A DNA stretch of 64,000 bases from Rhodanobacter sp. OK091. Lineage in GTDB: Bacteria > Pseudomonadota > Gammaproteobacteria > Xanthomonadales > Rhodanobacteraceae. Under the pieces are notes generated by a model, which made no database searches, was not told the DNA's origin, and saw only the letters and a list, made by a program, of their open reading frames with translations. Of this stretch, positions 1 through 64,000 are shown piece by piece. A program made the translations under genes and the position numbers. Position 1 is the first letter of the stretch. Every line of letters begins with the position of its first letter. The stretch is taken from the NCBI RefSeq assembly GCF_900142825.1, contig NZ_FRCH01000001.1, forward strand, positions 558,001 through 622,000, in the 5' to 3' direction.

Positions 1-1371
1 CTCGCCCGGCAACTCCTCCCACTCCACGCCGGCCGCACGCAATGCGCGACGCAGCATTTCCTCGGTGCGGTCCCAGAACTCGTCCGAGCCGATGCGCTTG
101 TCCGGCCGCAGCGCCAGCTTGATCGCCAGATCAGTGAAGCCGAAGTCGGCATAGACCTTCATCGCCTGCAGATGGAATGCCGTGACTTCGCCTTCGACCT
201 GCTCCGGCGTGCAGAAAATATGGCCGTCATCCTGGGTGAACGCGCGCACGCGCATGATGCCGTGCAGCGCACCGGACGGTTCATTGCGGTGGCAGCCGCC
301 GAATTCACCGTAGCGTATAGGCAACTCGCGGTAGCTGTGCAAGCCGGTGTTGAACACCTGTACGTGGCCGGGGCAGTTCATCGGCTTCAGCGCGTAGGTA
401 TGCTTCTCAGACTCAGTGAAAAACATGTTCTCGGCGTAGTTGTCCCAATGCCCGGACTTCTTCCACAGCGACACGTCCAGCACCATCGGACAGCGCACTT
501 CCTGATAGCCGCTCTTGCGGTACACGCCGCGCATGTATTGCTCGACCTGTTGCCAGATCGCCCAGCCGTTCGGATGCCAGAACACCATGCCCGGGCTCTC
601 TTCCTGCTGATGGAACAGGTCGAGCTGCTTGCCGATCTTGCGATGGTCGCGCTTCTCGGCCTCTTCGAGCTGGTACAGGTAGGCCTTCAGATCCTTGTCG
701 TTGAGCCACGCCGTCCCGTAGATGCGGCTCAGCATGGCGTTGTTGGAATCGCCACGCCAATAGGCGCCCGCCACCTTCATCAGCTTGAACGCGCGCAGTT
801 TGCCGGTATTGGGCACATGCGGACCGCGGCACAGATCGGTGAACTCGCCCTGCGAATACAGTGACAGCGGCTCATCGGACGGAATCGACTCGATGATTTC
901 GGCCTTGTAGTTCTCGCCTATGCCGCGAAAGAACGCCACGGCGTCATCGCGCGATTTCACGCTGCGCGTCACCGGCAGTTGTTCGGCGACGATCTTCTCC
1001 ATCTCCGCCTCGATTTTCGGCAGGTCATCGGGCGTGAACGGCCGCTCGTAGGCGAAGTCGTAATAGAAACCGTTGTCGATCACCGGGCCGATCGTGACTT
1101 GCGCGCCGGGATACAAGCGCTGCACGGCCTGACCCATCAAGTGCGCCGTGGAGTGGCGCAGGATTTCCAGCGCCTCGGGGCTCTTGTCGGTAATGATCTG
1201 CAGGCTGGCGTCGTGCGCGATCGAAAACCCGGCATCGACCAGCTTGCCGTCGACCTTGCCGGCCAGGGTCGCCTTGGCCAGACCGGCGCCAATCGAGGCG
1301 GCCACGTCTTGCACGGTAACGGGATGATCGAACGGCCGCTTGCTGCCGTCGGGTAGCGTGATTTCAATCAT
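1..1371 (-). CDS. thrS: Threonyl-tRNA synthetase, 5' part (C-terminus outside window)
   Basis: This enzyme charges tRNA-Thr with threonine in the cytoplasm. The 457 codons visible start [10 protein letters not shown], matching the start of the TGS domain of E. coli ThrS. The editing-domain motif HSTAH is at about residue 73. The class II catalytic core has the zinc-ligand segment KPMNCPGH near residue 335 and motif 2 (GCHRNEPSG) near 352. The end of the catalytic core and the anticodon-binding domain lie beyond base 1. I prefer the ATG at 1371 because an AGAGA sits 9 nt upstream of it; an in-frame ATG at 1380 is immediately after that AGAGA. The gene has its own promoter and a structured leader. 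Confidence 0.97.
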
Positions 1372-1392
1372 GGGAACCATTCTCTGAAAAGC

Positions 1393-1412
1393 AAAAAAGG
1401 GCATCCGCCCTT
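1393..1412 (-). terminator. Intrinsic terminator/attenuator in the thrS leader
   Basis: On the minus strand a 6-bp stem AAGGGC/GCCCTT with a GGAT loop runs into six T residues. It ends about 20 nt before the thrS start and lies downstream of the thrS promoter, so it would stop thrS transcription unless bypassed. That position fits an attenuator; a role as terminator for an upstream transcript is also possible. Confidence 0.6.
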
Positions 1413-1440
1413 CTTCAAAAAAAACCAAGGCGTGGCGTGA

Positions 1441-1467
1441 TCAGCAGTGGAATACGGTAGTTGCCAT
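1441..1467 (-). CDS. Putative thrS leader peptide MATTVFHC
   Basis: A short ORF of eight codons (Met-Ala-Thr-Thr-Val-Phe-His-Cys, then TGA) lies between the thrS promoter and the terminator hairpin. Tandem Thr codons ACT ACC at positions 3 and 4 are what a ribosome-stalling attenuator for a threonyl-tRNA synthetase gene would use. Its Shine-Dalgarno is weak (GAG about 9 nt upstream). A strong GC hairpin lies just 5' of the ATG. The assignment rests on position and codon content only. Confidence 0.4.
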   Translation of the reverse strand: MATTVFHC

Positions 1468-1525
1468 GTCGCACGCTCGGCCGGCGCGGAGCGCGGGCCA
1501 CCTGGGTCTTGTGGATGATGTCGAA

Positions 1526-1554
1526 AAGCTAGTTTAGCCCAGATCGGCTGTCAA
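1526..1554 (-). promoter_or_regulatory. Sigma-70 promoter of thrS
   Basis: On the minus strand a perfect -35 TTGACA (1554-1549) is followed after 17 nt by TAGCTT (1531-1526) as a moderate -10. The predicted transcript starts near 1519, giving a leader of about 150 nt that holds the candidate leader peptide and the terminator. Confidence 0.6.
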
Positions 1555-1637
1555 TCCTCGCTGATGCAGCCGTGCGGGCAAGCCGTCAGCGAGATGAACC
1601 CCGCTGCGAAAAAAACCCTTGGCGAGGCATGACGACT

Positions 1638-2087
1638 TCAGAACGGCTTGGCAATCACCAGAAAGATCACCGCAAGCAGCAACAACACCGGCAGTTCATT
1701 AAGCCAACGCAAAGCCCGCGACGACGGCAACGTGCCGCCCGCGGCCTTGCGTTTGAGCAGACGACCGCACCAGACGAAATACGCGAGCAGTACGGCCACC
1801 AGGGTGAGCTTGGCGTCGATCCAGTGCATGCCCGCCGCCACGTTCGGCAGCGTTGCGGGAAACAGCCGCCAGCCTTGCCACAGGGTCAGCCCGAATAAGA
1901 ATGCGAGGCCGAACATGTTATGGCCGAACTTGTACAACCGCCGTCCCATCAACTGCAGCCGCGCCTGCACCGCAGGCTCGTTCGCTGTCTCGGCCAGATT
2001 CACCAGGATCCGCGGCAGATAGAACACCGTGGCCATCCAGGCGATGACGAACAGCAGATGCAAGGATTTGATCAGTAGATAAGTCAT
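1638..2087 (-). CDS. HemJ/CopD-like small integral membrane protein
   Basis: The 149-residue product has four hydrophobic segments. Its overall pattern resembles the HemJ (protoporphyrinogen IX oxidase) / CopD-like family: an N-terminal IKSLHLLFVIAWMA segment, DAKLTLV in the middle and a C-terminal LNELPVLLLL...VIAKPF. The first-helix His and the AKL lysine of HemJ proteins are kept. The later His residues I recall around VYH, HAK and YHH of HemJ appear as Asn, Asp and Phe here, so oxidase activity is doubtful. I start at the ATG at 2087 because the upstream in-frame extension is basic and unlike the family. Its neighbours glnD and thrS do not suggest a role. Confidence 0.7.
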   Translation of the reverse strand: MTYLLIKSLHLLFVIAWMATVFYLPRILVNLAETANEPAVQARLQLMGRRLYKFGHNMFGLAFLFGLTLWQGWRLFPATLPNVAAGMHWIDAKLTLVAVLLAYFVWCGRLLKRKAAGGTLPSSRALRWLNELPVLLLLAVIFLVIAKPF

Positions 2088-2166
2088 GGCGAAGACACGC
2101 GGCCGCTGCGGCACGCAGCGGCGCGATGATAACGCGCACCCGGCAGATCGCGGCAACGCCGTGGCG

Positions 2167-4833
2167 TCAGTCCTTCACAACACCCATCCGTTCCAGCAGC
2201 GCCCCAAGCAGACGCTCCTGTAGCGCCGCATCGAGCGGTGCATTGTGGCGATCGGTCAGCTGGAAGAAATCCTCCACGCGTTCGCCGAACGTCGCGATGC
2301 GCGCGTCATGCACACGCACTCCGGCGTGCAACATGATCTGCGCCACCGCGGCCAGCAGGCCGGGGCGATCCGTACCGACCAGCGCCAGCTGGGTACGATC
2401 GCCGGCAGCGTGGAAGCTGATCTTCGGCGTCATCTGGAAATGCTTCTGATGACGCGACATGCCGCGTTTGCTCGGCTGCACACCGGCGGACTGCGTCAGC
2501 GCACGTTGCAGTCTCTGCTGTAGCTCTTCCGCGCGCGCCGTGCTCACCGGCTGCTGGCTGTCGGCGTCCAGCAGCAGGAACGTATCGAAAGCCATGCCGG
2601 TCGGCGAACTGAGAATGCGCGCTTCCATCACCGAAAAGCGCAAACGATCCAGCACCGCCGTGACGGTGGCGAACAGGCCATCCCGATCAGGCGTGTAGAC
2701 AAACAGCTCGGTACTGCCGCGCACCGACAATGGATGCACCACAACCAAGGGCACCGCACCGTTCGCACGCAGGATCGCACTGGTCTGCCACGCGATCTGC
2801 TCGGGCCGGTGGCGCAGGAAACTGAGCTGCGGGAACTCGGCCCAGAGCCGCACCACATCGGCCTCGGCGTAGCCTTCGTTCATCAGCAACGCCAGCGCAT
2901 ATTCGGAGCACTCATGCACGCGCACGCCGATATCGCGCGGCAGCTCCACGTCGCTGCGCAAGGCGTAGCGGGTAGCGACGCACAAGTCGGACAGCAGCCG
3001 GTCCTTCCAGCCATTCCACAGCCGCGGACTGGTACCGATGATGTCGGCGATGGTCAGCAGGTACAGCTGGCCGAGGCGCTCGCGCTCGCCGACCACTTCG
3101 GCGAACCGATGCACCACATCCGGGTCAGTGATGTCCTGGCGCTGCGCAGTGGTGCTCATCAGCAGGTGCCAGCGCACCAGCCAGGCGACCCGCTCGACGT
3201 CGCCCGGCGGCAGACCCAGCCGCGTGCAGAATACCCGCGCATCCTGCTCGCCCAGCACCGAATGATCGCCACCACGCCCCTTCGCGATGTCATGGAACAG
3301 CGCCGCCAACAGCAGTACCTCGGGCTTGGGCAGGCTGGCCCAGATTTCGCAGCCCAGCGGAAATTCACGCTGCGCCGCAGGATCGGCGAAGCGCGCCATG
3401 TTGCGCAGTACGCGCAAGGTGTGTTCGTCGACCGTGTAGACATGGAACAGGTCGTATTGCATGCGCCCGAACACCTTGCCGAACGCAGGCAGGATCGCTG
3501 CCAGCAGGCCGTGCCGGTTCATTCGCCACAAAGCCTCGACCGCGGGCGCCCCGCGGCGCAGCAGTTGCAGGAAGGCCGCCAGCACATCGTCGTCATCCGC
3601 CAGCGCGTCGACGTGCACGGCGGTGGCCTGATGGATGCGCCTCATCGTCTCGGCGCTGAACCCGACCACGCCTGGTTGATCCAGCCGCGTGATGAAGATC
3701 TCCACCAGCGCGGCCGGTCGCCGCATGAACAACTGCGGATCGCGTGCCGCCAGGCGCGAGCCGTAGCGCAGGAACTCGGCCCCGACCGGCTGGGCCTCGC
3801 CCGGCGGCTCCAGCATTTCCACGAAGCGCTCGGCCACCTGCACGCCGAGCCGCTCGACCTGGCTGGCCGCGCGGTAATAGCCCTGCATGAACTGCTCGAC
3901 GCCCAGGTTTTTCTCGTGCTCGTCCTCGAAACCCAAGCGGGCGGCCAGCGCACGCTGGTAGTCGAACAGCAGCCGCTCTTCGGGCCGGCCGGCCTCCAGA
4001 TGCAGCGCATAGCGATAACGCCGCAAGGTGGCTTCGGACTGCTCCAGCGCGGCCAGTTCGGCCGGATCGAGCAGGCCCTCGGCCACCATGCCGGGCAGAT
4101 CGTCCACATGCGCCAGGCGCCGCGCCATCCAGCGCAGCGAATCGAGCGTGCGCAAGCCGCCGGGACCGTCTTTGAGGTTGGGTTCGAGGTTATAAGCCGT
4201 GTCGTCGTAACGGGCGTGCCGGGCATCGCGTTCGGCCAGCCGCGCAGCCAGGTATTCCTGCGGCGGCCATAACTCGGGATCGTCCACGATGGCACGCAGA
4301 CGGGCGTCGAACGCCGGATCCCCCGCCAGCCGCCGCGCATCCAGCAAGCTGGTGAACACGCTGGCATCCCGCGCCGCCAGCGCCCGGCATTGCGCCGGAT
4401 CGCGCACGGCATGGCCGACCTTCAGGCCGATGTCCCACAAGGTGGCGAAGAACTGTTCCAGCGCACGCAACCGTGTCGGCTCGGGAGCCTTCACCAGCGC
4501 CAGCAAGTCCACATCGGAATACGGAAACAACAGGCCGCGACCAAAGCCGCCGACGGCGAACAGCGTCGTCTCGGCGACTTCGCCGAGACAGGCCGTCCAT
4601 ACATGCGCGACCACCCGCTCGACCGACTCGCCACGTCGCCGCGCCAGCGCACTGGCATCGACGCCATCGCGAAATGCGGTGGCCAGCGCGCGGTCGACAT
4701 CGCCCAGCAATTGCCGCAAGGCGCGGCGCGCTTCGGTGGAAACGCCGGAACGCGGCACTGCCACGGGCAGGCGCGGTAGGGACGGCAAGGCAACGGAAGC
4801 CGGTGTCGGCACCATGGTCAGGCGGGACTCCAT
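2167..4833 (-). CDS. glnD: Bifunctional PII uridylyltransferase/uridylyl-removing enzyme
   Basis: GlnD senses glutamine and adds or removes UMP on PII (GlnB/GlnK), controlling glutamine synthetase and nitrogen gene expression. The roughly 890-residue product matches the family length. It has a nucleotidyltransferase motif GGFGRGLLFPYSDVDLL near residue 100, an HD-domain motif LLAALFHDIAKG in the middle and two C-terminal ACT domains (FATVTAVLDRL and LLAAVAQIMLHAGV). It lies just downstream of map, as in E. coli, but dapD, which follows glnD there, is absent. In-frame starts at TTG 4860, ATG 4833 and ATG 4815 are all possible; none has a strong ribosome-binding site. Confidence 0.96.
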   Translation of the reverse strand: MESRLTMVPTPASVALPSLPRLPVAVPRSGVSTEARRALRQLLGDVDRALATAFRDGVDASALARRRGESVERVVAHVWTACLGEVAETTLFAVGGFGRGLLFPYSDVDLLALVKAPEPTRLRALEQFFATLWDIGLKVGHAVRDPAQCRALAARDASVFTSLLDARRLAGDPAFDARLRAIVDDPELWPPQEYLAARLAERDARHARYDDTAYNLEPNLKDGPGGLRTLDSLRWMARRLAHVDDLPGMVAEGLLDPAELAALEQSEATLRRYRYALHLEAGRPEERLLFDYQRALAARLGFEDEHEKNLGVEQFMQGYYRAASQVERLGVQVAERFVEMLEPPGEAQPVGAEFLRYGSRLAARDPQLFMRRPAALVEIFITRLDQPGVVGFSAETMRRIHQATAVHVDALADDDDVLAAFLQLLRRGAPAVEALWRMNRHGLLAAILPAFGKVFGRMQYDLFHVYTVDEHTLRVLRNMARFADPAAQREFPLGCEIWASLPKPEVLLLAALFHDIAKGRGGDHSVLGEQDARVFCTRLGLPPGDVERVAWLVRWHLLMSTTAQRQDITDPDVVHRFAEVVGERERLGQLYLLTIADIIGTSPRLWNGWKDRLLSDLCVATRYALRSDVELPRDIGVRVHECSEYALALLMNEGYAEADVVRLWAEFPQLSFLRHRPEQIAWQTSAILRANGAVPLVVVHPLSVRGSTELFVYTPDRDGLFATVTAVLDRLRFSVMEARILSSPTGMAFDTFLLLDADSQQPVSTARAEELQQRLQRALTQSAGVQPSKRGMSRHQKHFQMTPKISFHAAGDRTQLALVGTDRPGLLAAVAQIMLHAGVRVHDARIATFGERVEDFFQLTDRHNAPLDAALQERLLGALLERMGVVKD

Positions 4834-4890
4834 AAACGCCCGATGGCTTGCCGGGAGCAACGATTCCGCATCGCGCTTATCGCTGCGCTA

Positions 4891-5655
4891 TCAGGCATCC
4901 GGCCAGGCCGTGAGGATCTCGTAGCCGTCGTCGGTCACCGCGATGGTGTGCTCCCACTGTGCCGATAGCGAATGATCCTTGGTCACCACGGTCCAGCCGT
5001 CGGGCAATTGCTTGGTCTGCGGCTTGCCGGCATTGATCATCGGCTCGATGGTGAAAGTCATGCCCTTTTTCAGCTCCACGCCGGTACCGGGCTTGCCGTA
5101 GTGCAGCACCTGCGGTTCGTCGTGATAGACCTTGCCGATGCCATGGCCGCAGTACTCGCGTACAACGCTGAAACCGGCCGCTTCGGCATGCTGCTGGATG
5201 GCATGGCCGACATCGCCCAAGGTGGCGCCGGGGCGAACTGCCTGGATGCCGCGCATCATTGCCTCGAACGTGGTGTCGACCAGCCGCTTGGCCAGCACCG
5301 ACGGGGTACCGGCGATGTACATGCGACTGGTGTCGCCGTGCCAGCCATCTTTGATCACGGTGACGTCGAGATTGACGATGTCACCGTCCTTCAGCACCTT
5401 GCCCTCGTTCGGAATGCCATGGCAAATCACATGGTTGACCGAGGTGCACAGCGTTTTGGGGAACCCGTGGTAGCCCACGTTGGCCGGGATCGCCTTCTGC
5501 ACATTGACGATATGCTCATAGGCGCGCCGGTCCAGCTCTTCGGTGGTGACGCCAGGCTTGACGTACTCCTTGAGCATAGCCAGCACCTCGGCCGCCAGCT
5601 TGCCGGCAACACGCATGCCTTCGAGGTCTTCGGGGGATTTCAGGGTAATGGCCAT
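4891..5655 (-). CDS. map: Type I methionine aminopeptidase
   Basis: This protein of 254 residues removes the initiator methionine from new proteins and needs two divalent metal ions. It starts MAITLKSPEDLEGMRVAGK. The metal and substrate residues are visible in VGYHGFPKTLC (His), NLDVTVIKDGWHGDTSRM (two Asp), GHGIG (His), FTIEPM (Glu) and QWEHTI (Glu). The reading frame is open far upstream, but homology fixes the start at ATG 5655. It is divergent from rpsB, the same arrangement as in E. coli, and is probably co-transcribed with glnD. Confidence 0.97.
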   Translation of the reverse strand: MAITLKSPEDLEGMRVAGKLAAEVLAMLKEYVKPGVTTEELDRRAYEHIVNVQKAIPANVGYHGFPKTLCTSVNHVICHGIPNEGKVLKDGDIVNLDVTVIKDGWHGDTSRMYIAGTPSVLAKRLVDTTFEAMMRGIQAVRPGATLGDVGHAIQQHAEAAGFSVVREYCGHGIGKVYHDEPQVLHYGKPGTGVELKKGMTFTIEPMINAGKPQTKQLPDGWTVVTKDHSLSAQWEHTIAVTDDGYEILTAWPDA

Positions 5656-5715
5656 GGATTCCACTTCAATATGGCGGCAGAAGCCCGGCGGTTCAACGCA
5701 GAATCCGCCGGCAAC

Positions 5716-5745
5716 TTGCCGCGCAGCCGGCGTACCGGCTATAAT
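5716..5745 (+). promoter_or_regulatory. Sigma-70 promoter of rpsB-tsf
   Basis: A perfect -10 TATAAT lies at 5740-5745, with TTGCCG at 5716-5721 as -35 and an 18-nt spacer. It points toward rpsB and predicts a leader of about 230 nt. Confidence 0.7.
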
Positions 5746-5982
5746 TTCGGAGTTTTGCTGATCTGACGTATCCGTATTTGACGGACGGCCAGCGCAAAGC
5801 GAACCGGGATTGTAACCCTCAGCGGTACAACACCCAAACCAACGCCACACACGTATCGGCACCGCCTTCGGGGTGCTGCGGCACGCCCGCCAAGAAAATC
5901 GGGCAAGTCGCGGTCGAAGCCGGGGATGCGTGGAGGTCCCAACCCCCAGGCCTTTCAAAGGCCCATGCAAGGAGTTACACCC
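5746..5982 (+). promoter_or_regulatory. rpsB mRNA leader, possible S2 autoregulatory region
   Basis: These 237 bases hold no convincing gene. They are the long untranslated leader of rpsB. Just before the Shine-Dalgarno GGAG (5971-5974) is the hairpin GGCCTTTCAAAGGCC (5949-5963). In gammaproteobacteria protein S2 is known to repress its own operon through the rpsB leader; applying that here is inference from length and position. The map promoter must also lie in this interval or just left of it. Confidence 0.45.
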
Positions 5983-6870
5983 ATGGCACAAGTCACCATG
6001 CGTCAGATGCTCGAAGCCGGCGTCCATTTCGGTCACCAGACCCGTTACTGGAACCCCAAGATGGCCCCGTACATCTTCGGTGCGCGCGGCAAGATCCACA
6101 TCATCAATCTCGAAAAGACCCTGCCGCTGTTCACCGACGCGATGAATTTCCTGTCGGCGTTGGCGCAGAAGCGCGGTACCGTGCTGTTCGTCGGCACCAA
6201 GCGTTCGGCCCGCGAACCGTTGGCCGAAGAGGCCGCACGCGCCGGCATGCCGTTCGTCACCTCGCGCTGGCTCGGCGGCATGCTGACCAACTTCCGCACC
6301 GTCAAGCAGTCCGTGTCGCGCCTGAAGGAGCTGGAAGCGGCCGAGACCGACGGCAGCTTCGAGAAGCTGGTCAAGCACGAAGTGCTGGCCCGTCGCCGTG
6401 AGCGCGACAAGCTGCAGGCCTCGCTGGGCGGCATCAAGGAAATGAACCGTCTGCCTGATGCGTTGTTCGTGATCGACATCGGCCACGAAGACATCGCCGT
6501 GCAGGAAGCCAAGAAGCTCGGCATCCCGGTGATCGCCGTGGTCGACACCAACTACAACCCGGAGCTGGTCGACTACGCCATCCCGGGCAATGACGACGCG
6601 ATCCGCGCGATCCAGCTGTACGCCCGTGCCGCCGCCGACTCGATCCTCGAAGGCAAGGCCGCCGCGCCGGCTGCCGCCCAGGGTGACGCGAACGACTTCG
6701 TCGAACTGGACGAGGAAGGCAACCCGGTCGCCAAGATCGATCGCAAGCCGGCTCCGCGCCGCGACGCTGCGCCGCGCAAGAGCGCTCCGCGCCGCGAAGG
6801 CAGCCGTGATGGTGGCCGCGGTGATGGTGGCCGTGGCCCGCGCAACGACGGCGCACCCGCCGCCAAGTAA
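5983..6870 (+). CDS. rpsB: 30S ribosomal protein S2
   Basis: S2 is a late-assembling protein of the small subunit and binds S1. The product starts [20 protein letters not shown], and GGAG sits 8 nt upstream of the ATG, so the longer open frame upstream is rejected. At 295 residues it is about 50 longer than E. coli S2 (241). The excess is a C-terminal tail from about residue 250, rich in Arg, Pro, Ala and Gly, with [11 protein letters not shown]-type repeats. tsf follows in the same operon. Confidence 0.98.
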
Positions 6871-6968
6871 GCGCAACGACGGCGCTCACCCGCCGCCGCA
6901 TCCGCAAGCGATAACCGCGTGGCGGCGCCCGTGCGCCGCCACGCAACCAAAGCATTAGAGGACTACCG

Positions 6969-7850
6969 ATGAGCAATATTTCCGCCCAACTGGTCAAGGA
7001 ACTGCGTGAGCGGTCCGGCGCCGGCATGATGGAATGCAAGAAGGCGCTGGTCGAGAACAACGGCGAGATCGACGCTGCGATGGAATGGCTGCGCAAATCC
7101 GGCCTGGCCAAGGCTGACAAGAAGGCCAGCCGCATCGCCGCCGAAGGCCGCATCGTTGCCGCGCAGACCGTCGGCAAGGCCGTGCTGGTCGAGATCAACT
7201 GCGAGACCGATTTCGTCGGCAAAGATGCCAGCTTCCTGAAGTTCAGCGACACCGTCGCCGACGTCGCGCTGAACTCCGGCGCGACCGACATCGACGCGCT
7301 GAAGGCTGCCGCCTACCCGGGCGCCAACAGCGTCGAGGAAGCTGCCAAGACCCTGATCGCCACCATCGGCGAGAAGATCGACGTGCGCCGCATGGCCGTC
7401 GTCCAGACTGACGGCGTGATCGGCAGCTATATCCACGGCGGCCGCATCGGCGTGCTGGTGGCGCTCAAGGGCGGCTCCGAGGATCTGGCCAAGGGCATCG
7501 CGATGCATGTCGCCGCGATGAACCCGGCGCATATCCGCGCCGAAGACGTACCGGCCGAATTCCTGGCCAAGGAAAAAGAGATCGCGCTGAGCCTGATGTC
7601 CGACAAGGAAAAGGCCAAGCCGGCCGATATCCTGGAGAAGATCGTCGCCGGCAAGATCCACAAGATCGTGTCCGAAGTCACCCTGCTCGGCCAGCCGTAC
7701 GTGCTCGACACCAACATGACGGTGGCCGACGCACTGAAGAAGGAAGGCGCCGACGTCGTGTCGGTGGCTCGTCTGGCGGTCGGCGAAGGCATCGAGAAGG
7801 TGGAAGAGGATTTCGCCGCCGAAGTGATGAAGCAGGCTGGCCTGGCGTAA
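6969..7850 (+). CDS. tsf: Translation elongation factor Ts
   Basis: EF-Ts is the nucleotide exchange factor that releases GDP from EF-Tu. The 293-residue product has the N-terminal UBA-like domain with [16 protein letters not shown] and the core motif [16 protein letters not shown] precedes the ATG by 6 nt. It is the second gene of the rpsB operon and ends just before a run of three terminator-like hairpins. Confidence 0.98.
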
Positions 7851-7853
7851 TAG

Positions 7854-7957
7854 TCATCCCTGACGGAAGACCGGCCATCCTTGGCCGGACTGTTTAGAAA
7901 GAGCTATCCCTGACTGAAAGACCGGCCATCCTTTAGGTCGGTCTTTTCAGAAAGAGC
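7854..7957 (+). repeat. Two tandem copies of a ~52-bp hairpin unit (tandem terminators)
   Basis: Unit 1 (7854-7904) and unit 2 (7905-7957) begin with (c)atccctgac and end with agaaagagc and are clearly similar throughout. Each contains a GACCGGCCATCC hairpin. In unit 2 the stem AAAGACCGGCC/GGTCGGTCTTT has 11 pairs with one G-U and is followed by T residues, an intrinsic terminator. Unit 1 folds as CCGGCC/GGCCGG. They lie directly after the tsf stop codon. Confidence 0.7.
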
Positions 7958-7967
7958 AGTGCTTCCG

Positions 7968-7999
7968 AAAAAAAAGCCGCGGGAAACCGCGGCTTTTTT
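7968..7999 (+). terminator. Strong intrinsic terminator after tsf
   Basis: The stem GCCGCGG/CCGCGGC closes a GAAA tetraloop. It is preceded by eight A and followed by six T, so it can act in both directions. It isolates the rpsB-tsf unit from pyrH. Confidence 0.85.
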
Positions 8000-8079
8000 G
8001 TGGCCGTCTGGCAGAGATCCAGTGTGAACAAAATTTCCACCGATGGCACGAATGACTCCCTGCCGCTTGCGGTAGACAG

Positions 8080-8085
8080 TACAAT
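8080..8085 (+). promoter_or_regulatory. Candidate -10 box for pyrH
   Basis: TACAAT lies 35 nt before the pyrH start and downstream of the strong terminator, so pyrH needs a promoter in this interval. No good -35 is found at 16-18 nt spacing, so the call is weak. Confidence 0.3.
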
Positions 8086-8119
8086 GCGCCTGTTTTGCCC
8101 CACACAATCCGGAGAACCC

Positions 8120-8842
8120 ATGAGCGACCAGCCCAAGTACCATCGCATCCTGCTCAAGCTCTCCGGTGAGGCACTCATGGGCGACGCCGACTACGGTATC
8201 GACCCGAAAGTGATCGGCCGGCTCGCCGACGAGATCATCGAGGTGCAGCGTACCGGCGTGCAGATTGGCATCGTGATCGGCGGCGGCAATATCTTCCGGG
8301 GCGCCGGCCTGGCCGCTGCCGGCATGGATCGGGTCACCGGCGACCACATGGGCATGCTGGCCACCGTAATGAACGCGTTGGCGATGCAGGATGCCATCGA
8401 GAAGCGCGGCGGCTTTGCACGCGTGACCAGTGCCATCCAGATCCATGACGTGGCCGAGGATTACATCCGCCGCCGTGCGATCCGCCATATCGAGAAGGGC
8501 CGCATCGTGCTGTTTGCCGCCGGTACCGGCAACCCGTTCTTCACCACCGATTCGGCTGCCGCGCTGCGCGCGGTGGAAATCGGCGCCGACCTGCTGCTGA
8601 AGGCGACCAAGGTCGATGGCGTGTACACCGCCGACCCGGCCAAGAATCATGACGCCACCCGCTACGACCGGCTCGGCTATGACGACGTGATCGAGCGCAA
8701 GCTGGCCGTGATGGACACGGCCGCGATCGCGTTGTGCCGCGATCACCAGATGCCGCTGCGCATCTATGACATGACCGTACCGGGCAATCTGATGCGGATC
8801 ATGCAAGGTGAGCCGATCGGCACCATGGTCGATGGCGGCTGA
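8120..8842 (+). CDS. pyrH: UMP kinase
   Basis: PyrH phosphorylates UMP to UDP in pyrimidine nucleotide synthesis. The 240-residue product is close to E. coli PyrH (241). It has the amino-acid-kinase fold motifs [10 protein letters not shown] at the N-terminus, [10 protein letters not shown] near residue 55, [17 protein letters not shown] near 135 and the ATP-site segment [10 protein letters not shown] near 165. GGAG precedes the ATG by 5 nt. An upstream in-frame extension is ignored because the family starts at [16 protein letters not shown]-like sequence. Confidence 0.97.
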
Positions 8843-8873
8843 ACCGGGACGCGCCAGGATGGGACTTTGCCAC

Positions 8874-8882
8874 TGCTATAAT
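8874..8882 (+). promoter_or_regulatory. Extended -10 promoter of frr
   Basis: TGCTATAAT matches the extended -10 consensus (TGn then TATAAT) exactly. It starts 40 nt before the frr start codon, between pyrH and frr. No recognisable -35 is needed for this promoter type. Confidence 0.55.
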
Positions 8883-8913
8883 CGAACGTTGCAGATTTAC
8901 CGGGAAACGCCAC

Positions 8914-9471
8914 ATGCTCAATGACATCAAGACCGATGCCCAGACCCGCATGGGCAAGAGCATCGACTCGCTCAAGCACGACCTCACCCGTATTCGCACC
9001 GGTCGCGCCAGCACCGCGCTGGTGGATCACATCAAGGTGTCCTACTACGGCGCCGACATGCCGCTGACGCAGGTCGCCTCGGTGTCGCTGTCCGATGCGC
9101 GCACGATCATCATCACGCCGTGGGAAAAGACCATGGTGGCGCCGATCGAGAAGGCGCTGATGGCCTCCGACATCGGCATCACGCCGACCACCGCCGGCAC
9201 CGTGATCCGCCTCAACATGCCTGCCCTCACCGAAGAGCGCCGCAGGGAACTGGCCAAGCACGTCGGCCATGAAGGCGAGAACGCCAAGATCGCGATCCGC
9301 AACGTGCGCCGCGACGCCTTGCAGCAGGTCAAGGACCTGCTCAAGGAAAAGCTCATCACCGAGGACGACGAAAGCCGCGTCGACGACGAGATCCAGAAGC
9401 TCACCGATCGTGCGGTCAAGGACGTCGATGCCGTGGTGAAAGCCAAGGAAGAGGAGCTGATGGCGCTCTGA
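8914..9471 (+). CDS. frr: Ribosome recycling factor
   Basis: RRF splits the post-termination ribosome together with EF-G. The 185-residue product equals the E. coli length. It has the tRNA-mimic three-helix domain, with LTRIRTGRASTALVD near residue 30, the second-domain segment RTIIITPWEK near residue 65, and the C-terminal helix rich in Lys, Glu and Asp. uppS follows 25 nt later on the same strand. Confidence 0.98.
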   Translation: MLNDIKTDAQTRMGKSIDSLKHDLTRIRTGRASTALVDHIKVSYYGADMPLTQVASVSLSDARTIIITPWEKTMVAPIEKALMASDIGITPTTAGTVIRLNMPALTEERRRELAKHVGHEGENAKIAIRNVRRDALQQVKDLLKEKLITEDDESRVDDEIQKLTDRAVKDVDAVVKAKEEELMAL

Positions 9472-9496
9472 CGAGGCCATCATCCTTCCTCACTCC

Positions 9497-10237
9497 ATGA
9501 CCAAGGCCAAGGCTTCGCAGGTTCCGCGCCATATCGCCATCGTGATGGACGGCAACGGTCGCTGGGCCAAGGCCCGTCACCGCCCGCGCAGCTTCGGCCA
9601 CAACGCCGGCCGCAAGGCCGTGCGCGCGACCATCGAATCCTGTCTGCGCGAGGGCGTCCAGGCGCTGACCTTGTTCGCGTTCTCCAGCGAAAACTGGCAG
9701 CGCCCGCAGGACGAAGTGGGCGCCCTGATGACTCTGTTCGTACGGGCGCTGGACAAGGAAGTGGAAGAACTGCACGGCCACGGCGTGCGACTGCGCTTCA
9801 TCGGCGATCTCGGCGCGTTCGACGAACCGTTGCGCGAGCGCATGCAGGCTGCGATGGCCCGAACCGCCGGCAACAGCAAGCTCCAGGTGAATATCGCGGT
9901 GAGCTACGGTGGCCGTTGGGACATCGTGCAGGCCGCCCGGCAGGCCGCCGCCGCGGTGGCGCGTGGCGAACTGCGCGTCGACGAAATCGACGAGTCCAGG
10001 CTGGGCGAATGGATGAGCCTTGCCGAACTGCCTCCGCTGGACCTGTTCATCCGCACCGGCGGCGAATGCCGCATCAGCAATTTCCTGTTGTGGCAGGCGG
10101 CGTACGCCGAGCTGTACTTTACCGAGACCTTGTGGCCCGATTTCGACCAGGCTTGCCTGCGCCAGGCCATCGAAGACTATGCCCGCCGCGAGCGCCGTTA
10201 TGGCCGCACCGGCGAGCAGATCGCCACTGTTTCCTGA
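9497..10237 (+). CDS. uppS: Undecaprenyl diphosphate synthase (cis-prenyltransferase)
   Basis: UppS condenses isopentenyl-PP units with farnesyl-PP to make the C55 lipid carrier for peptidoglycan and O-antigen. The 246-residue product has the catalytic Asp18 in [13 protein letters not shown], then [20 protein letters not shown] and the [15 protein letters not shown] segment. The usual wording of the last motif has Ser/Asp-Glu where Glu-Cys appears here. The stop codon overlaps the ribosome-binding site of cdsA, so the two are translated from one mRNA. Confidence 0.97.
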
Positions 10238-10245
10238 GGATTACC

Positions 10246-11064
10246 ATGCTGCTTCAGCGCACCCTCACCGCCCTGGTGCTTGCACCGCTGGTGATCCTGA
10301 TCATCCTGCTGTCGTCGAACGCCGTGTTTGCGGTGATCGTCTCGGCGGCGTTCCTGGCCGCCTTGTGGGAATGGAGCCAGCTCAGCGGCTTGAAGAGCCA
10401 GCCATGGCGCATCGGCCTGCTGCTCCTGGCAACGTGCGTATTTGCATGGCTGTGGTGGGCGCGCGCCACGGCACTGACGCCGCTGTTGCTGGCAGCGGGC
10501 GTGGCTTGGTGGCTGCTGGCCTGCCTGTGGCTGCGTCATTTCGCGTTCGCCGCCGCACCCACCCGCGAGAATCTTGCGCTGAAACTGCTGGCCGGCGGGT
10601 TCGTGATCGTCCCGACCTGGGTGGCATTCACCAGCATCCATGCCCATCAGCCGCACGGCCACTGGTGGACCTTGCTCGCGCTGGTGATCGTGTGGGCATC
10701 CGACATCGGTGCGTATTTCAGCGGCCGCACGTTCGGCAAGCGCAAGCTGGCGCCGCAGATCAGCCCCGGCAAGACCTGGGCCGGCGCGTATGGTGCGATG
10801 GTGGCGGGTGTACTGGTCGCGCTGATCGGCAGTTGGCTGCTCGATGTGCGTGGTGTCCCGCTAATTGCCATCGGTTTGCTGGCGGCTGTCACGGTGGCCG
10901 TATCCATCGTCGGCGACCTGATCGAGAGCCTGATGAAGCGGCATGCCCAGGTGAAGGATTCGGGCAGCATCTTTCCCGGCCATGGCGGCCTGATGGATCG
11001 ACTGGACAGCGTGTTCGCCGCGTTGCCGGTGTTCGCCGCCGGCCTGCTGTTGCTGCACATCTAG
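10246..11064 (+). CDS. cdsA: Phosphatidate cytidylyltransferase
   Basis: CdsA makes CDP-diacylglycerol from phosphatidic acid and CTP in the inner membrane, the branch point of phospholipid synthesis. The 272-residue product has about seven hydrophobic segments and the family signature [25 protein letters not shown] near residue 230-257. TGAGGA overlapping the uppS stop is the ribosome-binding site. The stop codon TAG at 11062-11064 is inside the left arm of a long hairpin that reaches the dxr ribosome-binding region. Confidence 0.97.
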
Positions 11065-11112
11065 AGCCTGCATATGATCTCCACGCAGCTCGCGTTGTCT
11101 ATGCAGGCTCTA
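11062..11112 (+). promoter_or_regulatory. Perfect 13-bp hairpin joining the cdsA stop to the dxr ribosome-binding site
   Basis: TAGAGCCTGCATA (11062-11074) is the exact reverse complement of TATGCAGGCTCTA (11100-11112), with a 25-nt loop. The left arm begins with the cdsA stop codon. The right arm covers the only purine-rich stretch (GCAGG) in front of the dxr ATG at 11115. No T-run follows, so it is not a normal terminator. It could mask dxr translation unless ribosomes finishing cdsA open it, or it may be a DNA operator. Confidence 0.65.
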
Positions 11113-11114
11113 CG

Positions 11115-12290
11115 ATGAACAACGTCGCCGTTCTCGGCGCCACCGGCTCGATTGGCGGCAGCACGCTCGATGTCATCGCGCGCCATCCGGATCGTTTTCG
11201 CGCCACCGTGCTGACCGCGCACAGCCAGGTCGAGGCGCTGGTCGCCTTGTGTGTACAACATCGGCCACAGCTGGCGGTGATCGCCGACCCTGCCCTGGAG
11301 GCTGAACTGTCGCGCCGGCTGGCCAACGCCGGTGTGCACTGCGGGGTGGCCAGTGGCCACGCCGCGCTGACGGCCGCAGCGGCCAGCAGCCTGTGCGACA
11401 CCGTAGTAGCGGCGATTGTCGGTGCCGCGGGGCTGGATTCCACCCTGGCAGCCGCGCGCGCGGGCAAGCGCCTGCTGCTGGCCAACAAGGAATCCATCGT
11501 GATGGCCGGCCCGCTGCTGCTGGAAGCCGTAGCGGTTGGCGGCGGCGCGCTGATTCCGGTCGACTCCGAACACAATGCCATCTTCCAGTGCCTGCCCGGC
11601 GGACGACCGGACCTGCGCAAGAGCGGCGTGCGCCGGCTGATCCTGACCGCTTCCGGCGGTCCGTTCCGTGGCCGCACGCGGGCGCAGTTGACCGACATCA
11701 CACCGGAGCAGGCCTGCAAGCATCCGAACTGGGTGATGGGGCGCAAGATCTCGGTCGATTCGGCCACCTTGATGAACAAGGGTCTGGAAGTGATCGAGGC
11801 GCATCACCTGTTCGGTGCACCAGCCGAGTCGATCGACGTGGTGGTGCACCCGCAAAGCCTGATCCATTCGATGGTCGAGTACGACGACGGCTCGGTGCTG
11901 GCTCAGCTCGGCAATCCGGACATGCGCACCGCGATCGCCCATGCGCTGGCGTGGCCGGAGCGGGTCGAAGCCGGAGTGCCACCGCTGGATCTGGCCGCTT
12001 GCGCTCCGCTGCAGTTCGAGCCGCCGGACCTGACCACCTTCCGTTGTCTGGCCCTGGCGTTTCAGGCCTTGCGCGCCGGCGGCGACGCTCCGGCCGTGCT
12101 GAACGCCGCCAACGAGGTCGCGGTGGAGGCGTTCCTGGCCGGCGCGCTGCCGTTCCTGTCGATCGCCGACGTGGTCGAGGCAGTGCTTGAGGAACTGCCG
12201 GCGCAAGCCGTGGTCGATGTTCAGACCCTGCGTGAACGCGACCGTATCGCCCGTGAAGCGGCCCGTCGCGTTCTGCGCAATGCTTGCTGA
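11115..12290 (+). CDS. dxr: 1-deoxy-D-xylulose 5-phosphate reductoisomerase
   Basis: DXR converts DXP to 2-C-methyl-D-erythritol 4-phosphate, the committed step of the MEP isoprenoid pathway. The 391-residue product opens with the NADPH-binding motif [17 protein letters not shown]. It also has [13 protein letters not shown] near residue 120, the metal-site segment [12 protein letters not shown] near 150 and [19 protein letters not shown] near 215-235. In E. coli dxr precedes uppS; here it follows cdsA. The product chain links to uppS and ispA, which use IPP made by this route. Confidence 0.98.
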
Positions 12291-12326
12291 TATTCTTGCT
12301 TCGATGACTTTCCCGTACGGTACTTG

Positions 12327-13673
12327 ATGACTCCCTTCTTCGGCTCGGCGTTCTGGTTGCTGGTCACGCTTGGCGTGCTGGTCACTTTTCATGAATTCGG
12401 CCACTACTGGGTCGCACGCCGCTGTGGCGTCAAGGTACTGCGTTTCTCGATCGGTTTCGGCAGCGCGATCTGGAAGCGGGTGGGCCGCGACGGCACCGAG
12501 TACCAGATCGCCGCGATCCCGCTGGGCGGCTACGTCAAGATGCTCGACGCGCGCGAGGGTGAGGTCGATCCTGCCTTGCGCGATCAGGAGTTCACCGGCA
12601 AGTCGGTATGGAAACGCATCGCCATCGTCGCTGCCGGCCCGGGTTTCAATCTGATCTTCACCGTCGCCGCGTTCTGGCTGATGTTCATGCTCGGCCGACC
12701 GGACGTGGCGCCCATCGTGACGGCCGCACCGCAGAGCATGGCCGCCGAGGCCGGTATCCGGACCGGTGATCGCATTCTCAGCATCGATGGTCGGACGGTG
12801 GACACGTTCACCGACGCGATGGACGCGGTGGTCAATTCGCTGCTGGGGCGGGCCCCGCTGCCGCTCGTCGTACGGGGCAACGATGGTCGTTCGCGGCAAC
12901 TGGTGCTGCCGCTGGACCAGCTGCCTGCCGGCCAGCCCGTCGATCAGTACCTGAAGAAACTCGGTCTGGATATGGCGCCATCGCAGGCCATCGCGGCAAC
13001 CGTTCTTCCGGGCAAACCGGCAGCGCTAGCCGGCATGCAGGGCGGCGACCGCATCGTGTCGGTCAATGATCAGCCAGTAGCCGACTACTCCGTCTTCCAG
13101 AAACTGGTGCCCGCCGAAGCCGCCAAATCGCCTCATCTGAAGCTTGCCATCGAGCGCAATGGCAAGCCGATGCTGCTGACCGTCGATGCGCGACGGGAAT
13201 CCCTGGGAGGCCAGCCCGTCAACTGGATGATCGGCGTCAACGGCCCCAGGCCCGAACTGGTCACCTTGCGCTATGGTCCGGTCAAGGCATTCGGCGCCTC
13301 GTTGCAGGCTACCTGGCGCAATGCCGCGCAGACCTTCAACCTGATCGGAAAGATGGTCAGCGGACAGGCCTCCACCAACAATCTGTCCGGCGTCATCGGC
13401 ATAGCCACGGTGGCCAATCAGTCCGCGAACATGGGTCTGTCCTGGTTCCTCAGTTTCCTGGCTTTGATGTCGCTGAGCCTGGCCATCCTCAATCTGCTGC
13501 CGATCCCGGTCCTGGATGGCGGGCACCTACTGTATTATCTTGTGGAGTTGATCAAGGGCAGTCCGGTCAGCGAGCAGACGATGATCGTCGGCCAGTACAT
13601 CGGCCTGGCGTTGCTGTTCACCCTGATGGGGCTGGCGTTCTACAACGATATCCATCGCATGCTGCTGTCGTGA
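12327..13673 (+). CDS. rseP: Site-2 intramembrane zinc protease
   Basis: RseP cuts anti-sigma factors such as RseA within the inner membrane and also degrades signal-peptide remnants. The 448-residue product has the zinc motif HEFGH at residues 22-26 in the first transmembrane helix and two PDZ domains in the periplasmic loop (around residues 115-200 and 210-300). The second active-site motif, NLLPIPVLDGGH, is near residue 390. Length matches E. coli RseP (450). ATG 12327 is preferred over the adjacent in-frame TTG 12324. Confidence 0.97.
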   Translation: MTPFFGSAFWLLVTLGVLVTFHEFGHYWVARRCGVKVLRFSIGFGSAIWKRVGRDGTEYQIAAIPLGGYVKMLDAREGEVDPALRDQEFTGKSVWKRIAIVAAGPGFNLIFTVAAFWLMFMLGRPDVAPIVTAAPQSMAAEAGIRTGDRILSIDGRTVDTFTDAMDAVVNSLLGRAPLPLVVRGNDGRSRQLVLPLDQLPAGQPVDQYLKKLGLDMAPSQAIAATVLPGKPAALAGMQGGDRIVSVNDQPVADYSVFQKLVPAEAAKSPHLKLAIERNGKPMLLTVDARRESLGGQPVNWMIGVNGPRPELVTLRYGPVKAFGASLQATWRNAAQTFNLIGKMVSGQASTNNLSGVIGIATVANQSANMGLSWFLSFLALMSLSLAILNLLPIPVLDGGHLLYYLVELIKGSPVSEQTMIVGQYIGLALLFTLMGLAFYNDIHRMLLS

Positions 13674-13756
13674 CACCCATGACCGGTGACCGCAGCATGT
13701 CGACGACACGCCAGCCCGCGCCAGCTGCAGTACGGCGCGGCGGCGTGTCAAGCAAT

Positions 13757-13776
13757 GCATTCCACCGGTGGAATGC
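13757..13776. promoter_or_regulatory. 20-bp perfect palindrome upstream of bamA
   Basis: GCATTCCACCGGTGGAATGC is its own reverse complement over all 20 bases. It sits in the 198-nt gap between rseP and bamA, about 95 nt before the bamA start. Perfect dyads of this length are typical of operators for dimeric regulators, but no regulator is identified. It could also simply be a transcript hairpin. Confidence 0.45.
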
Positions 13777-13788
13777 GGACTCTCTTTC

Positions 13789-13845
13789 GAGGCAGGGCTC
13801 GTCCCTGCCTCATGCGTTGATCGGGGTGGCCGCGCTGGCCACTCC
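13789..13845 (+). terminator. Two hairpins in the rseP-bamA gap
   Basis: The first stem GAGGCAGGG/CCCTGCCTC (13789-13811) has a 5-nt loop. The second, GGGGTGGCC/GGCCACTCC with one G-U pair (13823-13845), also has a 5-nt loop. Neither is followed by a T-run, so they may be RNA-processing or stability elements rather than terminators. Confidence 0.35.
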
Positions 13846-13871
13846 ATCGAAATAACCCAACGGAACCGACG

Positions 13872-16289
13872 ATGAAGCGTATCGCCGCGCTGATCCTGCT
13901 TGCCTCCCTCTCCGCCAATGCGTTTGCGTTCGACCCGTTCGTGGTGTCGGACATACGCATCGACGGCCTCAGCCGCATCTCCGCCGGTACCGTCTACAAC
14001 TACCTGCCGGTAAACAAGGGCGACCGGCTGACCAGCGACGAGGCCCAGCGGGCGATTCGTGCGCTGTACCAGACCAAGTTCTTCAGCGACGTGGAATTCG
14101 ACCGCGACGGCGACATCCTGGTGATCAAGGTGGTCGAAAGACCGTCGATCGCCAAGTTGACCCTGCGCGGCAACAAGGACATCAAGACCGAAGACCTCAC
14201 CAAGGGCCTGAAGGAAATCGGCCTCAGCGAGGGCGAGACCTTTGACCGGCTGGCACTGGACAACGTGCAGCAGGAACTGATCCGCCAGTATTACAACCGC
14301 GGCAAGTACAACGTGTCGGTGGTTCCGCACGTGACCCGGCTGGACCGCAACCGCGTTGCCGTCGAGATCGAGATCCGCGAGGGCAAGGCGGCCAAGATCA
14401 AGGAACTGAACATCATCGGCAACCACGCGTTCGTCGACAAGCAGATACGCGACGGTTTCGAATCCAATACCACCAACTGGATGTCGTGGTATTCGAAGGA
14501 CGACCAGTACTCGCGTGAAAAACTTTCCGGCGATCTGGAAAAGCTGCAGTCGTATTACATGGACCGCGGCTACGCCGATTTCGGTGTCGATTCCACGCAG
14601 GTGGCGATCGCCCCGGACAAGCGCGCGATGTACATCGACGCGAGCATCAAGGAAGGCGAAATCTACAAGGTTTCCGACGTCAAGCTGCTCGGCGAGCTGA
14701 TCCTGCCGGAGGCGACCATGCGCCAGATGGTCTTCATCAAGACAGGCGAAACCTTCAACCGCGGCGCGATCGAGGCAAGCACGAAGGCGATCAAGGCCGT
14801 GCTCGCCAATATCGGCTACGCCTATGCCAAGGTCACCCCGGTCCCGAAGCTGGACAAGGAAAAGCGTACTGTCGACCTGACTCTGTACGTCGAACCGGGC
14901 CAGCGCGTCTATGTGCGCCGCGTGGTGTTCGCGGGCAATACGCGCACCGAAGACAATGTGCTGCGACGCGAGATGCGCCAGCTCGAAGGTTCCTGGTATT
15001 CGCAGGCGGCGCTCGACCGCTCCAAGATCCGCCTGCAGAGACTCGGTTACTTCAAGAAGGTCGATATCGACAAGAAACTGGTCGCGGGCACGCAAGACCA
15101 GGTCGATGTCAGCGTCAAGGTCGAGGAACAATCCGCCGGCAGCATGCAGTTCGGTATCGGCTACTCGCAGTACTCCGGCATTATCCTCAACGCCTCGGTG
15201 TCGCAGAACAACCTGTTCGGCACCGGCGACAGTTTCTCGGTCAGTGGCCAGCGCAGCAGCTATCAAACCAGCATCGGCGTCAATTACTACAACCCGTATC
15301 TGACCGATAGCGGCATCGGTATCGGCTACAACGCCGCCTATTCGAAGACTGACTACGGCAATACCGATTTCGCGAACTACTCCACCAGCGCCAAGAGCTT
15401 CTCCAGCTTTCTCGGGATTCCGATCACCGAAACCGACAGCGTGCGCCTGGGCCTCGGCATCAGCACCAACAAGATCAATCTGTTCCAGGGCTACAGCCCC
15501 GCGGTACTGATCGATTACCAGAACGAGATCGGCAACAAGACCATCCACTCGTGGACCGGCACCGTCGGCTGGAATCACGATACCCGCAACGGCTACTGGG
15601 CACCGACCCGCGGCGGCCTGATTTCCGCCTCCACCGACGTCGCCCTGCCCGGTTCGACCGTGCAGTTCTGGAAGCTGTCCACCGAGATCAACCACTACTG
15701 GCCGATCGGCAAGGGTTTCGTGCTGTACCTGGATGGCCAGGTCGGCTACGGCAAGACCTATGGCAGCAATGGCATCAGCGATACGGCCTTCGATGCATTG
15801 AAGGCCAGCAGCGCAGCGCAGAATCCCGCTCACGTTCTGACGGACATGCGCCAGGACTTCCCGTTCTGGCAGAACTTCTACGCCGGCGGCGTACGTGACG
15901 TGCGCGGCTTCCAGGACAACACGCTGGGCCCGCGCATCTGCATCGACGGCAGCACGCCGGACAAAACCGGCAATTGCAGCGCGGGCTATTACGCACAACC
16001 GATCGGTGGCGCATTCAAGGTGCTCGGCACTGCCGAGTTGTACATACCGATCCCCGGCCTGAAGGACGTCAACACCGCTCGCGTATCGTGGTTTGTGGAT
16101 GTCGGCAACGCTTATAAGGATTACAAGAATTTCAGTGCGAGCACGTTGCGTGCTTCGACCGGTGTGTCGCTGCACTGGCAGGCACCGATCGGCCCGCTGA
16201 TCATCAGCTTTGCCATGCCCTTCCGCACGCAGGCCGACGACGGCCACTACGAGGAGCGGATCCAGTTCACGTTCGGCAGTCAGTTCTGA
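13872..16289 (+). CDS. bamA: Outer membrane protein assembly factor BamA
   Basis: BamA is the Omp85-family pore that folds beta-barrels into the outer membrane. The 805-residue product has a cleavable signal peptide (MKRIAALILLASLSANAFA). Five POTRA domains follow to about residue 420, then a 16-strand barrel. The lid-loop motif region is GGVRDVRGFQDNTLGPR (VRGF in place of E. coli VRGF/Y-type sequence) near residue 675. The chain ends QFTFGSQF with the terminal aromatic of the beta-signal. In E. coli skp follows; here a terminator and then lpxD follow directly. Confidence 0.98.
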   Translation: MKRIAALILLASLSANAFAFDPFVVSDIRIDGLSRISAGTVYNYLPVNKGDRLTSDEAQRAIRALYQTKFFSDVEFDRDGDILVIKVVERPSIAKLTLRGNKDIKTEDLTKGLKEIGLSEGETFDRLALDNVQQELIRQYYNRGKYNVSVVPHVTRLDRNRVAVEIEIREGKAAKIKELNIIGNHAFVDKQIRDGFESNTTNWMSWYSKDDQYSREKLSGDLEKLQSYYMDRGYADFGVDSTQVAIAPDKRAMYIDASIKEGEIYKVSDVKLLGELILPEATMRQMVFIKTGETFNRGAIEASTKAIKAVLANIGYAYAKVTPVPKLDKEKRTVDLTLYVEPGQRVYVRRVVFAGNTRTEDNVLRREMRQLEGSWYSQAALDRSKIRLQRLGYFKKVDIDKKLVAGTQDQVDVSVKVEEQSAGSMQFGIGYSQYSGIILNASVSQNNLFGTGDSFSVSGQRSSYQTSIGVNYYNPYLTDSGIGIGYNAAYSKTDYGNTDFANYSTSAKSFSSFLGIPITETDSVRLGLGISTNKINLFQGYSPAVLIDYQNEIGNKTIHSWTGTVGWNHDTRNGYWAPTRGGLISASTDVALPGSTVQFWKLSTEINHYWPIGKGFVLYLDGQVGYGKTYGSNGISDTAFDALKASSAAQNPAHVLTDMRQDFPFWQNFYAGGVRDVRGFQDNTLGPRICIDGSTPDKTGNCSAGYYAQPIGGAFKVLGTAELYIPIPGLKDVNTARVSWFVDVGNAYKDYKNFSASTLRASTGVSLHWQAPIGPLIISFAMPFRTQADDGHYEERIQFTFGSQF

Positions 16290-16313
16290 TCCGAGCCGGA
16301 AATCGGCAACCCC

Positions 16314-16345
16314 GGAAAGCGCGGCCATGCCGCGCTTTCCTTTTT
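16314..16345 (+). terminator. Intrinsic terminator of bamA
   Basis: A perfect 12-bp stem GGAAAGCGCGGC/GCCGCGCTTTCC with a CAT loop is followed by five T. It separates bamA from the lpxD operon. Confidence 0.85.
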
Positions 16346-16380
16346 CATGCCGGCGCGCTGCACGCCGCGGCGTCACCCCC

Positions 16381-16386
16381 TACAAT
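16381..16386 (+). promoter_or_regulatory. Candidate -10 box for lpxD
   Basis: TACAAT lies 24 nt before the lpxD start and just after the bamA terminator. The base stretch 17 nt upstream (CTGCAC) matches the -35 consensus only at three of six positions. Confidence 0.35.
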
Positions 16387-16409
16387 GGCGGGCAGGTTCC
16401 GGAGCAAGC

Positions 16410-17444
16410 ATGAGCGCGATCAACCACACAGTGGCCGCACTGGCCGAGCGATTCGAGCTGACGTTCAAGGGCGACGGCGCGCGTGTCATCGATGGCGTCG
16501 GCACGCTGGCCGGCGCCGGACCCAGCCAGCTGAGTTTTCTCTCCAACAGCAAGTACACCACTCAGCTGGCCGCGACTTGCGCCGGCGTGGTGGTACTGCG
16601 CGAAGAAAACCTCCCTGACTGTCAGACCTCGGCTCTGATCGCCAAGGATCCGTACGTTGCCTACGCGCGGATCGCGGCGCTGTTCGAACGGCTACCGGCA
16701 GCACCGCCGGGCGTCCACCCCACTGCCGTGGTCGCCGCCAGTGCGCGGATCAGCGGCAGCGCCAGCATCGGTCCCTGCTGCGTGATCGAGGACGGTGCCG
16801 TGATCGAGGACGGTGTGATCCTTGGCCCGCATTGCATTATCGGTGAACACTGCACAGTAGGTGCGCAATCGCGGCTGGTAGCCCGGGTCACCCTGGTCAC
16901 CCGGGTCACGCTGGGCAGGCGCGTGCTGGTGCATCCCGGCGCGGTGATCGGTTCGGACGGCTTCGGCCTTGCGTTCGATTCGGATCACGGCCGCTGGATC
17001 AAGCTGCCGCAGCTCGGCGGTGTGCGCATCGGTGACGACTGCGAGATCGGCGCCAACACCACGATCGACCGCGGTGCGCTGGACGACACCGTGCTGGAAG
17101 AAGATGTACGACTGGACAACCAGATCCAGATCGCCCACAACGTGTACGTCGGTGCGCATACCGCGATGGCCGGTTGCGCCGCGGTCGCCGGCAGCGCGAA
17201 GATCGGTCGTTACTGCATGATCGGCGGCAACGCCGGTGTGCTCGGCCATCTGGAACTGGCCGACCGGGTTACCATTACCGCCAAGAGCCTGGTCACACAT
17301 TCGATTCGCGAGCCCGGCGAATATTCTTCCGGTGTGCCGCTGCAGGACAACCGCCAATGGCGCAAGAACGCGGCACGCTTCAAACATCTGGATGAGTACG
17401 CGCGCCGGTTGTCGGCGCTGGAGAAGGACAGCAACAATGAGTGA
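16410..17444 (+). CDS. lpxD: UDP-3-O-(3-hydroxyacyl)glucosamine N-acyltransferase
   Basis: LpxD adds the second hydroxyacyl chain (N-linked) to the lipid A precursor. The 344-residue product has an N-terminal uridine-binding domain with TFKGDGARVIDGVGTL and then a left-handed beta-helix of hexapeptide repeats from about residue 105 to 300. The presumed catalytic His is in LDNQIQIAHNV (near residue 240). GGAG lies 5 nt before the ATG. The gene overlaps fabZ by 8 nt, so translation is coupled. Confidence 0.97.
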   Translation: MSAINHTVAALAERFELTFKGDGARVIDGVGTLAGAGPSQLSFLSNSKYTTQLAATCAGVVVLREENLPDCQTSALIAKDPYVAYARIAALFERLPAAPPGVHPTAVVAASARISGSASIGPCCVIEDGAVIEDGVILGPHCIIGEHCTVGAQSRLVARVTLVTRVTLGRRVLVHPGAVIGSDGFGLAFDSDHGRWIKLPQLGGVRIGDDCEIGANTTIDRGALDDTVLEEDVRLDNQIQIAHNVYVGAHTAMAGCAAVAGSAKIGRYCMIGGNAGVLGHLELADRVTITAKSLVTHSIREPGEYSSGVPLQDNRQWRKNAARFKHLDEYARRLSALEKDSNNE

Positions 17445-17910
17445 AAAAAATTCGCATCTGTCGGTACCGATCAACGTCGAGCAGATCCAGGCGCTGCTGC
17501 CGCATCGCTACCCTTTCCTGCTGGTGGATCGCGTCATCGAGATCGTGCCCAACGTCAGCGTGGTCGCGATCAAGAACGCGACCATCAACGAACCGTTCTT
17601 CCAGGGTCACTTTCCCGGCCACCCGGTGATGCCCGGTGTGCTGATCGTCGAGGCGATGGCGCAGACCGCCGGGCTGCTGACCCAGATCAGCCGCCACCTC
17701 AATGGCGACAAGGGCAGCCCGCTGTTCTATCTGGTCAAGATCGACAATGCGCGTTTCAGCGCACCGGTGGTTCCCGGCGACCAGTTACGCCTGGAGGTCG
17801 CGCAGAAACGCCTGGTGCGTGGCATGGGCCTGTTCGTGGCGCGGACCCTGGTCGACGGCAAGGAAGTGGCAAGCTGCGAACTGATGTGCGCCGCGAGGGC
17901 TGAGAAGTGA
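17437..17910 (+). CDS. fabZ: 3-hydroxyacyl-[acyl-carrier-protein] dehydratase FabZ
   Basis: FabZ dehydrates 3-hydroxyacyl-ACP in fatty-acid elongation and thereby competes with LpxA/LpxD for hydroxyacyl-ACP. The 157-residue hot-dog-fold product has [14 protein letters not shown] and the active-site motif [20 protein letters not shown] with its His and Glu. It overlaps lpxD at its start and lpxA at its end (the stop TGA shares two bases with the GTG of lpxA), a tight lipid A and fatty-acid operon. Confidence 0.98.
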
Positions 17911-18680
17911 TTCATCCCACCGCGCTGATCGATCCCTCCGCCGTCATCGGCGTCAACGTCAGCATCGGTGCCTACAGCGTGATCGGTGCCGAAGTGGAAA
18001 TCGGCGACGGCACGGTGATCGGCCCGCATGTGGTGATCGAGGGTCCGACCAAGATAGGCCGCGACAATCGCATTACCCAGTTCGCCTCGCTCGGCGGCGC
18101 CCCGCAAGACAAGAAATTTGCCGGCGAGCGTACCGAGCTGGTGATCGGCGACCGCAACCTGATCCGCGAATTTGCCACCATCAATCGCGGCACCGGTGAC
18201 GGCGGCGGCACCACCCGCATCGGCAATGACAACTGGGTACTCGCCTACGTCCATGTGGCGCACGACTGCCAGATCGGCAACAACGTGGTGTTCTCCAACT
18301 ACGCGGCACTGGCCGGGCATGTGTCGATCGGTGACTGGACGATCCTTTCCGGCTATTCCGGCGTGCACCAGTTCTGCAAGGTCGGTGCGCATGCATTCAT
18401 CGGCATGGGCTGCCTGGTCGGCCACGATGTGCCGCCGTTCGTGATGATGGCGAACGAGCAGCAGGGTCGCCCCCGCGGCATCAACAGCGAAGGCCTGAAG
18501 CGGCGTGGCTTCGACGCCAACCGCATCGCGGCGATCAAGCGCGCCTACCGCACCTTGTACATGGCCGGCCTGTCGCTGCCCGAGGCACGCGAGAAGCTGG
18601 TCGAACAGGCACAGCAGAGCGCCGACGTGCGGGCCATGCTCGATTTTCTCGACCACAGCGAACGGGCGCTCGCCCGATAA
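17907..18680 (+). CDS. lpxA: UDP-N-acetylglucosamine acyltransferase
   Basis: LpxA performs the first step of lipid A synthesis, transferring a hydroxyacyl chain to the 3-OH of UDP-GlcNAc. The 257-residue product is a hexapeptide beta-helix ([20 protein letters not shown]...) with the catalytic-His segment [11 protein letters not shown] near residue 120 and the C-terminal helical domain that starts [20 protein letters not shown]. It starts with GTG at 17907, overlapping the fabZ stop. E. coli LpxA has 262 residues. Confidence 0.97.
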
Positions 18681-18751
18681 GCGTGAAACGCTTATCGGGA
18701 AATCAAGCACGCGTTCTTGCTCTGACTTTGACTTAGGCCGGAGGCGTCGAC

Positions 18752-19957
18752 ATGCAGATCATCGAAGCCCCTCTCCTCATCGCCATCCTCGCCGGCGAAG
18801 ACTCCGGCGACCAGCTCGGCGCCGACCTCGTGATCGCGCTGCGTCAACGTTATCCGCAGGCGCGATTCGTCGGCATCGGCGGTGCGCGCATGCAGGCGCA
18901 GGGCTTCGAGTCCTGGTACGACATCCGCGAACTTTCGCTGTTCGGCTTCAGCGAAGTGATCAGCCATCTGCCGCGACTGCTGCGCTTGCGCAAGGCACTC
19001 GTTGCGCGCCTGCTGCAGGCCAGGCCTGCCGTGGTGATCGGCATCGACGCACCCGATTTCAATCTCGGCGTGGAGCAACGGCTGAAACAGGCGGGCCTGT
19101 TGACCGTGCACTACGTGAGCCCGTCGGTCTGGGCCTGGCGCGAAAAACGCGCCGAGAAAATCGGTCGCAGCGCCCATCGCGTGCTGTGCCTGTTTCCGAT
19201 GGAGCCGGCGATCTACGCGAAGCACGGCATTGACGCCCGCTTCGTCGGCCACCCGCTGGCCGACCGTTTCGCACTGGTGTCCGATCGCATCGGCGCTCGC
19301 GACTTTCTGCAACTGCCGCAGACCGCCCCCGTGCTGGCCGTGTTGCCGGGCAGTCGGCCGTCCGAGGTCGCACGACTCGGCCGGATTTTCATCGACGCCG
19401 CCAGCCGGGTCGCCGCCGCGTTGCCGGGGCTGCGCATCGTGATTCCCGCCGCCAATCCACAAGTACACGCCAGGCTGAAGGAACTGCTGGGCAACCGACC
19501 GCACGATGAAGCGGCGCCTTTGCTGCTGGACGGCCACGCGCATGAGGCCATGCTGGCCGCCGATGTGGTGCTGCTGGCCTCCGGTACCGCCACGCTGGAG
19601 GCGATGCTGGCCAAGCGGCCGATGGTCGTCGGCTACCGAGTCGCGCCGATGAGCTACCGCATCGCCCGCGCCATGAAGATGTTGAAGACCGATGTCTACG
19701 CGCTGCCCAATATCCTGGCGCGCGCAACGGGCATCGGCGATCGGCTGGTACCCGAACTGATGCAGGTCGACTGCACGGCGGAAAACCTGGCCAGCGCTAC
19801 CCTCGCGCTGTTCCGCGACAGCGAGCGGCGCGGCGCCATCGTCGCCGCGTTCGAGCAGCTGCATCAGGCATTGCGCGGCGGGCTGGAAGGTCATGCGGGA
19901 GATCGCGCGGCCGCCGCCATTGCCGATTTGATCAGCGAGAACCACGCCGGTGGGTAG
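18752..19957 (+). CDS. lpxB: Lipid-A-disaccharide synthase
   Basis: LpxB is a GT19 glycosyltransferase that joins UDP-2,3-diacylglucosamine and lipid X. The 401-residue product has [15 protein letters not shown] at the N-terminus, [12 protein letters not shown] and [17 protein letters not shown] near residues 90-130, and [11 protein letters not shown] near 200. It also has a C-terminal nucleotide-sugar site with [16 protein letters not shown] precedes the ATG by 7 nt. A 71-nt gap with no terminator separates it from lpxA. It overlaps the start of rnhB by 8 nt. Confidence 0.97.
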
Positions 19958-20630
19958 GCTTTCCGCGAGCGCCAATCCATCGCCTCCATCCTCCTTCGCC
20001 CGCAAGGAGAATCTCTTCGGTCGCCAGCAGGGAGAGGAGCCGGCAAAAAGGTTTTTCATCGCCGGGGTGGACGAGGCCGGCCGCGGACCGCTGGCCGGTC
20101 CCTTGGCGGTAGCGGCCGTCATTCTCGATCCCGACCGCCCTATCGCCGGTCTCGACGATTCCAAGAAACTCAGCGAGGCCAAACGCGAGGCGTTGTACCC
20201 GCAGATCATCGAGCGCGCGGTGGCCTATTGCATCGTGTTGATCGAACGGGACGAGATCGACCGCGTGAACATCTTCCAGGCCACCATGGCCGGCATGACC
20301 CGTGCGGTAGCCGGCCTCACACCGGCGGCCCACGAAGCCATGATCGACGGCAACATGCTGCCGAAGGACCTGCCCTGCCGCGGCCGCGCGATTGTCGGCG
20401 GCGATGCGCTGGAGCCTGCGATCAGCGCCGCCTCTATCCTGGCCAAGGTGAGTCGGGATCGACTGATGGTGGCGCTCGATGCCATCCATCCCGGCTACGG
20501 CTTCGCCAACCACAAAGGCTATTCGACCCCGGCGCACCTGACCGCGCTGCGGCAGCTCGGGCCGTGCGACCAGCATCGCCGGAGCTTTGCGCCGGTGCGC
20601 CTGCTGCTGGATCAGGCGAGATTGTTCTGA
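19950..20630 (+). CDS. rnhB: Ribonuclease HII
   Basis: RNase HII cuts the RNA strand of RNA-DNA hybrids and removes single misincorporated ribonucleotides. The catalytic motif [18 protein letters not shown] is near residue 35, and [14 protein letters not shown] follows near 65. The only reasonable start is GTG at 19950, which overlaps the lpxB stop and gives 226 residues. That is about 28 longer than E. coli RnhB at the N-terminus, and the extra segment is Ser/Pro-rich and unlike the family. Confidence 0.95.
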
Positions 20631-20833
20631 TCGGCCGACCTGTCGCGCCGCAAAATGAGATCAATCCATCTAGCCCATTCGTCTATGCAACTATTTCCCG
20701 CGCAAGCGCATCATTCCCTATAGGAATCCCATATGCACGGACGCGCCAGCAACACCGGCCTGCCTAAGGGACCTGCCGACCAGCTGTCATCAGCGCGGTC
20801 ATCGGCGCCCTCGCAGACTGCAGGAGTCGCGCC

Positions 20834-21034
20834 ATGATGCTTCCGAACAACCCCGAATCCGTACTACTGAAACCCGCGGCCACACCCGTGTCGCCATCGG
20901 TCGACCCCGCGCCCGCCGATGTCGAAGACGACCGACAGGAACACGCTGACTACAACCTCCATAAGCTGGCGGTGCCCAGCCTTGGGCACTATGTCATTCA
21001 TGACGACGAAGACGAACGCTTTCACGTGAGCTGA
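20834..21034 (+). CDS. Small acidic hypothetical protein (66 aa)
   Basis: I do not recognise this protein. AGGAG lies 7 nt before the ATG, which supports real translation. The sequence starts MMLPNNPESVLLKP and has a Pro/Ala-rich middle. It ends in an acidic and His-rich stretch (LGHYVIHDDEDERFHVS). There is no signal peptide or membrane segment. It lies alone between rnhB and a thioredoxin-like gene, a gap where E. coli has nothing. The 203 nt before it show no clear promoter or hairpin. Confidence 0.5.
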   Translation: MMLPNNPESVLLKPAATPVSPSVDPAPADVEDDRQEHADYNLHKLAVPSLGHYVIHDDEDERFHVS

Positions 21035-21165
21035 TCGCTTCAGCCGCTCCCGGGCCATGTCGATACGCCTGCTCCGAGCCAGTGCCCCGGCCGTCGCTTT
21101 CGCCATCCGGCAGGTGTTGCTACTCTGGCTAAACCGGCCAGGGGGCCAGCCAGGGGATGGATGAC

Positions 21166-21705
21166 ATGCGCAGGATTGGCGTCGTGCTACTAGGGCTGAT
21201 GCTCTGCTTCTCCGCCAGGGCAGAAATCCAGCCGGGCGAAACTCCGCCAGACGCATTGGGTACCACACAGCATGGAGAGGTAGTGAGTGTCTCCTCCTTG
21301 CATGGCAAGGTTGTGGTGATCAGTTTCTGGGCTACCTGGTGCGGCTACTGCATGAAGGAGATGCCCGTACTGGCGAACTTGCAATCGCTGGCTACCGAAC
21401 GAAACCTCCCCTTGCAGGTTGTATCCATCAATTCCCGGGAAAGTCGCGATGTCTTTGTGCGCAGCTCCCGCGCGCTGAGAAAGAGCCTGCCAGGGTTGCT
21501 TATCACCTGGGACAGTGATGATGCGATTGGCAAGCCCTATGGTGCCGACAAGGCTATTCCGGTCATGGTGATGCTGCATCGCGATGGCACTGTGGCACAC
21601 GTCCATGTTGGCTACGGCGAGGACATGCTGGACAGCCTGGTGGCCGAAATCAACGCCTTGCTCGCCGAGCCCGCATCGTCCCCGGCCGTCGCCGGCATCC
21701 ACTGA
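21166..21705 (+). CDS. Exported TlpA-like thioredoxin-fold protein
   Basis: The 179-residue product begins with a signal peptide (MRRIGVVLLGLMLCFSARA) and has a thioredoxin fold of the TlpA/ResA type. The redox motif WCGYC is near residue 60 in VVISFWATWCGYCMKEMP, and the cis-Pro segment KAIPVMVMLHRDG is near 135. It is likely a periplasmic disulfide reductant, for example for cytochrome c maturation, but the partner is unknown. AGGGG sits 9 nt before ATG 21166; the in-frame ATG 21157 directly follows that AGGGG and is less likely. It interrupts the usual rnhB-dnaE neighbourhood. Confidence 0.8.
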   Translation: MRRIGVVLLGLMLCFSARAEIQPGETPPDALGTTQHGEVVSVSSLHGKVVVISFWATWCGYCMKEMPVLANLQSLATERNLPLQVVSINSRESRDVFVRSSRALRKSLPGLLITWDSDDAIGKPYGADKAIPVMVMLHRDGTVAHVHVGYGEDMLDSLVAEINALLAEPASSPAVAGIH

Positions 21706-21840
21706 TCACTGCAACACCGGGATCACCCGATTGCAGGCGGATTGCAGGCGCCGCCGGGCTTCGCGCAAACCGTACAGAAGTCAATCTTGCCGCTGGACAG
21801 AGCGCCGGTTAGCCTGCATGGACTCACCGCGCAAATCTGC

Positions 21841-24800
21841 ATGACCGTCCGCTATACCCACCTGCACCTGCACAGCGAATATTCGCTGGTCGATTCGACT
21901 ATCCGCATCAAGGCGCTGGTCGCGGCCTGCGTGCGCGACGGTATCCCGGCGGTGGCGTTGACCGACGAATGCAACATGTTCGCACTGGTGAAGTTCTACA
22001 AGGCATGCAACGCGGCCGGTATCAAGCCGATCGGCGGTTGCGACCTGTGGATCAGTGCGCCGGACGACCCGCGCCCGTGGCGGCTCACCTTGCTGTGCCA
22101 GAACCGCGCGGGCTATCTCAATCTGTCGCGGCTGGTTTCACGGGCATGGCAGGAAGGGCAGCACGGTGGCCGCGCCTTGGTCGAAGCCGGCTGGCTGAGT
22201 GCCGACGCCAGCGGCGGCCTGATCGCCCTGCTGGGGCGCGACAGCGAGGTCGGCCGCATCGCGGTCAACCAGGGTATCGAGGCAGCGCTGGCGAAGCTGC
22301 GCCCTTTGGCCCGGCTGTTCCCCGAACGGCTGTATCTGGAGCTGACCCGCTGCGGCCGCGACGGCGAGGAGAACTGGAATACCCTCGCGCTGGCCCTCGC
22401 CGCCGAACTCGGCCTGCCGGTACTCGCCAGCAACGACGTGCGCTTCCTGACGCAGGACGACTACGGCGCGCACGAGGCACGCGTGTGCATCAACCAGGGC
22501 CGCGTGCTGGCCGATCCGAAACGTCCGCGCGACTACAGCGATCAGCAATACCTGAAAACGCCCGACGAGATGGCCGCGCTGTTTGCCGACCTTCCCGAAG
22601 CACTGGAAAACACGGTCGAGCTGGCCAGGCGCTGCACGCTGGAACTGGAGTTCGGCAAGTACTACCTGCCCGATTTTCCGGTACCCGAAGGCTACGACCT
22701 CGACAGCTACATCCGTGAACTGTCGCGGCACGGCTTGAAGGAGCGCCTCGCCCTGGCGCCGCTCGCCGCCGGCTATACGCTGGCCGATTACGAGGCGCGG
22801 CTGGAACGCGAGCTCGACGTCATCATCAAGATGGGCTTCCCCGGCTACTTCCTGATCGTCTCGGACTTCATCCGCTGGGGCAAGGACAACGGCATTCCGG
22901 TCGGCCCCGGTCGTGGCTCGGGCGCCGGCTCGCTGGTGGCCTGGGCGCTGAAGATCACCGATCTCGACCCATTGCAGTTCAACCTGCTGTTCGAACGCTT
23001 CCTCAATCCGGAACGCGTGTCGATGCCCGACTTCGACATCGACTTCTGCATGGACCGCCGCGACGAGGTGATCGACTACGTGTCGCGCAAGTACGGCCGC
23101 GACCGCGTCAGCCAGATCATCACCTACGGCTCGATGGCGGCCAAGGCGGTGCTGCGCGACTCCGGCCGCGTGCTCAGCATGGGATATAGCCAGGTCGACA
23201 AGCTGGCCAAGCTGATCCCGCCGCGGCCGCTCGATCTCACTTTGTCGGACGCGCTCGGCCGATCGGAGAAATCGAAGAAGGAGACCGACCGCGTCGTCAA
23301 GGAATTCTGCGAGGCATACGAACACGACGAAGACGCCCGCGCACTGATCGACCTGGCACTGAAACTGGAAAACCTCACCCGCAACGCCGGCAAGCACGCC
23401 GGCGGCGTGGTGATCGCGCCGACCCCGCTGACCGACTTCGCGCCGCTGTACTGCGAAGCAGGCGGCGGCGGCGTGGTGACCCAGTACGACAAGGACGACG
23501 TGGAAGCGGTCGGCCTGGTCAAGTTCGACTTTCTCGGCCTGCGCACGCTGACCATCATCGACTGGGCAGTGAAAGCGATCAATGCGCGTCGCGCGAGAAC
23601 CGGCGAAGCGCCGCTGGATATCGCGCAACTGCCGCTGGACGATCCCAAGCCATACGGGCTGCTGAAGAAGGCGCAGACCGTCGCCGTGTTCCAGCTCGAA
23701 TCCTCTGGCATGCAGCGCATGCTGAAGGACGCCAAGCCCGACCGCTTCGAGGACATCATCGCGCTGGTGGCGCTGTATCGTCCCGGCCCGATGGACCTGA
23801 TTCCCAGCTTCATCGCGCGCAAGCACGGCCGCGAGGATGTGGAATATCCCGACCCGCGCGTCGAGCCGATCCTGCAAGAGACCTACGGCATCATGGTCTA
23901 CCAGGAGCAGGTGATGCAGATGGCGCAGATCGTCGGCGGCTACTCGCTCGGCGGCGCTGATCTGCTGCGCCGTGCGATGGGCAAGAAAGACGTCGAGAAG
24001 ATGGCGAAGGAGCGCGCCAAGTTCCGCGAAGGCGCCGCGAAGGACGGCCTGGCCGGCGACAAGGCCGATACCATCTTCGACTTGATGGAAAAATTCGCCG
24101 GCTACGGCTTCAACAAGTCACATGCCGCCGCGTATGCGCTGGTCTCCTACCAGACCGCCTGGCTGAAAGCGCATTACCCCGCCGAGTTCATGGCCGCGAC
24201 GATTTCGTCGGACATGGACAACACCGACAAGGCGGTGACCTTCCTGGACGAATCGCGCGCGCTCGGCATCACCGTGCAGCCGCCGGATGTCAACGCGTCG
24301 GAATACATGTTCGTCGCGGTCGAACCGGACGCTTTATCCGGTGCCTCGCGCCAAGGCGCTCACACGATCCAGTACGGACTCGGTGCGATCAAAGGTGTCG
24401 GCCAGGGTGCGTGCGAGGCGATCGCCGCCGAACGCAGCCATGGCCGCTACACCGACCTGGCCGACTTCTGCCGCCGGGTCGATCCGACCAAGCTCAACCG
24501 CCGCGTGCTGGAGGCACTGATTCTTTCCGGCGCGCTGGATGCGCTGGCGCCAAACCGCGCCAGCCTGATGCTGCAGCTGCCCGACGCGATCAAGGCCGCC
24601 GAGCAGCATCTGCGCGACAAGCAATCCGGCCAGAACGACATGTTCGGTGCGGCGACGGACGCCCTGACGCCGGTCGTGCACATCAACCTGCCGACCGTGC
24701 CGGAATGGCCGCTGGAGCAGAAGCTGCAAGGCGAGCGCGACACGCTGGGGCATTATCTGTCCGGCCATCCGACCGATCCGTGGAAGGACGAGCTGGCCCA

Positions 24801-25413
24801 GCTGTCCACCTGCCCGCTGGGCGAGATTGGCGACCGCTACCAGCCGCCGAAGCCGCGCAAGAACGATGACGGCGACAACAATCGTTTCCGCCGCGGGCCG
24901 GACACGCCCTGGACCGTCGCCGGCATGGTCACTGCCGTGCGAAAACGCGGCGACAGCGATGCGTTCGTGCGGCTGGAAGACGGCAGCGGCATCATCGAGG
25001 TGAGTTTCTTCGGCGAGCTTTATCAGCAGGTCGCGCCACTGCTCACCCGCGATCAGATGCTGATCGTCGACGGCGGCTTGCGCATCGACGACTTCTCTGG
25101 CGGCGGCTTCCAGCTGCGCGCACGCAGTGCCTGTTCACTGGCCGACGCCTGCCGCAGGCATGCGCGACTGCTGCAGCTGAAATTGAACGGCGTCGGCCCC
25201 GACTTCATCGCCCAGCTGCAACATGTGCTGGCCGGCTACCGTGGCGGCCGCGCCAGCGTGATGCTGCACGGCTACCGCAACCGCAACGCCCAAGCCGACA
25301 TCGAACTGGGCGAAGCATGGCGCGTAGACGCCGTCCCCGACCTGCTGCGCGCCGTGCGCGCGCTGCCCGGCGTGCAGGCGACCCGTCTGCGCATCGTCAA
25401 GCAGCAGGATTGA
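21841..25413 (+). CDS. dnaE: DNA polymerase III alpha subunit
   Basis: DnaE is the replicative polymerase. The 1190-residue product has an N-terminal PHP domain (YTHLHLHSEYSLVDS) and the C-family polymerase palm with GPGRGSGAGSLVAW near residue 355. The catalytic Asp residues are in PDFDIDFCMDRRDEV near 395, and a third acidic site is in the KFDFLGL region near 560. The KYNKSHAAAYALVSY-type finger segment appears here as FNKSHAAAYALVSYQTAW. A C-terminal OB fold follows. Homology fixes the start at ATG 21841, which has no clear Shine-Dalgarno. Confidence 0.98.
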   Translation: MTVRYTHLHLHSEYSLVDSTIRIKALVAACVRDGIPAVALTDECNMFALVKFYKACNAAGIKPIGGCDLWISAPDDPRPWRLTLLCQNRAGYLNLSRLVSRAWQEGQHGGRALVEAGWLSADASGGLIALLGRDSEVGRIAVNQGIEAALAKLRPLARLFPERLYLELTRCGRDGEENWNTLALALAAELGLPVLASNDVRFLTQDDYGAHEARVCINQGRVLADPKRPRDYSDQQYLKTPDEMAALFADLPEALENTVELARRCTLELEFGKYYLPDFPVPEGYDLDSYIRELSRHGLKERLALAPLAAGYTLADYEARLERELDVIIKMGFPGYFLIVSDFIRWGKDNGIPVGPGRGSGAGSLVAWALKITDLDPLQFNLLFERFLNPERVSMPDFDIDFCMDRRDEVIDYVSRKYGRDRVSQIITYGSMAAKAVLRDSGRVLSMGYSQVDKLAKLIPPRPLDLTLSDALGRSEKSKKETDRVVKEFCEAYEHDEDARALIDLALKLENLTRNAGKHAGGVVIAPTPLTDFAPLYCEAGGGGVVTQYDKDDVEAVGLVKFDFLGLRTLTIIDWAVKAINARRARTGEAPLDIAQLPLDDPKPYGLLKKAQTVAVFQLESSGMQRMLKDAKPDRFEDIIALVALYRPGPMDLIPSFIARKHGREDVEYPDPRVEPILQETYGIMVYQEQVMQMAQIVGGYSLGGADLLRRAMGKKDVEKMAKERAKFREGAAKDGLAGDKADTIFDLMEKFAGYGFNKSHAAAYALVSYQTAWLKAHYPAEFMAATISSDMDNTDKAVTFLDESRALGITVQPPDVNASEYMFVAVEPDALSGASRQGAHTIQYGLGAIKGVGQGACEAIAAERSHGRYTDLADFCRRVDPTKLNRRVLEALILSGALDALAPNRASLMLQLPDAIKAAEQHLRDKQSGQNDMFGAATDALTPVVHINLPTVPEWPLEQKLQGERDTLGHYLSGHPTDPWKDELAQLSTCPLGEIGDRYQPPKPRKNDDGDNNRFRRGPDTPWTVAGMVTAVRKRGDSDAFVRLEDGSGIIEVSFFGELYQQVAPLLTRDQMLIVDGGLRIDDFSGGGFQLRARSACSLADACRRHARLLQLKLNGVGPDFIAQLQHVLAGYRGGRASVMLHGYRNRNAQADIELGEAWRVDAVPDLLRAVRALPGVQATRLRIVKQQD

Positions 25414-25428
25414 GCTAGTTACATAACT

Positions 25429-25511
25429 TGTGGGGGCGGCTTCAGCCGCGATGCTTTTCGATCTTGTAGCCGGGCTACAGCAAAGGCATCGCGGCTGAAG
25501 CCGCTCCCACA
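25429..25511. repeat. REP-like inverted repeat after dnaE
   Basis: A 26-base arm starting TGTGGGGGCGGCTTCAGCCG (25429-25454) is repeated inverted with one mismatch at 25486-25511. The spacer itself contains a TGTAGCC/GGCTACA stem. The GTGGGAGCGGCTTCAGCCGC core resembles REP elements seen in Xanthomonadales and pseudomonads. It lies between the convergent genes dnaE and yajD and probably also ends both transcripts. Confidence 0.75.
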
Positions 25512-25517
25512 ATGCAT

Positions 25518-25898
25518 CTACGATTTGCCTCTGCGCTCCAGCATCGCCTTCAGGTCAGCAAAGGGATTGCCGGTAGCCGGCGGCGCATCCTCGACTTCCA
25601 TCACACCACCGCGCACGTGGTCGATATGACGCGAGTGCTCGTTGTCGTGGCAGTACACGCACAGCAGCTCCCAATTGCTGCCATCGGGCGGATTGAAGTC
25701 GTGATCGTGGTTGCGGTGATGCACGGTCAGTTCCTGCAGGTTCGCGCGGGTGAACTCGCGCGCGCAGCGGCCGCATACCCACGGATACATCTTCAGCGCG
25801 CGCTCGCGATAGCCCAGTTCGCGCTGTTCAGCGTTGCGGCGCGCCTCGGCCACGATGCGGTCGAGCTTGGCGTTGTCGATGGGCGGCTTGATCGGCAT
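25518..25898 (-). CDS. yajD: HNH nuclease family protein YajD
   Basis: The 126-residue protein has a CxxC pair (WVCGRCAREF), the HNH core TVHHRNHDHDFNPPDGSNWE and a second CxxC-like pair (LLCVYCHDNEH), the layout of small HNH proteins such as E. coli YajD (115 aa). The two Cys pairs presumably bind a structural zinc. Its target is unknown. It points toward dnaE and is separated from it by the REP-like repeat; accA is divergent. Confidence 0.85.
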   Translation of the reverse strand: MPIKPPIDNAKLDRIVAEARRNAEQRELGYRERALKMYPWVCGRCAREFTRANLQELTVHHRNHDHDFNPPDGSNWELLCVYCHDNEHSRHIDHVRGGVMEVEDAPPATGNPFADLKAMLERRGKS

Positions 25899-26021
25899 GG
25901 TCGGACGGGTTCATGCAATACGGAATGGGTGGACGATAACGCAATCGGGCGTGGCATGGCGGGCATCTGTCGAACCCGTCACAGCCATACGGCGGCGTTC
26001 TCGCGTTTTCCCGGGGGACGG

Positions 26022-26027
26022 TATACT
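26022..26027 (+). promoter_or_regulatory. Candidate -10 box for accA
   Basis: TATACT lies 30 nt upstream of the accA start in the gap between divergent yajD and accA. No good -35 accompanies it. Confidence 0.35.
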
Positions 26028-26056
26028 GAGCCGCTCTGTGCCACGAAATGCAACGA

Positions 26057-27013
26057 ATGAACCCAAACTTCCTCGATTTCGAACAACCGATCGCCGAACT
26101 GGAAGCGAAGATCGAAGAACTTCGCCATGCCAGCAGTGGCCAGGCGTTCAACATCGACGAGGAAGTCGGCCGTCTGCGCGAGAAGCTGAAGATCAAGACC
26201 GCCGACATCTTCCGCAACCTCAACTCCTGGCAGACCACCCAGCTGTCGCGCCATCCGGCCCGGCCATACACGCTCGACTACATCGGCGTGATCTGCGAGG
26301 AATTCCACGAACTGGCCGGCGACCGCATGTATGCGGACGACGCCGCCATCGTGGGCGGCATCGGCCGCATCAACGGCCGACCGGTGATGATCGTCGGCCA
26401 CCAGAAGGGCCGCGACACAAAGACCAAGGTGCGCCGCAACTTCGGCATGCCGCGCCCTGAGGGTTACCGCAAGGCGCTGCGCCTGATGAAGATGGCCGAG
26501 CGCTTCGGCCTGCCACTGCTGACTCTGATCGACACGCCCGGAGCCTACCCTGGCGTCGGCGCCGAGGAGCGCGGCCAGAGCGAGGCGATCGCGCGCAACC
26601 TGATGGAAATGGCCGAACTGAAGGTGCCGATCGTATGCACCGTGATCGGTGAAGGCGGTTCCGGCGGCGCACTGGCGATCGGCGTCGGCGACCGCACCTT
26701 GATGCTGCAGTACTCGACCTATTCGGTAATCTCGCCGGAAGGCTGCGCCTCGATCCTGTGGAAGAGCCCGGACAAGGTGAAAGACGCCGCGGAAGCGCTC
26801 GGCATGACCGCGCCGCGCCTGCTGGAACTGGGCCTGATCGACAAGCTGGTACGCGAACCGCTCGGTGGCGCCCATCGCAATCCGCGCTCGATGGCGATAC
26901 GCCTGAAAGCGGTGCTGCTGAACCAGCTCGACGAGCTGGAAGCAATGCCGTTGCCCGACCTGCTCGCCCAGCGCTACAAGCGCCTTCGCAGCTACGGCGC
27001 GTATCAGGAATAA
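26057..27013 (+). CDS. accA: Acetyl-CoA carboxylase carboxyltransferase subunit alpha
   Basis: AccA with AccD moves the carboxyl group from biotin to acetyl-CoA, making malonyl-CoA for fatty-acid synthesis. The 318-residue product is near the E. coli length (319). It begins [20 protein letters not shown] and has the crotonase-fold motifs [11 protein letters not shown] near residue 115 and [11 protein letters not shown] near 160. The oxyanion-type [15 protein letters not shown] follows near 200. ATG 26057 is preferred to the in-frame ATG 26048 by homology. Confidence 0.97.
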
Positions 27014-27303
27014 GTCCGGGGGCAGTCTCCTGAATTGCGGGTCCGGGTACGTCCAAGGTGAACCCCTTCGATACCAGAGCGATTCGATAGCACGGTTTTA
27101 ACGCGAAGCACACCGCCGCTTACAGCGTCGGGTCTAGACGTTCGCCATCCGTTGCGTAACAACGGTGATCCCCCAAGGGCCATAGCGAACGCGCGAAAGA
27201 TTCCCGTCAGGCATGTGTCATGTCGAGCATGTCGCCGCGCGGATCGCCAGGGGGAGCCTTTGGGCCTGCTTGCCACGGCTTTGACCCGAGTGGAGGGCTC
27301 CCC
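27014..27303. other. Gene-free interval between accA and the propeller gene
   Basis: These 290 bases show no ORF with homology, no clear terminator hairpin and no convincing promoter. The only assigned signal is the GGAGGG ribosome-binding site (27292-27297) of the next gene. An in-frame GTG/ATG region upstream of 27304 is open but lacks a Shine-Dalgarno. Confidence 0.5.
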
Positions 27304-28422
27304 ATGACGCACTTTTCACCACGAACGACGATGCCGAAACACCTGTTGATCGCGCTCGCCATTGCCGCCGCGATCGGTGGCATTACCCTCTCCCCAGCCG
27401 CGTTCGCCGGTGTGGAGGGGCACCGCAATATCCTCATTGCCGATCAGTTCAACAACCGCGTCATCGAAATCGACCGCGACACTCACCGTGTGCTGTGGCA
27501 TTTCGGCAACGGCTCCGACCTGCCGGGGCCCAAAAGCATCGTGGGCGTGAACGACGCCGAACGTTTCGGCGTGTTCACGCTGATCGCGGGCACCGGCATC
27601 CCCCCCAGCGATCCGGCCCTTCCAGGCTGCGCTGATCCGGTCAACGGCTGCCCCGACAACCGCGTGCTGATCGTTGGCCGCAACGGTGACATCATTTGGC
27701 AGTACGGCAAGGGAGGTATCACGGGGTCGGGTCCGAACGAACTGAATACCCCGGTGCATTCCCTGTTCCTGACCGGCTTTCCGCATCATCCCGGTGCGCA
27801 TGTGCTGATCACCGACCAGGGCAATCAACGCATCATCCTGGTCAATCTGGCACACAAGATCGTCTGGCAATACGGCATGACCGGCGTGGCCGGCAACGGC
27901 CCGAACCAGCTCAGCAATCCGAACAGCGCGGAAGTGCTGAAAAACGGCCACATCCTGATTGCGGATGAAAGCAACGATCGGGTCATCGAGATCAACCCCA
28001 ACCTGCAGATCGTCAAGCAATTCACCGCCATGGGGACCGTGAGCGGCGCCGCCTTCGCCAGCCGGCTGGACAACGGCGATACGCTGATCACCGACTCCAA
28101 CAACAGCCGCATCGTCGAAGTCGACGGCAACGACCATGTCGTCTGGCAATACTTCACTAACACCGACCCGGGCAGCAACACCACGCCGCTGCCAACGCGG
28201 GCATTGCGATTGCGCAATGGCGATACGCTGATCAGCGATCAATTCAATCAACGTGTCATCGAGGTCACGCCGAACGGGAAGATCGTGTTCCAGCAAGGTG
28301 CCCTCAACTTGTCCGGTGCTGGTTTCAACCAGCTCAACGGACCTTACGACGCCAAGGTGATAGGCGACTTTACCGGCATCACGCCACCTTATGGCTTCGA
28401 CGGTGATACAAACACTCACTGA
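27304..28422 (+). CDS. Exported six-bladed NHL/PQQ-like beta-propeller protein
   Basis: The 372-residue product has a signal peptide ending ...ITLSPAAFA. Six similar units follow, built on the pattern [I/L]L[I]xDxxNxRVIEID...VxWQ(Y/F)G: ILIADQFNNRVIEID, VLIVGRNGDIIWQYG, VLITDQGNQRIILVN, ILIADESNDRVIEIN, TLITDSNNSRIVEVD and TLISDQFNQRVIEVT. This predicts a six-bladed propeller in the periplasm or outside. I see no catalytic motif, so binding or scaffolding is as likely as enzymatic activity. GGAGGG 6 nt before ATG 27304 selects this start; ATG 27331 would also keep the signal peptide. Confidence 0.8.
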   Translation: MTHFSPRTTMPKHLLIALAIAAAIGGITLSPAAFAGVEGHRNILIADQFNNRVIEIDRDTHRVLWHFGNGSDLPGPKSIVGVNDAERFGVFTLIAGTGIPPSDPALPGCADPVNGCPDNRVLIVGRNGDIIWQYGKGGITGSGPNELNTPVHSLFLTGFPHHPGAHVLITDQGNQRIILVNLAHKIVWQYGMTGVAGNGPNQLSNPNSAEVLKNGHILIADESNDRVIEINPNLQIVKQFTAMGTVSGAAFASRLDNGDTLITDSNNSRIVEVDGNDHVVWQYFTNTDPGSNTTPLPTRALRLRNGDTLISDQFNQRVIEVTPNGKIVFQQGALNLSGAGFNQLNGPYDAKVIGDFTGITPPYGFDGDTNTH

Positions 28423-28452
28423 AACCCGGTGTGATTCCGATCATCGACAGTC

Positions 28453-28477
28453 AAGCCCCGGCCCATGGCCGGGGCTT
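28453..28477 (+). terminator. Terminator hairpin after the propeller gene
   Basis: An 11-bp stem AAGCCCCGGCC/GGCCGGGGCTT with a CAT loop lies 30 nt after the stop codon. The T-run is weak (CGCTTTC). Confidence 0.6.
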
Positions 28478-28591
28478 CGCTTTCATTGACCCTATCCTTC
28501 CCGTGGCTGACGCCTGCAATGCGCGTGTGCATCGTCGACGCAGCAAGGCGCTACCATCCATGCCATCACTTGCTGCTGCGGGAGTTCCGCC

Positions 28592-29332
28592 ATGGCCCAC
28601 GACACCACCAAGCTCGCCGTATTGATCGACGCCGACAATGCACGGCCGGCGATCGTCGAGGGCCTGCTTGCGGAGATTGCCAAATACGGCACCGCGCACG
28701 TCAAGCGCATCTACGGCGACTGGACCAAGCCCGACCTCAACGGCTGGAAGGAAGTGCTGCTGCGCCATTCGATCCAGCCGATCCAGCAGTTCCGCTACAC
28801 CGTCGGCAAGAACGCCACCGACTCGGCGATGATCATCGACGCGATGGACCTGCTCTACGCCGAGCGCTTCGACGGCTTCTGCATCGTCTCCAGCGACAGT
28901 GACTTTACCCGGCTCGCCTCGCGCATCCGCGAATCCGGCCGTATCGTCTACGGCTTCGGCGAGAAAAAGACGCCCGAGCCGTTCCGTACCGCCTGCGACA
29001 AATTCATCTACACCGAAGTACTCGCCGGTTCGACCACGGCCACCGCCGAAGCCGCACCGAAGCAGCGCTCGGCCAAGGAGCTGCGCAGCGACACGCATCT
29101 GCTCAACCTGCTGCGCGGCGCGATCGAGGCTGCTTCGGACGACACCGGCTGGGCCGGGCTGGGCGCCATCGGCAGCATCGTCAACAAGCAGTCGCCCGAC
29201 TTCGACTCGCGCAACTACGGCTACGGCAAGCTCAGCGGGCTGATCAAGGGTATCGGCTTGTTCGATACCGAGGAACGCCAGATCGGCAACGGCAAGCATC
29301 TTTACGTGCGGCCCCGCGTCCCAAAGAAATGA
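28592..29332 (+). CDS. NYN-domain protein with C-terminal OST-HTH/LOTUS domain
   Basis: The 246-residue protein has a NYN (PIN-like nuclease) domain with the acidic residues in LIDADNA (residues 11-17), ATDSAMIIDAMDLL near 73 and VSSDSDFTRLASRIRE near 97. After a linker, residues 165-240 look like an OST-HTH/LOTUS domain (LLNLLRGAIEAASDDTGWAGLGAIGS...YGYGKLSGLI). This architecture predicts a metal-dependent ribonuclease with an RNA-binding module; the target is unknown. GGGAG precedes the ATG. tilS follows after 10 nt, so both are probably on one mRNA. Confidence 0.88.
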   Translation: MAHDTTKLAVLIDADNARPAIVEGLLAEIAKYGTAHVKRIYGDWTKPDLNGWKEVLLRHSIQPIQQFRYTVGKNATDSAMIIDAMDLLYAERFDGFCIVSSDSDFTRLASRIRESGRIVYGFGEKKTPEPFRTACDKFIYTEVLAGSTTATAEAAPKQRSAKELRSDTHLLNLLRGAIEAASDDTGWAGLGAIGSIVNKQSPDFDSRNYGYGKLSGLIKGIGLFDTEERQIGNGKHLYVRPRVPKK

Positions 29333-29342
29333 GCGATTCGAA

Positions 29343-30644
29343 ATGAGCGATCCGTTGCTCCAGCATCTGCTTGCCGCCCTGGCGGCTGCCCCGTCGGCAC
29401 CGCTGAGTGTCGCGTTCAGTGGCGGCCCGGATTCCACCGCGCTGCTGCATGCGCTGGCACAACTGCCCGAGGCGCGCGCGCGCGGGCTGCGCGCGCTGCA
29501 TGTCGATCATGGCCTGCACGCCCACAGCGCGGCATGGGCCGAGCACTGCCGACGCTTCTGCGCCACGCTGGGGCTGCCGTGCGAAGTACTCCGCGTGCAG
29601 CTCGACAGCAGCAGAGGCGAAGGACTGGAAGCGGCTGCGCGCCGCGCGCGCTATGACGCACTCGCCACGCAATTGCGCGACGGCGAGTGGCTGCTACTCG
29701 CCCATCATCGTGACGATCAAGCCGAGACCGTATTGCTGAAACTGCTGCGCGGCGCCGGGCCGGAGGGGCTGGGCGGCATGCGTGAGCTTCGCCCGTTCGG
29801 TCGCGGCCGGTTGTGGCGGCCTTTGCTGGCGCTGCCGCGTCAGCGGTTGCGTGACTACGTGGCGACGCATCGGCTGGATTGCATCGACGACCCCTCCAAC
29901 AGCGACACCCGCATGGCGCGCAACCAGCTGCGCCGCGAAATCCTGCCACGGTTGACGCGGCACTGGCCGCAGGCGGTCGATTCAATCGTGCATAGCGCCG
30001 CGCTCAGCCGTGCCGCCGCCGATGCGCTGCGGGTGCAATGGCTGGCCGCGTTCGATGTACTGCACGATCCGGCCAACTGCAGTCTGCACGCCGACGGCTG
30101 GCTCGTGCTGAATCCCGCGCTGCGCGAGCCGCTGCTCGATCACTGGCTGCATGCCCGCGGCCTGCCGGCACCCACCACCGCGCAGCGGCGGCAGATCGAG
30201 CGCCAGTGCGGCGCACGGGCTGGCCAGTTGCCGTGCATTCGCTGGGCCGGTGCCGAATTGCATATCTGGAAGGATCGGCTGTGGGCATTGCCGCCCGAAG
30301 TCGTCGTCGACACCGACTGGGAGTTGTCCTGGCACGGCGAACCGGTAGCGCTACCCGACGGCGGCAAGTTGTCGCTGACCGATGCCAGCGGCCGCCTCGC
30401 CGAACCGCTGAGCTTGCGTCTGCGTCGCGGCGGCGAGCGCATCAAGCCCGCTGGCGATGCGCATACACGCGAGCTGCGCGACCTCTTCCAGCAGGGGTTG
30501 GTGCCGCCGTGGCGGCGCGCGGCCTGTCCGCTGCTGTATGTCGGCGACGAGCTGGTCGCGGTGGCCGACCGCTGGCTCAGCGCACGCGGCGCGGCGATTT
30601 TCCAGCAAGCCGGTGCCCGGCCACACTGGCAGCCGGCACGCTGA
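29343..30644 (+). CDS. tilS: tRNA(Ile)-lysidine synthetase
   Basis: TilS changes the wobble cytidine of tRNA-Ile(CAU) to lysidine so that it reads AUA codons. The 433-residue product has the PP-loop motif VAFSGGPDSTALLHAL near residue 22. It also has LHVDHGLHAHSAAWA near 53, AHHRDDQAETVLLKLLRGAG near 120 and the TilS central and C-terminal domains (RLRRGGERIKPAG near 360). The E. coli protein has 432 residues. It follows the NYN-LOTUS gene closely. Confidence 0.97.
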   Translation: MSDPLLQHLLAALAAAPSAPLSVAFSGGPDSTALLHALAQLPEARARGLRALHVDHGLHAHSAAWAEHCRRFCATLGLPCEVLRVQLDSSRGEGLEAAARRARYDALATQLRDGEWLLLAHHRDDQAETVLLKLLRGAGPEGLGGMRELRPFGRGRLWRPLLALPRQRLRDYVATHRLDCIDDPSNSDTRMARNQLRREILPRLTRHWPQAVDSIVHSAALSRAAADALRVQWLAAFDVLHDPANCSLHADGWLVLNPALREPLLDHWLHARGLPAPTTAQRRQIERQCGARAGQLPCIRWAGAELHIWKDRLWALPPEVVVDTDWELSWHGEPVALPDGGKLSLTDASGRLAEPLSLRLRRGGERIKPAGDAHTRELRDLFQQGLVPPWRRAACPLLYVGDELVAVADRWLSARGAAIFQQAGARPHWQPAR

Positions 30645-30686
30645 TCTGCTTCGACAGGCGGCACGGGGAGCGTTCCCTCTCCTCAA

Positions 30687-30710
30687 TCCTCTCCCGCTGG
30701 CGGGAGAGGA
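30687..30710. repeat. Dispersed-type hairpin repeat between tilS and xseB
   Basis: The stem TCCTCTCCCG/CGGGAGAGGA closes a CTGG loop. No T-run follows. This sequence type is a common intergenic repeat in Xanthomonadales and pseudomonads by my recollection; here it is the only structured element between tilS and xseB. Confidence 0.5.
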
Positions 30711-30831
30711 GGCGAATGTGCCGAGCGGGTTCGCAATTTCGTACATGACCGTGGTTTCCCGGATCGCGTCCACTTTGATCGATCTGTTTTCAGATTGATT
30801 CCGGACGGCTGCTGCGTTAGCGTTGCGGGCC

Positions 30832-31089
30832 ATGGCCAAGACCGCACCCTCATCTGTCAAAACCCCGCCCAGCGTCGACTTCGAGCACTCCCTGGATGAG
30901 CTGGAGCAACTGGTCGCGCGGATGGAAGGCGGCGAACTGAGCCTGGACGAATCGCTGGCCTCGTTCGAACGTGGCATCGGCCTGTTCCGCCATTGCCAGC
31001 AGTCTCTGCAGCAAGCCGAACTGCGCGTGCGCCTGCTGCTTGATCCCGATGCCCCCGACAGCGCTGAACCGTTTGAACCCGAACTATAA
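30832..31089 (+). CDS. xseB: Exodeoxyribonuclease VII small subunit
   Basis: XseB is the small helical subunit of ExoVII, which degrades single-stranded DNA with the XseA subunit (not in this window). The 85-residue product contains the family core [37 protein letters not shown] 30832 is chosen over an in-frame TTG 9 nt upstream. The neighbour ispA overlaps its end, as in the conserved xseB-ispA pair of many proteobacteria. Confidence 0.95.
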
Positions 31090-31972
31090 GCTGGGCCGTG
31101 AACTGCAGTCGCTGATCGTCCGTGCCGAACAGGCACTGAGCCGCAGCCTGCCGCCGGCCGAACAATCCCCCGCGGAACTCCATCGCGCGATGCGCTACGC
31201 CGTGCTTGGCGGCGGCAAGCGGCTGCGTCCGCTGCTGGTGTACGCCAGCGCGCATGCGCTCGGCGAAGATGGCCCGCAACTCGACGCGGCGGCCTGTGCG
31301 GTGGAGCTGATCCACGCCTACTCGCTGGTGCACGACGACCTGCCGGCGATGGACGACGACGCGCTGCGCCGCGGCCGCCCGACCTGTCATGTCGTGTTCG
31401 GCGAAGCGATGGCGATCCTCGCCGGCGACGCGCTGCAGGCACTGGCGTTCGAACTGCTGGCCGATGACACGACGCACCGAATCGACGCGAACACCGGCAT
31501 GGCGATGCTGCGCGTGCTCGGCCGCGCCTGCGGCGCCGAGGGCATGGCCGGCGGCCAGGCACTCGACCTCGCCGCGGTCGGCCAACCGCTGACACTCACC
31601 GAACTGGAACACATGCACGCCTGCAAGACCGGCGCGCTGATCCGCGCCTCGGTACAACTCGGTGCGCTGATGGCCGGCGCCGATGCCGGCTCGCTGGACG
31701 CGCTCGACCGGTACGCCCATGCCGTCGGCCTGGCGTTTCAGGTACGCGACGACATCCTCGACGTGGAAGGCGAATCGGCGGTGATCGGCAAGACCGCCGG
31801 CAAGGATGCCGCCGCCGACAAACCCACCTTCCCCTCGATCATCGGCCTCGACGCCTCACGCGCGCGGCTGGCAGAACTGACCGAGTCCGCGCTGGCCGCG
31901 ATCGCAGTCTTCGGCGAACGTGCCTCGCTGCTGGCCGAGCTGGCGCGCTACACGGCGTATCGCGTGCATTGA
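31049..31972 (+). CDS. ispA: Farnesyl diphosphate synthase
   Basis: IspA joins IPP and DMAPP to geranyl-PP and farnesyl-PP, the primer used by UppS. The product has the first Asp-rich motif in [19 protein letters not shown] near residue 95 and the second in [13 protein letters not shown] near 235, plus [11 protein letters not shown] near 52. The start is uncertain. ATG 31049 gives 307 residues and a 41-nt overlap with xseB, but has no Shine-Dalgarno; TTG 31073 would give about 299, the E. coli length. Confidence 0.95.
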
Positions 31973-31975
31973 AAA

Positions 31976-31993
31976 GGGCGGCTTGTGCCGCCC
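31976..31993. terminator. Terminator between convergent ispA and the DUF805 gene
   Basis: The stem GGGCGGC/GCCGCCC with a TTGT loop starts three bases after the ispA stop. On the minus strand it is followed by TTTTC, so it is a better terminator for the DUF805 gene than for ispA. Confidence 0.6.
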
Positions 31994-32029
31994 TCGTTCA
32001 AACCGGAAATGCTTCCCGGATCAGACTGA

Positions 32030-32392
32030 TCAAGCCACACCTTCCTTCGGGTCGGCACCGTATTGGTTGGAACCCTGGTCGCCAGCGATGGCAAACAGCA
32101 CGATGATCCAGATCCAGCCGATCAACGGGATCAACGCAACCAACCACCACCATCCGCTGCGACCGGTGTCGTGCAGACGGCGCACGCCCACCGCAAGGCC
32201 TGGTACGAACATTGCCAAGCCGTAAAGCGACCCCAGCATGTGAAAATGGATCGCCCTGCCGATCAGTCCCACTACGATCGAAATGATCAGGTTGACCAGA
32301 AAGAACATCCAGTACTCGGTACGACGGGCGCGCCCCTCGAAATCCGCGTAGTGGCCCTTGATGCACTTCAGATACCAGTCAAAGAAACCCAT
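32030..32392 (-). CDS. DUF805 inner-membrane protein
   Basis: The 120-residue protein matches the DUF805 (YhaH-type) pattern: a short N-terminal segment WYLKCIKGHYADFEGRARRTEYW and three hydrophobic helices. The conserved VRRLHDTGRSGWWWL lies between helices two and three. Function is unknown for the family. GGGGAG 8 nt before the ATG is a strong ribosome-binding site. It is followed on its 3' side by convergent ispA. Confidence 0.85.
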   Translation of the reverse strand: MGFFDWYLKCIKGHYADFEGRARRTEYWMFFLVNLIISIVVGLIGRAIHFHMLGSLYGLAMFVPGLAVGVRRLHDTGRSGWWWLVALIPLIGWIWIIVLFAIAGDQGSNQYGADPKEGVA

Positions 32393-32539
32393 GGATCGAC
32401 TCCCCTTTCGATAGATTCACGCTTGTCCCTGCGAACAGGACGCCCCGTCTCGCCGCCCACTCACACCGATGGGAGACAGCGCGAGTCTATGGGAAATATG
32501 CCGCGTGCCGCCAGGCGCATCGGCGGCACTGAACCTGCT

Positions 32540-32938
32540 TCAATTGATCAGTCGCAGCGCGAACGGGTAGCGATACAGAGTCCCCTCGTTGGCTTTGATC
32601 GTGCCGACGATCACGAACACCAGCCAGAGGATCACCAATACCGGCAACAGCAGGAATCCGATCAGCACGATGCACAGCAGCCCACACACGATCGCGGCAA
32701 TGGCTACGGTGATGTTGAAGTTCAGCGCCTCTTTACCCTGGTCGTTGACGAACGGCATGGTGTCTTTCTTGATCAGCCAGATCACCAGCGGGCCGATGAT
32801 GCTGCCGAACGGCATGACCAGGCCGGCCAATGCCGACAAGTGCGCAAACGTCGCCCATTGACGCTCTTCAGCGGATGGACCCACGGTCACCGGGTCGCTT
32901 GGCGGAGGCGGAGTGACAGACTCGGGTGGAACGCTCAT
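32540..32938 (-). CDS. DUF4870-type membrane protein
   Basis: The 132-residue protein has a Pro/Ser-rich N-terminus and then EERQWATFAHLSALAGLVMPFG, PLVIWLIKKDTMPFVNDQGKEALNFNI and a hydrophobic C-terminal pair of helices. This is the DUF4870 (Tic20-like) layout. Function is unknown. AAGGAG precedes the ATG. It lies 147 nt upstream of the DUF805 gene on the same strand and may share its transcript. Confidence 0.82.
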   Translation of the reverse strand: MSVPPESVTPPPPSDPVTVGPSAEERQWATFAHLSALAGLVMPFGSIIGPLVIWLIKKDTMPFVNDQGKEALNFNITVAIAAIVCGLLCIVLIGFLLLPVLVILWLVFVIVGTIKANEGTLYRYPFALRLIN

Positions 32939-33076
32939 GCGTATCTCCTTGAAGTCGGAACTTGCGTGGACAACGTGTCTATTGACAGCTGGCCGGCCGC
33001 GCCGGTTGCGTGGATGCTAACAAGCTTGGCCCCCTTTGCCGAGTGAACTTGCGACCTATGAAAAACCTGCAGTTGG

Positions 33077-34459
33077 CTATTCGCCGGCCACCGTCATCCG
33101 CTCCAGCAGAATCGAGCCGCTGAGAATGTGCGAACGCTGATCGACGTCGGTACCCACGGCAACGATCCCGGCGAACATCTCGCGCAGATTCGCCGCGATA
33201 GTGATGCCTTCCACCGGATACGCGATCTGCCCGTTCTCGACCCAGAACCCGGACGCACCACGCGAATAATCGCCGGTGATGGTGGACACGCCCTGCCCCA
33301 TCACCTCGGTCACCAGCAGGCCGGTGCCCATGCGCCGCAGCAAGCCGGCGAAATCGTCCTGCGCGTGGTTCGCGCTGCCCGGATCGACGATCAGGTTGTG
33401 GATGCCGCCGGCATTGCCGGTCGATTCCAGCCCCAGCTTGCGCGCCGAATAGCTGCCAAGCACGTAGCGCGCCAGCACGCCGCCTTCGATCAACGCACTG
33501 TCGCGGGTCGCCACACCTTCGGCATCGAAACTGCCCGAGCCCTGCCCACGCAAAAGCTGCGGCCGCTCGTTGATATTCAGCCACGAGGGCATCACCGGCT
33601 TGCCGATGTGATCGAGCAGGAAGCTGGCCCGGCGATACAACGCGCCGCCGCTGACCGCACCCAGCAGATGCCCGACCAGCCCGCGCGCCAGTTCCGGCAC
33701 GAACAGCACCGGGCACTGCCGCGTCGACAGGCTGCGCGCGCCCATCCGCGCCAGCGTGCGCTCGGCGGCCTTGTCGCCAAGCGCCTTCGCACTCATGAAA
33801 TCACCGGCGGCCCGTACGCTGTCATACCAGTAATCGCGCTGCATGCCGTCCTCGTCGCCGGCGATCAAGGCCAGCGACAGCGAATGCCGCGTGCCGCGCT
33901 CGCGCCCGACGAAGCCGTGCGAGTTCGCGTACACCGACACGCCCTGCCCGGCCTGCACGCTGGCGCCGTCGGAGTTGCTGATGCCGGCATGCGCGCGGCC
34001 GGCATCCTCGATCTCGATGCCCAGCTCGATCGCGCGCGTGGTGTCGATATCCCACGGATGCCACAGGTCGAGGTCGGGGAATGACGTTGCCATGCGCGAA
34101 GCGTCGGCCAGGCCCGCGGCCGGATCGGCCTCGGTAAAACGTGCGATCGCACAAGCCTGGTCCAGCGTGGCCTGGATCGAGTCCGGATGCAGATCGGCCG
34201 TACTGGCCGAACCTTTGCGCTGGCCGAAGTACACGGTGAGGCTGAAGCCGCGGTCGCGCGTGTGCTCGACCGTCTCCACCTCGCCCAGCCTCACATTGAC
34301 GCTCAGCCCTGTGTCGATGCTGGCTGCCACCTCGGCCTGGCTGGCGCCGGCGGTGCGGGCGCGGCGGATCACGTCCTCGGCCAGTTCGGCCAGCCGGTCA
34401 AGTTCGGCCTCACTTCGATCCGTCTGGCTGCGGTCCTGGCTGGTGGCAACTTCGCTCAC
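33077..34459 (-). CDS. pmbA: Metalloprotease subunit PmbA/TldE
   Basis: PmbA (TldE) is the partner of TldD in the TldD/E protease, which processes peptide antibiotics such as microcin B17 and degrades the CcdA antitoxin. The 460-residue product has the U62 family fold, with GEVETVEHTRDRGFSLTVYFG near residue 60 and GSGSFDAEGVATRD near 305. It lacks HExxH, as expected for this subunit. The start is GTG at 34459, with AGGA 9 nt upstream. tldD is also in this window, at 35841-37280. Confidence 0.95.
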   Translation of the reverse strand: MSEVATSQDRSQTDRSEAELDRLAELAEDVIRRARTAGASQAEVAASIDTGLSVNVRLGEVETVEHTRDRGFSLTVYFGQRKGSASTADLHPDSIQATLDQACAIARFTEADPAAGLADASRMATSFPDLDLWHPWDIDTTRAIELGIEIEDAGRAHAGISNSDGASVQAGQGVSVYANSHGFVGRERGTRHSLSLALIAGDEDGMQRDYWYDSVRAAGDFMSAKALGDKAAERTLARMGARSLSTRQCPVLFVPELARGLVGHLLGAVSGGALYRRASFLLDHIGKPVMPSWLNINERPQLLRGQGSGSFDAEGVATRDSALIEGGVLARYVLGSYSARKLGLESTGNAGGIHNLIVDPGSANHAQDDFAGLLRRMGTGLLVTEVMGQGVSTITGDYSRGASGFWVENGQIAYPVEGITIAANLREMFAGIVAVGTDVDQRSHILSGSILLERMTVAGE

Positions 34460-34564
34460 GTTGGGCTTTCCTGGGATTTAGGCGGGTAGAATAAGCGGTT
34501 CGCGACCGCTGACCTTAAAAATGGGGTCACGGCGACGAAATGAAAAGAGCTGCGGAGAACGCCC

Positions 34565-34810
34565 ATGCAACCCACCGCCGGCATCTATCGTCACTACAAG
34601 GGTCAGCGCTACCGCGTGCTGGGTACCGCGCATCACAGCGAAACGCTGGAGCCGCTGGTGGTCTATCAGGCGCTCTACGGCGATCACGGCCTGTGGGTGC
34701 GCCCGGCCGCGATGTTCAGCGAAACCATCGAGCTGGACGGTGAGCCGATCGCCCGCTTCGCGCTGGAGCAGGTTGAAACAACCAGCGACGACGATACGCA
34801 TAGCAGCTGA
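34565..34810 (+). CDS. DUF1653 protein
   Basis: The 81-residue product has the DUF1653 pattern: GIYRHYKGQRYRVLGTAHHSETLEPLVVYQ, then LWVRPAAMFSETI. It is a small SH3-like beta protein of unknown function. GGAG lies 7 nt before the ATG. It is divergent from pmbA and precedes yjgA by 43 nt on the same strand. Confidence 0.9.
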   Translation: MQPTAGIYRHYKGQRYRVLGTAHHSETLEPLVVYQALYGDHGLWVRPAAMFSETIELDGEPIARFALEQVETTSDDDTHSS

Positions 34811-34853
34811 TCACGCACCGCTGACCCACGCACTACAACTGGAATTGAAACCC

Positions 34854-35408
34854 GTGAGCCCGAGCCGCAGCCGCAACCAACACGAACTCGACGAAGAGGA
34901 TTACGGCCCCAGCCGCACCCAGCAGCGCCGCGAGGCACTCGCCGTGCTGGTGTTGGCTCAGCAACTGGTCGATCTGCAACCGAGCCGGCTGGCCAAGCTC
35001 GAACTGCCCGACGACGTGCGCCACGAGATCGACGTCACCCGCCGCATCACCTCGCATGGCGCTAAGAAGCGCCAGCTCGCGTTCCTCGCCAAGGTGATGC
35101 GCCGCTACGGCGAAGAAGACTTCGCCGCCGTGCGCGCCGAACTCGGCGAGAACCGCGAGAAGCAGCGCCAGGAAAACGCGGCGATGCACCGCCTCGAAGC
35201 GATGCGCGATCGTCTGATCGCCGAGGACGAGGGCGCGCTGTCGGAATTGATCGCCGAGCATCCGCAGGTTGATCGGCAGCATCTGCGGTCGCTGGTGCGG
35301 CAGGCGCGTCTGGAAAAGGAAGTCCCGAACAAGCCGCCAAGGGCGTATCGGGAGATTTTTCAGTTGTTGAAGGATCTGGGCAAGGCGGGCGATTCGGCCG
35401 AGGGCTGA
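34854..35408 (+). CDS. yjgA: Ribosome-associated protein YjgA (DUF615)
   Basis: The 184-residue product is close to E. coli YjgA/DarP (183), which is found with 50S assembly intermediates. It is highly charged and helical, with PSRTQQRREALAVLVLAQQL near residue 15, the central ITSHGAKKRQLAFLAKVMRR near 65 and HLRSLVRQARLEKE near 145. The GTG at 34854 is chosen by homology with a GGA about 10 nt upstream. yjgA-pmbA adjacency is conserved in gammaproteobacteria, but here the two are divergent around the DUF1653 gene. Confidence 0.94.
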   Translation: MSPSRSRNQHELDEEDYGPSRTQQRREALAVLVLAQQLVDLQPSRLAKLELPDDVRHEIDVTRRITSHGAKKRQLAFLAKVMRRYGEEDFAAVRAELGENREKQRQENAAMHRLEAMRDRLIAEDEGALSELIAEHPQVDRQHLRSLVRQARLEKEVPNKPPRAYREIFQLLKDLGKAGDSAEG

Positions 35409-35440
35409 GCGATTCGCGACACTTTGCGCGACGCGCGCCT

Positions 35441-35462
35441 GTGGGAGCGCACTCTGTGCGCG
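35441..35462. repeat. REP-like hairpin after yjgA
   Basis: GTGGGAGCGCACTCTGTGCGC folds with stem GCGCAC/GTGCGC and a TCT loop. The GTGGGAGCG head resembles the REP-like element after dnaE. Confidence 0.5.
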
Positions 35463-35506
35463 GTACTCTTACTCGTCCCAGCGAAGACTTGCAGACTCTT
35501 CCAGAG

Positions 35507-35788
35507 TCGTCATTCCGGCGAAAGCCGGAATCGCTTCTGCACTCTGGCATCAGAACTGAAGAGCTTTCACCCTCCTTCGGAGGGCGAGGCACTTCTCTTT
35601 TGCTTGTCCAAAGAGAAAGTGACTCTGTCGCCAAAGGCGAGCGAACGCTCTTTGCTCTAACCAAACAGAAAGGGCAAGAGCATCGCCCGCGAGCGGGCTC
35701 CTACAAAAAGAACCCACGACGCAAGTGACTCGGTTGCCGCAGGCAGACCAAAGCGCAGAAGCGATTCCGGCCTTCGCCGGAATGACGA
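35507..35788. repeat. Gene-free repeat block bounded by 34-bp inverted repeats (MITE-like)
   Basis: The block of 282 bases begins with a 34-base sequence (35507-35540, TCGTCATTCCGGCG...) that recurs inverted at 35755-35788 with one difference. Each end contains its own hairpin ATTCCGGC/GCCGGAAT. The inside carries GGAGGGCGAG..CTTCTCTTTTGCTTGTCC and later CGCCAAAGGCGAGCGAA and CAAGAGCATCGCCCGCGAGC. All three have close matches in the larger repeat block at 45393-46070. The whole gap 35409-35840 between convergent yjgA and tldD holds no credible gene. Confidence 0.7.
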
Positions 35789-35840
35789 GCACAATAAAAA
35801 TGTGGAGTGACGGTTGCTCCGCTGGAAATGATCCCGAAGC

Positions 35841-37280
35841 TTACGAAGCCGTCCCACCCACCGTCATCGAATCAATCTTCAACGTGGGCTGACCCACGCC
35901 GACCGGCACACTCTGCCCGTCCTTGCCGCACACGCCCACACCCTCATCCAGCGCCAGATCATTGCCTATCATCGAGACGCGATTGAGCACGTCCGGGCCT
36001 GAGCCGATCAACGTGGCACCCTTGACCGGACGGGTGATTTTGCCGTCCTCGATCAAGTACGCCTCAGACGCCGAGAAGGTGAACTTGCCATTGGTGATGT
36101 CGACCTGGCCGCCGCCGAAATTCGGCGCGTATAGACCTTTCTTCACCGAGCGGATGATCTCCGCCGGATCGTGCTGGCCGGCCAGCATGTACGTGTTGGT
36201 CATGCGCGGCATCGGCAGCGAGGTGAACGACTCGCGGCGGCCATTGCCGGTCGGCGCCATGCCCATCAGGCGCGCGTTGAGCTTGTCCTGCATGTAGCCC
36301 TTGAGAATACCGTCCTCGATCAAGGTGGTGCACTCGGTCGGCGTGCCTTCGTCGTCGATGCTGAGTGAACCGCGGCGGCCTACCAAGGTGCCATCGTCGA
36401 CGATGGTGACGCCCTTGGCGGCCACTCGCTGGCCGATGCGGCCGGAGAATGCGGAGCTGCCCTTGCGGTTGAAGTCGCCTTCCAGGCCGTGGCCGATCGC
36501 CTCGTGCAGCAACACGCCGGGCCAGCCGGGGCCGAGCACCACGGTCATGCTGCCGGCTGGTGCATCGACCGCATCCAGATTCACCAGGGCCTGACGCACC
36601 GCTTCATCGGCGAATGCGAGCGCTCGCCCGTTCTCGATCAATTCGCGATAGCCATAGCGACCGCCGCCGCCAGAGTTGCCCTGCTCGCGCCGGCCGTTCT
36701 GCTCGGCGATCACCTGCACACTGAGCCGTACCAGCGGACGCACGTCGGCGGCGAGTGTGCCGTCGGAGGCGGCGATCAGGATGGTGTCGATCGTGGCAGA
36801 GAGGCTGACGATGACTTGCTTGACGCGCGGATCGCGCGAGCGCGCGTACGCATCGACCTCGCGCAGCAACGCGATCTTGTCGGGATTGGGTAGGCTCTCG
36901 ACCGGATCGATCGCCGGATACAGCTGGCGCGCGCCGTTCAATGCCAGCGGCTTGCCGGTACCGTTGCCGCCGTGGGCGATCGCGCGCGCGGCTTTCGAGG
37001 CTTCCAGCAACTGCGGCAGCACGATCTCGTCGGAGTAGGCGAAGCCGGTCTTCTCGCCGCTGATCGCGCGCACGCCCACGCCTTGCTCGATCGAATGGCT
37101 ACCGTCCTTGACGATGCCCTCCTCCAGCAGCCACGACTCGCTGCGCGAATGCTGGAAGTACAGGTCGGCCGCGTCGATCGACGGGCCCATCAACTGGGTG
37201 AATACACGGTCGAGGTCGCCGGTGGCGATGCCGCCGGGGGACAACAATTTGCTTTCGGCTAGCGTGATCAGGGAATCCAT
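35841..37280 (-). CDS. tldD: Metalloprotease TldD
   Basis: TldD is the catalytic subunit of the TldD/TldE (PmbA) protease. The 479-residue product (E. coli 481) has the zinc motif HEAIGH in [20 protein letters not shown] near residue 265. It also has GAADLYFQH-type N-terminal sequence and [20 protein letters not shown] near 310. In E. coli it lies next to yhdP and rng; here a fatty-acid-hydroxylase gene lies between tldD and yhdP. Confidence 0.97.
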
Positions 37281-37412
37281 GGGCTTTGTTCGTCTGCGGT
37301 CGATCGGTAACTATCCCACATGGGGCTGCCGCCAGCCGCTTTAAAGCCTTGGCACGGGCGCTGCGCTACCATGCGCGGCAACGCCGGCCGGCGTCTGACG
37401 TGAAGGATCACC

Positions 37413-38618
37413 ATGAGCGAACACTCCAAACGCGAGGCTGCACGCGAAGCCCTTGGCCGCGCCGTGAAGGCGCCGGTCGCGCAGACCCGCGAACTGCTGC
37501 ACGCCGACGGCGAGCTGACGCCTGGCCGCGGCATGATCACCAGCATCATCGCGCTGTCGCTGGGCTTCCTGTGCCTGCTGGCGGTACTGGCGTTCCACTT
37601 TCCGCAATACCTGACCACGCCGGATCTGCGCCACAAGTATTCGGTCGACGTGATCCGCCAGCTGCTGCTGGTCGGCTTGCTGGCGGCCGGTGGCATCTCG
37701 CTGGGCAATCTCATCCTCAATCGCCAGCGCAACCTCAACCTCGTAGCGTTCGTGCTGGTGATCGCGGCGGTGGCGCTGGGCGGTTCGCGCGTGCCGGTCG
37801 GCGAGTTCCCCGACCACACGCCGTACATCGGGCTGGACTGGTTCATCCTGGACCTGCTCGGCTCGACCCTGATCTTCGTGGTGATCGAGAAGCTGTTTCC
37901 GCTGTACAAGGGCCAGGCGATCTTCCGCAAGGAATGGCAGACCGATCTGAAGCATTTCGCGGTGAACCATTTCATCGTGGGGCTGGCGCTGCTGACGGTG
38001 AATTTCCTGCTGCACCACATGTTCGGCTGGCTGGTCAGCAGCCATTTCCAGCAGACCGTGCAGCACATCCCGTTCCTGCCGCAGCTGCTGCTGTGTGTGC
38101 TGGTGGCGGATATGGCGCAGTACTGGACGCACCGCGCGTATCACGAGGTGCCGTTCCTGTGGCGTTTCCATGCGGTACACCACAGCGTGAAGACGATGGA
38201 CTGGCTGGCCGGCTCGCGCCAGCACATGCTGGAGCTGATCTTCACCCGCGTATGCGTGCTGGCGCCGCTGTACATCCTCGGCTTCAGCGAGGCGGCAATG
38301 AACGGCTACATCCTGATCGTGGGCTTCCAGGCGGTGTTCAACCACGCCAACGTGCATCTGCCGTGGGGACCGCTCAAATACCTGATCGTGACGCCGGATT
38401 TCCACCACTGGCACCACGCTTCAGACGACGAGGCGATCGACAAGAACTACGCCGCGCACTACGCGTTTCTCGATTACCTGTTCGGCACGGCGGTGAAGTC
38501 GAGCAACAAGTTTCCGGAGCACTACGGCGTGGTCGGCGATTACATGCCGGACGGCTTCGTCAAACAGCAGCTGTTTCCTTTTCGCGGCAACCAGACGCCG
38601 GCCGAACCGTCTGCGTAA
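37413..38618 (+). CDS. Sterol desaturase/fatty acid hydroxylase superfamily membrane protein
   Basis: The 401-residue product has about six hydrophobic segments and the di-iron histidine clusters of the superfamily: THRAYHEVPFLWRFHAVHHS near residue 248-266, FNHANVHLPWG near 308 and FHHWHHASDDE near 330. It probably oxidises a lipid or carotenoid-like substrate in the membrane; the substrate cannot be read from sequence. AAGGA precedes the ATG. It is divergent from tldD and converges on yhdP, interrupting the conserved tldD-yhdP pair. Confidence 0.88.
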   Translation: MSEHSKREAAREALGRAVKAPVAQTRELLHADGELTPGRGMITSIIALSLGFLCLLAVLAFHFPQYLTTPDLRHKYSVDVIRQLLLVGLLAAGGISLGNLILNRQRNLNLVAFVLVIAAVALGGSRVPVGEFPDHTPYIGLDWFILDLLGSTLIFVVIEKLFPLYKGQAIFRKEWQTDLKHFAVNHFIVGLALLTVNFLLHHMFGWLVSSHFQQTVQHIPFLPQLLLCVLVADMAQYWTHRAYHEVPFLWRFHAVHHSVKTMDWLAGSRQHMLELIFTRVCVLAPLYILGFSEAAMNGYILIVGFQAVFNHANVHLPWGPLKYLIVTPDFHHWHHASDDEAIDKNYAAHYAFLDYLFGTAVKSSNKFPEHYGVVGDYMPDGFVKQQLFPFRGNQTPAEPSA

Positions 38619-38642
38619 TCACGCAGGTTGTAATCCTGTGGA

Positions 38643-41600
38643 TCAGGGATGGATCGAGCTGGCCGCGGCGGGCGGCTGCACGCTGCCCGCCGCGGCAGGC
38701 AGGCCGGTGGTAGGCAGACCGGTGGCGGGCGGACTCGTTGCGGGATTGAGCAGCAGCGGCGTGTTCGTGGCTCCACGCTTCTCGATCAAAGTCATCACCG
38801 GCTTGTCCCAGGTGCCGGTGACCTTGTAACGCGCGCTGGCCGCCTGATTCAGGCCCCTGCCGAGCAGGCCCTGCACGGCGAAGCCCGCCGCCGCACCGAT
38901 CGGGCCACCGACCACCGCACCGACCAGTGGCAAGCTGTTGCCGACATGCGGCACCACCCGCATTTCCTGGTCGTAATCCTTGGCGCGCAAACCGGTACGG
39001 CCGGAGATGCTGATATTCGCCGCCGGACCGGCGATCAGTAGGTTGTCGGTGGTGGCATTGCCGTTCGACAGATGAAAGTCGCCGGCAATCGAATCGAATG
39101 CCAGCCCCTTGCCGAACACGTCGCCGAAATCCAGGGTGAGCCGGCGCGGCACTTCAGCCAGCGACACCAGTCCGAGCAAGCGCCCCACGCCGGGTGATGT
39201 CGCCTCGGGAATGCGGCCGTCGTTGACGTGAATGCTGAGGGTACCGTCCATCGTGGCCAGCGATAACGCGCTGGGGCTGCCGGGCCAGGTGGCGTCGAGC
39301 TGGTCGTGCGTCTTGCCGCCATTGACGAGTCCGTCAAAACCCAACGCCCCCAGCATCGCGCCGAGATCCTCGGCTGAGAAATTGATGCGCATGTGGGTGT
39401 GGCTGTTGCTGGCGCTGCCGTTCCAGTCGCCGCTGGCGTTGATCTGCACGCGACTGGACAGCGCGCGCAGCTGCTCGATATGCATGCCGGCCGCGGTCGG
39501 CCAGGTTTCCAGCCGGGCTTCGCCGAGCTTCGAGTCACCCAGGCGCAGGTCGCCGATCCAGAGATGGAACGGCGGCAGCGCACCCGGGTTGATGCCGGTA
39601 TTGGCGGGATCGGACGCCGGCACAACCGCGGCCTTCGCACCGGCGGCCGGCGGGGTGGCTGCCGGCCAATACAACCGCTGCAATCGTGCGGTGACGCCGC
39701 GCTTGTCCAGCTCCTGGGTCGGTACACTGAAATTGCCCGCCATCGCGGCGCCATCCACATCGACGCTGAGCACGTCAGGTTGCGGCGTGGCGCGCAGTTT
39801 CAGCGCCCCCATCGGACGGCCGAACCAGCCAGCCTGATCGGTGCTGACATCGAGACTTTCCAATCCCGGGCCATTGCCACCGCTACCAGCCACCGTCTGC
39901 TGCACCCAGCCGGTGATGTCCAGGCGGCTGGCGTGACCGCGGATGCGCAGGCCGCTGGTGGGCAGCGCCTCCGGCATCTGATTGCCGAATGCCAGCGTAC
40001 CTGCCAGTGGATGCTGTGCTCCGTCGGAGAGGCGCAGGTGCCCGCGTGCCGCATCGCCCAGTCCAAATTGCAGATCGCTGCCGCCGACCGGCAGGCTCAT
40101 CGTCAGGTGCAGCGGCAGGCTCGCCACCGCCGGCTTGTCCAGCGGCGCCGGCAGGCCCAGCGTGATTCCGCTCAATGGCGAATCGACGCTGAGGGTTTGC
40201 GCCAGCGCGTCACTGCCCGGCACATGCGCGATCGTGAAACCGATGTCGAAGTCGCTGCGGCCGTCGGCCAGCTGGCCGAGCCAGTTCAGCGACGGGTAGT
40301 CCTGCACCAGTTCTGCCATGCGGTAGCTGCCCTGCAATTGCGCGGACAGCACAGTGGCCGGGTCGCTGTTGGCCGCTGCGATCGCCAGTTGCAGTTTCGA
40401 CGGCTGGCCGCGAAAGCCGGCATCCAGCGGACCGGCCTGCATGCCATGCAAGTTGAAGCGCAACGGCCCGTTGAGCTTGTCCAGCTTGAGGTTCCAGTCC
40501 GGTGCGCTGAGGTCGGCGTCCTTCAGCTGGGCGTTGCCGTCCAGCTGAGCATCCTCGGCCTTCTTCAGCGGCATACTCAGGTGAAAATCGAAGGTGCCGC
40601 TGCCATCCAGATTCAGCTTGGCCAGCGTATCGGCCTGACGCATGCCGATCGGACTCTTGCGCACGAACTCCATCAGGCTGGCGCCGCTGCCGTTACCCTG
40701 CACGCTGAGATCCAGCAGGCCCTCGCCGAAATCCGGGATCAGCGCCACCGCTTTGTCCGCCTTCACGCCCAGCGACTGGCCACCGCTGGCCTCGACCAGC
40801 ATGCCGTTGTTGATGAAGCTGGCCACCGCATTGACACCTTCCGCGTGCGGCCACTCCTTGCCGTAGTCGAGGGTCAGGTTGCTGATCACTGCACGCGCCT
40901 CGAAGCGCCCTTCGTTGTGGCGGAATGGCCAGTCCGCGAGATCGCCGCGCACCAGCACCTGCGCCTGGTCGAGACTGCCGGCCAGCAAGCCCCGATCCAG
41001 CCAGGCGATGGTGCCGGGCGACATCGAGCCTAGCGGCCAGAACAGTTTGGCCGCAGGCACATCGGCGTGGTCCAGCGTGGCGTAGAGGTCCAGGAACGGG
41101 CGGCCCTGCGCCGGCAAGATCACTTCGCCACGGGCCTGCCCGGCATACCCGGCGCCGGCAAAATCCAGCGCATCGACGCCGATATGCCAGTCGCCGTCCT
41201 GCGGCCAGAAAGCCAGCGTGCCGCCTAGTTGCGACATCACGAAGGGCTGCCGGAACGACTGCGGAAATTGCAGTGTTGTGGCCTGTGCCGGCAGCTCCAG
41301 CGACAGCGCTTCGGCGTCGCCGCGCAACTCGCCATGCAGGCTGCTCACGCCCGGCAATTTGCCGACCGCGTCGATGCCCAGATCGTTGAAGGCCACCGCG
41401 ACGGCCTGCAACCCGTCGGCACGATTCCAGCGCAGCGCGACGCGGCTGAGGTCGCCACGCGGGTGTCCTCCACCCAGCCATTGCGCCAGCGCCGGCGCCA
41501 GCGCCGGTTTCAACGCCAGCCAAGGCAGCAGCGGCGCCAGCTGCAGCTCGCGCGCGGCGACGCCCATACTGGCCTGCGCGCTGCCAGGCTGATGCAGGCT

Positions 41601-42554
41601 GAGCGCCATAGCGCTGCCGTCGTCGCCCGCCCAGCGCACGTCGTAACCATCGCGGCTCTGGCGCACGCCGGCCAGTCCATGCAAAGACGCCACACTGGCG
41701 GCGCCACCCGTGGGCGCAGTTACCGTCAGCGTATCCAGGTCGAAGCGGATCAGGCTGCTGGTCAGCGTGCCCTCGCGCCAGTCCAGCCATGCGCTCAAGC
41801 GGCCATGGCCCTGGTTGGCCGTGTAGCCGCCCGGATCGATGCCGTTCAGCAACGGCTTCAGATCCACATCATCGACGCCCACCCACACCTGCCCGGCGCT
41901 ACCGTCCTCGCGGAAGCGACCGGCCGTGTGCACGGCGGCATTCACGCCACCGCGCTGCAACACGCCGCCGAAGCGGATCTGGCCGCCTTGGTGGCTGAGG
42001 CGCAGTTGCCTGGACAGCAAGGTGTATTGCTTGTTCAACGTGGCTTCGGTGACCACCACGCGCAGGTCTTCCAGCCACAGGTCCACCGACATCTGGCCCA
42101 GCGACAGCGGCTGCCGATTGCCGCCGCCGGCGACGCCGATGCCATTGACGTGCCAGCCGCCGGCATCGTGCAGCAGGTCCAACTGCAGGCCGCGTACATG
42201 CAGGTTGAGCAGGTGCCGCGACGGCAGCAGCCAGCCGCCGAAATCGAGCTTCAATTCGGACTCGGGCAACTGCAACGCCGCACCGCTCTCGCCTGCCGCC
42301 GCACCGATCGTCACGCCGTGCATCACGAACAGCGGGCCCGATGGCGTCCAGCGACCTTCCATCGAAGCGAAGCTGACCGGCCGCTGCAGCCGCTGGCTGA
42401 GCTGTGCGGCCACCCACGCCGGATGCCGCGCCAGCAGCGGCAGCAGCAACTGGGTCAGCGCCACCAGCACGGCGAACAGGATCACCGTTACGCCGACGGT
42501 CCAGCCCAGCGCGCGGGCGCAACGATGCAGCCGTCGCTGCCACAGCGCGTTCAC
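38643..42554 (-). CDS. yhdP: YhdP family AsmA-like envelope protein
   Basis: YhdP is a large AsmA-like protein that helps move phospholipids to the outer membrane. The 1303-residue product (E. coli 1266) has one N-terminal transmembrane segment (GWTVGVTVILFAVLVAL), a long periplasmic beta-rich DUF3971 region and a C-terminal AsmA-like domain. That domain contains DLGAMLGALGFDGLVNGG, LSIHVNDGRIPEATSPGVGR and NISISGRTGLRAKDYDQE. The start is GTG at 42554. It follows rng by 21 nt on the same strand and is likely co-transcribed with it. Confidence 0.93.
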   Translation of the reverse strand: MNALWQRRLHRCARALGWTVGVTVILFAVLVALTQLLLPLLARHPAWVAAQLSQRLQRPVSFASMEGRWTPSGPLFVMHGVTIGAAAGESGAALQLPESELKLDFGGWLLPSRHLLNLHVRGLQLDLLHDAGGWHVNGIGVAGGGNRQPLSLGQMSVDLWLEDLRVVVTEATLNKQYTLLSRQLRLSHQGGQIRFGGVLQRGGVNAAVHTAGRFREDGSAGQVWVGVDDVDLKPLLNGIDPGGYTANQGHGRLSAWLDWREGTLTSSLIRFDLDTLTVTAPTGGAASVASLHGLAGVRQSRDGYDVRWAGDDGSAMALSLHQPGSAQASMGVAARELQLAPLLPWLALKPALAPALAQWLGGGHPRGDLSRVALRWNRADGLQAVAVAFNDLGIDAVGKLPGVSSLHGELRGDAEALSLELPAQATTLQFPQSFRQPFVMSQLGGTLAFWPQDGDWHIGVDALDFAGAGYAGQARGEVILPAQGRPFLDLYATLDHADVPAAKLFWPLGSMSPGTIAWLDRGLLAGSLDQAQVLVRGDLADWPFRHNEGRFEARAVISNLTLDYGKEWPHAEGVNAVASFINNGMLVEASGGQSLGVKADKAVALIPDFGEGLLDLSVQGNGSGASLMEFVRKSPIGMRQADTLAKLNLDGSGTFDFHLSMPLKKAEDAQLDGNAQLKDADLSAPDWNLKLDKLNGPLRFNLHGMQAGPLDAGFRGQPSKLQLAIAAANSDPATVLSAQLQGSYRMAELVQDYPSLNWLGQLADGRSDFDIGFTIAHVPGSDALAQTLSVDSPLSGITLGLPAPLDKPAVASLPLHLTMSLPVGGSDLQFGLGDAARGHLRLSDGAQHPLAGTLAFGNQMPEALPTSGLRIRGHASRLDITGWVQQTVAGSGGNGPGLESLDVSTDQAGWFGRPMGALKLRATPQPDVLSVDVDGAAMAGNFSVPTQELDKRGVTARLQRLYWPAATPPAAGAKAAVVPASDPANTGINPGALPPFHLWIGDLRLGDSKLGEARLETWPTAAGMHIEQLRALSSRVQINASGDWNGSASNSHTHMRINFSAEDLGAMLGALGFDGLVNGGKTHDQLDATWPGSPSALSLATMDGTLSIHVNDGRIPEATSPGVGRLLGLVSLAEVPRRLTLDFGDVFGKGLAFDSIAGDFHLSNGNATTDNLLIAGPAANISISGRTGLRAKDYDQEMRVVPHVGNSLPLVGAVVGGPIGAAAGFAVQGLLGRGLNQAASARYKVTGTWDKPVMTLIEKRGATNTPLLLNPATSPPATGLPTTGLPAAAGSVQPPAAASSIHP

Positions 42555-42575
42555 GCGTGGCAGCCCAGGCCGGAT

Positions 42576-44057
42576 TTAAAGCAAAACAACATCGAACTGT
42601 TCCTGCGAATAATGTTCTTCAGCCTGAAAGCGTATGCTTTTGGAGATGAACTCTTCCAGTTCGGCCACCGCGCTGGACTCTTCCTCCAGGATGCGGTTGA
42701 CCACGGCGGGGTTCGCCATCACCAGCAGCTTCTGCGCGTTGAACTGGCGCACCGCGCGGGTGATCTCGCGGAAGATCTCGTAGGTCACCGTTTCGGCGGT
42801 CTTCAGCACGCCACGGCCGTTGCAGGTCGCACACGGCTCGCATAGCTGGCGCGCCAGGCTTTCGGTGGTGCGCTTGCGGGTCATCTCGACCAGGCCCAGC
42901 GCCGACATCGGATACACCGTGGTCTTGGCGTAGTCGCGCGCCAGCCCCTTGTTCAACATGCGCAGCACCTGGCGCTTGTGTTCCTCATCGTTCATGTCGA
43001 TGAAGTCGATGATGATGATGCCGCCCAGATTGCGCAGCCGCAGCTGGCGCGCCGCCGCCTGCGCCGCTTCGAGGTTGGTGCGGTAGACCGTCTCCTCCAG
43101 GTTGCGCGAGCCCAGATAGGCGCCGGTGTTGACGTCGATCGTGGTCATCGCCTCGGTCTGGTCGACGATCAGATAGCCGCCGGATTTCAGCGGCACCTCC
43201 TTCTTCAGCGCGCGCTGCATCTCGTCCTCGACCCCGTACAGGTCGAAGATCGGCCGCTCGCCGTCGTAATGCTCGATACGGTCGTCCAGGCTCGGCATGA
43301 ACTTGTGCACGAACTTGACCACCTTCTCGAAGGTGGCACGCGAGTCGATCCGCACCTTCTCGATGTCGTCGTTGAGCATGTCGCGCAAGCTGCGCAGCGG
43401 CAGCGACAGCTCCTCGTAGACGCGCTCGCCCACCTTGGCCTTGGCGATGTTCTCCTGCACCACCCGCCATACCTTGGTGAGGTAGGCGACGTCGAATGCC
43501 AGCGATTCGGCGCTCTGGCCCTCGGCGTTGGTGCGCACGATGTAGCCCATGGGATTCTCGCCGATCAGCGGCGTCAGCACGTCGCGCAGCCGCTGGCGTT
43601 CGGCCTCGTCCTCGATCCGCGCCGAGATGCCCAGGGTGCGTGCGTATGGCAACAGCACCAGGTAGCGCGAGGGAATCGACAGGTGCGCCGACAGCCGCGC
43701 ACCCTTGGTGCTGATCGGATCCTTGACCACCTGCACCACGATCTCCTGGCCTTCGTGCACCAGTTCGCTGATCGAGGGAATGTGGCCGTTGCCGTTCGAT
43801 TCCACGCCTTCGACGGCTGCAGCCGGAGCCGGTCGCACGATGTCCGAGGCGTGCAGGAACGCCGCGCGGTCCAGCCCGATCTCCACGAACACCGCCTGCA
43901 TGCCGGGCATCACCCGCTGTACCCGGCCTTTGTAGACGTTGCCGACATAGCCGCGCCTGGAGGCCCGTTCGACGTGTACCTCCTGCAGCATGCCGTTCTC
44001 GACCACGCCCACCCGCGTCTCGCGCGGAGTCACGTTGATCAGGATTTCTTCACTCAC
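42576..44057 (-). CDS. rng: Ribonuclease G
   Basis: RNase G is an RNase E-family endonuclease that matures the 5' end of 16S rRNA and starts decay of some mRNAs. The 493-residue product has the S1-like domain (RRGYVGNVYKGRVQRVMPGM) and the catalytic Asp residues in GGIIIIDFIDMNDEEHK near residue 340. The zinc-link CxxCNGRG motif (CATCNGRG) is near 410. E. coli RNase G has 489 residues. The start is GTG at 44057, with GGGGAG 6 nt upstream. Confidence 0.97.
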   Translation of the reverse strand: MSEEILINVTPRETRVGVVENGMLQEVHVERASRRGYVGNVYKGRVQRVMPGMQAVFVEIGLDRAAFLHASDIVRPAPAAAVEGVESNGNGHIPSISELVHEGQEIVVQVVKDPISTKGARLSAHLSIPSRYLVLLPYARTLGISARIEDEAERQRLRDVLTPLIGENPMGYIVRTNAEGQSAESLAFDVAYLTKVWRVVQENIAKAKVGERVYEELSLPLRSLRDMLNDDIEKVRIDSRATFEKVVKFVHKFMPSLDDRIEHYDGERPIFDLYGVEDEMQRALKKEVPLKSGGYLIVDQTEAMTTIDVNTGAYLGSRNLEETVYRTNLEAAQAAARQLRLRNLGGIIIIDFIDMNDEEHKRQVLRMLNKGLARDYAKTTVYPMSALGLVEMTRKRTTESLARQLCEPCATCNGRGVLKTAETVTYEIFREITRAVRQFNAQKLLVMANPAVVNRILEEESSAVAELEEFISKSIRFQAEEHYSQEQFDVVLL

Positions 44058-44192
44058 CGCATACTCCCCGAATTGACCATCTTTATAACGGCTGCAGGCG
44101 CGGCCTGTCGATGAGCCATTTCATGGGAACTGCAATCCGGCTCCCGATATCGCAAAATGCTGCTGATTGCCGCCTCGGCAGGAGTTCGCAAC

Positions 44193-44885
44193 ATGACTAC
44201 CCCGATTCTGCTGGCCTGGAGCGGCGGCAAGGACTGCCTGCTGGCGCTGCAACGCCTGCTTGCCGATCCGCAGTGGCAGGTGGTCGGCCTGCTCACCACG
44301 GTCAACCGCAACTACCAGCGCGTGGCGATGCACGGCGTGCAGCATGAGGTGCTGCGGGCGCAGACTTCGGCGCTGGGCCTGCCGCTGGTCGAGGTGATGC
44401 TGGACTGGCCCGGCAGCAACGAAGCCTATGAGCAGGCCCACGCGCAGGGGCTGGTCGAGGCGCGCATGCGCTGGCCGGGCATCCGCCATTGCGCATTCGG
44501 CGACCTGTTCCTGGAAGACGTGCGCGACTACCGCGTACGCCAGCTGGGCCGCGAGAACTGGCGCGCGGTATTTCCGTTATGGGGCGAGGACACCACCACG
44601 CTGTCGCGGCGCTTTGTCGCCGAAGGCCATCGCGCGATGCTGTGTTGCGTCGACACCCAGCAGCTCGACGCCGAGTATTGCGGCCGCGCTTATGACGCCG
44701 CCTTGCTCGATGCGCTGCCGGCCGGAGTCGATCCCTGCGGTGAGCGCGGCGAATTCCATACTTTGAGCTATGCCGGTCCGCTGTTCAGTCAACCGCTCAA
44801 GCTGCGCCGCGGCGAATCGGTGCTGCGCGATGGACGTTTCCAGTTCACCGATTTCCTGCTCGACGAACATGCCGCGAAAAGTTGA
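44193..44885 (+). CDS. Dph6/DUF71-like ATP pyrophosphatase-fold protein
   Basis: The 230-residue product has the N-type ATP-pyrophosphatase PP-loop LLAWSGGKDCLLALQRL at residues 6-22 and the family segments IRHCAFGDLFLEDVRDYR near 100 and DPCGERGEFHTLSYAGPLF near 185. It belongs with the Dph6/MJ0570-related family. Eukaryotic Dph6 amidates diphthine on EF2; bacteria lack that pathway, so the substrate here is unknown. AGGAG lies 8 nt before ATG 44193. It overlaps the glycosylase gene by 17 nt. Confidence 0.85.
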   Translation: MTTPILLAWSGGKDCLLALQRLLADPQWQVVGLLTTVNRNYQRVAMHGVQHEVLRAQTSALGLPLVEVMLDWPGSNEAYEQAHAQGLVEARMRWPGIRHCAFGDLFLEDVRDYRVRQLGRENWRAVFPLWGEDTTTLSRRFVAEGHRAMLCCVDTQQLDAEYCGRAYDAALLDALPAGVDPCGERGEFHTLSYAGPLFSQPLKLRRGESVLRDGRFQFTDFLLDEHAAKS

Positions 44886-45378
44886 GAGCCACATCCTGCC
44901 CGACGTGCTGCAACCCGCACTCAAGCTGGTGTTCTGCGGCACCGCCGCCGGCAAACGTTCGGCCGCCGAACGCGCCTACTACGCCCATCCCGGCAACTTG
45001 TTCTGGCGTGCGCTATTCGAGGCCGGGCTGACCCCGCGTCAGTTGGCGCCGCCCGAATTTCCGCAATTGCCCGACTACGGCATCGGCCTCACCGACCTGG
45101 CCAAACGCCACAGCGGCAACGATAGCGAGCTGCCGCGAGACGCGTTCGACGTGCCAGCCTTGATTGGCAAGATCGAACGCCATCAACCACGCCTGCTCGC
45201 GTTCACGAGCAAGAACGCAGCACGAGCCGCGCTCGGTCATGCGGCGCCCTACGGCCTGCAGGACGAAACCATCGGCGACACGCAGCTGTTCGTGCTGCCG
45301 TCGCCTTCGGGACAGGCGCGTGGGCATTGGGATCTCGGACCATGGCTGGCGCTGAGCGAGCTTTACCGGGCACGGTAG
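44869..45378 (+). CDS. mug: Mug-family mismatch-specific DNA glycosylase
   Basis: The 169-residue product has the Mug/TDG layout: KLVFCGTAAGKRSAAERAYY near residue 20, HPGNLFWRAL near 42, and the insertion-loop motif VLPSPSGQARGHW near 148. E. coli Mug removes uracil and ethenocytosine opposite guanine. The E. coli catalytic motif GINPG is GTAAG here, so the key Asn is replaced by Ala, and NPSG is SPSG. Substrate range may differ. The gene overlaps the Dph6-like gene by 17 nt and is translated in another frame. Confidence 0.85.
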   Translation: MPRKVESHILPDVLQPALKLVFCGTAAGKRSAAERAYYAHPGNLFWRALFEAGLTPRQLAPPEFPQLPDYGIGLTDLAKRHSGNDSELPRDAFDVPALIGKIERHQPRLLAFTSKNAARAALGHAAPYGLQDETIGDTQLFVLPSPSGQARGHWDLGPWLALSELYRAR

Positions 45379-45392
45379 GGGTTCGCTAATGA

Positions 45393-46070
45393 GCGATGCT
45401 CTTGTTTGTTCCTGCATCCAGAGCAAAAAGCTTTCGTCCTCCTGCGGAGGGCGAGTTACTTCTCTTTTGCTTGTCCAAAAGAGAAGTAACCAAGAGAAAA
45501 CGACACCCCGCTTACGCGCTTTGCGGGCATCCCTGCCCGCAAAGTCCGCGGGTGGGTTACGGGGTTTGTCGACAGCACATCCCGTGCTGACGCCAAACTG
45601 GCCGGCATCCCTGCCGGCCACCCTGCGGGCTGTTCCTCCACCCACCCGCCGCTGCAGAGGGGCCCCGGGTAGAGCAGCGGGCCATCCTGGCCCGCACTCG
45701 GTGAACAGCCGAAGCGAAGCGGCGCCCTGGCTGTTGACCTAGCTCTTCTGAAAAGTACGCGCAGGACGCGCGTTGCTCTACCCGGGGCCCCTGTGCGGCG
45801 GTGAGACGGGGACGACAGGCCGCGCAGCGGGAGTCGACAGGGAGGTCGACTCCTTTTCGCCAGGGCAGGAGCCCTGTCGAAAAGCCCGGCCCCGGCTCAC
45901 GAACTTGCCGGGCAGGAGCCCGGCAAGCGCGTAAGCGGGGTGGCCTTTCTCTTTGGTTACCTTTCTCTTTGGCCACACAAAGAGAAAGTAACTCGGGCGC
46001 CAAAGGCGCACGAAAGCTCTTGCTTCGATCAACCCACCTAGAGCCAAGAGCATCGCCCGCTAGCGGGCTC
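45393..46070. repeat. Nested long inverted-repeat block (~660 bp), gene-free
   Basis: Arms pair across the block: GCGATGCTCTTG (45393-45404) with CAAGAGCATCGC (46045-46056); ACCCCGCTTACGCGC (45505-45519) with GCGCGTAAGCGGGGT (45927-45941); and AGGGGCCCCGGGTAGAGCA (45658-45676) with its perfect complement at 45774-45792. Local hairpins fill the spaces, for example around GCGGGCATCCCTGCCCGC and GTCGAC. Open frames here are repeat-derived and have no recognisable protein. The ends match the 35.5-kb block. It separates mug from the convergent cytochrome genes (gap 45379-46093). Confidence 0.75.
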
Positions 46071-46093
46071 CTACACAAAGAGCCCCACCAGCA

Positions 46094-47383
46094 TCAATCG
46101 ATCGGCGTATGCCGATACCGGCTGACATCCTCCGGCCGCACCACCGACGCGTTGTTTGTCCACGAGCGTCGCATGTAGCTGACCACGGCCGACACGTCGC
46201 TGTCGCTCAGCTGCTGGGCGAATGGCGGCATCGAATACGGCCGCGGATTGGCCGCGGTCACCGGCGCAAAACCTCCCAGCAAAACCATCCGGGTCGCGTT
46301 GAGGCCGGTCGGTTCGGTCACCGAAGAGTTGCCGTCAAGCGGCGGATACGCCCCGGCGACACCGCGGCCATCCTTGCCGTGACAATCCGCGCAGTGCTGC
46401 GTGTAGATTTTCTCGCCTTGCTGCACGATCGTCCTGGCATTGAACAGCTGCGGCTCTTCAGGCGGCAGCATGCGCGGCGGCAGCGACTGCAGATAGATGG
46501 CGACCGCCTGCAGGTCGTCGTCACTCATGTGCTGAGTGCTGGTCGCAACCACATCGGCCATCGGACCGAACGCCACGCCCTTGGCCGACCGCCCGGTTTT
46601 CAGCAGGTCGACGATGTCCTGGGCGCTCCAGCCCTGCAGGCCGCCGTTCTGCTGTGTGCTCAGATCCGGCGCGTACCAGTTCTGCATGGGAATCTGACCA
46701 CCGGTCAGATGCCGATCGCCGGATGTCCCACCTAGCGAATCGCGCGCCGCATGACATTCGTTGCAGTGGCCCAGTCCCTGCACCAGGTAGGCACCGCGAT
46801 TCCACTGCACCGACTGTGCCGGATCAGGCTTGAACACGCCTTCCCTGAAGTACAGCGCACGCCAGGCAGTCAGGCTCTTGCGGACGCTGTACGGGAAATT
46901 CAGCGCCAGCGATGGAGCCGGCTGGTGCACCGGCGCCAGCGATTGCAGGTAGGCAAAGATCGCCAGCGCATCGTCATGCGTCACCTTGGTGTACGAGGTG
47001 TACGAGAACGCCGGATACAGCAGTTCGCCGTGCCTACCCTTGCCGACATGCAGTGCCTGCCAGAAATCCTCGAAGCTCCAGTCGCCCAGACCGGTGTTGC
47101 GATCGGGTGTGATGTTCGGCACCGGGATATTGCCGAACGGCGTGGCCAGCGAACGACCACCGGCGAGGCGTGCGCCGCCTTGCGCGGTATGACAGCCGGC
47201 GCAGTCGCCGAGCGTGGTCAGGTACTCGCCTCGCGCGATCAAGGCGGGATCATGCAACGTCGCTGCGGTCACCGCACTCTTGGCCGGTGATGTCGGTCGA
47301 TGATCGCCACCGACAAACCACCAGCCCAGCAGCAGCACGACCAGTACCACGATCAGCAGCAAGCATCGACGCAGCCATTTCAT
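46094..47383 (-). CDS. Membrane-anchored triheme cytochrome c
   Basis: The 429-residue product has an N-terminal transmembrane anchor (CLLLIVVLVVLLLGWWFVGG) and three haem c sites: CAGCHTAQ near residue 60, CNECHAAR near 210 and CADCHGKDG near 335. This three-haem layout with PNITPDRNTGLGDWS and FWQALHVGKGRHGELLYPAF is that of the cytochrome subunits of membrane alcohol, gluconate and aldehyde dehydrogenases. No dehydrogenase gene is adjacent, so the electron donor is unknown. The ATG overlaps the stop of the upstream cytochrome gene (ATGA). Confidence 0.9.
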   Translation of the reverse strand: MKWLRRCLLLIVVLVVLLLGWWFVGGDHRPTSPAKSAVTAATLHDPALIARGEYLTTLGDCAGCHTAQGGARLAGGRSLATPFGNIPVPNITPDRNTGLGDWSFEDFWQALHVGKGRHGELLYPAFSYTSYTKVTHDDALAIFAYLQSLAPVHQPAPSLALNFPYSVRKSLTAWRALYFREGVFKPDPAQSVQWNRGAYLVQGLGHCNECHAARDSLGGTSGDRHLTGGQIPMQNWYAPDLSTQQNGGLQGWSAQDIVDLLKTGRSAKGVAFGPMADVVATSTQHMSDDDLQAVAIYLQSLPPRMLPPEEPQLFNARTIVQQGEKIYTQHCADCHGKDGRGVAGAYPPLDGNSSVTEPTGLNATRMVLLGGFAPVTAANPRPYSMPPFAQQLSDSDVSAVVSYMRRSWTNNASVVRPEDVSRYRHTPID

Positions 47384-48141
47384 GCGCCATCTCCGGTCGC
47401 ACCCAGGACACCGCAAGGCAGCGGCGGCGTTACCGAACCGGCCGCCTGCGCATGCGTGTCGGCCGGCAACGGGCGACTGGCCAGCGATGCAGCCACCGCG
47501 GTGATGTCCGAGTTGCTGAGCCGGTTGGCCACCAACGCCATGCAGTCCGGCGCCACGGTGGCGCGGGTGTGCGTGCGCCAGGAGCCCAGCTGCGCACTGA
47601 GATAGTCGTATGGCAGACCGACCAGCCCTGGCGTGGACGGTTCAACGCCGGTGAGCTGGCTGCCATGGCAGCTGGCGCAGGCGGGAATCTTGCGGGCGGG
47701 GTCGCCCTTGGTGATCAGCTGGTCGCCTCGCTGCAAGGTCGCTGCGGAAACCGACGGCACCGGCGAATGGCTGTAAGGCACTTGCTGCGCGGAAAAATAG
47801 TCGGCGATTTCCTGCATGTACGCCGGGCTCAGCTGGCGGACGGTGTATTCCATCGGCGCGTACTTGCGCAGGCCATTCTGGAAATCCTGCATCTGTCGCG
47901 CCAGATAGACGGCCGGCTTGCCCGCCAGGCGCGGAAAATATCCGCTGCCCGGAGTGCCTTCGCCATGTACGCCATGGCAGGTGGTGCAGGCGGCGATGCG
48001 CTGCTGCAACGTGTCAGGTGGCATAGGAGATATCGGCGGTGCATCGGCGGCATGGCTGGCGGCGCCGAACAGCGTGGCAACCACAAACAACACCGCGGCA
48101 CCGAACGGCTTGGCAAAGCGCAGGCTGATGTTCGTGTTCAT
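47380..48141 (-). CDS. Diheme cytochrome c4-like protein
   Basis: The 253-residue product has a signal peptide (AAVLFVVATLFGAASHA) and two haem sites, CTTCHGVHG near residue 52 and CASCHGSQL near 152, each followed by a c4-type fold with FPRLAGKPAVYLARQM. It is a periplasmic electron carrier. Its stop codon overlaps the start of the triheme cytochrome gene by ATGA, so the two are translationally coupled and probably pass electrons to each other or to a terminal oxidase. Confidence 0.9.
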   Translation of the reverse strand: MNTNISLRFAKPFGAAVLFVVATLFGAASHAADAPPISPMPPDTLQQRIAACTTCHGVHGEGTPGSGYFPRLAGKPAVYLARQMQDFQNGLRKYAPMEYTVRQLSPAYMQEIADYFSAQQVPYSHSPVPSVSAATLQRGDQLITKGDPARKIPACASCHGSQLTGVEPSTPGLVGLPYDYLSAQLGSWRTHTRATVAPDCMALVANRLSNSDITAVAASLASRPLPADTHAQAAGSVTPPLPCGVLGATGDGA

Positions 48142-48212
48142 CGTTGAATTATAGGCATGAGCAGCAGCAGCGATTGGCCACGCATGGCGCTAAGCTGGGA
48201 CATCGCGACAAC

Positions 48213-49862
48213 ATGCCGCATTCGTCGAACCCGGGGGTTACCGTGTGCCGCCCAGCCGTCTGTCTTGCCGCACTCGTCACCGCATTGCTCGCGGTCCCGG
48301 CCATCGCCGCCGATGCAGTGCCGCCCATCTCCGCTTATGCGTCGATCGCGCAACTGCAGCAGCGCATGGATGCCGGCACACTGGACAGCCGGCAGCTGGC
48401 CGGCCAGTTTCTCCAACGCATCCAACAGATCGACCGCTCCGGCCCCACTCTGCGCGCCGTGATCGAGACGAATCCCGACGCATTGCAGCTTGCCGGCAAG
48501 CTCGACAATGCGCGCAGTGGCCGCAAGGCGCGCAGCCCGCTGTACGGCATCCCCGTGTTGCTCAAGGACAATATCGACACCGGCGACCGCATGCTCACCA
48601 CCGCCGGTTCGCTGGCGCTGGCCGACGCGCCGGCAGCGCATGACGCCGGGCTGGTCGAGCGGTTGCGCAAGACCGGCGCGCTGATTCTCGGCAAGACCAA
48701 TCTCAGCGAGTGGGCCAACTTCCGATCCAATCACGCCAGCAGCGGCTGGAGCGGACGTGGCGGACAGACACTCAATCCGTATGCGCTCGACCGCAATCCC
48801 TGCGGCTCCAGCGCCGGTTCCGCGGCAGCCGTGGCGGCCGGTCTGGTCACGGTGGCGATCGGCAGCGAGACCGACGGTTCGATCATCTGCCCCGCCTCGA
48901 TGAACGGCATCGTCGGCATCAAGCCCACGTTGGGCCTGGTCAGCCGCAGCGGGATCGTGCCGATCAGCCACAGCCAGGACACCGCCGGTCCGATGGCACG
49001 CAGCGTGGCCGACGCCGCCGCGTTGCTCACTGCGATCGCCGGCAGCGATCCGCGTGATCCGGCCACCGCCGAAGCCGACCATCACGCCACCGACTACAGC
49101 CGCTTCCTCGATCCGAATGGCTTGAAGGGCAAGCGCATCGGCGTAGTGCGCCAGCTCGCCGGTGCCGAGCCGAACGCCGATCGCGTACTCGAACAGGCGA
49201 TCGCGCTGATGAAAGCGCAAGGCGCCGTCATCATCGATCCGGTCAACCTGCCACACCTGGCCGAGCTCGGCGATCCGGAACTGACCGTGATGTTGTACGA
49301 CTTCAAGCACGACATCGATGCGTATCTGGCCACCCGCACCGGTCTGAAGACGAAGACACTGGCGGACCTGATCGCCTTCAACCAGGCCCATGCCAGCGAA
49401 GAGCTGACGTGGTTCGGCCAGGAGCTGTTCGAGCGGGCTGCCAAGAAAGGCCCGCTCAGCGACAAGGCCTATACGGATGCGCTGGCGAAGGCGAAGCTGC
49501 TGTCCGGCCCGCAAGGCATCGACGCCGCGTTGCAGTCACAGCATCTGGATGCGTTGCTGTCGCCGTCATGGGGGCCGGCCTTCATGACCGATCTGGTGCT
49601 CGGCGACCATATCGTCAGCGGCGACCCCACGGTGGGCGGCGCCTCGCAGCCGGCTGCCGTCGCGGGCTATCCGTCGATCGCCGTACCGGCCGGGTTCGCG
49701 CACGGTCTGCCGGTCGGCATCGTGCTGTTCGGCGCGAAATGGAGCGAGCCCACGCTGATCTCGATCGCCTACGGCTTCGAGCAACATGCCAAGGCGTGGC
49801 AGCCGCCGCAGTTTCTCGACACGGTCGGCGGCAAGCCCGTCGCAGCATTGAAGCTGCCGTAG
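48213..49862 (+). CDS. Exported amidase (amidase-signature family)
   Basis: The product of about 549 residues has a signal peptide (VCLAALVTALLAVPAIAADA) and the amidase-signature catalytic triad: Lys in GIPVLLKDNIDTGD, and the cis-Ser and nucleophile Ser in NPCGSSAGSAAAVAAG through GSETDGSIICPAS. It hydrolyses an unknown amide in the periplasm. The start is uncertain. ATG 48213 has only a distant GGGA; GTG 48243 has GGGGG 5 nt upstream and begins closer to the signal peptide; TTG 48144 is also in frame. It is divergent from the cytochrome pair. Confidence 0.88.
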   Translation: MPHSSNPGVTVCRPAVCLAALVTALLAVPAIAADAVPPISAYASIAQLQQRMDAGTLDSRQLAGQFLQRIQQIDRSGPTLRAVIETNPDALQLAGKLDNARSGRKARSPLYGIPVLLKDNIDTGDRMLTTAGSLALADAPAAHDAGLVERLRKTGALILGKTNLSEWANFRSNHASSGWSGRGGQTLNPYALDRNPCGSSAGSAAAVAAGLVTVAIGSETDGSIICPASMNGIVGIKPTLGLVSRSGIVPISHSQDTAGPMARSVADAAALLTAIAGSDPRDPATAEADHHATDYSRFLDPNGLKGKRIGVVRQLAGAEPNADRVLEQAIALMKAQGAVIIDPVNLPHLAELGDPELTVMLYDFKHDIDAYLATRTGLKTKTLADLIAFNQAHASEELTWFGQELFERAAKKGPLSDKAYTDALAKAKLLSGPQGIDAALQSQHLDALLSPSWGPAFMTDLVLGDHIVSGDPTVGGASQPAAVAGYPSIAVPAGFAHGLPVGIVLFGAKWSEPTLISIAYGFEQHAKAWQPPQFLDTVGGKPVAALKLP

Positions 49863-49873
49863 CGGCAGATCGC

Positions 49874-51283
49874 TCAGGTACCGGCGTTGCCGCCAACCGA
49901 TTTGCGCACGATCAGCATGGCCAGTTCCAGCGACTGCTCGTAGTTGAGGCGTGGGTCGACCATCGACTTGTAGGCACGATCGAGATCGGTCTCGGACAGA
50001 TCGCGCGCACCGCCCATGCATTCGGTGACGTCTTCGCCGGTCAGCTCCAGGTGCACGCCACCCAACCGGGTGCCGTGCGCCGCATGAATGTCGAACGCCT
50101 TATCCAGCTCGCCGCTGATGTTGTCGAAGCGGCGGGTCTTGTAACCGTTCGAGGTGCTCTCGGTATTGCCGTGCATCGGATCGGCCACCCATAGCACGCG
50201 ACGCCCTTCGCGCTTCACCGCCTCCAGCAGCGCTGGCAACGCTGTGGCGATCTGCGCATTGCCCATGCGATGGATCAGGGTCAGTCGACCTGGCTCGTCA
50301 TCCGGGTTCAGTGCATCGATCAGCGGCAACAGCTGCGCCGGGGTCACCGTGGGGCCGACCTTCACCGCAATCGGATTGCGGATGCCGCGGAAATATTCCA
50401 CATGCGCACCATCGAGTGCGGCCGTGCGCATGCCGATCCACGGAAAGTGCGTTGAGAGATTGAAGAAGCCGGGATTGCGGGGCACCTGCCGGGTCAGCGC
50501 CTGCTCGTAGTGCAGCAACAAGGCCTCGTGCGAGGTGAAAAAATCCACCCGGGAGAACCCGGCAATCGGGCCAGCCAGCGTCTCCATGAAGCGCAGCGAG
50601 TCGCCGATGCCTGCGACCATTTGCCGGTATTCGGCGGCCAGCGGCGAATGTTCGACCCAGGCCAGATCCCAGTACTCCGGGTGATGCAGATCGGCGAAGC
50701 CGCCGTCGATCAGCGCACGCACGAAGTTCATGGTCAGCGCCGAATGCGCATGCGCCTGGATCATCCGCTGCGGATCGGGCCTGCGCGCGGCGGCAGTGAA
50801 TTCCGGGCTATTGACCAGATCGCCGCGGAAACTGGGCAGACTCACTCCGTCACGAATTTCCAGATCGGTCGAGCGCGGCTTCGCGTACTGACCGGCAAAA
50901 CGGCCCACCCGCAGCACCGGCTTCTTCAGCCCATGCACCAGCACCAGGCTCATCTGCAGCAGCACTTTCAGCCGGTTGGAGATGATCGGGCTGGTGCAAT
51001 CGGCGAAGCTTTCCGCACAATCGCCGCCTTGCAGCAGGAAACGCCGACCCTCCTGCGCCTCGGCCAGCGACTGCTTCAGCGCGAGCACTTCCCACGACGT
51101 CACCAGCGGGGGCAGCCTGGACAACTGGGCACCGGCCGCCGCCAACTCGAGCGCATCGTCATACTGCGGCTGCTGCAGCGCCTGGCGCTGCTGCCATGAA
51201 TCGGGCGCCCAGTGGCTGGGAACGGAAGCATCGGGCAAACCGGCATTCATCGATACGGCCTTGATCACAGTAGGAGCATTCAT
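49874..51283 (-). CDS. Class II 3-deoxy-7-phosphoheptulonate (DAHP) synthase
   Basis: This enzyme condenses phosphoenolpyruvate and erythrose 4-phosphate at the entry to the shikimate pathway. The 469-residue product is of the plant-like class II type, with LLQGGDCAESFADCTS near residue 90, RVGRFAGQYAKPRS near 135, and STHFPWIGMRT in the middle. It ends with VLWVADPMHGNTES and GGVHLELTGEDVTECMGG. The Cys, His and Glu of these motifs are expected metal ligands. The start ATG overlaps the dsbB stop (ATGA). Feedback control cannot be read from the sequence. Confidence 0.96.
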   Translation of the reverse strand: MNAPTVIKAVSMNAGLPDASVPSHWAPDSWQQRQALQQPQYDDALELAAAGAQLSRLPPLVTSWEVLALKQSLAEAQEGRRFLLQGGDCAESFADCTSPIISNRLKVLLQMSLVLVHGLKKPVLRVGRFAGQYAKPRSTDLEIRDGVSLPSFRGDLVNSPEFTAAARRPDPQRMIQAHAHSALTMNFVRALIDGGFADLHHPEYWDLAWVEHSPLAAEYRQMVAGIGDSLRFMETLAGPIAGFSRVDFFTSHEALLLHYEQALTRQVPRNPGFFNLSTHFPWIGMRTAALDGAHVEYFRGIRNPIAVKVGPTVTPAQLLPLIDALNPDDEPGRLTLIHRMGNAQIATALPALLEAVKREGRRVLWVADPMHGNTESTSNGYKTRRFDNISGELDKAFDIHAAHGTRLGGVHLELTGEDVTECMGGARDLSETDLDRAYKSMVDPRLNYEQSLELAMLIVRKSVGGNAGT

Positions 51284-51783
51284 TTCAGAGAGCTTCGCCG
51301 GCGCGTGGCGATGACTGCCAGTACGGCCAGCGCGATGAACCACAGCAGGGTCCAGGCCGGCATCGGCAGGCCCAGGATCGGCTCGACCTTGGCGCATTCG
51401 CCGGAGCCGGTGAATACCAGTTGCAGCACCCTGGCGAAGGGGAACGCGTTGAACATGTAGTCCAGCGGCGGCCCACAGGACGGAATCTGGTCAGCCGGCA
51501 GCGACTGAATCCACAGATGGCGGGCTGCTACGGCGATGCCGAAGAGCGCTCCCAGCAGCACGCCGCCGGTATAAGCCCAACGTGTGCCGCCGCGCGGCGC
51601 ATGCAGCGCGCCAAGCAGGAAAAACAGGCCCATCACGATGAAACCGATCCGCTGGAAAATACACAGCGGACAGGGGAACAGGTGCCAGTATTTTTCTGTA
51701 AAGAGCGCGAACCCGAGCAGGCCGGCGCAGATCAGAAAACCGACGATGAAGCTGACACGGTACGACCAGCGGAATGGATTCAT
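51280..51783 (-). CDS. dsbB: Disulfide bond formation protein B
   Basis: DsbB reoxidises DsbA and passes electrons to quinone in the inner membrane. The 167-residue product has four transmembrane helices, the first Cys pair in FPCPLCIFQRIGF near residue 38 and the second pair as SCGPP and GECAK near residues 102 and 128, matching E. coli DsbB (176 aa). It is upstream of and overlaps the class II DAHP synthase gene by four bases. Confidence 0.95.
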   Translation of the reverse strand: MNPFRWSYRVSFIVGFLICAGLLGFALFTEKYWHLFPCPLCIFQRIGFIVMGLFFLLGALHAPRGGTRWAYTGGVLLGALFGIAVAARHLWIQSLPADQIPSCGPPLDYMFNAFPFARVLQLVFTGSGECAKVEPILGLPMPAWTLLWFIALAVLAVIATRRRSSLK

Positions 51784-51888
51784 GGCACTTTGCTGCGTTG
51801 CGGAACAACGACATTACCTGTTCGCCGCCGCGCTGTCAGCAGCGCGGCGAAATTCAGCGGAAATTCGCGATTTGCCCACTCCAGAAAG

Positions 51889-51922
51889 CAGAAACCCGGC
51901 GGGTTGCCCGGCCGGGTTTCTG
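51889..51922 (-). terminator. Hairpin between rplQ and dsbB
   Basis: A 12-bp stem CAGAAACCCGGC/GCCGGGTTTCTG with a 10-nt loop lies 48 nt downstream of rplQ. The following minus-strand bases (CTTTCTGG) are only moderately T-rich. It probably ends the long ribosomal-protein transcript before dsbB. Confidence 0.6.
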
Positions 51923-51969
51923 TATATGGACGTCTGAACGCCCATCCGATCAGGCAATGCCCGTCCGGC

Positions 51970-52353
51970 TTATTCGGCGTCGACAGCCTCGACCTGCGGG
52001 CGACCGACCAGTTCGACGTACGCCATCGGCGCATTGTCGCCCGGACGGAAGCCGCACTTGAGGATGCGCAGGTAGCCGCCGGCACGCTCGCGGTAACGCG
52101 GACCCAGCTCGACGAACAGCTTGCCGACCGCTTCCTTGTCGCGCATGCGCGAGAACGCAAGGCGGCGATTCGCGACGCCGTCGACCTTGGCCAGCGTAAT
52201 CAGCGGCTCGGCCACGCGGCGAAGTTCCTTCGCCTTGGGCAAGGTGGTACGGATCAGCTCATGCTTCACCAGCGACGAGGCCATGTTGCGAAACATCGCT
52301 TCGCGGTGGCTGCTGGTACGGTTGAGTTTGCGTCCTGATTTTTGGTGGCGCAT
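51970..52353 (-). CDS. rplQ: 50S ribosomal protein L17
   Basis: L17 lies near the peptide exit tunnel. The 127-residue product has the usual opening [24 protein letters not shown] and the C-terminal [24 protein letters not shown]. It is the last gene of the alpha operon, but is separated from rpoA by 253 nt of structured sequence. Confidence 0.98.
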
Positions 52354-52606
52354 GGCAAAATTCTCTATCTGTTGTTATGAAAAGCCGGCACCTGTGTCCG
52401 GCTTCCCGCGGTTACCCGCTTATATGGCCTTGTTGAATCCGAGGCTCTGTCTTGAAAACCCCATCGGAGCAAACGCTCTTGTGAGGAGTGCGGCCATGGA
52501 TGACCGCTTCTGGTGCACAGTCAGGGCGCTACGCACACCCTGACCGCATCTAGCTACACAGCGATCAAGGACGATCGCACGAACATTCGTTCGCAAAAAT
52601 ACCTCA
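52354..52606 (-). other. Structured 253-nt gap between rpoA and rplQ
   Basis: On the minus strand a hairpin GTCAGGG/CCCTGAC (52544-52520) lies soon after rpoA. A second hairpin AAGCCGG/CCGGCTT (52404-52382), followed by TTC, lies just before the rplQ ribosome-binding site. No ORF with homology and no clear promoter are present. The second hairpin looks like an attenuator or processing site that could set L17 output apart from rpoA. Confidence 0.5.
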
Positions 52607-53605
52607 TCAACCCAGCTGCATCCCGTGCGACAGACCCGGCGGCGGCCAGTTTTCGAGCTTCATGCCGAGCGCGAGACCACGCCCGCCCAGTACATCCTTG
52701 ATCTCGGTCAGCGACTTCTTGCCCAGGTTCGGCGTCTTGAGCAGCTCGACTTCGGTCTTCTGTACCAGATCGCCGATGTAGTAGATGCTCTCTGCCTTCA
52801 GGCAGTTCGCCGAACGCACGGTGAGCTCGAGATCGTCGATCGGACGCAGCAGCAGCGGGTCGAAACCGCTCTTCTCCGCCTTGTCGGTGGCGCTCTCGCG
52901 ACGCGAGAAATCGCCGAACACCGACAGCTGGTCGTTGATGATCTCGGCGGCCTTGCGAACCGCGTCTTCCGCGCCAATCGTTCCATTGGTCTCGATATCG
53001 AGAACCAACTTGTCGAGGTTGGTGCGCTGCTCGACACGAGCGGCGTCCACTTCGTAAGCCACCCGCAACACCGGCGCAAACGACGCATCGAGCTGCAGGC
53101 GACCGATCGGACGCGCCTCGTCATCCGGATGCTGGCGCGTGCTGGCCGGCTGGTAGCCGACGCCGCGACGCACCTTCAGACGCATGTTGAGCGCGATGTC
53201 CTTGGTCAGGTGGCAGATCACGTGCTCGGGGTTGATGATTTCCACCGAGTGGTCGACGACGATGTCGCCGGCCGTGACCACGCCCTTGCCCTTCTTGGAC
53301 AGGGTCAGGGTGACTTCATCACCCGTATGCTGACGGATCGCCACGTCCTTGAGGTTGAGCAGGACTTCAATGACGTCCTCCTGCAGGCCTTCCAGAGTGG
53401 TGTATTCGTGCAGCACGCCATCGATTTCAACCTCGACGATGGCACTGCCAGGGATCGAGGAGAGCAGTACGCGACGCAGCGCGTTGCCCAGGGTATGGCC
53501 GAAGCCACGCTCGAGCGGCTCGACCACCACCTTGGCGCGGTTGGCTCCGAGCTGTTCGACGCTGAGGCCCCGAGGCCGCAGCACACTAGTTGACGAAACT
53601 GCCAT
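52607..53605 (-). CDS. rpoA: DNA-directed RNA polymerase subunit alpha
   Basis: The alpha subunit dimerises to start RNA polymerase assembly, and its C-terminal domain contacts UP elements and activators. The 332-residue product has the N-terminal domain motif [24 protein letters not shown] near residue 30 and the C-terminal domain with [21 protein letters not shown] and [20 protein letters not shown] is 7 nt before the ATG. It follows rpsD by 15 nt. Confidence 0.99.
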
Positions 53606-53620
53606 GCAGAGCTCCGGTAA

Positions 53621-54247
53621 TTACTTCGAGTAAAGCTCGACGATCAATGCTTCATTGATGTCGGACGGCAGGTCACCGCGATCCGGCACCGACTTGAACG
53701 TACCTTCAAATTTCTTGGCGTCGACTTCGACCCAGACCGGACGAAGGTCCATGGTGTCGAAAATGGTCGCCGCTTCCTGTACGCGCAACTGGGCGCGGGC
53801 CCGCTCGGTCAACGCAATCGCGTCGCCGGCGCGAACCTGGTACGAAGGAATGTTCACCTTCTTCCCATTCACCAGGATCGCCTTGTGGGCTACCAGCTGG
53901 CGAGCCTGGGCGCGGGTGACCGCGAAGCCCATGCGATAGACGACGTTGTCCAGACGGCTTTCGAGCAGGCGCAACAGGTTTTCACCGGTGTTGCCCTTGA
54001 TCGTCGACGCCTTGGCGTAGTAGTTGCTGAACTGACGCTCGAGCACACCATAGATGCGCTTGACCTTCTGTTTCTCACGCAGCTGCACGGCATAGTCGGA
54101 CATGCGCATGCGCTTGTTCGCGCCATGCTGGCCGGGCTTGTTTTCCAGCTTGCACTTGGAGTCCAGCGCACGCGCCGGGCTCTTCAGGCTGAGATCTGCA
54201 CCCTCACGACGGGCGAGTTTGCAGGTAGCTCCACGATAACGGGCCAT
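53621..54247 (-). CDS. rpsD: 30S ribosomal protein S4
   Basis: S4 nucleates small-subunit assembly and in E. coli represses the alpha operon by binding the rpsM leader. The 208-residue product has [19 protein letters not shown] at the N-terminus and the S4 RNA-binding domain [33 protein letters not shown] precedes the ATG. Confidence 0.98.
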
Positions 54248-54258
54248 GGGTATGCTCC

Positions 54259-54645
54259 TTAGACTCGACGCTTCTTGGGGGGACGGCAGCCGTTATGCGG
54301 AATCGGCGTGACGTCGATGATGTTGAGCACCTTGTAGCCCAACGCGTTCAGTGAACGCACCGCCGACTCGCGGCCCGGGCCGGGGCCCTTGATGCGTACT
54401 TCCACCGTCTTCACGCCGTAGTCGCCTGCAGCACGGCCAGCCTTTTCGGCGGCAACCTGGGCAGCGAACGGGGTCGACTTGCGCGAGCCACGGAAACCGG
54501 CGCCGCCGGCGGTAGCCCACGACAAGGCATTGCCCTGGCGATCGGTGATGGTGACGATGGTGTTGTTGAAGGAGGCCTGCACGTGCGCCACGGCATCCGT
54601 GACAACGCGCTTGATCTTCTTCTTGGTCTTGACCGGCTTAGCCAT
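54259..54645 (-). CDS. rpsK: 30S ribosomal protein S11
   Basis: S11 forms part of the platform of the 30S subunit near the E site. The 128-residue product contains [21 protein letters not shown] and the C-terminal [18 protein letters not shown]. It lies 11 nt upstream of rpsD. Confidence 0.98.
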
Positions 54646-54729
54646 GGTTTAGAGGCTCTTTGTTAATCAGTGCGGCCACGGACGGCCGCTTTTTGATCTT
54701 CGCGATCAGGGAAGATCGCACTAGTGCAA

Positions 54730-55086
54730 TCACTTCTTGATCGCGCGACGGGGACCCTTGCGGGTACGTGCGTTGGTACGCGTGCGCTGGCCGCGCACAG
54801 GCAGGCCGCGACGATGGCGCAGGCCACGATAGCAACCCAGATCCATCAGGCGCTTGATGGCCATACCGACCTCGCGGCGAAGATCGCCTTCGACAATGTA
54901 CTTGCCGATCTCGTGGCGGATTTTCTCCACCTCGCCTTCACTGAGGGACTTGATCTGGGTGGTGGGAACCACACCAGCATCCACGCAGACCTTCTTGGCC
55001 CGGCTGCGGCCGATACCGTAAATGCTCTGCAGACCAACCCAGACATGCTTCTGGACCGGCAAATTGACACCCGCGATGCGCGCCAT
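54730..55086 (-). CDS. rpsM: 30S ribosomal protein S13
   Basis: S13 sits in the head of the 30S subunit and contacts the P-site tRNA and the 50S subunit. The 118-residue product begins [19 protein letters not shown] and ends with the basic tail [18 protein letters not shown]. It is the first gene of the alpha operon, and a good promoter lies 43-71 nt upstream. rpmJ, which usually separates secY from rpsM, is missing. Confidence 0.98.
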
Positions 55087-55128
55087 GATGTACTTTCTCC
55101 GATGCGTTTCGTGCGCGGTAAACGCGCA

Positions 55129-55157
55129 ATTCTAACCTGAATTACCCTAACTGGAAA
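55129..55157 (-). promoter_or_regulatory. Promoter of the alpha operon (rpsM)
   Basis: On the minus strand TTTCCA (55157-55152) and TAGAAT (55134-55129) are separated by 17 nt, giving four and five consensus matches. The transcript would begin about 36 nt before the rpsM ATG. Between this promoter and secY is an 18-bp perfect palindrome GCGACACCGCGGTGTCGC (55163-55180). Confidence 0.55.
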
Positions 55158-55212
55158 GCCCTGCGACACCGCGGTGTCGCCACTCCCCGACTTTGACCAC
55201 CCGTCCGCAGCC

Positions 55213-56526
55213 TCAGCTGCGACGCAGATTGGCCTTCTTGAGCAGACTTTCGTACTGGTGACTGACCAGATGCGCCTGCACCTGAGCCGTGAAATCCATC
55301 ACCACCACCACCACGATCAGCAGCGACGTGCCACCGAAGTAGAACGGGACATGCCAGGACTGCTGCATGAACGACGGCACCAGACACACCAGCACCAGAT
55401 ACAACGCACCGACACCGGTCAGACGAGTCATCACCGAATCAATGTAACTTGACGTGGCCCGCCCCGGACGAATCCCCGGAATCAACGCACCCGACCGTTT
55501 GAGGTTGTCGGCGGTCTCGTCGGCGTTGAACACGATCGCCGTGTAGAAGAACGCGAAAACGATCACCAACACCGAAAACACAATTTCGTACAGCGGATTG
55601 CCCGGGCTCAGCGACTGGGTCAGATCCTGCAACCAGCGCGACTGTTGACCCGTGCTGAACCAGCTGATCGCGGTAGCCGGGAACATCAGCAGGCTGGAGG
55701 CGAAGATCGGCGGGATCACACCCGACATATTGATCTTCAGCGGCAAACTCGAGCTCTGGTTCATGTAGGCCTTCTGCCCACCGGAACGCCGTGCGTAATT
55801 CACCGTGATGCGTCGCTGGGCGCGCTCCATGAACACCACGAAGGCAGTGGTGAGCAGCACCAAACCAAGCACCATCAGCAGCTTGATCAGAGACAACTCA
55901 CCGTTGCCTGCCATGCCCAGGGTATGCACTACCGCACCCGGGAGACCCGCGACGATGCCCGCGAAGATCAGCAGCGAAATACCGTTGCCGATACCGCGCT
56001 CCGTCATCTGCTCGCCCAGCCACATCAGGAACATCGTGCCGGCGGTAAGTCCGACCACGGATGACATGATGAAACCGAAACCGGGCGTGTAGACCACTGG
56101 CGCGCCACCGGCGGCAACCTGATTCTGCAACGCCACCGCGATTCCGAACGACTGGAACGCCGCCAAGCCCACCGTGGCGTACCGCGTATACATCGTCATC
56201 TTGCGCTTGCCGGCCTCGCCTTCCTTGCGCAGGCCCTGCAGACTCGGTATCACCGAGCCCATCATCTGGAACACGATCGACGCCGAGATGTACGGGATCA
56301 CGCCGAGCGCAAACACCGAGAACCGCGCCAATGCGCCACCCGAGAACATGTTGAACATGTCCATCAGGCCATTGCCGTTGACCAGGCTGGTCATCGCTTC
56401 CGGATTGACGCCCGGAACCGGAATGAACGAACCGAGCCGGAACACCACCAGCGCACCGATCACGAAGAAGATGCGCTGACGAAGCTCCGTCAGCTTGCCG
56501 AGTGCATTGCCCTTGGCTGCTGCCAC
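55213..56526 (-). CDS. secY: Protein translocase subunit SecY
   Basis: SecY is the channel of the Sec translocon in the inner membrane. The product of about 437 residues has ten transmembrane segments, the plug region after FIPVPGVNPEAMTSLVNGN, and the cytoplasmic loop FVVFMERAQRRITVNYARRSGG with the ribosome and SecA contact Arg residues. The frame opens at TTG 56532, adjacent to the rplO stop. GTG 56526 has GGAG 9 nt upstream and is preferred. Confidence 0.97.
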   Translation of the reverse strand: MAAAKGNALGKLTELRQRIFFVIGALVVFRLGSFIPVPGVNPEAMTSLVNGNGLMDMFNMFSGGALARFSVFALGVIPYISASIVFQMMGSVIPSLQGLRKEGEAGKRKMTMYTRYATVGLAAFQSFGIAVALQNQVAAGGAPVVYTPGFGFIMSSVVGLTAGTMFLMWLGEQMTERGIGNGISLLIFAGIVAGLPGAVVHTLGMAGNGELSLIKLLMVLGLVLLTTAFVVFMERAQRRITVNYARRSGGQKAYMNQSSSLPLKINMSGVIPPIFASSLLMFPATAISWFSTGQQSRWLQDLTQSLSPGNPLYEIVFSVLVIVFAFFYTAIVFNADETADNLKRSGALIPGIRPGRATSSYIDSVMTRLTGVGALYLVLVCLVPSFMQQSWHVPFYFGGTSLLIVVVVVMDFTAQVQAHLVSHQYESLLKKANLRRS

Positions 56527-56532
56527 CGTCAA

Positions 56533-56964
56533 TTACTCCACGCTGCCGCCGGCCGCTTCGATGGCTGCCTTGGCGCCGGCGGTAGCCAGCAGACCCGACA
56601 ACTTCACCGCGCGACCGATTTCACCCTTCAGAACCACCTTGACCTTCTTCGCACGGCTGTTGATCAGGCCAGCCTGATGCAGCACGACGGTGTCGATCAC
56701 GTCAACCTTGAGGTTGGCCAGCTGGTACAGGAATACTTCCTGACTCTCGACCTTCGTCTTCGAACGGAAACCGACCTTCGGCAACCGGCGCTGCAGCGGC
56801 ATCTGGCCGCCCTCGAAACCGTACTTGTGGGTGCCACCCGCACGGGCATGCTGACCCTTGTGGCCGCGACCGGCGGTCTTGCCCATGCCCGAACCGATAC
56901 CGCGAGCGACGCGCAGACGCGTCTTGTGCGAACCGGCGGCCGGCTGAATGTCATTCAAACGCAT
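56533..56964 (-). CDS. rplO: 50S ribosomal protein L15
   Basis: L15 is a late-assembling protein of the large subunit. The 143-residue product has the N-terminal Gly- and Arg-rich [20 protein letters not shown] and [13 protein letters not shown]. Its stop codon directly abuts the start of secY, and its last codons provide the secY ribosome-binding site. Confidence 0.98.
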
Positions 56965-56969
56965 GATGC

Positions 56970-57170
56970 TTACTCCTCGACCCGGACCAGGTAATAGACC
57001 GTGTTGATCAGGCCACGAACCTGCGGGCTGTCCTTCAGTTCACGGACGTCGTTGATCTTGCCCAGACCCAGCGCCTTGACGCTGAGGCGATGACGTGCCT
57101 GTACGCCGCGCAGGCCCTTGACCAGGCGCACGCGCACGGTCTTGTCGGCGGTTTGTTGAGACTTAGCCAT
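56970..57170 (-). CDS. rpmD: 50S ribosomal protein L30
   Basis: L30 is a small two-helix, three-strand protein. The 66-residue product begins [20 protein letters not shown] and contains [20 protein letters not shown]. Its ATG lies inside the end of rpsE (8-nt overlap), so it is coupled to S5 translation. A longer open frame through rpsE is a shadow. Confidence 0.97.
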
Positions 57171-57684
57171 TACCGAGCACCTCATCCAGGGTCTTGCCAC
57201 GCTTGGCGGCGATCTTCTTGGGCGAGGCAACTGCCTGCAGACCCTTGATGGTGGCGCGCACCAGGTTGATCGGGTTGCGCGAACCGACGGCCTTGGCCAG
57301 CACGTTCTTGACACCGACCACTTCCAGCACCGCGCGCATGGCGCCACCGGCGATCACGCCGGTACCTTCGGAAGCCGGCTGCATGTAGACGCGAGCCGCA
57401 CCGTGGTTGGCCTTGATGGCATACCACAAGGTGCCGTTATTCAATTCGATGTTCACCATCTGACGGCGGGCACGCTCCATCGCCTTGGAGATGGCAACCG
57501 GCACTTCACGCGCCTTGCCATAGCCGAAGCCGACCTTGCCCTCGCCGTCACCGACCACGGTCAGTGCGGTGAAGCTCATCTGGCGGCCGCCCTTGACGGT
57601 CTTGGCCACACGGTTGACGGCAATCAACTTTTCCAGCAGGCCGTCGGAATTTTCGCGATCGGTAGAAGACATGTTCTTTTCCAT
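57163..57684 (-). CDS. rpsE: 30S ribosomal protein S5
   Basis: S5 controls decoding accuracy and mRNA helicase activity at the entry tunnel. The 173-residue product has [37 protein letters not shown] and [23 protein letters not shown] 57684 gives an acidic N-terminal extension; ATG 57672 is a possible alternative with GGA 7 nt upstream. It overlaps rpmD. Confidence 0.98.
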
Positions 57685-57781
57685 GTGCCCGGCGAACCGG
57701 GACTTTGCTTGCGGCTGAGCCGCTTGGAGTTGTAGGTGACACAGAGGACATCAAGCACAGCCTGATTTCCGGGTAGTGCTT

Positions 57782-58135
57782 TTAGAACTTGAGGCCCGCT
57801 TCGCGCGCCGCGTCGGCCAGCGCCTTGATGCGGCCATGGAAACGAAAGCCGGAGCGGTCGAATGCCACCGACTCGATACCCGCAGCCATCGCACGTTCGG
57901 CGACCGCCTTCCCCACCGCAGCAGCAGCGGTCAGGTTCTTGGTGCCCTTGAGACCTTCGGCAACCGACTTCTGCACAGTGGAAGCCGCAGCCACCACGTT
58001 CACGCCGGAAGCGTCGAACACCTGTGCATAGATGTGTTGACCGGTGCGGTGCACCGACAGGCGGGCCACAGCCAGCTTGCGGATATGGCAACGCGTGGAC
58101 TTGGCACGGCGCAGGCGATTTTCGTTCTTGTTCAT
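57782..58135 (-). CDS. rplR: 50S ribosomal protein L18
   Basis: L18 binds 5S rRNA together with L5. The 117-residue product contains [20 protein letters not shown], the YAQVFDASG segment and the C-terminal [21 protein letters not shown] 97-nt gap separates it from rpsE. Confidence 0.98.
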
Positions 58136-58226
58136 CGTTAATTCCTCGAAAGCGGATCGGCTTGTATCAGGGCTCTCTTGAAGAGTCTGGTCATGGAATG
58201 GCCAGTCTTCCGTGGAGGGACCCGCA

Positions 58227-58754
58227 TTAGGCCTTCTTGGCTTCCTTCAGCGTGATCTTCTCACCGGCATAACGCACACCCTTGCCCTTGTAGGGCTCCG
58301 GCGGGCGGAAGCCACGAATCTTGGCAGCTACCTGGCCCACAGCCTGCTTGTCGTTGCCCTTGATCAGGACCTCGGTCTGCGTCGGGGTTTCGATGCTGAT
58401 GCCTTCCGGCGCATCGAACACCACCGGGTGGGAAAAGCCCAGGCTCAGGTTCAGCGACTTGCCCTGCATGGAGACGCGGTAACCGACGCCCACCAGCTCG
58501 AGCTTGCGCTCGTAACCCGTGGAAACTCCGGTGACCATGTTGGCCAGCAGCGCGCGAGCGGTGCCGCCGAACTTGTCGTCGACGCCTTCGGCGAGACTAA
58601 TGGTGGCGACACCATTGTCGACGGCGACGGTGACGCCCGGCAGGTGGTGCACCGACAGCGTGCCCTTGGGACCCTTGACGGAGATGTTGTCGGTACCGAC
58701 AGTCAGCTCGACGCCCTTGGGCAGGGAAATGGGTTTCTTGGCAACACGTGACAT
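58227..58754 (-). CDS. rplF: 50S ribosomal protein L6
   Basis: L6 lies near the GTPase-associated centre of the 50S subunit. The 175-residue product has the N-terminal [18 protein letters not shown] and the C-terminal signature [20 protein letters not shown] 91-nt gap without obvious signals follows before rplR. Confidence 0.98.
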
Positions 58755-58765
58755 CGAAAGACTCC

Positions 58766-59161
58766 TTATGCCACTTGGCCGATGACTTCGCCGCCCAGAC
58801 CCTTGGCACGGGCCTGCGCATCGGTCAACAGACCGGCGGAAGTCGAGATGATCGAGATACCCAGGCCACCAAGGACCTTCGGCAGCTCGTCCTTGCCGCG
58901 ATACACACGCAGGCCGGAACGGCTGACACGGGAGATGGTCTCGATGGCCGGCTGGCCTTCGAAATACTTGAGCTTGAGCTCGAGCACCGGCTTGCCTTCC
59001 TCGGCGGAAGTCTTGGCGTCGAGGATGTAGCCCTCGTTCTTGAGAAGGTTGGCAATTGCCAACTTCAGTTTCGACGACGGCATACGCACGGTCGGCTTGC
59101 CCATGGCCTGGGCATTGCGGACGCGCGTGAACAGATCGGCGATGGGATCAGTCATGCTCAT
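58766..59161 (-). CDS. rpsH: 30S ribosomal protein S8
   Basis: S8 binds the central domain of 16S rRNA and in E. coli represses the spc operon by binding the rplE start region. The 131-residue product begins [18 protein letters not shown] and ends with the conserved [23 protein letters not shown] is 8 nt before ATG 59161; the longer open frame is rejected. An unusual 224-nt gap precedes it. Confidence 0.98.
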
Positions 59162-59385
59162 GAAAACATCCTTCAGAGTGCACCGATATCCGATAAAACC
59201 GGAAATCAATCAGATTGTGAGCCGACATAAAGCCGGCCTGCTTTGCGCAGACCGCCGACTATATCAGCATTTCCAAATTTTAGCGAATCTCGATGCGGTA
59301 GTCGCATCAGCGGCTGCGCAACAGTGCAGCCGGGTGAGTCGGTCTTGGAGCCTTGGCCCTGTCGACCGACCCTGCAAGTCGTTTA
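59162..59385 (-). promoter_or_regulatory. 224-nt leader between rpsN and rpsH with extended -10 promoter
   Basis: On the minus strand TGATATAGT (59266-59258) fits an extended -10 box. Downstream the predicted leader can form GCCGGC/GTCGGC-type hairpins before the AAGGA of rpsH. No ORF with homology is present. Most spc operons have only a short gap here. Confidence 0.4.
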
Positions 59386-59691
59386 TTACCAGCTGGCCTT
59401 GCGCAGGCCAGGTACATCACCACGCATGGTCGCTTCACGCAGCTTGTTGCGGCCGAGGCCGAACTTTGCGTAGACGGCACGCGGGCGGCCGGTCAAGGCG
59501 CAGCGGGTGCGCTGACGCACCGGGCTGGCATCGCGCGGCAGTTTCTGCAGCTTGGTCTGTGCCTCCATCTTCTCCTCGTAGGAGGCGGTGGGGCTCAGCA
59601 CGATCGCCTTCAGTCCAGCGCGCTTGGCGGCGAACTTCTCGACGAGTTTGGTCCGCTTGATATCGCGGTTCACCATTGATGTCTTGGCCAT
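59386..59691 (-). CDS. rpsN: 30S ribosomal protein S14, zinc-free type
   Basis: S14 is in the 30S head. The 101-residue product begins [19 protein letters not shown] and ends [22 protein letters not shown]. It lacks CxxC pairs, so it is the zinc-independent form. It lies 14 nt after rplE. Confidence 0.98.
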
Positions 59692-59705
59692 GGATTACGC
59701 GCCTA

Positions 59706-60245
59706 TCAGTTGCGGAACGGGAAGCTGAACGCTGCCAGCAGGGCTTTCGCTTCTTCATCGGTCTTGGCGGTGGTGGTGATGGAGATATCCATGCCACGCA
59801 GCGCATCAACCTGGTCGAAATCGATCTCCGGGAAGATGATCTGTTCCTTGATGCCGAAGTTGTAGTTGCCACGACCGTCGAACGCTTTTGCTGACACACC
59901 GCGGAAATCGCGGACGCGCGGCAGCGAGATGTTGATCAGACGATCGAGAAACTCGAACATCTGCGCCCGGCGCAAGGTGACCTTGCAGCCGATCGGCCAA
60001 CCGTCGCGGATCTTGAACGAGGCCACGGAAACGCGCGCCTTGGTCGTGATCGGCTTCTGGCCCGCGATCTTGGCCATATCGGCCACGGCGTTCTCGAGCA
60101 CTTTCTTGTTGCCCGCAGCTTCGCCCACGCCCATGTTCAGCGTGATCTTGGTGATGCGGGGAACCTGCATCACGTTCTGGTAGCCGAACTGCTCGGTGAG
60201 CTTGGCCACTACCTGGTCTTTATAAAATGTTTCAAGGCGCGTCAT
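59706..60245 (-). CDS. rplE: 50S ribosomal protein L5
   Basis: L5 binds 5S rRNA and bridges to S13. The 179-residue product contains [20 protein letters not shown] near residue 25, [19 protein letters not shown] near 70 and [19 protein letters not shown] near 145, as in the E. coli protein (179 aa). Confidence 0.98.
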
Positions 60246-60256
60246 GATCGTGTTCC

Positions 60257-60571
60257 TTACGCGTCCACGACCTCGCCAGTCGAACGGAACACGCGGACCT
60301 TGCGCCCATCTTCGAGCGTTTTGGTGCCGACGCGTTCACCCTTGTTCGTGGCGGGGTTGAACAGCTGCACATTGGAGAGATGGATCGAGGCTTCACGCTC
60401 GACGATACCGCCAGCCTGGTTGGCCTGCGGGTTCGGCTTGGTGTGACGCTTGACCAGATTCACGTTGGAGACGAACACGCGATCGTCTGCAACACGCAGC
60501 ACATCGCCGCGTTGACCCTTGTTTTTGCCGGTGATCACGAGGACCTGATCACCCTTACGGATACGGTTCAT
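60257..60571 (-). CDS. rplX: 50S ribosomal protein L24
   Basis: L24 is one of the two assembly initiators of the 50S subunit. The 104-residue product begins [20 protein letters not shown] (KOW motif) and has [20 protein letters not shown]. Confidence 0.98.
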
Positions 60572-60585
60572 TTTGTGATCTCCGC

Positions 60586-60954
60586 TCAGAGCACTTCGGG
60601 CGCGAGCGAGACGATCTTCATGAACTTCTCGCTGCGCAGCTCGCGGGTAACCGGTCCGAAAATACGGGTGCCGATCGGCTCGAGCTTGTTGTTGAGGAGG
60701 ACCGCTGCATTGCCGTCGAAACGGATCAGCGAACCATCGGGACGACGTACACCCTTGGCGGTACGCACCACCACGGCATTGTACACCTCACCCTTCTTTA
60801 CCTTGCCGCGGGGAATCGCATCCTTCACGGTGACCTTGATGACGTCACCGATCGCGGCGTAACGGCGCTTGGAGCCGCCGAGCACCTTGATGCACATCAA
60901 TTCCTTCGCGCCGCTGTTGTCCGCTGCGGAAAGCGTGCTCTGCATCTGGATCAT
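60586..60954 (-). CDS. rplN: 50S ribosomal protein L14
   Basis: L14 lies at the subunit interface. The 122-residue product begins [20 protein letters not shown] and has the signature [21 protein letters not shown]-type segment. In E. coli it is the first gene of spc; here only 14 nt separate it from rpsQ and I see no promoter in front, so S10 and spc appear continuous. Confidence 0.98.
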
Positions 60955-60968
60955 GGCTGCACCCTCCC

Positions 60969-61244
60969 TTAGACGTTGGCGCGCGTGATGATTTCAACCA
61001 CGCGGTGATGTTTGGTCTTGGACAACGGACGGCATTCGGCGATACGCACGAGGTCGCCCTCATTCGCACCGAGGTCGTCCTGCGCGTGCAGCTTGGTCGA
61101 ACGGCGGATGATCTTGCCGAGCAGCCAATGCTGAACCTGACGCTCGACCAGTACGGTGACCGTCTTGTCCATCTTGTTGCTGGTAACGCGACCCTCGAGG
61201 GTACGCGCCTGCTTCTTTTCTGCTTGAACCTGGATGTCGCTCAT
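60969..61244 (-). CDS. rpsQ: 30S ribosomal protein S17
   Basis: S17 is a primary 16S rRNA-binding protein. The 91-residue product contains [20 protein letters not shown] and the C-terminal [20 protein letters not shown]. Confidence 0.98.
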
Positions 61245-61256
61245 GTCGGCCGTCCC

Positions 61257-61442
61257 TTACTTCTTGCCGCCGAGCACAAACTTCGTGCGGGCGATGTCAC
61301 GCCGAACGCGGCGAAGCTGGTGCGGCTGAGTGAGCTGGCCGGACCCTTTTTGCATGCGCAGATTGAACTGCTCCTTGCGCAGGTCCAGCAGGTGCTGCTT
61401 CAACTCGTCGGCCGACTGGTTATTGATATCTTTGCTGGCCAT
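61257..61442 (-). CDS. rpmC: 50S ribosomal protein L29
   Basis: L29 surrounds the exit tunnel and helps dock SRP and trigger factor. The 61-residue product has [20 protein letters not shown]. The start ATG shares one base with the rplP stop (TGATG), so translation is coupled. Confidence 0.97.
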
Positions 61443-61855
61443 CACATCACCGCCCTGGTCACGAACTGGGTCTGCACCGACAGCTTCGCTGCCGCCAGAC
61501 GGAACGCCTCACGTGCCGTGACCTCGTCGAGGCCCTCGATCTCGTAAAGCATGCGGCCGGGCTGGATCTGGGCGACCCAGAACTCCACACTGCCCTTGCC
61601 GGCACCCATGCGGACTTCGATCGGCTTCTTGGTGATCGGCTTGTCCGGGAACACGCGGATCCATAGCTTGCCACCGCGCTTGACGTAGCGGGTGATGCAG
61701 CGGCGAGCCGCTTCGATCTGGCGCGCGGTGAGCGAGCCATGCGTGATGGCCTTCAGGCCAAACTCGCCAAAGCTGACGAGGTTGGAGCACTGGGCCAAGC
61801 CGTCATTACGGCCCTTGAACTGCTTGCGGTATTTGGTTCGCTTCGGTTGCAACAT
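61442..61855 (-). CDS. rplP: 50S ribosomal protein L16
   Basis: L16 helps position A-site tRNA in the peptidyl transferase centre. The 137-residue product begins [20 protein letters not shown] and contains [20 protein letters not shown], the region hydroxylated on Arg in E. coli (GKGxxEFWV...PG). Confidence 0.98.
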
Positions 61856-61866
61856 GGCAACTCTCC

Positions 61867-62619
61867 TTACTTCGCAGACCGCTCGCGGCGGCCGTCACCG
61901 GCCTCGCGACGCGAATCGTTACGACGACCTTCGCCACCTTCGCGGCGCGGCTGCGACGGTTCGTCCTTCGACTCCTGGGATGCCGCTGCCAGGTCGAAAA
62001 TCTCACCCTTGTAGACCCACACCTTGATGCCGATGATGCCGTAGGTGGTATTCGCCTCGGCAAAGCCGTAGTCGATGTCGGCGCGCAGCGTATGCAGCGG
62101 CACCCGACCTTCACGGCTCCACTCGGAACGAGCGATCTCGGCACCGTTCAGACGACCGGACACGTTGATCTTGATGCCCAGCGCTCCCAGACGCATCGCA
62201 TTGCCGACCGAGCGCTTCATCGCACGACGGAACATGATGCGGCGCTCGAGCTGCTGCGCGATGGACTCGGCCACCAGCTGCGCATCGAGTTCGGGCTTGC
62301 GCACTTCATTGACGTTGATGTGCGTCGGAACGCCCATCATGTCGCTGACTTCCTTGCGCAGCTTCTCGATATCCTCACCCTTCTTGCCGATCACCACGCC
62401 CGGGCGGGCCGTGTGGATCGTCACGCGTGCGGTCTTGGCCGGACGCTCGATCTGGATTTTCGAGATGCCGGCAGCAGCCAGCTTCTTCTTCAGCATGTCG
62501 CGGACCTTGATGTCGGCCACGAGATACTTTGCGTAATCACGCTTGTTGGCGAACCACTTCGAGTTCCAGTCCTTGGCAATGCCGAGGCGGATACCGGTGG
62601 GATGAACTTTATGACCCAT
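61867..62619 (-). CDS. rpsC: 30S ribosomal protein S3
   Basis: S3 lies at the mRNA entry tunnel. The 250-residue product has the KH-domain segment [19 protein letters not shown] near residue 75 and the conserved [20 protein letters not shown] near 160. A charged tail after residue 215 is rich in Arg, Glu and Ser. E. coli S3 has 233 residues, so the tail is modestly extended. Confidence 0.98.
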
Positions 62620-62634
62620 CGTCTATATCCTCGG

Positions 62635-62970
62635 TCAGTTACCAACAACCACAGTGATGTGGCTGGTGCGCTTGAGAATGCGCGAACCGCGGCCTTTGGC
62701 GCGGGCGTGCATGCGTTTCATCGCCGGACCTTCATCAACGAAGATGCTGGCCACTTTCAGCTCGTCGACGTCGGCGCCGAGATTGTTCTCAGCGTTGGCG
62801 ACGGCCGACAGCAGCACCTTGCGGACAAGGAGCGCGGCTTTCTTGTTGGTAAAGGTGAGCACGTCGCTGGCCCGGCCGACGGGAAGCCCGCGGACGAGGT
62901 CAGCCACCAGGCGTGCCTTTTGCGCCGAAATGCGGGCGCCACGCAGGATCGCTTTGGCTTCAGTGCTCAT
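62635..62970 (-). CDS. rplV: 50S ribosomal protein L22
   Basis: L22 lines the nascent-peptide tunnel, and its hairpin tip is a macrolide-resistance site. The 111-residue product has [22 protein letters not shown] and the hairpin [20 protein letters not shown]. The ATG overlaps the rpsS stop by one base (TGATG). Confidence 0.98.
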
Positions 62971-63242
62971 CACTTGCCCTTCTTGTCGCCGACATGGCCC
63001 TTGAACGTACGGGTCACCGCGAACTCGCCGAGCTTGTGCCCGACCATGTTCTCGTTGATCAGTACGGGTACGTGCTGACGGCCATTGTGGATAGCGATGG
63101 TCAAGCCAACCATTTCCGGCAGGATCATCGAGCGGCGCGACCAGGTCTTGATCGGACGCTTGTTGTGGGCGGAAACCGCAGCTTCCACCTTCTTTACGAG
63201 GTGAAGGTCGACGAACGGACCTTTCTTCAAAGAGCGAGGCAT
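62970..63242 (-). CDS. rpsS: 30S ribosomal protein S19
   Basis: S19 forms a complex with S13 in the 30S head. The 90-residue product begins [20 protein letters not shown] and contains [20 protein letters not shown] and [16 protein letters not shown]. Confidence 0.98.
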
Positions 63243-63254
63243 GTCGGCTTCCTG

Positions 63255-64000
63255 TTACTTGGTACGACGACGCACGATGAACTGCTGCGTGCGCTTGTTG
63301 TTACGGGTCTTGTAGCCCTTGGCCGGCGTGCCCCACGGGCTGACCGGATGACGACCACCTGAAGTCTTGCCTTCACCACCACCGTGCGGATGGTCGACCG
63401 GGTTCATCACCACACCGCGAACGGTCGGACGAATGCCCAGCCAGCGCTTCGCACCGGCCTTGCCCAGCTTCTTGAGGCTGTGCTCGCCGTTGCCGACTTC
63501 GCCGATGGTGGCGCGACAGTCGACCGAAACGCGGCGCATCTCGCCGGAGCGCAGACGCAGCGTGGCGTAACCGGACTCGCGTGCCACCAGCTGCACCGAA
63601 GCGCCGGCGCTGCGTGCGATCTGGGCACCCTTGCCCGGACGCAGCTCGATGCAATGGATCGTGCTGCCCATCGGGATGTTGCGCAGCTGCAGGCAGTTGC
63701 CGGCCTTGATCGGCGCATCACGGCCGGACACCAGGCGATCGTCCACCTGCACGCCCTTCGGCGCGATGATGTAACGACGCTCGCCATCGGCGTAACACAG
63801 CAACGCGATATGTGCGGTGCGGTTCGGATCGTACTCGATGCGCTCGACGCGGGCGGCGATGCCTTCCTTGTCACGCTTGAAGTCGATGATGCGGTAATGC
63901 TGCTTGTGACCGCCGCCGCGATGACGCACGGTGATGCGGCCATGATGATTGCGACCACCGGTGCGGGACTGCGACTCGGTCAACGCCGCGTACGGCGCGC
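63255..64000 (-). CDS. rplB: 50S ribosomal protein L2, 5' end outside window
   Basis: L2 is needed for subunit association and peptidyl transfer. About 248 C-terminal residues are visible, starting [17 protein letters not shown], and the frame stays open to the window edge, so roughly the first 25 residues are missing. Visible signatures are [21 protein letters not shown] and the C-terminal [20 protein letters not shown] with the functionally important His. Confidence 0.97.

What the first reader, a model, noticed from the sequence alone, without database searches (positions are those of the whole stretch)
45393..46070. Nested ~660-bp inverted-repeat block without genes
At least three pairs of arms (12, 15 and 19 bases, all exact) nest around a centre near 45725, with further local hairpins. 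The outer parts are related to the 35.5-kb block, which looks like a compact form lacking the middle. Spurious ORFs from this family could easily be annotated as hypothetical proteins. I recall similar sequence in other Xanthomonadales genomes but cannot verify it. Possible roles are a mobile non-coding element, a structured RNA, a topological or nucleoid site, or a bidirectional terminator.
Basis: partly seen in the sequence, partly recalled or inferred. Interest (0 to 1): 0.7.

Follow-up and report, generated by a model that had tools for sequence, protein, structure and literature searches.

The report
Repeated inverted pair of structured RNAs
This gene-free block is one of many copies of a mobile-looking, inverted pair of folded-RNA units whose hairpin tips match the kind bound by the global regulator CsrA, so it may be a regulatory RNA spread as a repeat rather than junk DNA.

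Summary
In detail: exact arms of 12, 18 and 19 bases nest around 45,724, and the genome (probably a Rhodanobacter) holds 17 near-full copies. But it is not one giant hairpin. It is an inverted heterodimer (A+B) of a ~280-nt unit that also occurs singly.

Read from the centre outwards, each unit folds into four hairpins, three in a multibranch domain, plus a 3' hairpin whose loop pairs back (pseudoknot). Stems change in compensation while the loops stay mostly A(N)GGA, the CsrA/RsmA motif. Two of these hairpins and the pseudoknot persist far outside the genus. A covariance model finds the core in 47 of 200 genomes of the order and 31 of 369 of the class.

Some relatives score above threshold for Rfam RF01731 (TwoAYGGAY), an RNA of unproven function predicted in print to bind CsrA; the window copy does not. 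Here the dimer lies between inverted GTAG REPs, like an oversized REPIN, and is missing at the same site in relatives.

Shown: repetition, covariation, fixed loops, site polymorphism. Inferred: transcription, CsrA binding, transposition. Against: no promoter signal, and single units sit so that the upstream gene would read the other strand. Verdict: new variant of a known kind.

The parts
45375..45399 (+). left REP-like end (GTAG outward, imperfect stem); its TAG is the stop codon of the upstream gene
   Evidence: sequence; alignment of copies
45426..45705 (-). unit A, ~280 nt, outward strand is minus
   Evidence: profile hit L001 1547-1826; type A by diagnostic motif
45455..45490 (-). unit A pseudoknot hairpin (15-bp exact stem)
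45518..45545 (-). unit A hairpin H4, GGA in loop on minus strand
45573..45589 (-). unit A hairpin H3, GGA in loop on minus strand
45599..45620 (-). unit A hairpin H2, GGA in loop on minus strand
45677..45695 (-). unit A hairpin H1, GGA in loop on minus strand
45706..45743 (.). centre between the two units (24-309 bp in 72 dimers)
45744..46021 (+). unit B, ~280 nt, outward strand is plus
   Evidence: profile hit L001 1865-2142; type B
45757..45773 (+). unit B hairpin H1, loop AGGAC
45829..45854 (+). unit B hairpin H2, loop AGGGAG
45861..45876 (+). unit B hairpin H3, loop AGGA
45904..45927 (+). unit B hairpin H4, loop AGGA
45961..45988 (+). unit B pseudoknot hairpin; its loop pairs with the GTGGCC just upstream
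46050..46074 (-). right REP, GTAG outward, perfect stem
   Evidence: sequence; motif scan
35559..35652 (.). compact relative: outer ends of two units fused, without the GGA-loop hairpins
   Evidence: profile hits in L027; sequence

Best explanation
The block is a non-autonomous repeat: an inverted heterodimer of a structured-RNA unit related to Rfam TwoAYGGAY, lying in this genome between two inverted GTAG REPs and so probably copied and inserted like an oversized REPIN, here at the GTAG that holds a gene's stop codon. When a unit is transcribed from the centre outwards, the RNA folds into four hairpins with A(N)GGA tips (three of them in a multibranch domain) and a pseudoknotted 3' hairpin. 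The likely action is that the dimeric regulator CsrA/RsmA (one gene found in this genome) binds pairs of these tips, so that dispersed copies titrate CsrA or bring it to the transcripts they sit in. Shown: repetition, site polymorphism, covariation, fixed A(N)GGA loops, pseudoknot, link to TwoAYGGAY through intermediates. Inferred: transcription, CsrA binding, movement by a REP transposase. My estimates: structured repeat with REP-bounded copies in this genome 0.9; function as RNA 0.65; CsrA binding 0.5.
For: Copies: 17 near-full in the genome. Units: 136 distinct near-full units aligned, stems vary but stay paired. Covariation: 45 genus units, 98.2% of cells paired, score 0.478 against 0.152 shuffled and 0.044-0.082 slid; 55 far units, 94.0% paired, 46 of 46 pairs with double changes, 0.601 against 0.130 and 0.054-0.077 (alignment fitted to the model). 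Loops on the outward strand: GGA in 87, 131, 120 and 128 of 136 for H1-H4; in far units A(N)GGA in H2 55 of 55 and H3 53 of 55. Perfect hairpins with 3-5-nt loops: GGA or TCC in 139 of 178 inside units, 8 of 75 outside. Pseudoknot: mechanical test met in 31 of 37 far units against 6 of 740 shuffles. Known relative: RF01731 above its cut-off in L246 and L252, same strand and place as my model; Gardner and Eldai proposed that TwoAYGGAY binds CsrA (PMC4333381, passages). CsrA gene present. G-U pairs exceed A-C on the GGA strand, 45 to 8 and 46 to 14, 25 to 5 in hairpins H2-H4 alone. Mobility: none of 22 orthologous loci has a unit at the window's site, with 11-21 bp between the genes in G021, G009 and G003.
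Against: No transcript data. No promoter-like signal above shuffles upstream of 58 single units or in the centres of the own dimers. In the genus, a gene at the outer end of a single unit points at it in 34 cases and away in 4 (20 of 58 without a call), so read-through would give UCC loops, not GGA. H1 has lost GGA in 49 of 136 units and H4 is mostly not A(N)GGA outside the genus, 3 of 19 in the order and 10 of 17 in other orders. My model contains the GGA loops, which favours finding them, and its structure was predicted on the GGA strand, which favours G-U there. G-U intermediates are rare, which would also fit repair or exchange of palindromes at DNA level. The window copy is not found by RF01731. 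No transposase gene with matching REPs was found in this genome.
Confidence: 0.5

Rival explanations
1. A 3'-end RNA element read in the opposite (inward) sense as part of the upstream gene's transcript: a terminator, processing or stability structure with UCC loops.
For: A gene at the outer end of single units points at the unit, 34 to 4; only 4 of 50 dimers lie between divergent genes.
Against: G-U over A-C counts favour the other strand; the Rfam relative is modelled on the outward strand; outside the genus the bias is weak, 20 to 12; no U-run at the outer end (read by eye).
Confidence: 0.15
2. A purely DNA-level mobile repeat: the hairpins serve transposition or copying as single-stranded DNA (REP-like), loops being recognised by a transposase, with no RNA function.
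For: REP-like ends on the own copies; insertion at a GTAG with empty sites elsewhere; G-U intermediates rare; no promoter.
Against: Many relatives' dimers lack REPs: 15 of 26 have none by a strict motif. Genus genomes without a detected Y1 transposase still have units, for example G009, G013, G014. The A(N)GGA pattern with a variable N fits CsrA closely, and a DNA role for it is ad hoc.
Confidence: 0.3
3. A decaying relic: old insertions without present function, kept similar by exchange between copies.
For: Fragments and the compact form exist; module-like variation of hairpins; no promoter.
Against: Covariation with fixed loops and pseudoknot across the class is not expected of neutral relics.
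Confidence: 0.05

Closest known systems
TwoAYGGAY RNA (Rfam RF01731, clan CL00106)
   Same: Two neighbouring hairpins with A(N)GGA tips inside a closing stem; same strand and place in intermediates L246 and L252
   Different: The window copy does not reach the Rfam model. Here there are two further GGA hairpins, a conserved 3' pseudoknot hairpin beyond the Rfam match, an inverted A+B dimer, high copy number and REP flanks
REPIN / BIME (GTAG-type REP dimers)
   Same: Inverted REPs with GTAG outward at both ends; insertion beside a gene's GTAG stop; plain REPIN at the same site in G010
   Different: Spacer of ~650 bp with structured units, against 20-100 bp in most dimers (PMC3733652, passages); no matching RAYT found in this genome; relatives' copies often lack REPs
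CsrB/RsmY/RsmZ-type CsrA-sequestering RNAs
   Same: Several A(N)GGA loops at hairpin tips
   Different: No such Rfam family matched above threshold; dispersed repeat rather than a single gene; binding and expression untested
RsmU of Xanthomonas campestris (PMC7694677, passages)
   Same: An RsmA-binding RNA with GGA motifs from the same order
   Different: Processed from one mRNA's 3'-UTR; not reported there as a repeat; no sequence comparison made here

Membership tests
TwoAYGGAY (RF01731) | Score at or above Rfam's gathering score (43 bits) | tested here: not met
   No match in window 34500-47500 at E <= 1, none in L001 or L042 at E <= 10, none in the own genome at E <= 1 (stricter filters)
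TwoAYGGAY (RF01731) | Two neighbouring hairpins with A(N)GGA tips within a closing stem | tested here: met
   H2 and H3 in the window copy and in 131 and 120 of 136 units as GGA
TwoAYGGAY (RF01731) | Homology to accepted members through intermediates | tested here: met
   RF01731 and my model R1 hit the same place and strand in L246 and L252 and in 8 of the 10 loci that RF01731 brought in (7 at E <= 0.002, L273 at 0.15; in L265 only elsewhere in the locus, in L270 not at all)
TwoAYGGAY (RF01731) | Tandem G-A pairs in one stem (reported in PMC4333381) | not tested
   Not examined
REPIN / BIME | Inverted REPs, GTAG outward, at both ends | tested here: met
   Window copy: right REP perfect, left imperfect. 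Own dimers: strict motif at both ends in 11 of 18, one end in 7; REP-like at both ends of all 17 full copies by eye
REPIN / BIME | Short spacer (20-100 bp in most families) | tested here: not met
   About 650 bp between the REPs
REPIN / BIME | Cognate RAYT gene flanked by the same REPs | tested here: inconclusive
   Own genome: one Y1_Tnp without REPs nearby. In the genus 3 of the 29 relatives' Y1_Tnp loci examined have such REPs; in L232 they lie on both sides and are of the second class seen at some own copies
CsrA-sequestering RNA (CsrB/RsmZ type) | Several A(N)GGA hairpins | tested here: met
   All eight main loops of the window copy contain GGA
CsrA-sequestering RNA (CsrB/RsmZ type) | Match to a known Rfam family of this kind | tested here: not met
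   None above threshold; a sub-threshold RsmW match, 26.8 bits against 52, in the far relative L240
CsrA-sequestering RNA (CsrB/RsmZ type) | Binds CsrA and is expressed | not testable with these tools
   Needs experiments
MITE | Terminal inverted repeats with target-site duplication and a transposase with matching ends | not tested
   Terminal repeats exist; duplications were not examined

The most novel reading that the evidence does not exclude
A mobile CsrA sponge: a CsrA-binding RNA that has become a dispersed, REP-borne repeat, so that a genome's dose of CsrA-binding sites, and the transcripts that carry them, are set by transposition and by flipping of the dimer.
Probability: 0.3. Interest if true: 0.82.

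Novelty: new variant of a known kind. Interest (0 to 1): 0.62.

Why it matters
TwoAYGGAY was listed in 2010 as a candidate RNA, and I found no proof of its function in the passages I read. These data tie it to a larger element with a conserved pseudoknot, present in many copies in Xanthomonadales and scattered through the class, and show that in Rhodanobacter it behaves as a dispersed, site-polymorphic repeat. If it binds CsrA, titration of a global regulator would be tied to a mobile repeat. It is also a source of spurious ORFs: four ORFs overlapping this block match no NCBIfam family.

Tried and rejected
One giant hairpin: rejected as the main reading, because single units are common (61 single units and 72 dimers, which includes redundant loci and units cut by contig ends) and the best-supported pairs are local. 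Pairing between halves A and B was not formally tested. Protein-coding: no match for three ORFs in Pfam or four in NCBIfam. Own promoter: best scores upstream of 58 single units averaged 7.2 against 7.5 in shuffles; only a sigma-70-type consensus was scanned. Strand from G-U pairs in the first, larger alignment: set aside, because several near-constant G-U columns were forced by the predicted fold; the counts lean to the GGA strand. Plasmid carriage: one record with a 64-bp partial match. Rfam at gathering thresholds over 20 loci gave a tRNA and two TwoAYGGAY matches, both TwoAYGGAY in L246; most loci with the element match no family.

Literature: nine searches. A search for four core sequence strings found one paper, on an archaeal enzyme. 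The listings of these searches showed no paper describing this element in Rhodanobacter; the library holds open-licence papers only. Papers seen as passages: PMC3733652, PMC7694677, PMC2864571, PMC4333381, PMC11661157, PMC11701678; all others as listings. The RsmA consensus CANGGAYG was recalled first; one search lists papers containing the string, which I did not read. That REPINs are moved by RAYT transposases is general knowledge plus listing-level reading.

Full report
Host and copies. The window lies in a 4.42-Mb genome (G000, 11 contigs). A conserved pattern from the block matches 84 stretches in the named genome collection; the titles are nearly all Rhodanobacter, with some MAGs named only Proteobacteria or Lysobacteraceae bacterium and one Dyella. 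The host is most likely a Rhodanobacter (inference). The own genome has 17 near-full copies at 84-100% identity, a dimer with a long centre (L022), three single units (L023-L025) and smaller pieces.

Anatomy. Aligned in one orientation, the copies show two inverted halves, each a version of one ~280-nt unit. A profile of the unit finds 255 hits in 139 loci, some of them overlapping. By a diagnostic motif, distinct dimers are A+B in 44 of 48 cases, B+B in 2, unclear in 2; distinct single units are B in 45 of 50, A in 1, unclear in 4. The centre spans 24 to 309 bp in 72 dimers. In the window copy all eight main hairpin loops contain GGA on the strand read from the centre outwards.

Structure. 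In 136 distinct genus units the stems differ widely but stay complementary, while GGA stays in the loops of H1-H4 in 87, 131, 120 and 128 of 136. On 45 units below 90% identity, RNAalifold gives 46 pairs, 30 with double changes, at -82.5 kcal/mol; covariation is 0.478 against 0.152 in shuffles and at most 0.082 when slid. On 55 units from other genera and orders it is 0.601 against 0.130 and at most 0.077 (this alignment was fitted to the model). There the H2 loop is A(N)GGA in 55 of 55 and H3 in 53 of 55, but H4 only in 3 of 19 (other genera of the order) and 10 of 17 (other orders); H1 lies outside the model. The model holds the loops, so some selection for GGA is built in. The loop of the 3' hairpin pairs with a stretch just upstream, and both sides change together, for example GGCCAC/GTGGCC, GAGCAC/GTGCTC, GGGCA/TGCCC. 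A mechanical test for this is met in 31 of 37 far units (one per locus, 4 of 41 loci left out) against 6 of 740 shuffles; a few of the 31, such as L237 and L239, may be other hairpins.

Distribution. A plain DNA search of 60 genomes found 35 of 35 genus relatives (one, G035, with a single weak match) and 5 of 24 genomes of other families, weakly. With model R1, 47 of 200 genomes of the order match at E <= 0.001: 8 of 8 of the genus, 20 of 26 of other genera of the family, and 19 from three other families. In the class 31 of 369 match, 29 of them outside the order in 21 families.

Known relative. At Rfam's own threshold the far relatives L246 and L252 are TwoAYGGAY, at the place and strand of R1's hits. 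Of ten loci that RF01731 brought in from the order, R1 hits eight at the same place and strand, seven at E <= 0.002 and L273 at 0.15; in L265 it hits only elsewhere and in L270 not at all. Weinberg et al. 2010 mark TwoAYGGAY as probably RNA and probably not cis-regulatory (PMC2864571, passages). Gardner and Eldai proposed from its hairpins that it binds CsrA (PMC4333381, passages). The window copy itself fails the RF01731 model, so I call it a relative and not a member. The genome has one CsrA gene match.

Mobility. At the window's site the block starts at the GTAG that holds the stop codon of a uracil-glycosylase-like gene (PF03167) and ends before a convergent cytochrome c gene (PF00034). 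Among 22 orthologous loci in genus relatives none has a unit there; the cytochrome gene was found nearby in 13 and not in 9. In G021, G009 and G003 only 11, 15 and 21 bp separate the genes; G010 has a plain REPIN at the spot and G019 a REPIN with a small core like the element's ends. Five orthologues without a REP (L158, L159, L162, L166, L168) carry GTAG at the stop, which suggests a target. Two further own sites look empty elsewhere: flanks 92 bp apart for L017 in L104 and 210 bp for L002 in L128, with ~100 bp trimmed on each side. Four own sites (L007, L010, L012, L017) are occupied in other species; in 9 comparisons the dimer lies in the opposite orientation in 7 and the same in 2 (7 of the 16 pairs examined were dropped because the flanks did not border the element, and three comparisons include a unit of unclear type). 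That could be inversion or independent insertion. REP ends are a feature of this genome's copies (strict motif at both ends in 11 of 18, one end in 7); among relatives' dimers 15 have none, 8 one and 3 both. REPs are thus a vehicle in some species, not part of the unit.

Against the RNA reading. There is no promoter-like signal and no expression data. In the genus, a gene at the outer end of single units points at the unit in 34 cases and away in 4, with 20 of 58 uncalled (gene calls by a simple codon score), so read-through would give the other strand. Outside the genus the bias is weak, 20 to 12 with 5 uncalled, and that count includes some paired units of the opposite arrangement. G-U over A-C counts favour the GGA strand: 45 to 8, 46 to 14, and 25 to 5 in H2-H4 alone. 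But the structure was predicted on that strand, and G-U intermediates are rare overall, which would also fit DNA-level repair or exchange of palindromes.

Verdict. A real, repeated, structured element: new as an extended, dimeric, REP-carried relative of a known candidate RNA. CsrA binding is the best single hypothesis and is directly testable.

Noticed in passing
window 35507-35788: The compact relative and a single REP lie inside another inverted repeat (CATTCCGGCGAAAGCCGGAATCGC-type arms): nested repeat families.
   Followed up: no
window 25430-25510: A separate pair of inverted REPs of the second class (GTGGGAGCGGCTTCAGCCGCGATG).
   Followed up: no
L232, Y1 transposase gene at 1501-1812: A Y1 transposase gene flanked on both sides by REPs of the second class seen at some ends in this genome: a candidate RAYT for that class in another Rhodanobacter.
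   Followed up: partly
L012 against L052, L126, L191; L010 against L056, L139; L007 against L055; L017 against L107: At shared sites the A+B dimer lies in opposite orientations in different species: in-place inversion or repeated insertion.
   Followed up: partly
L202, L204, L235, L246, L271: In these other genera the two units face the other way round (outward strands converge), unlike the Rhodanobacter dimers.
   Followed up: no
5' flanks of single units, e.g. L104, L123, L150: Many single units are preceded by a hairpin (GCCACCGCGCAGCGGTGGC type) and a motif TGGCCGAACTGAGACATTCG, perhaps another repeat.
   Followed up: no
centres of L065, L079, L089, L132 and of L063, L066: Long centres hold other dispersed inverted repeats (CCTGAGCGTAGGC...-type and CCCTCTCCCC...-type).
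   Followed up: no
L097, L098, L107, L126, L142, L144: Some units carry a ~68-bp insert at profile position 52.
   Followed up: no
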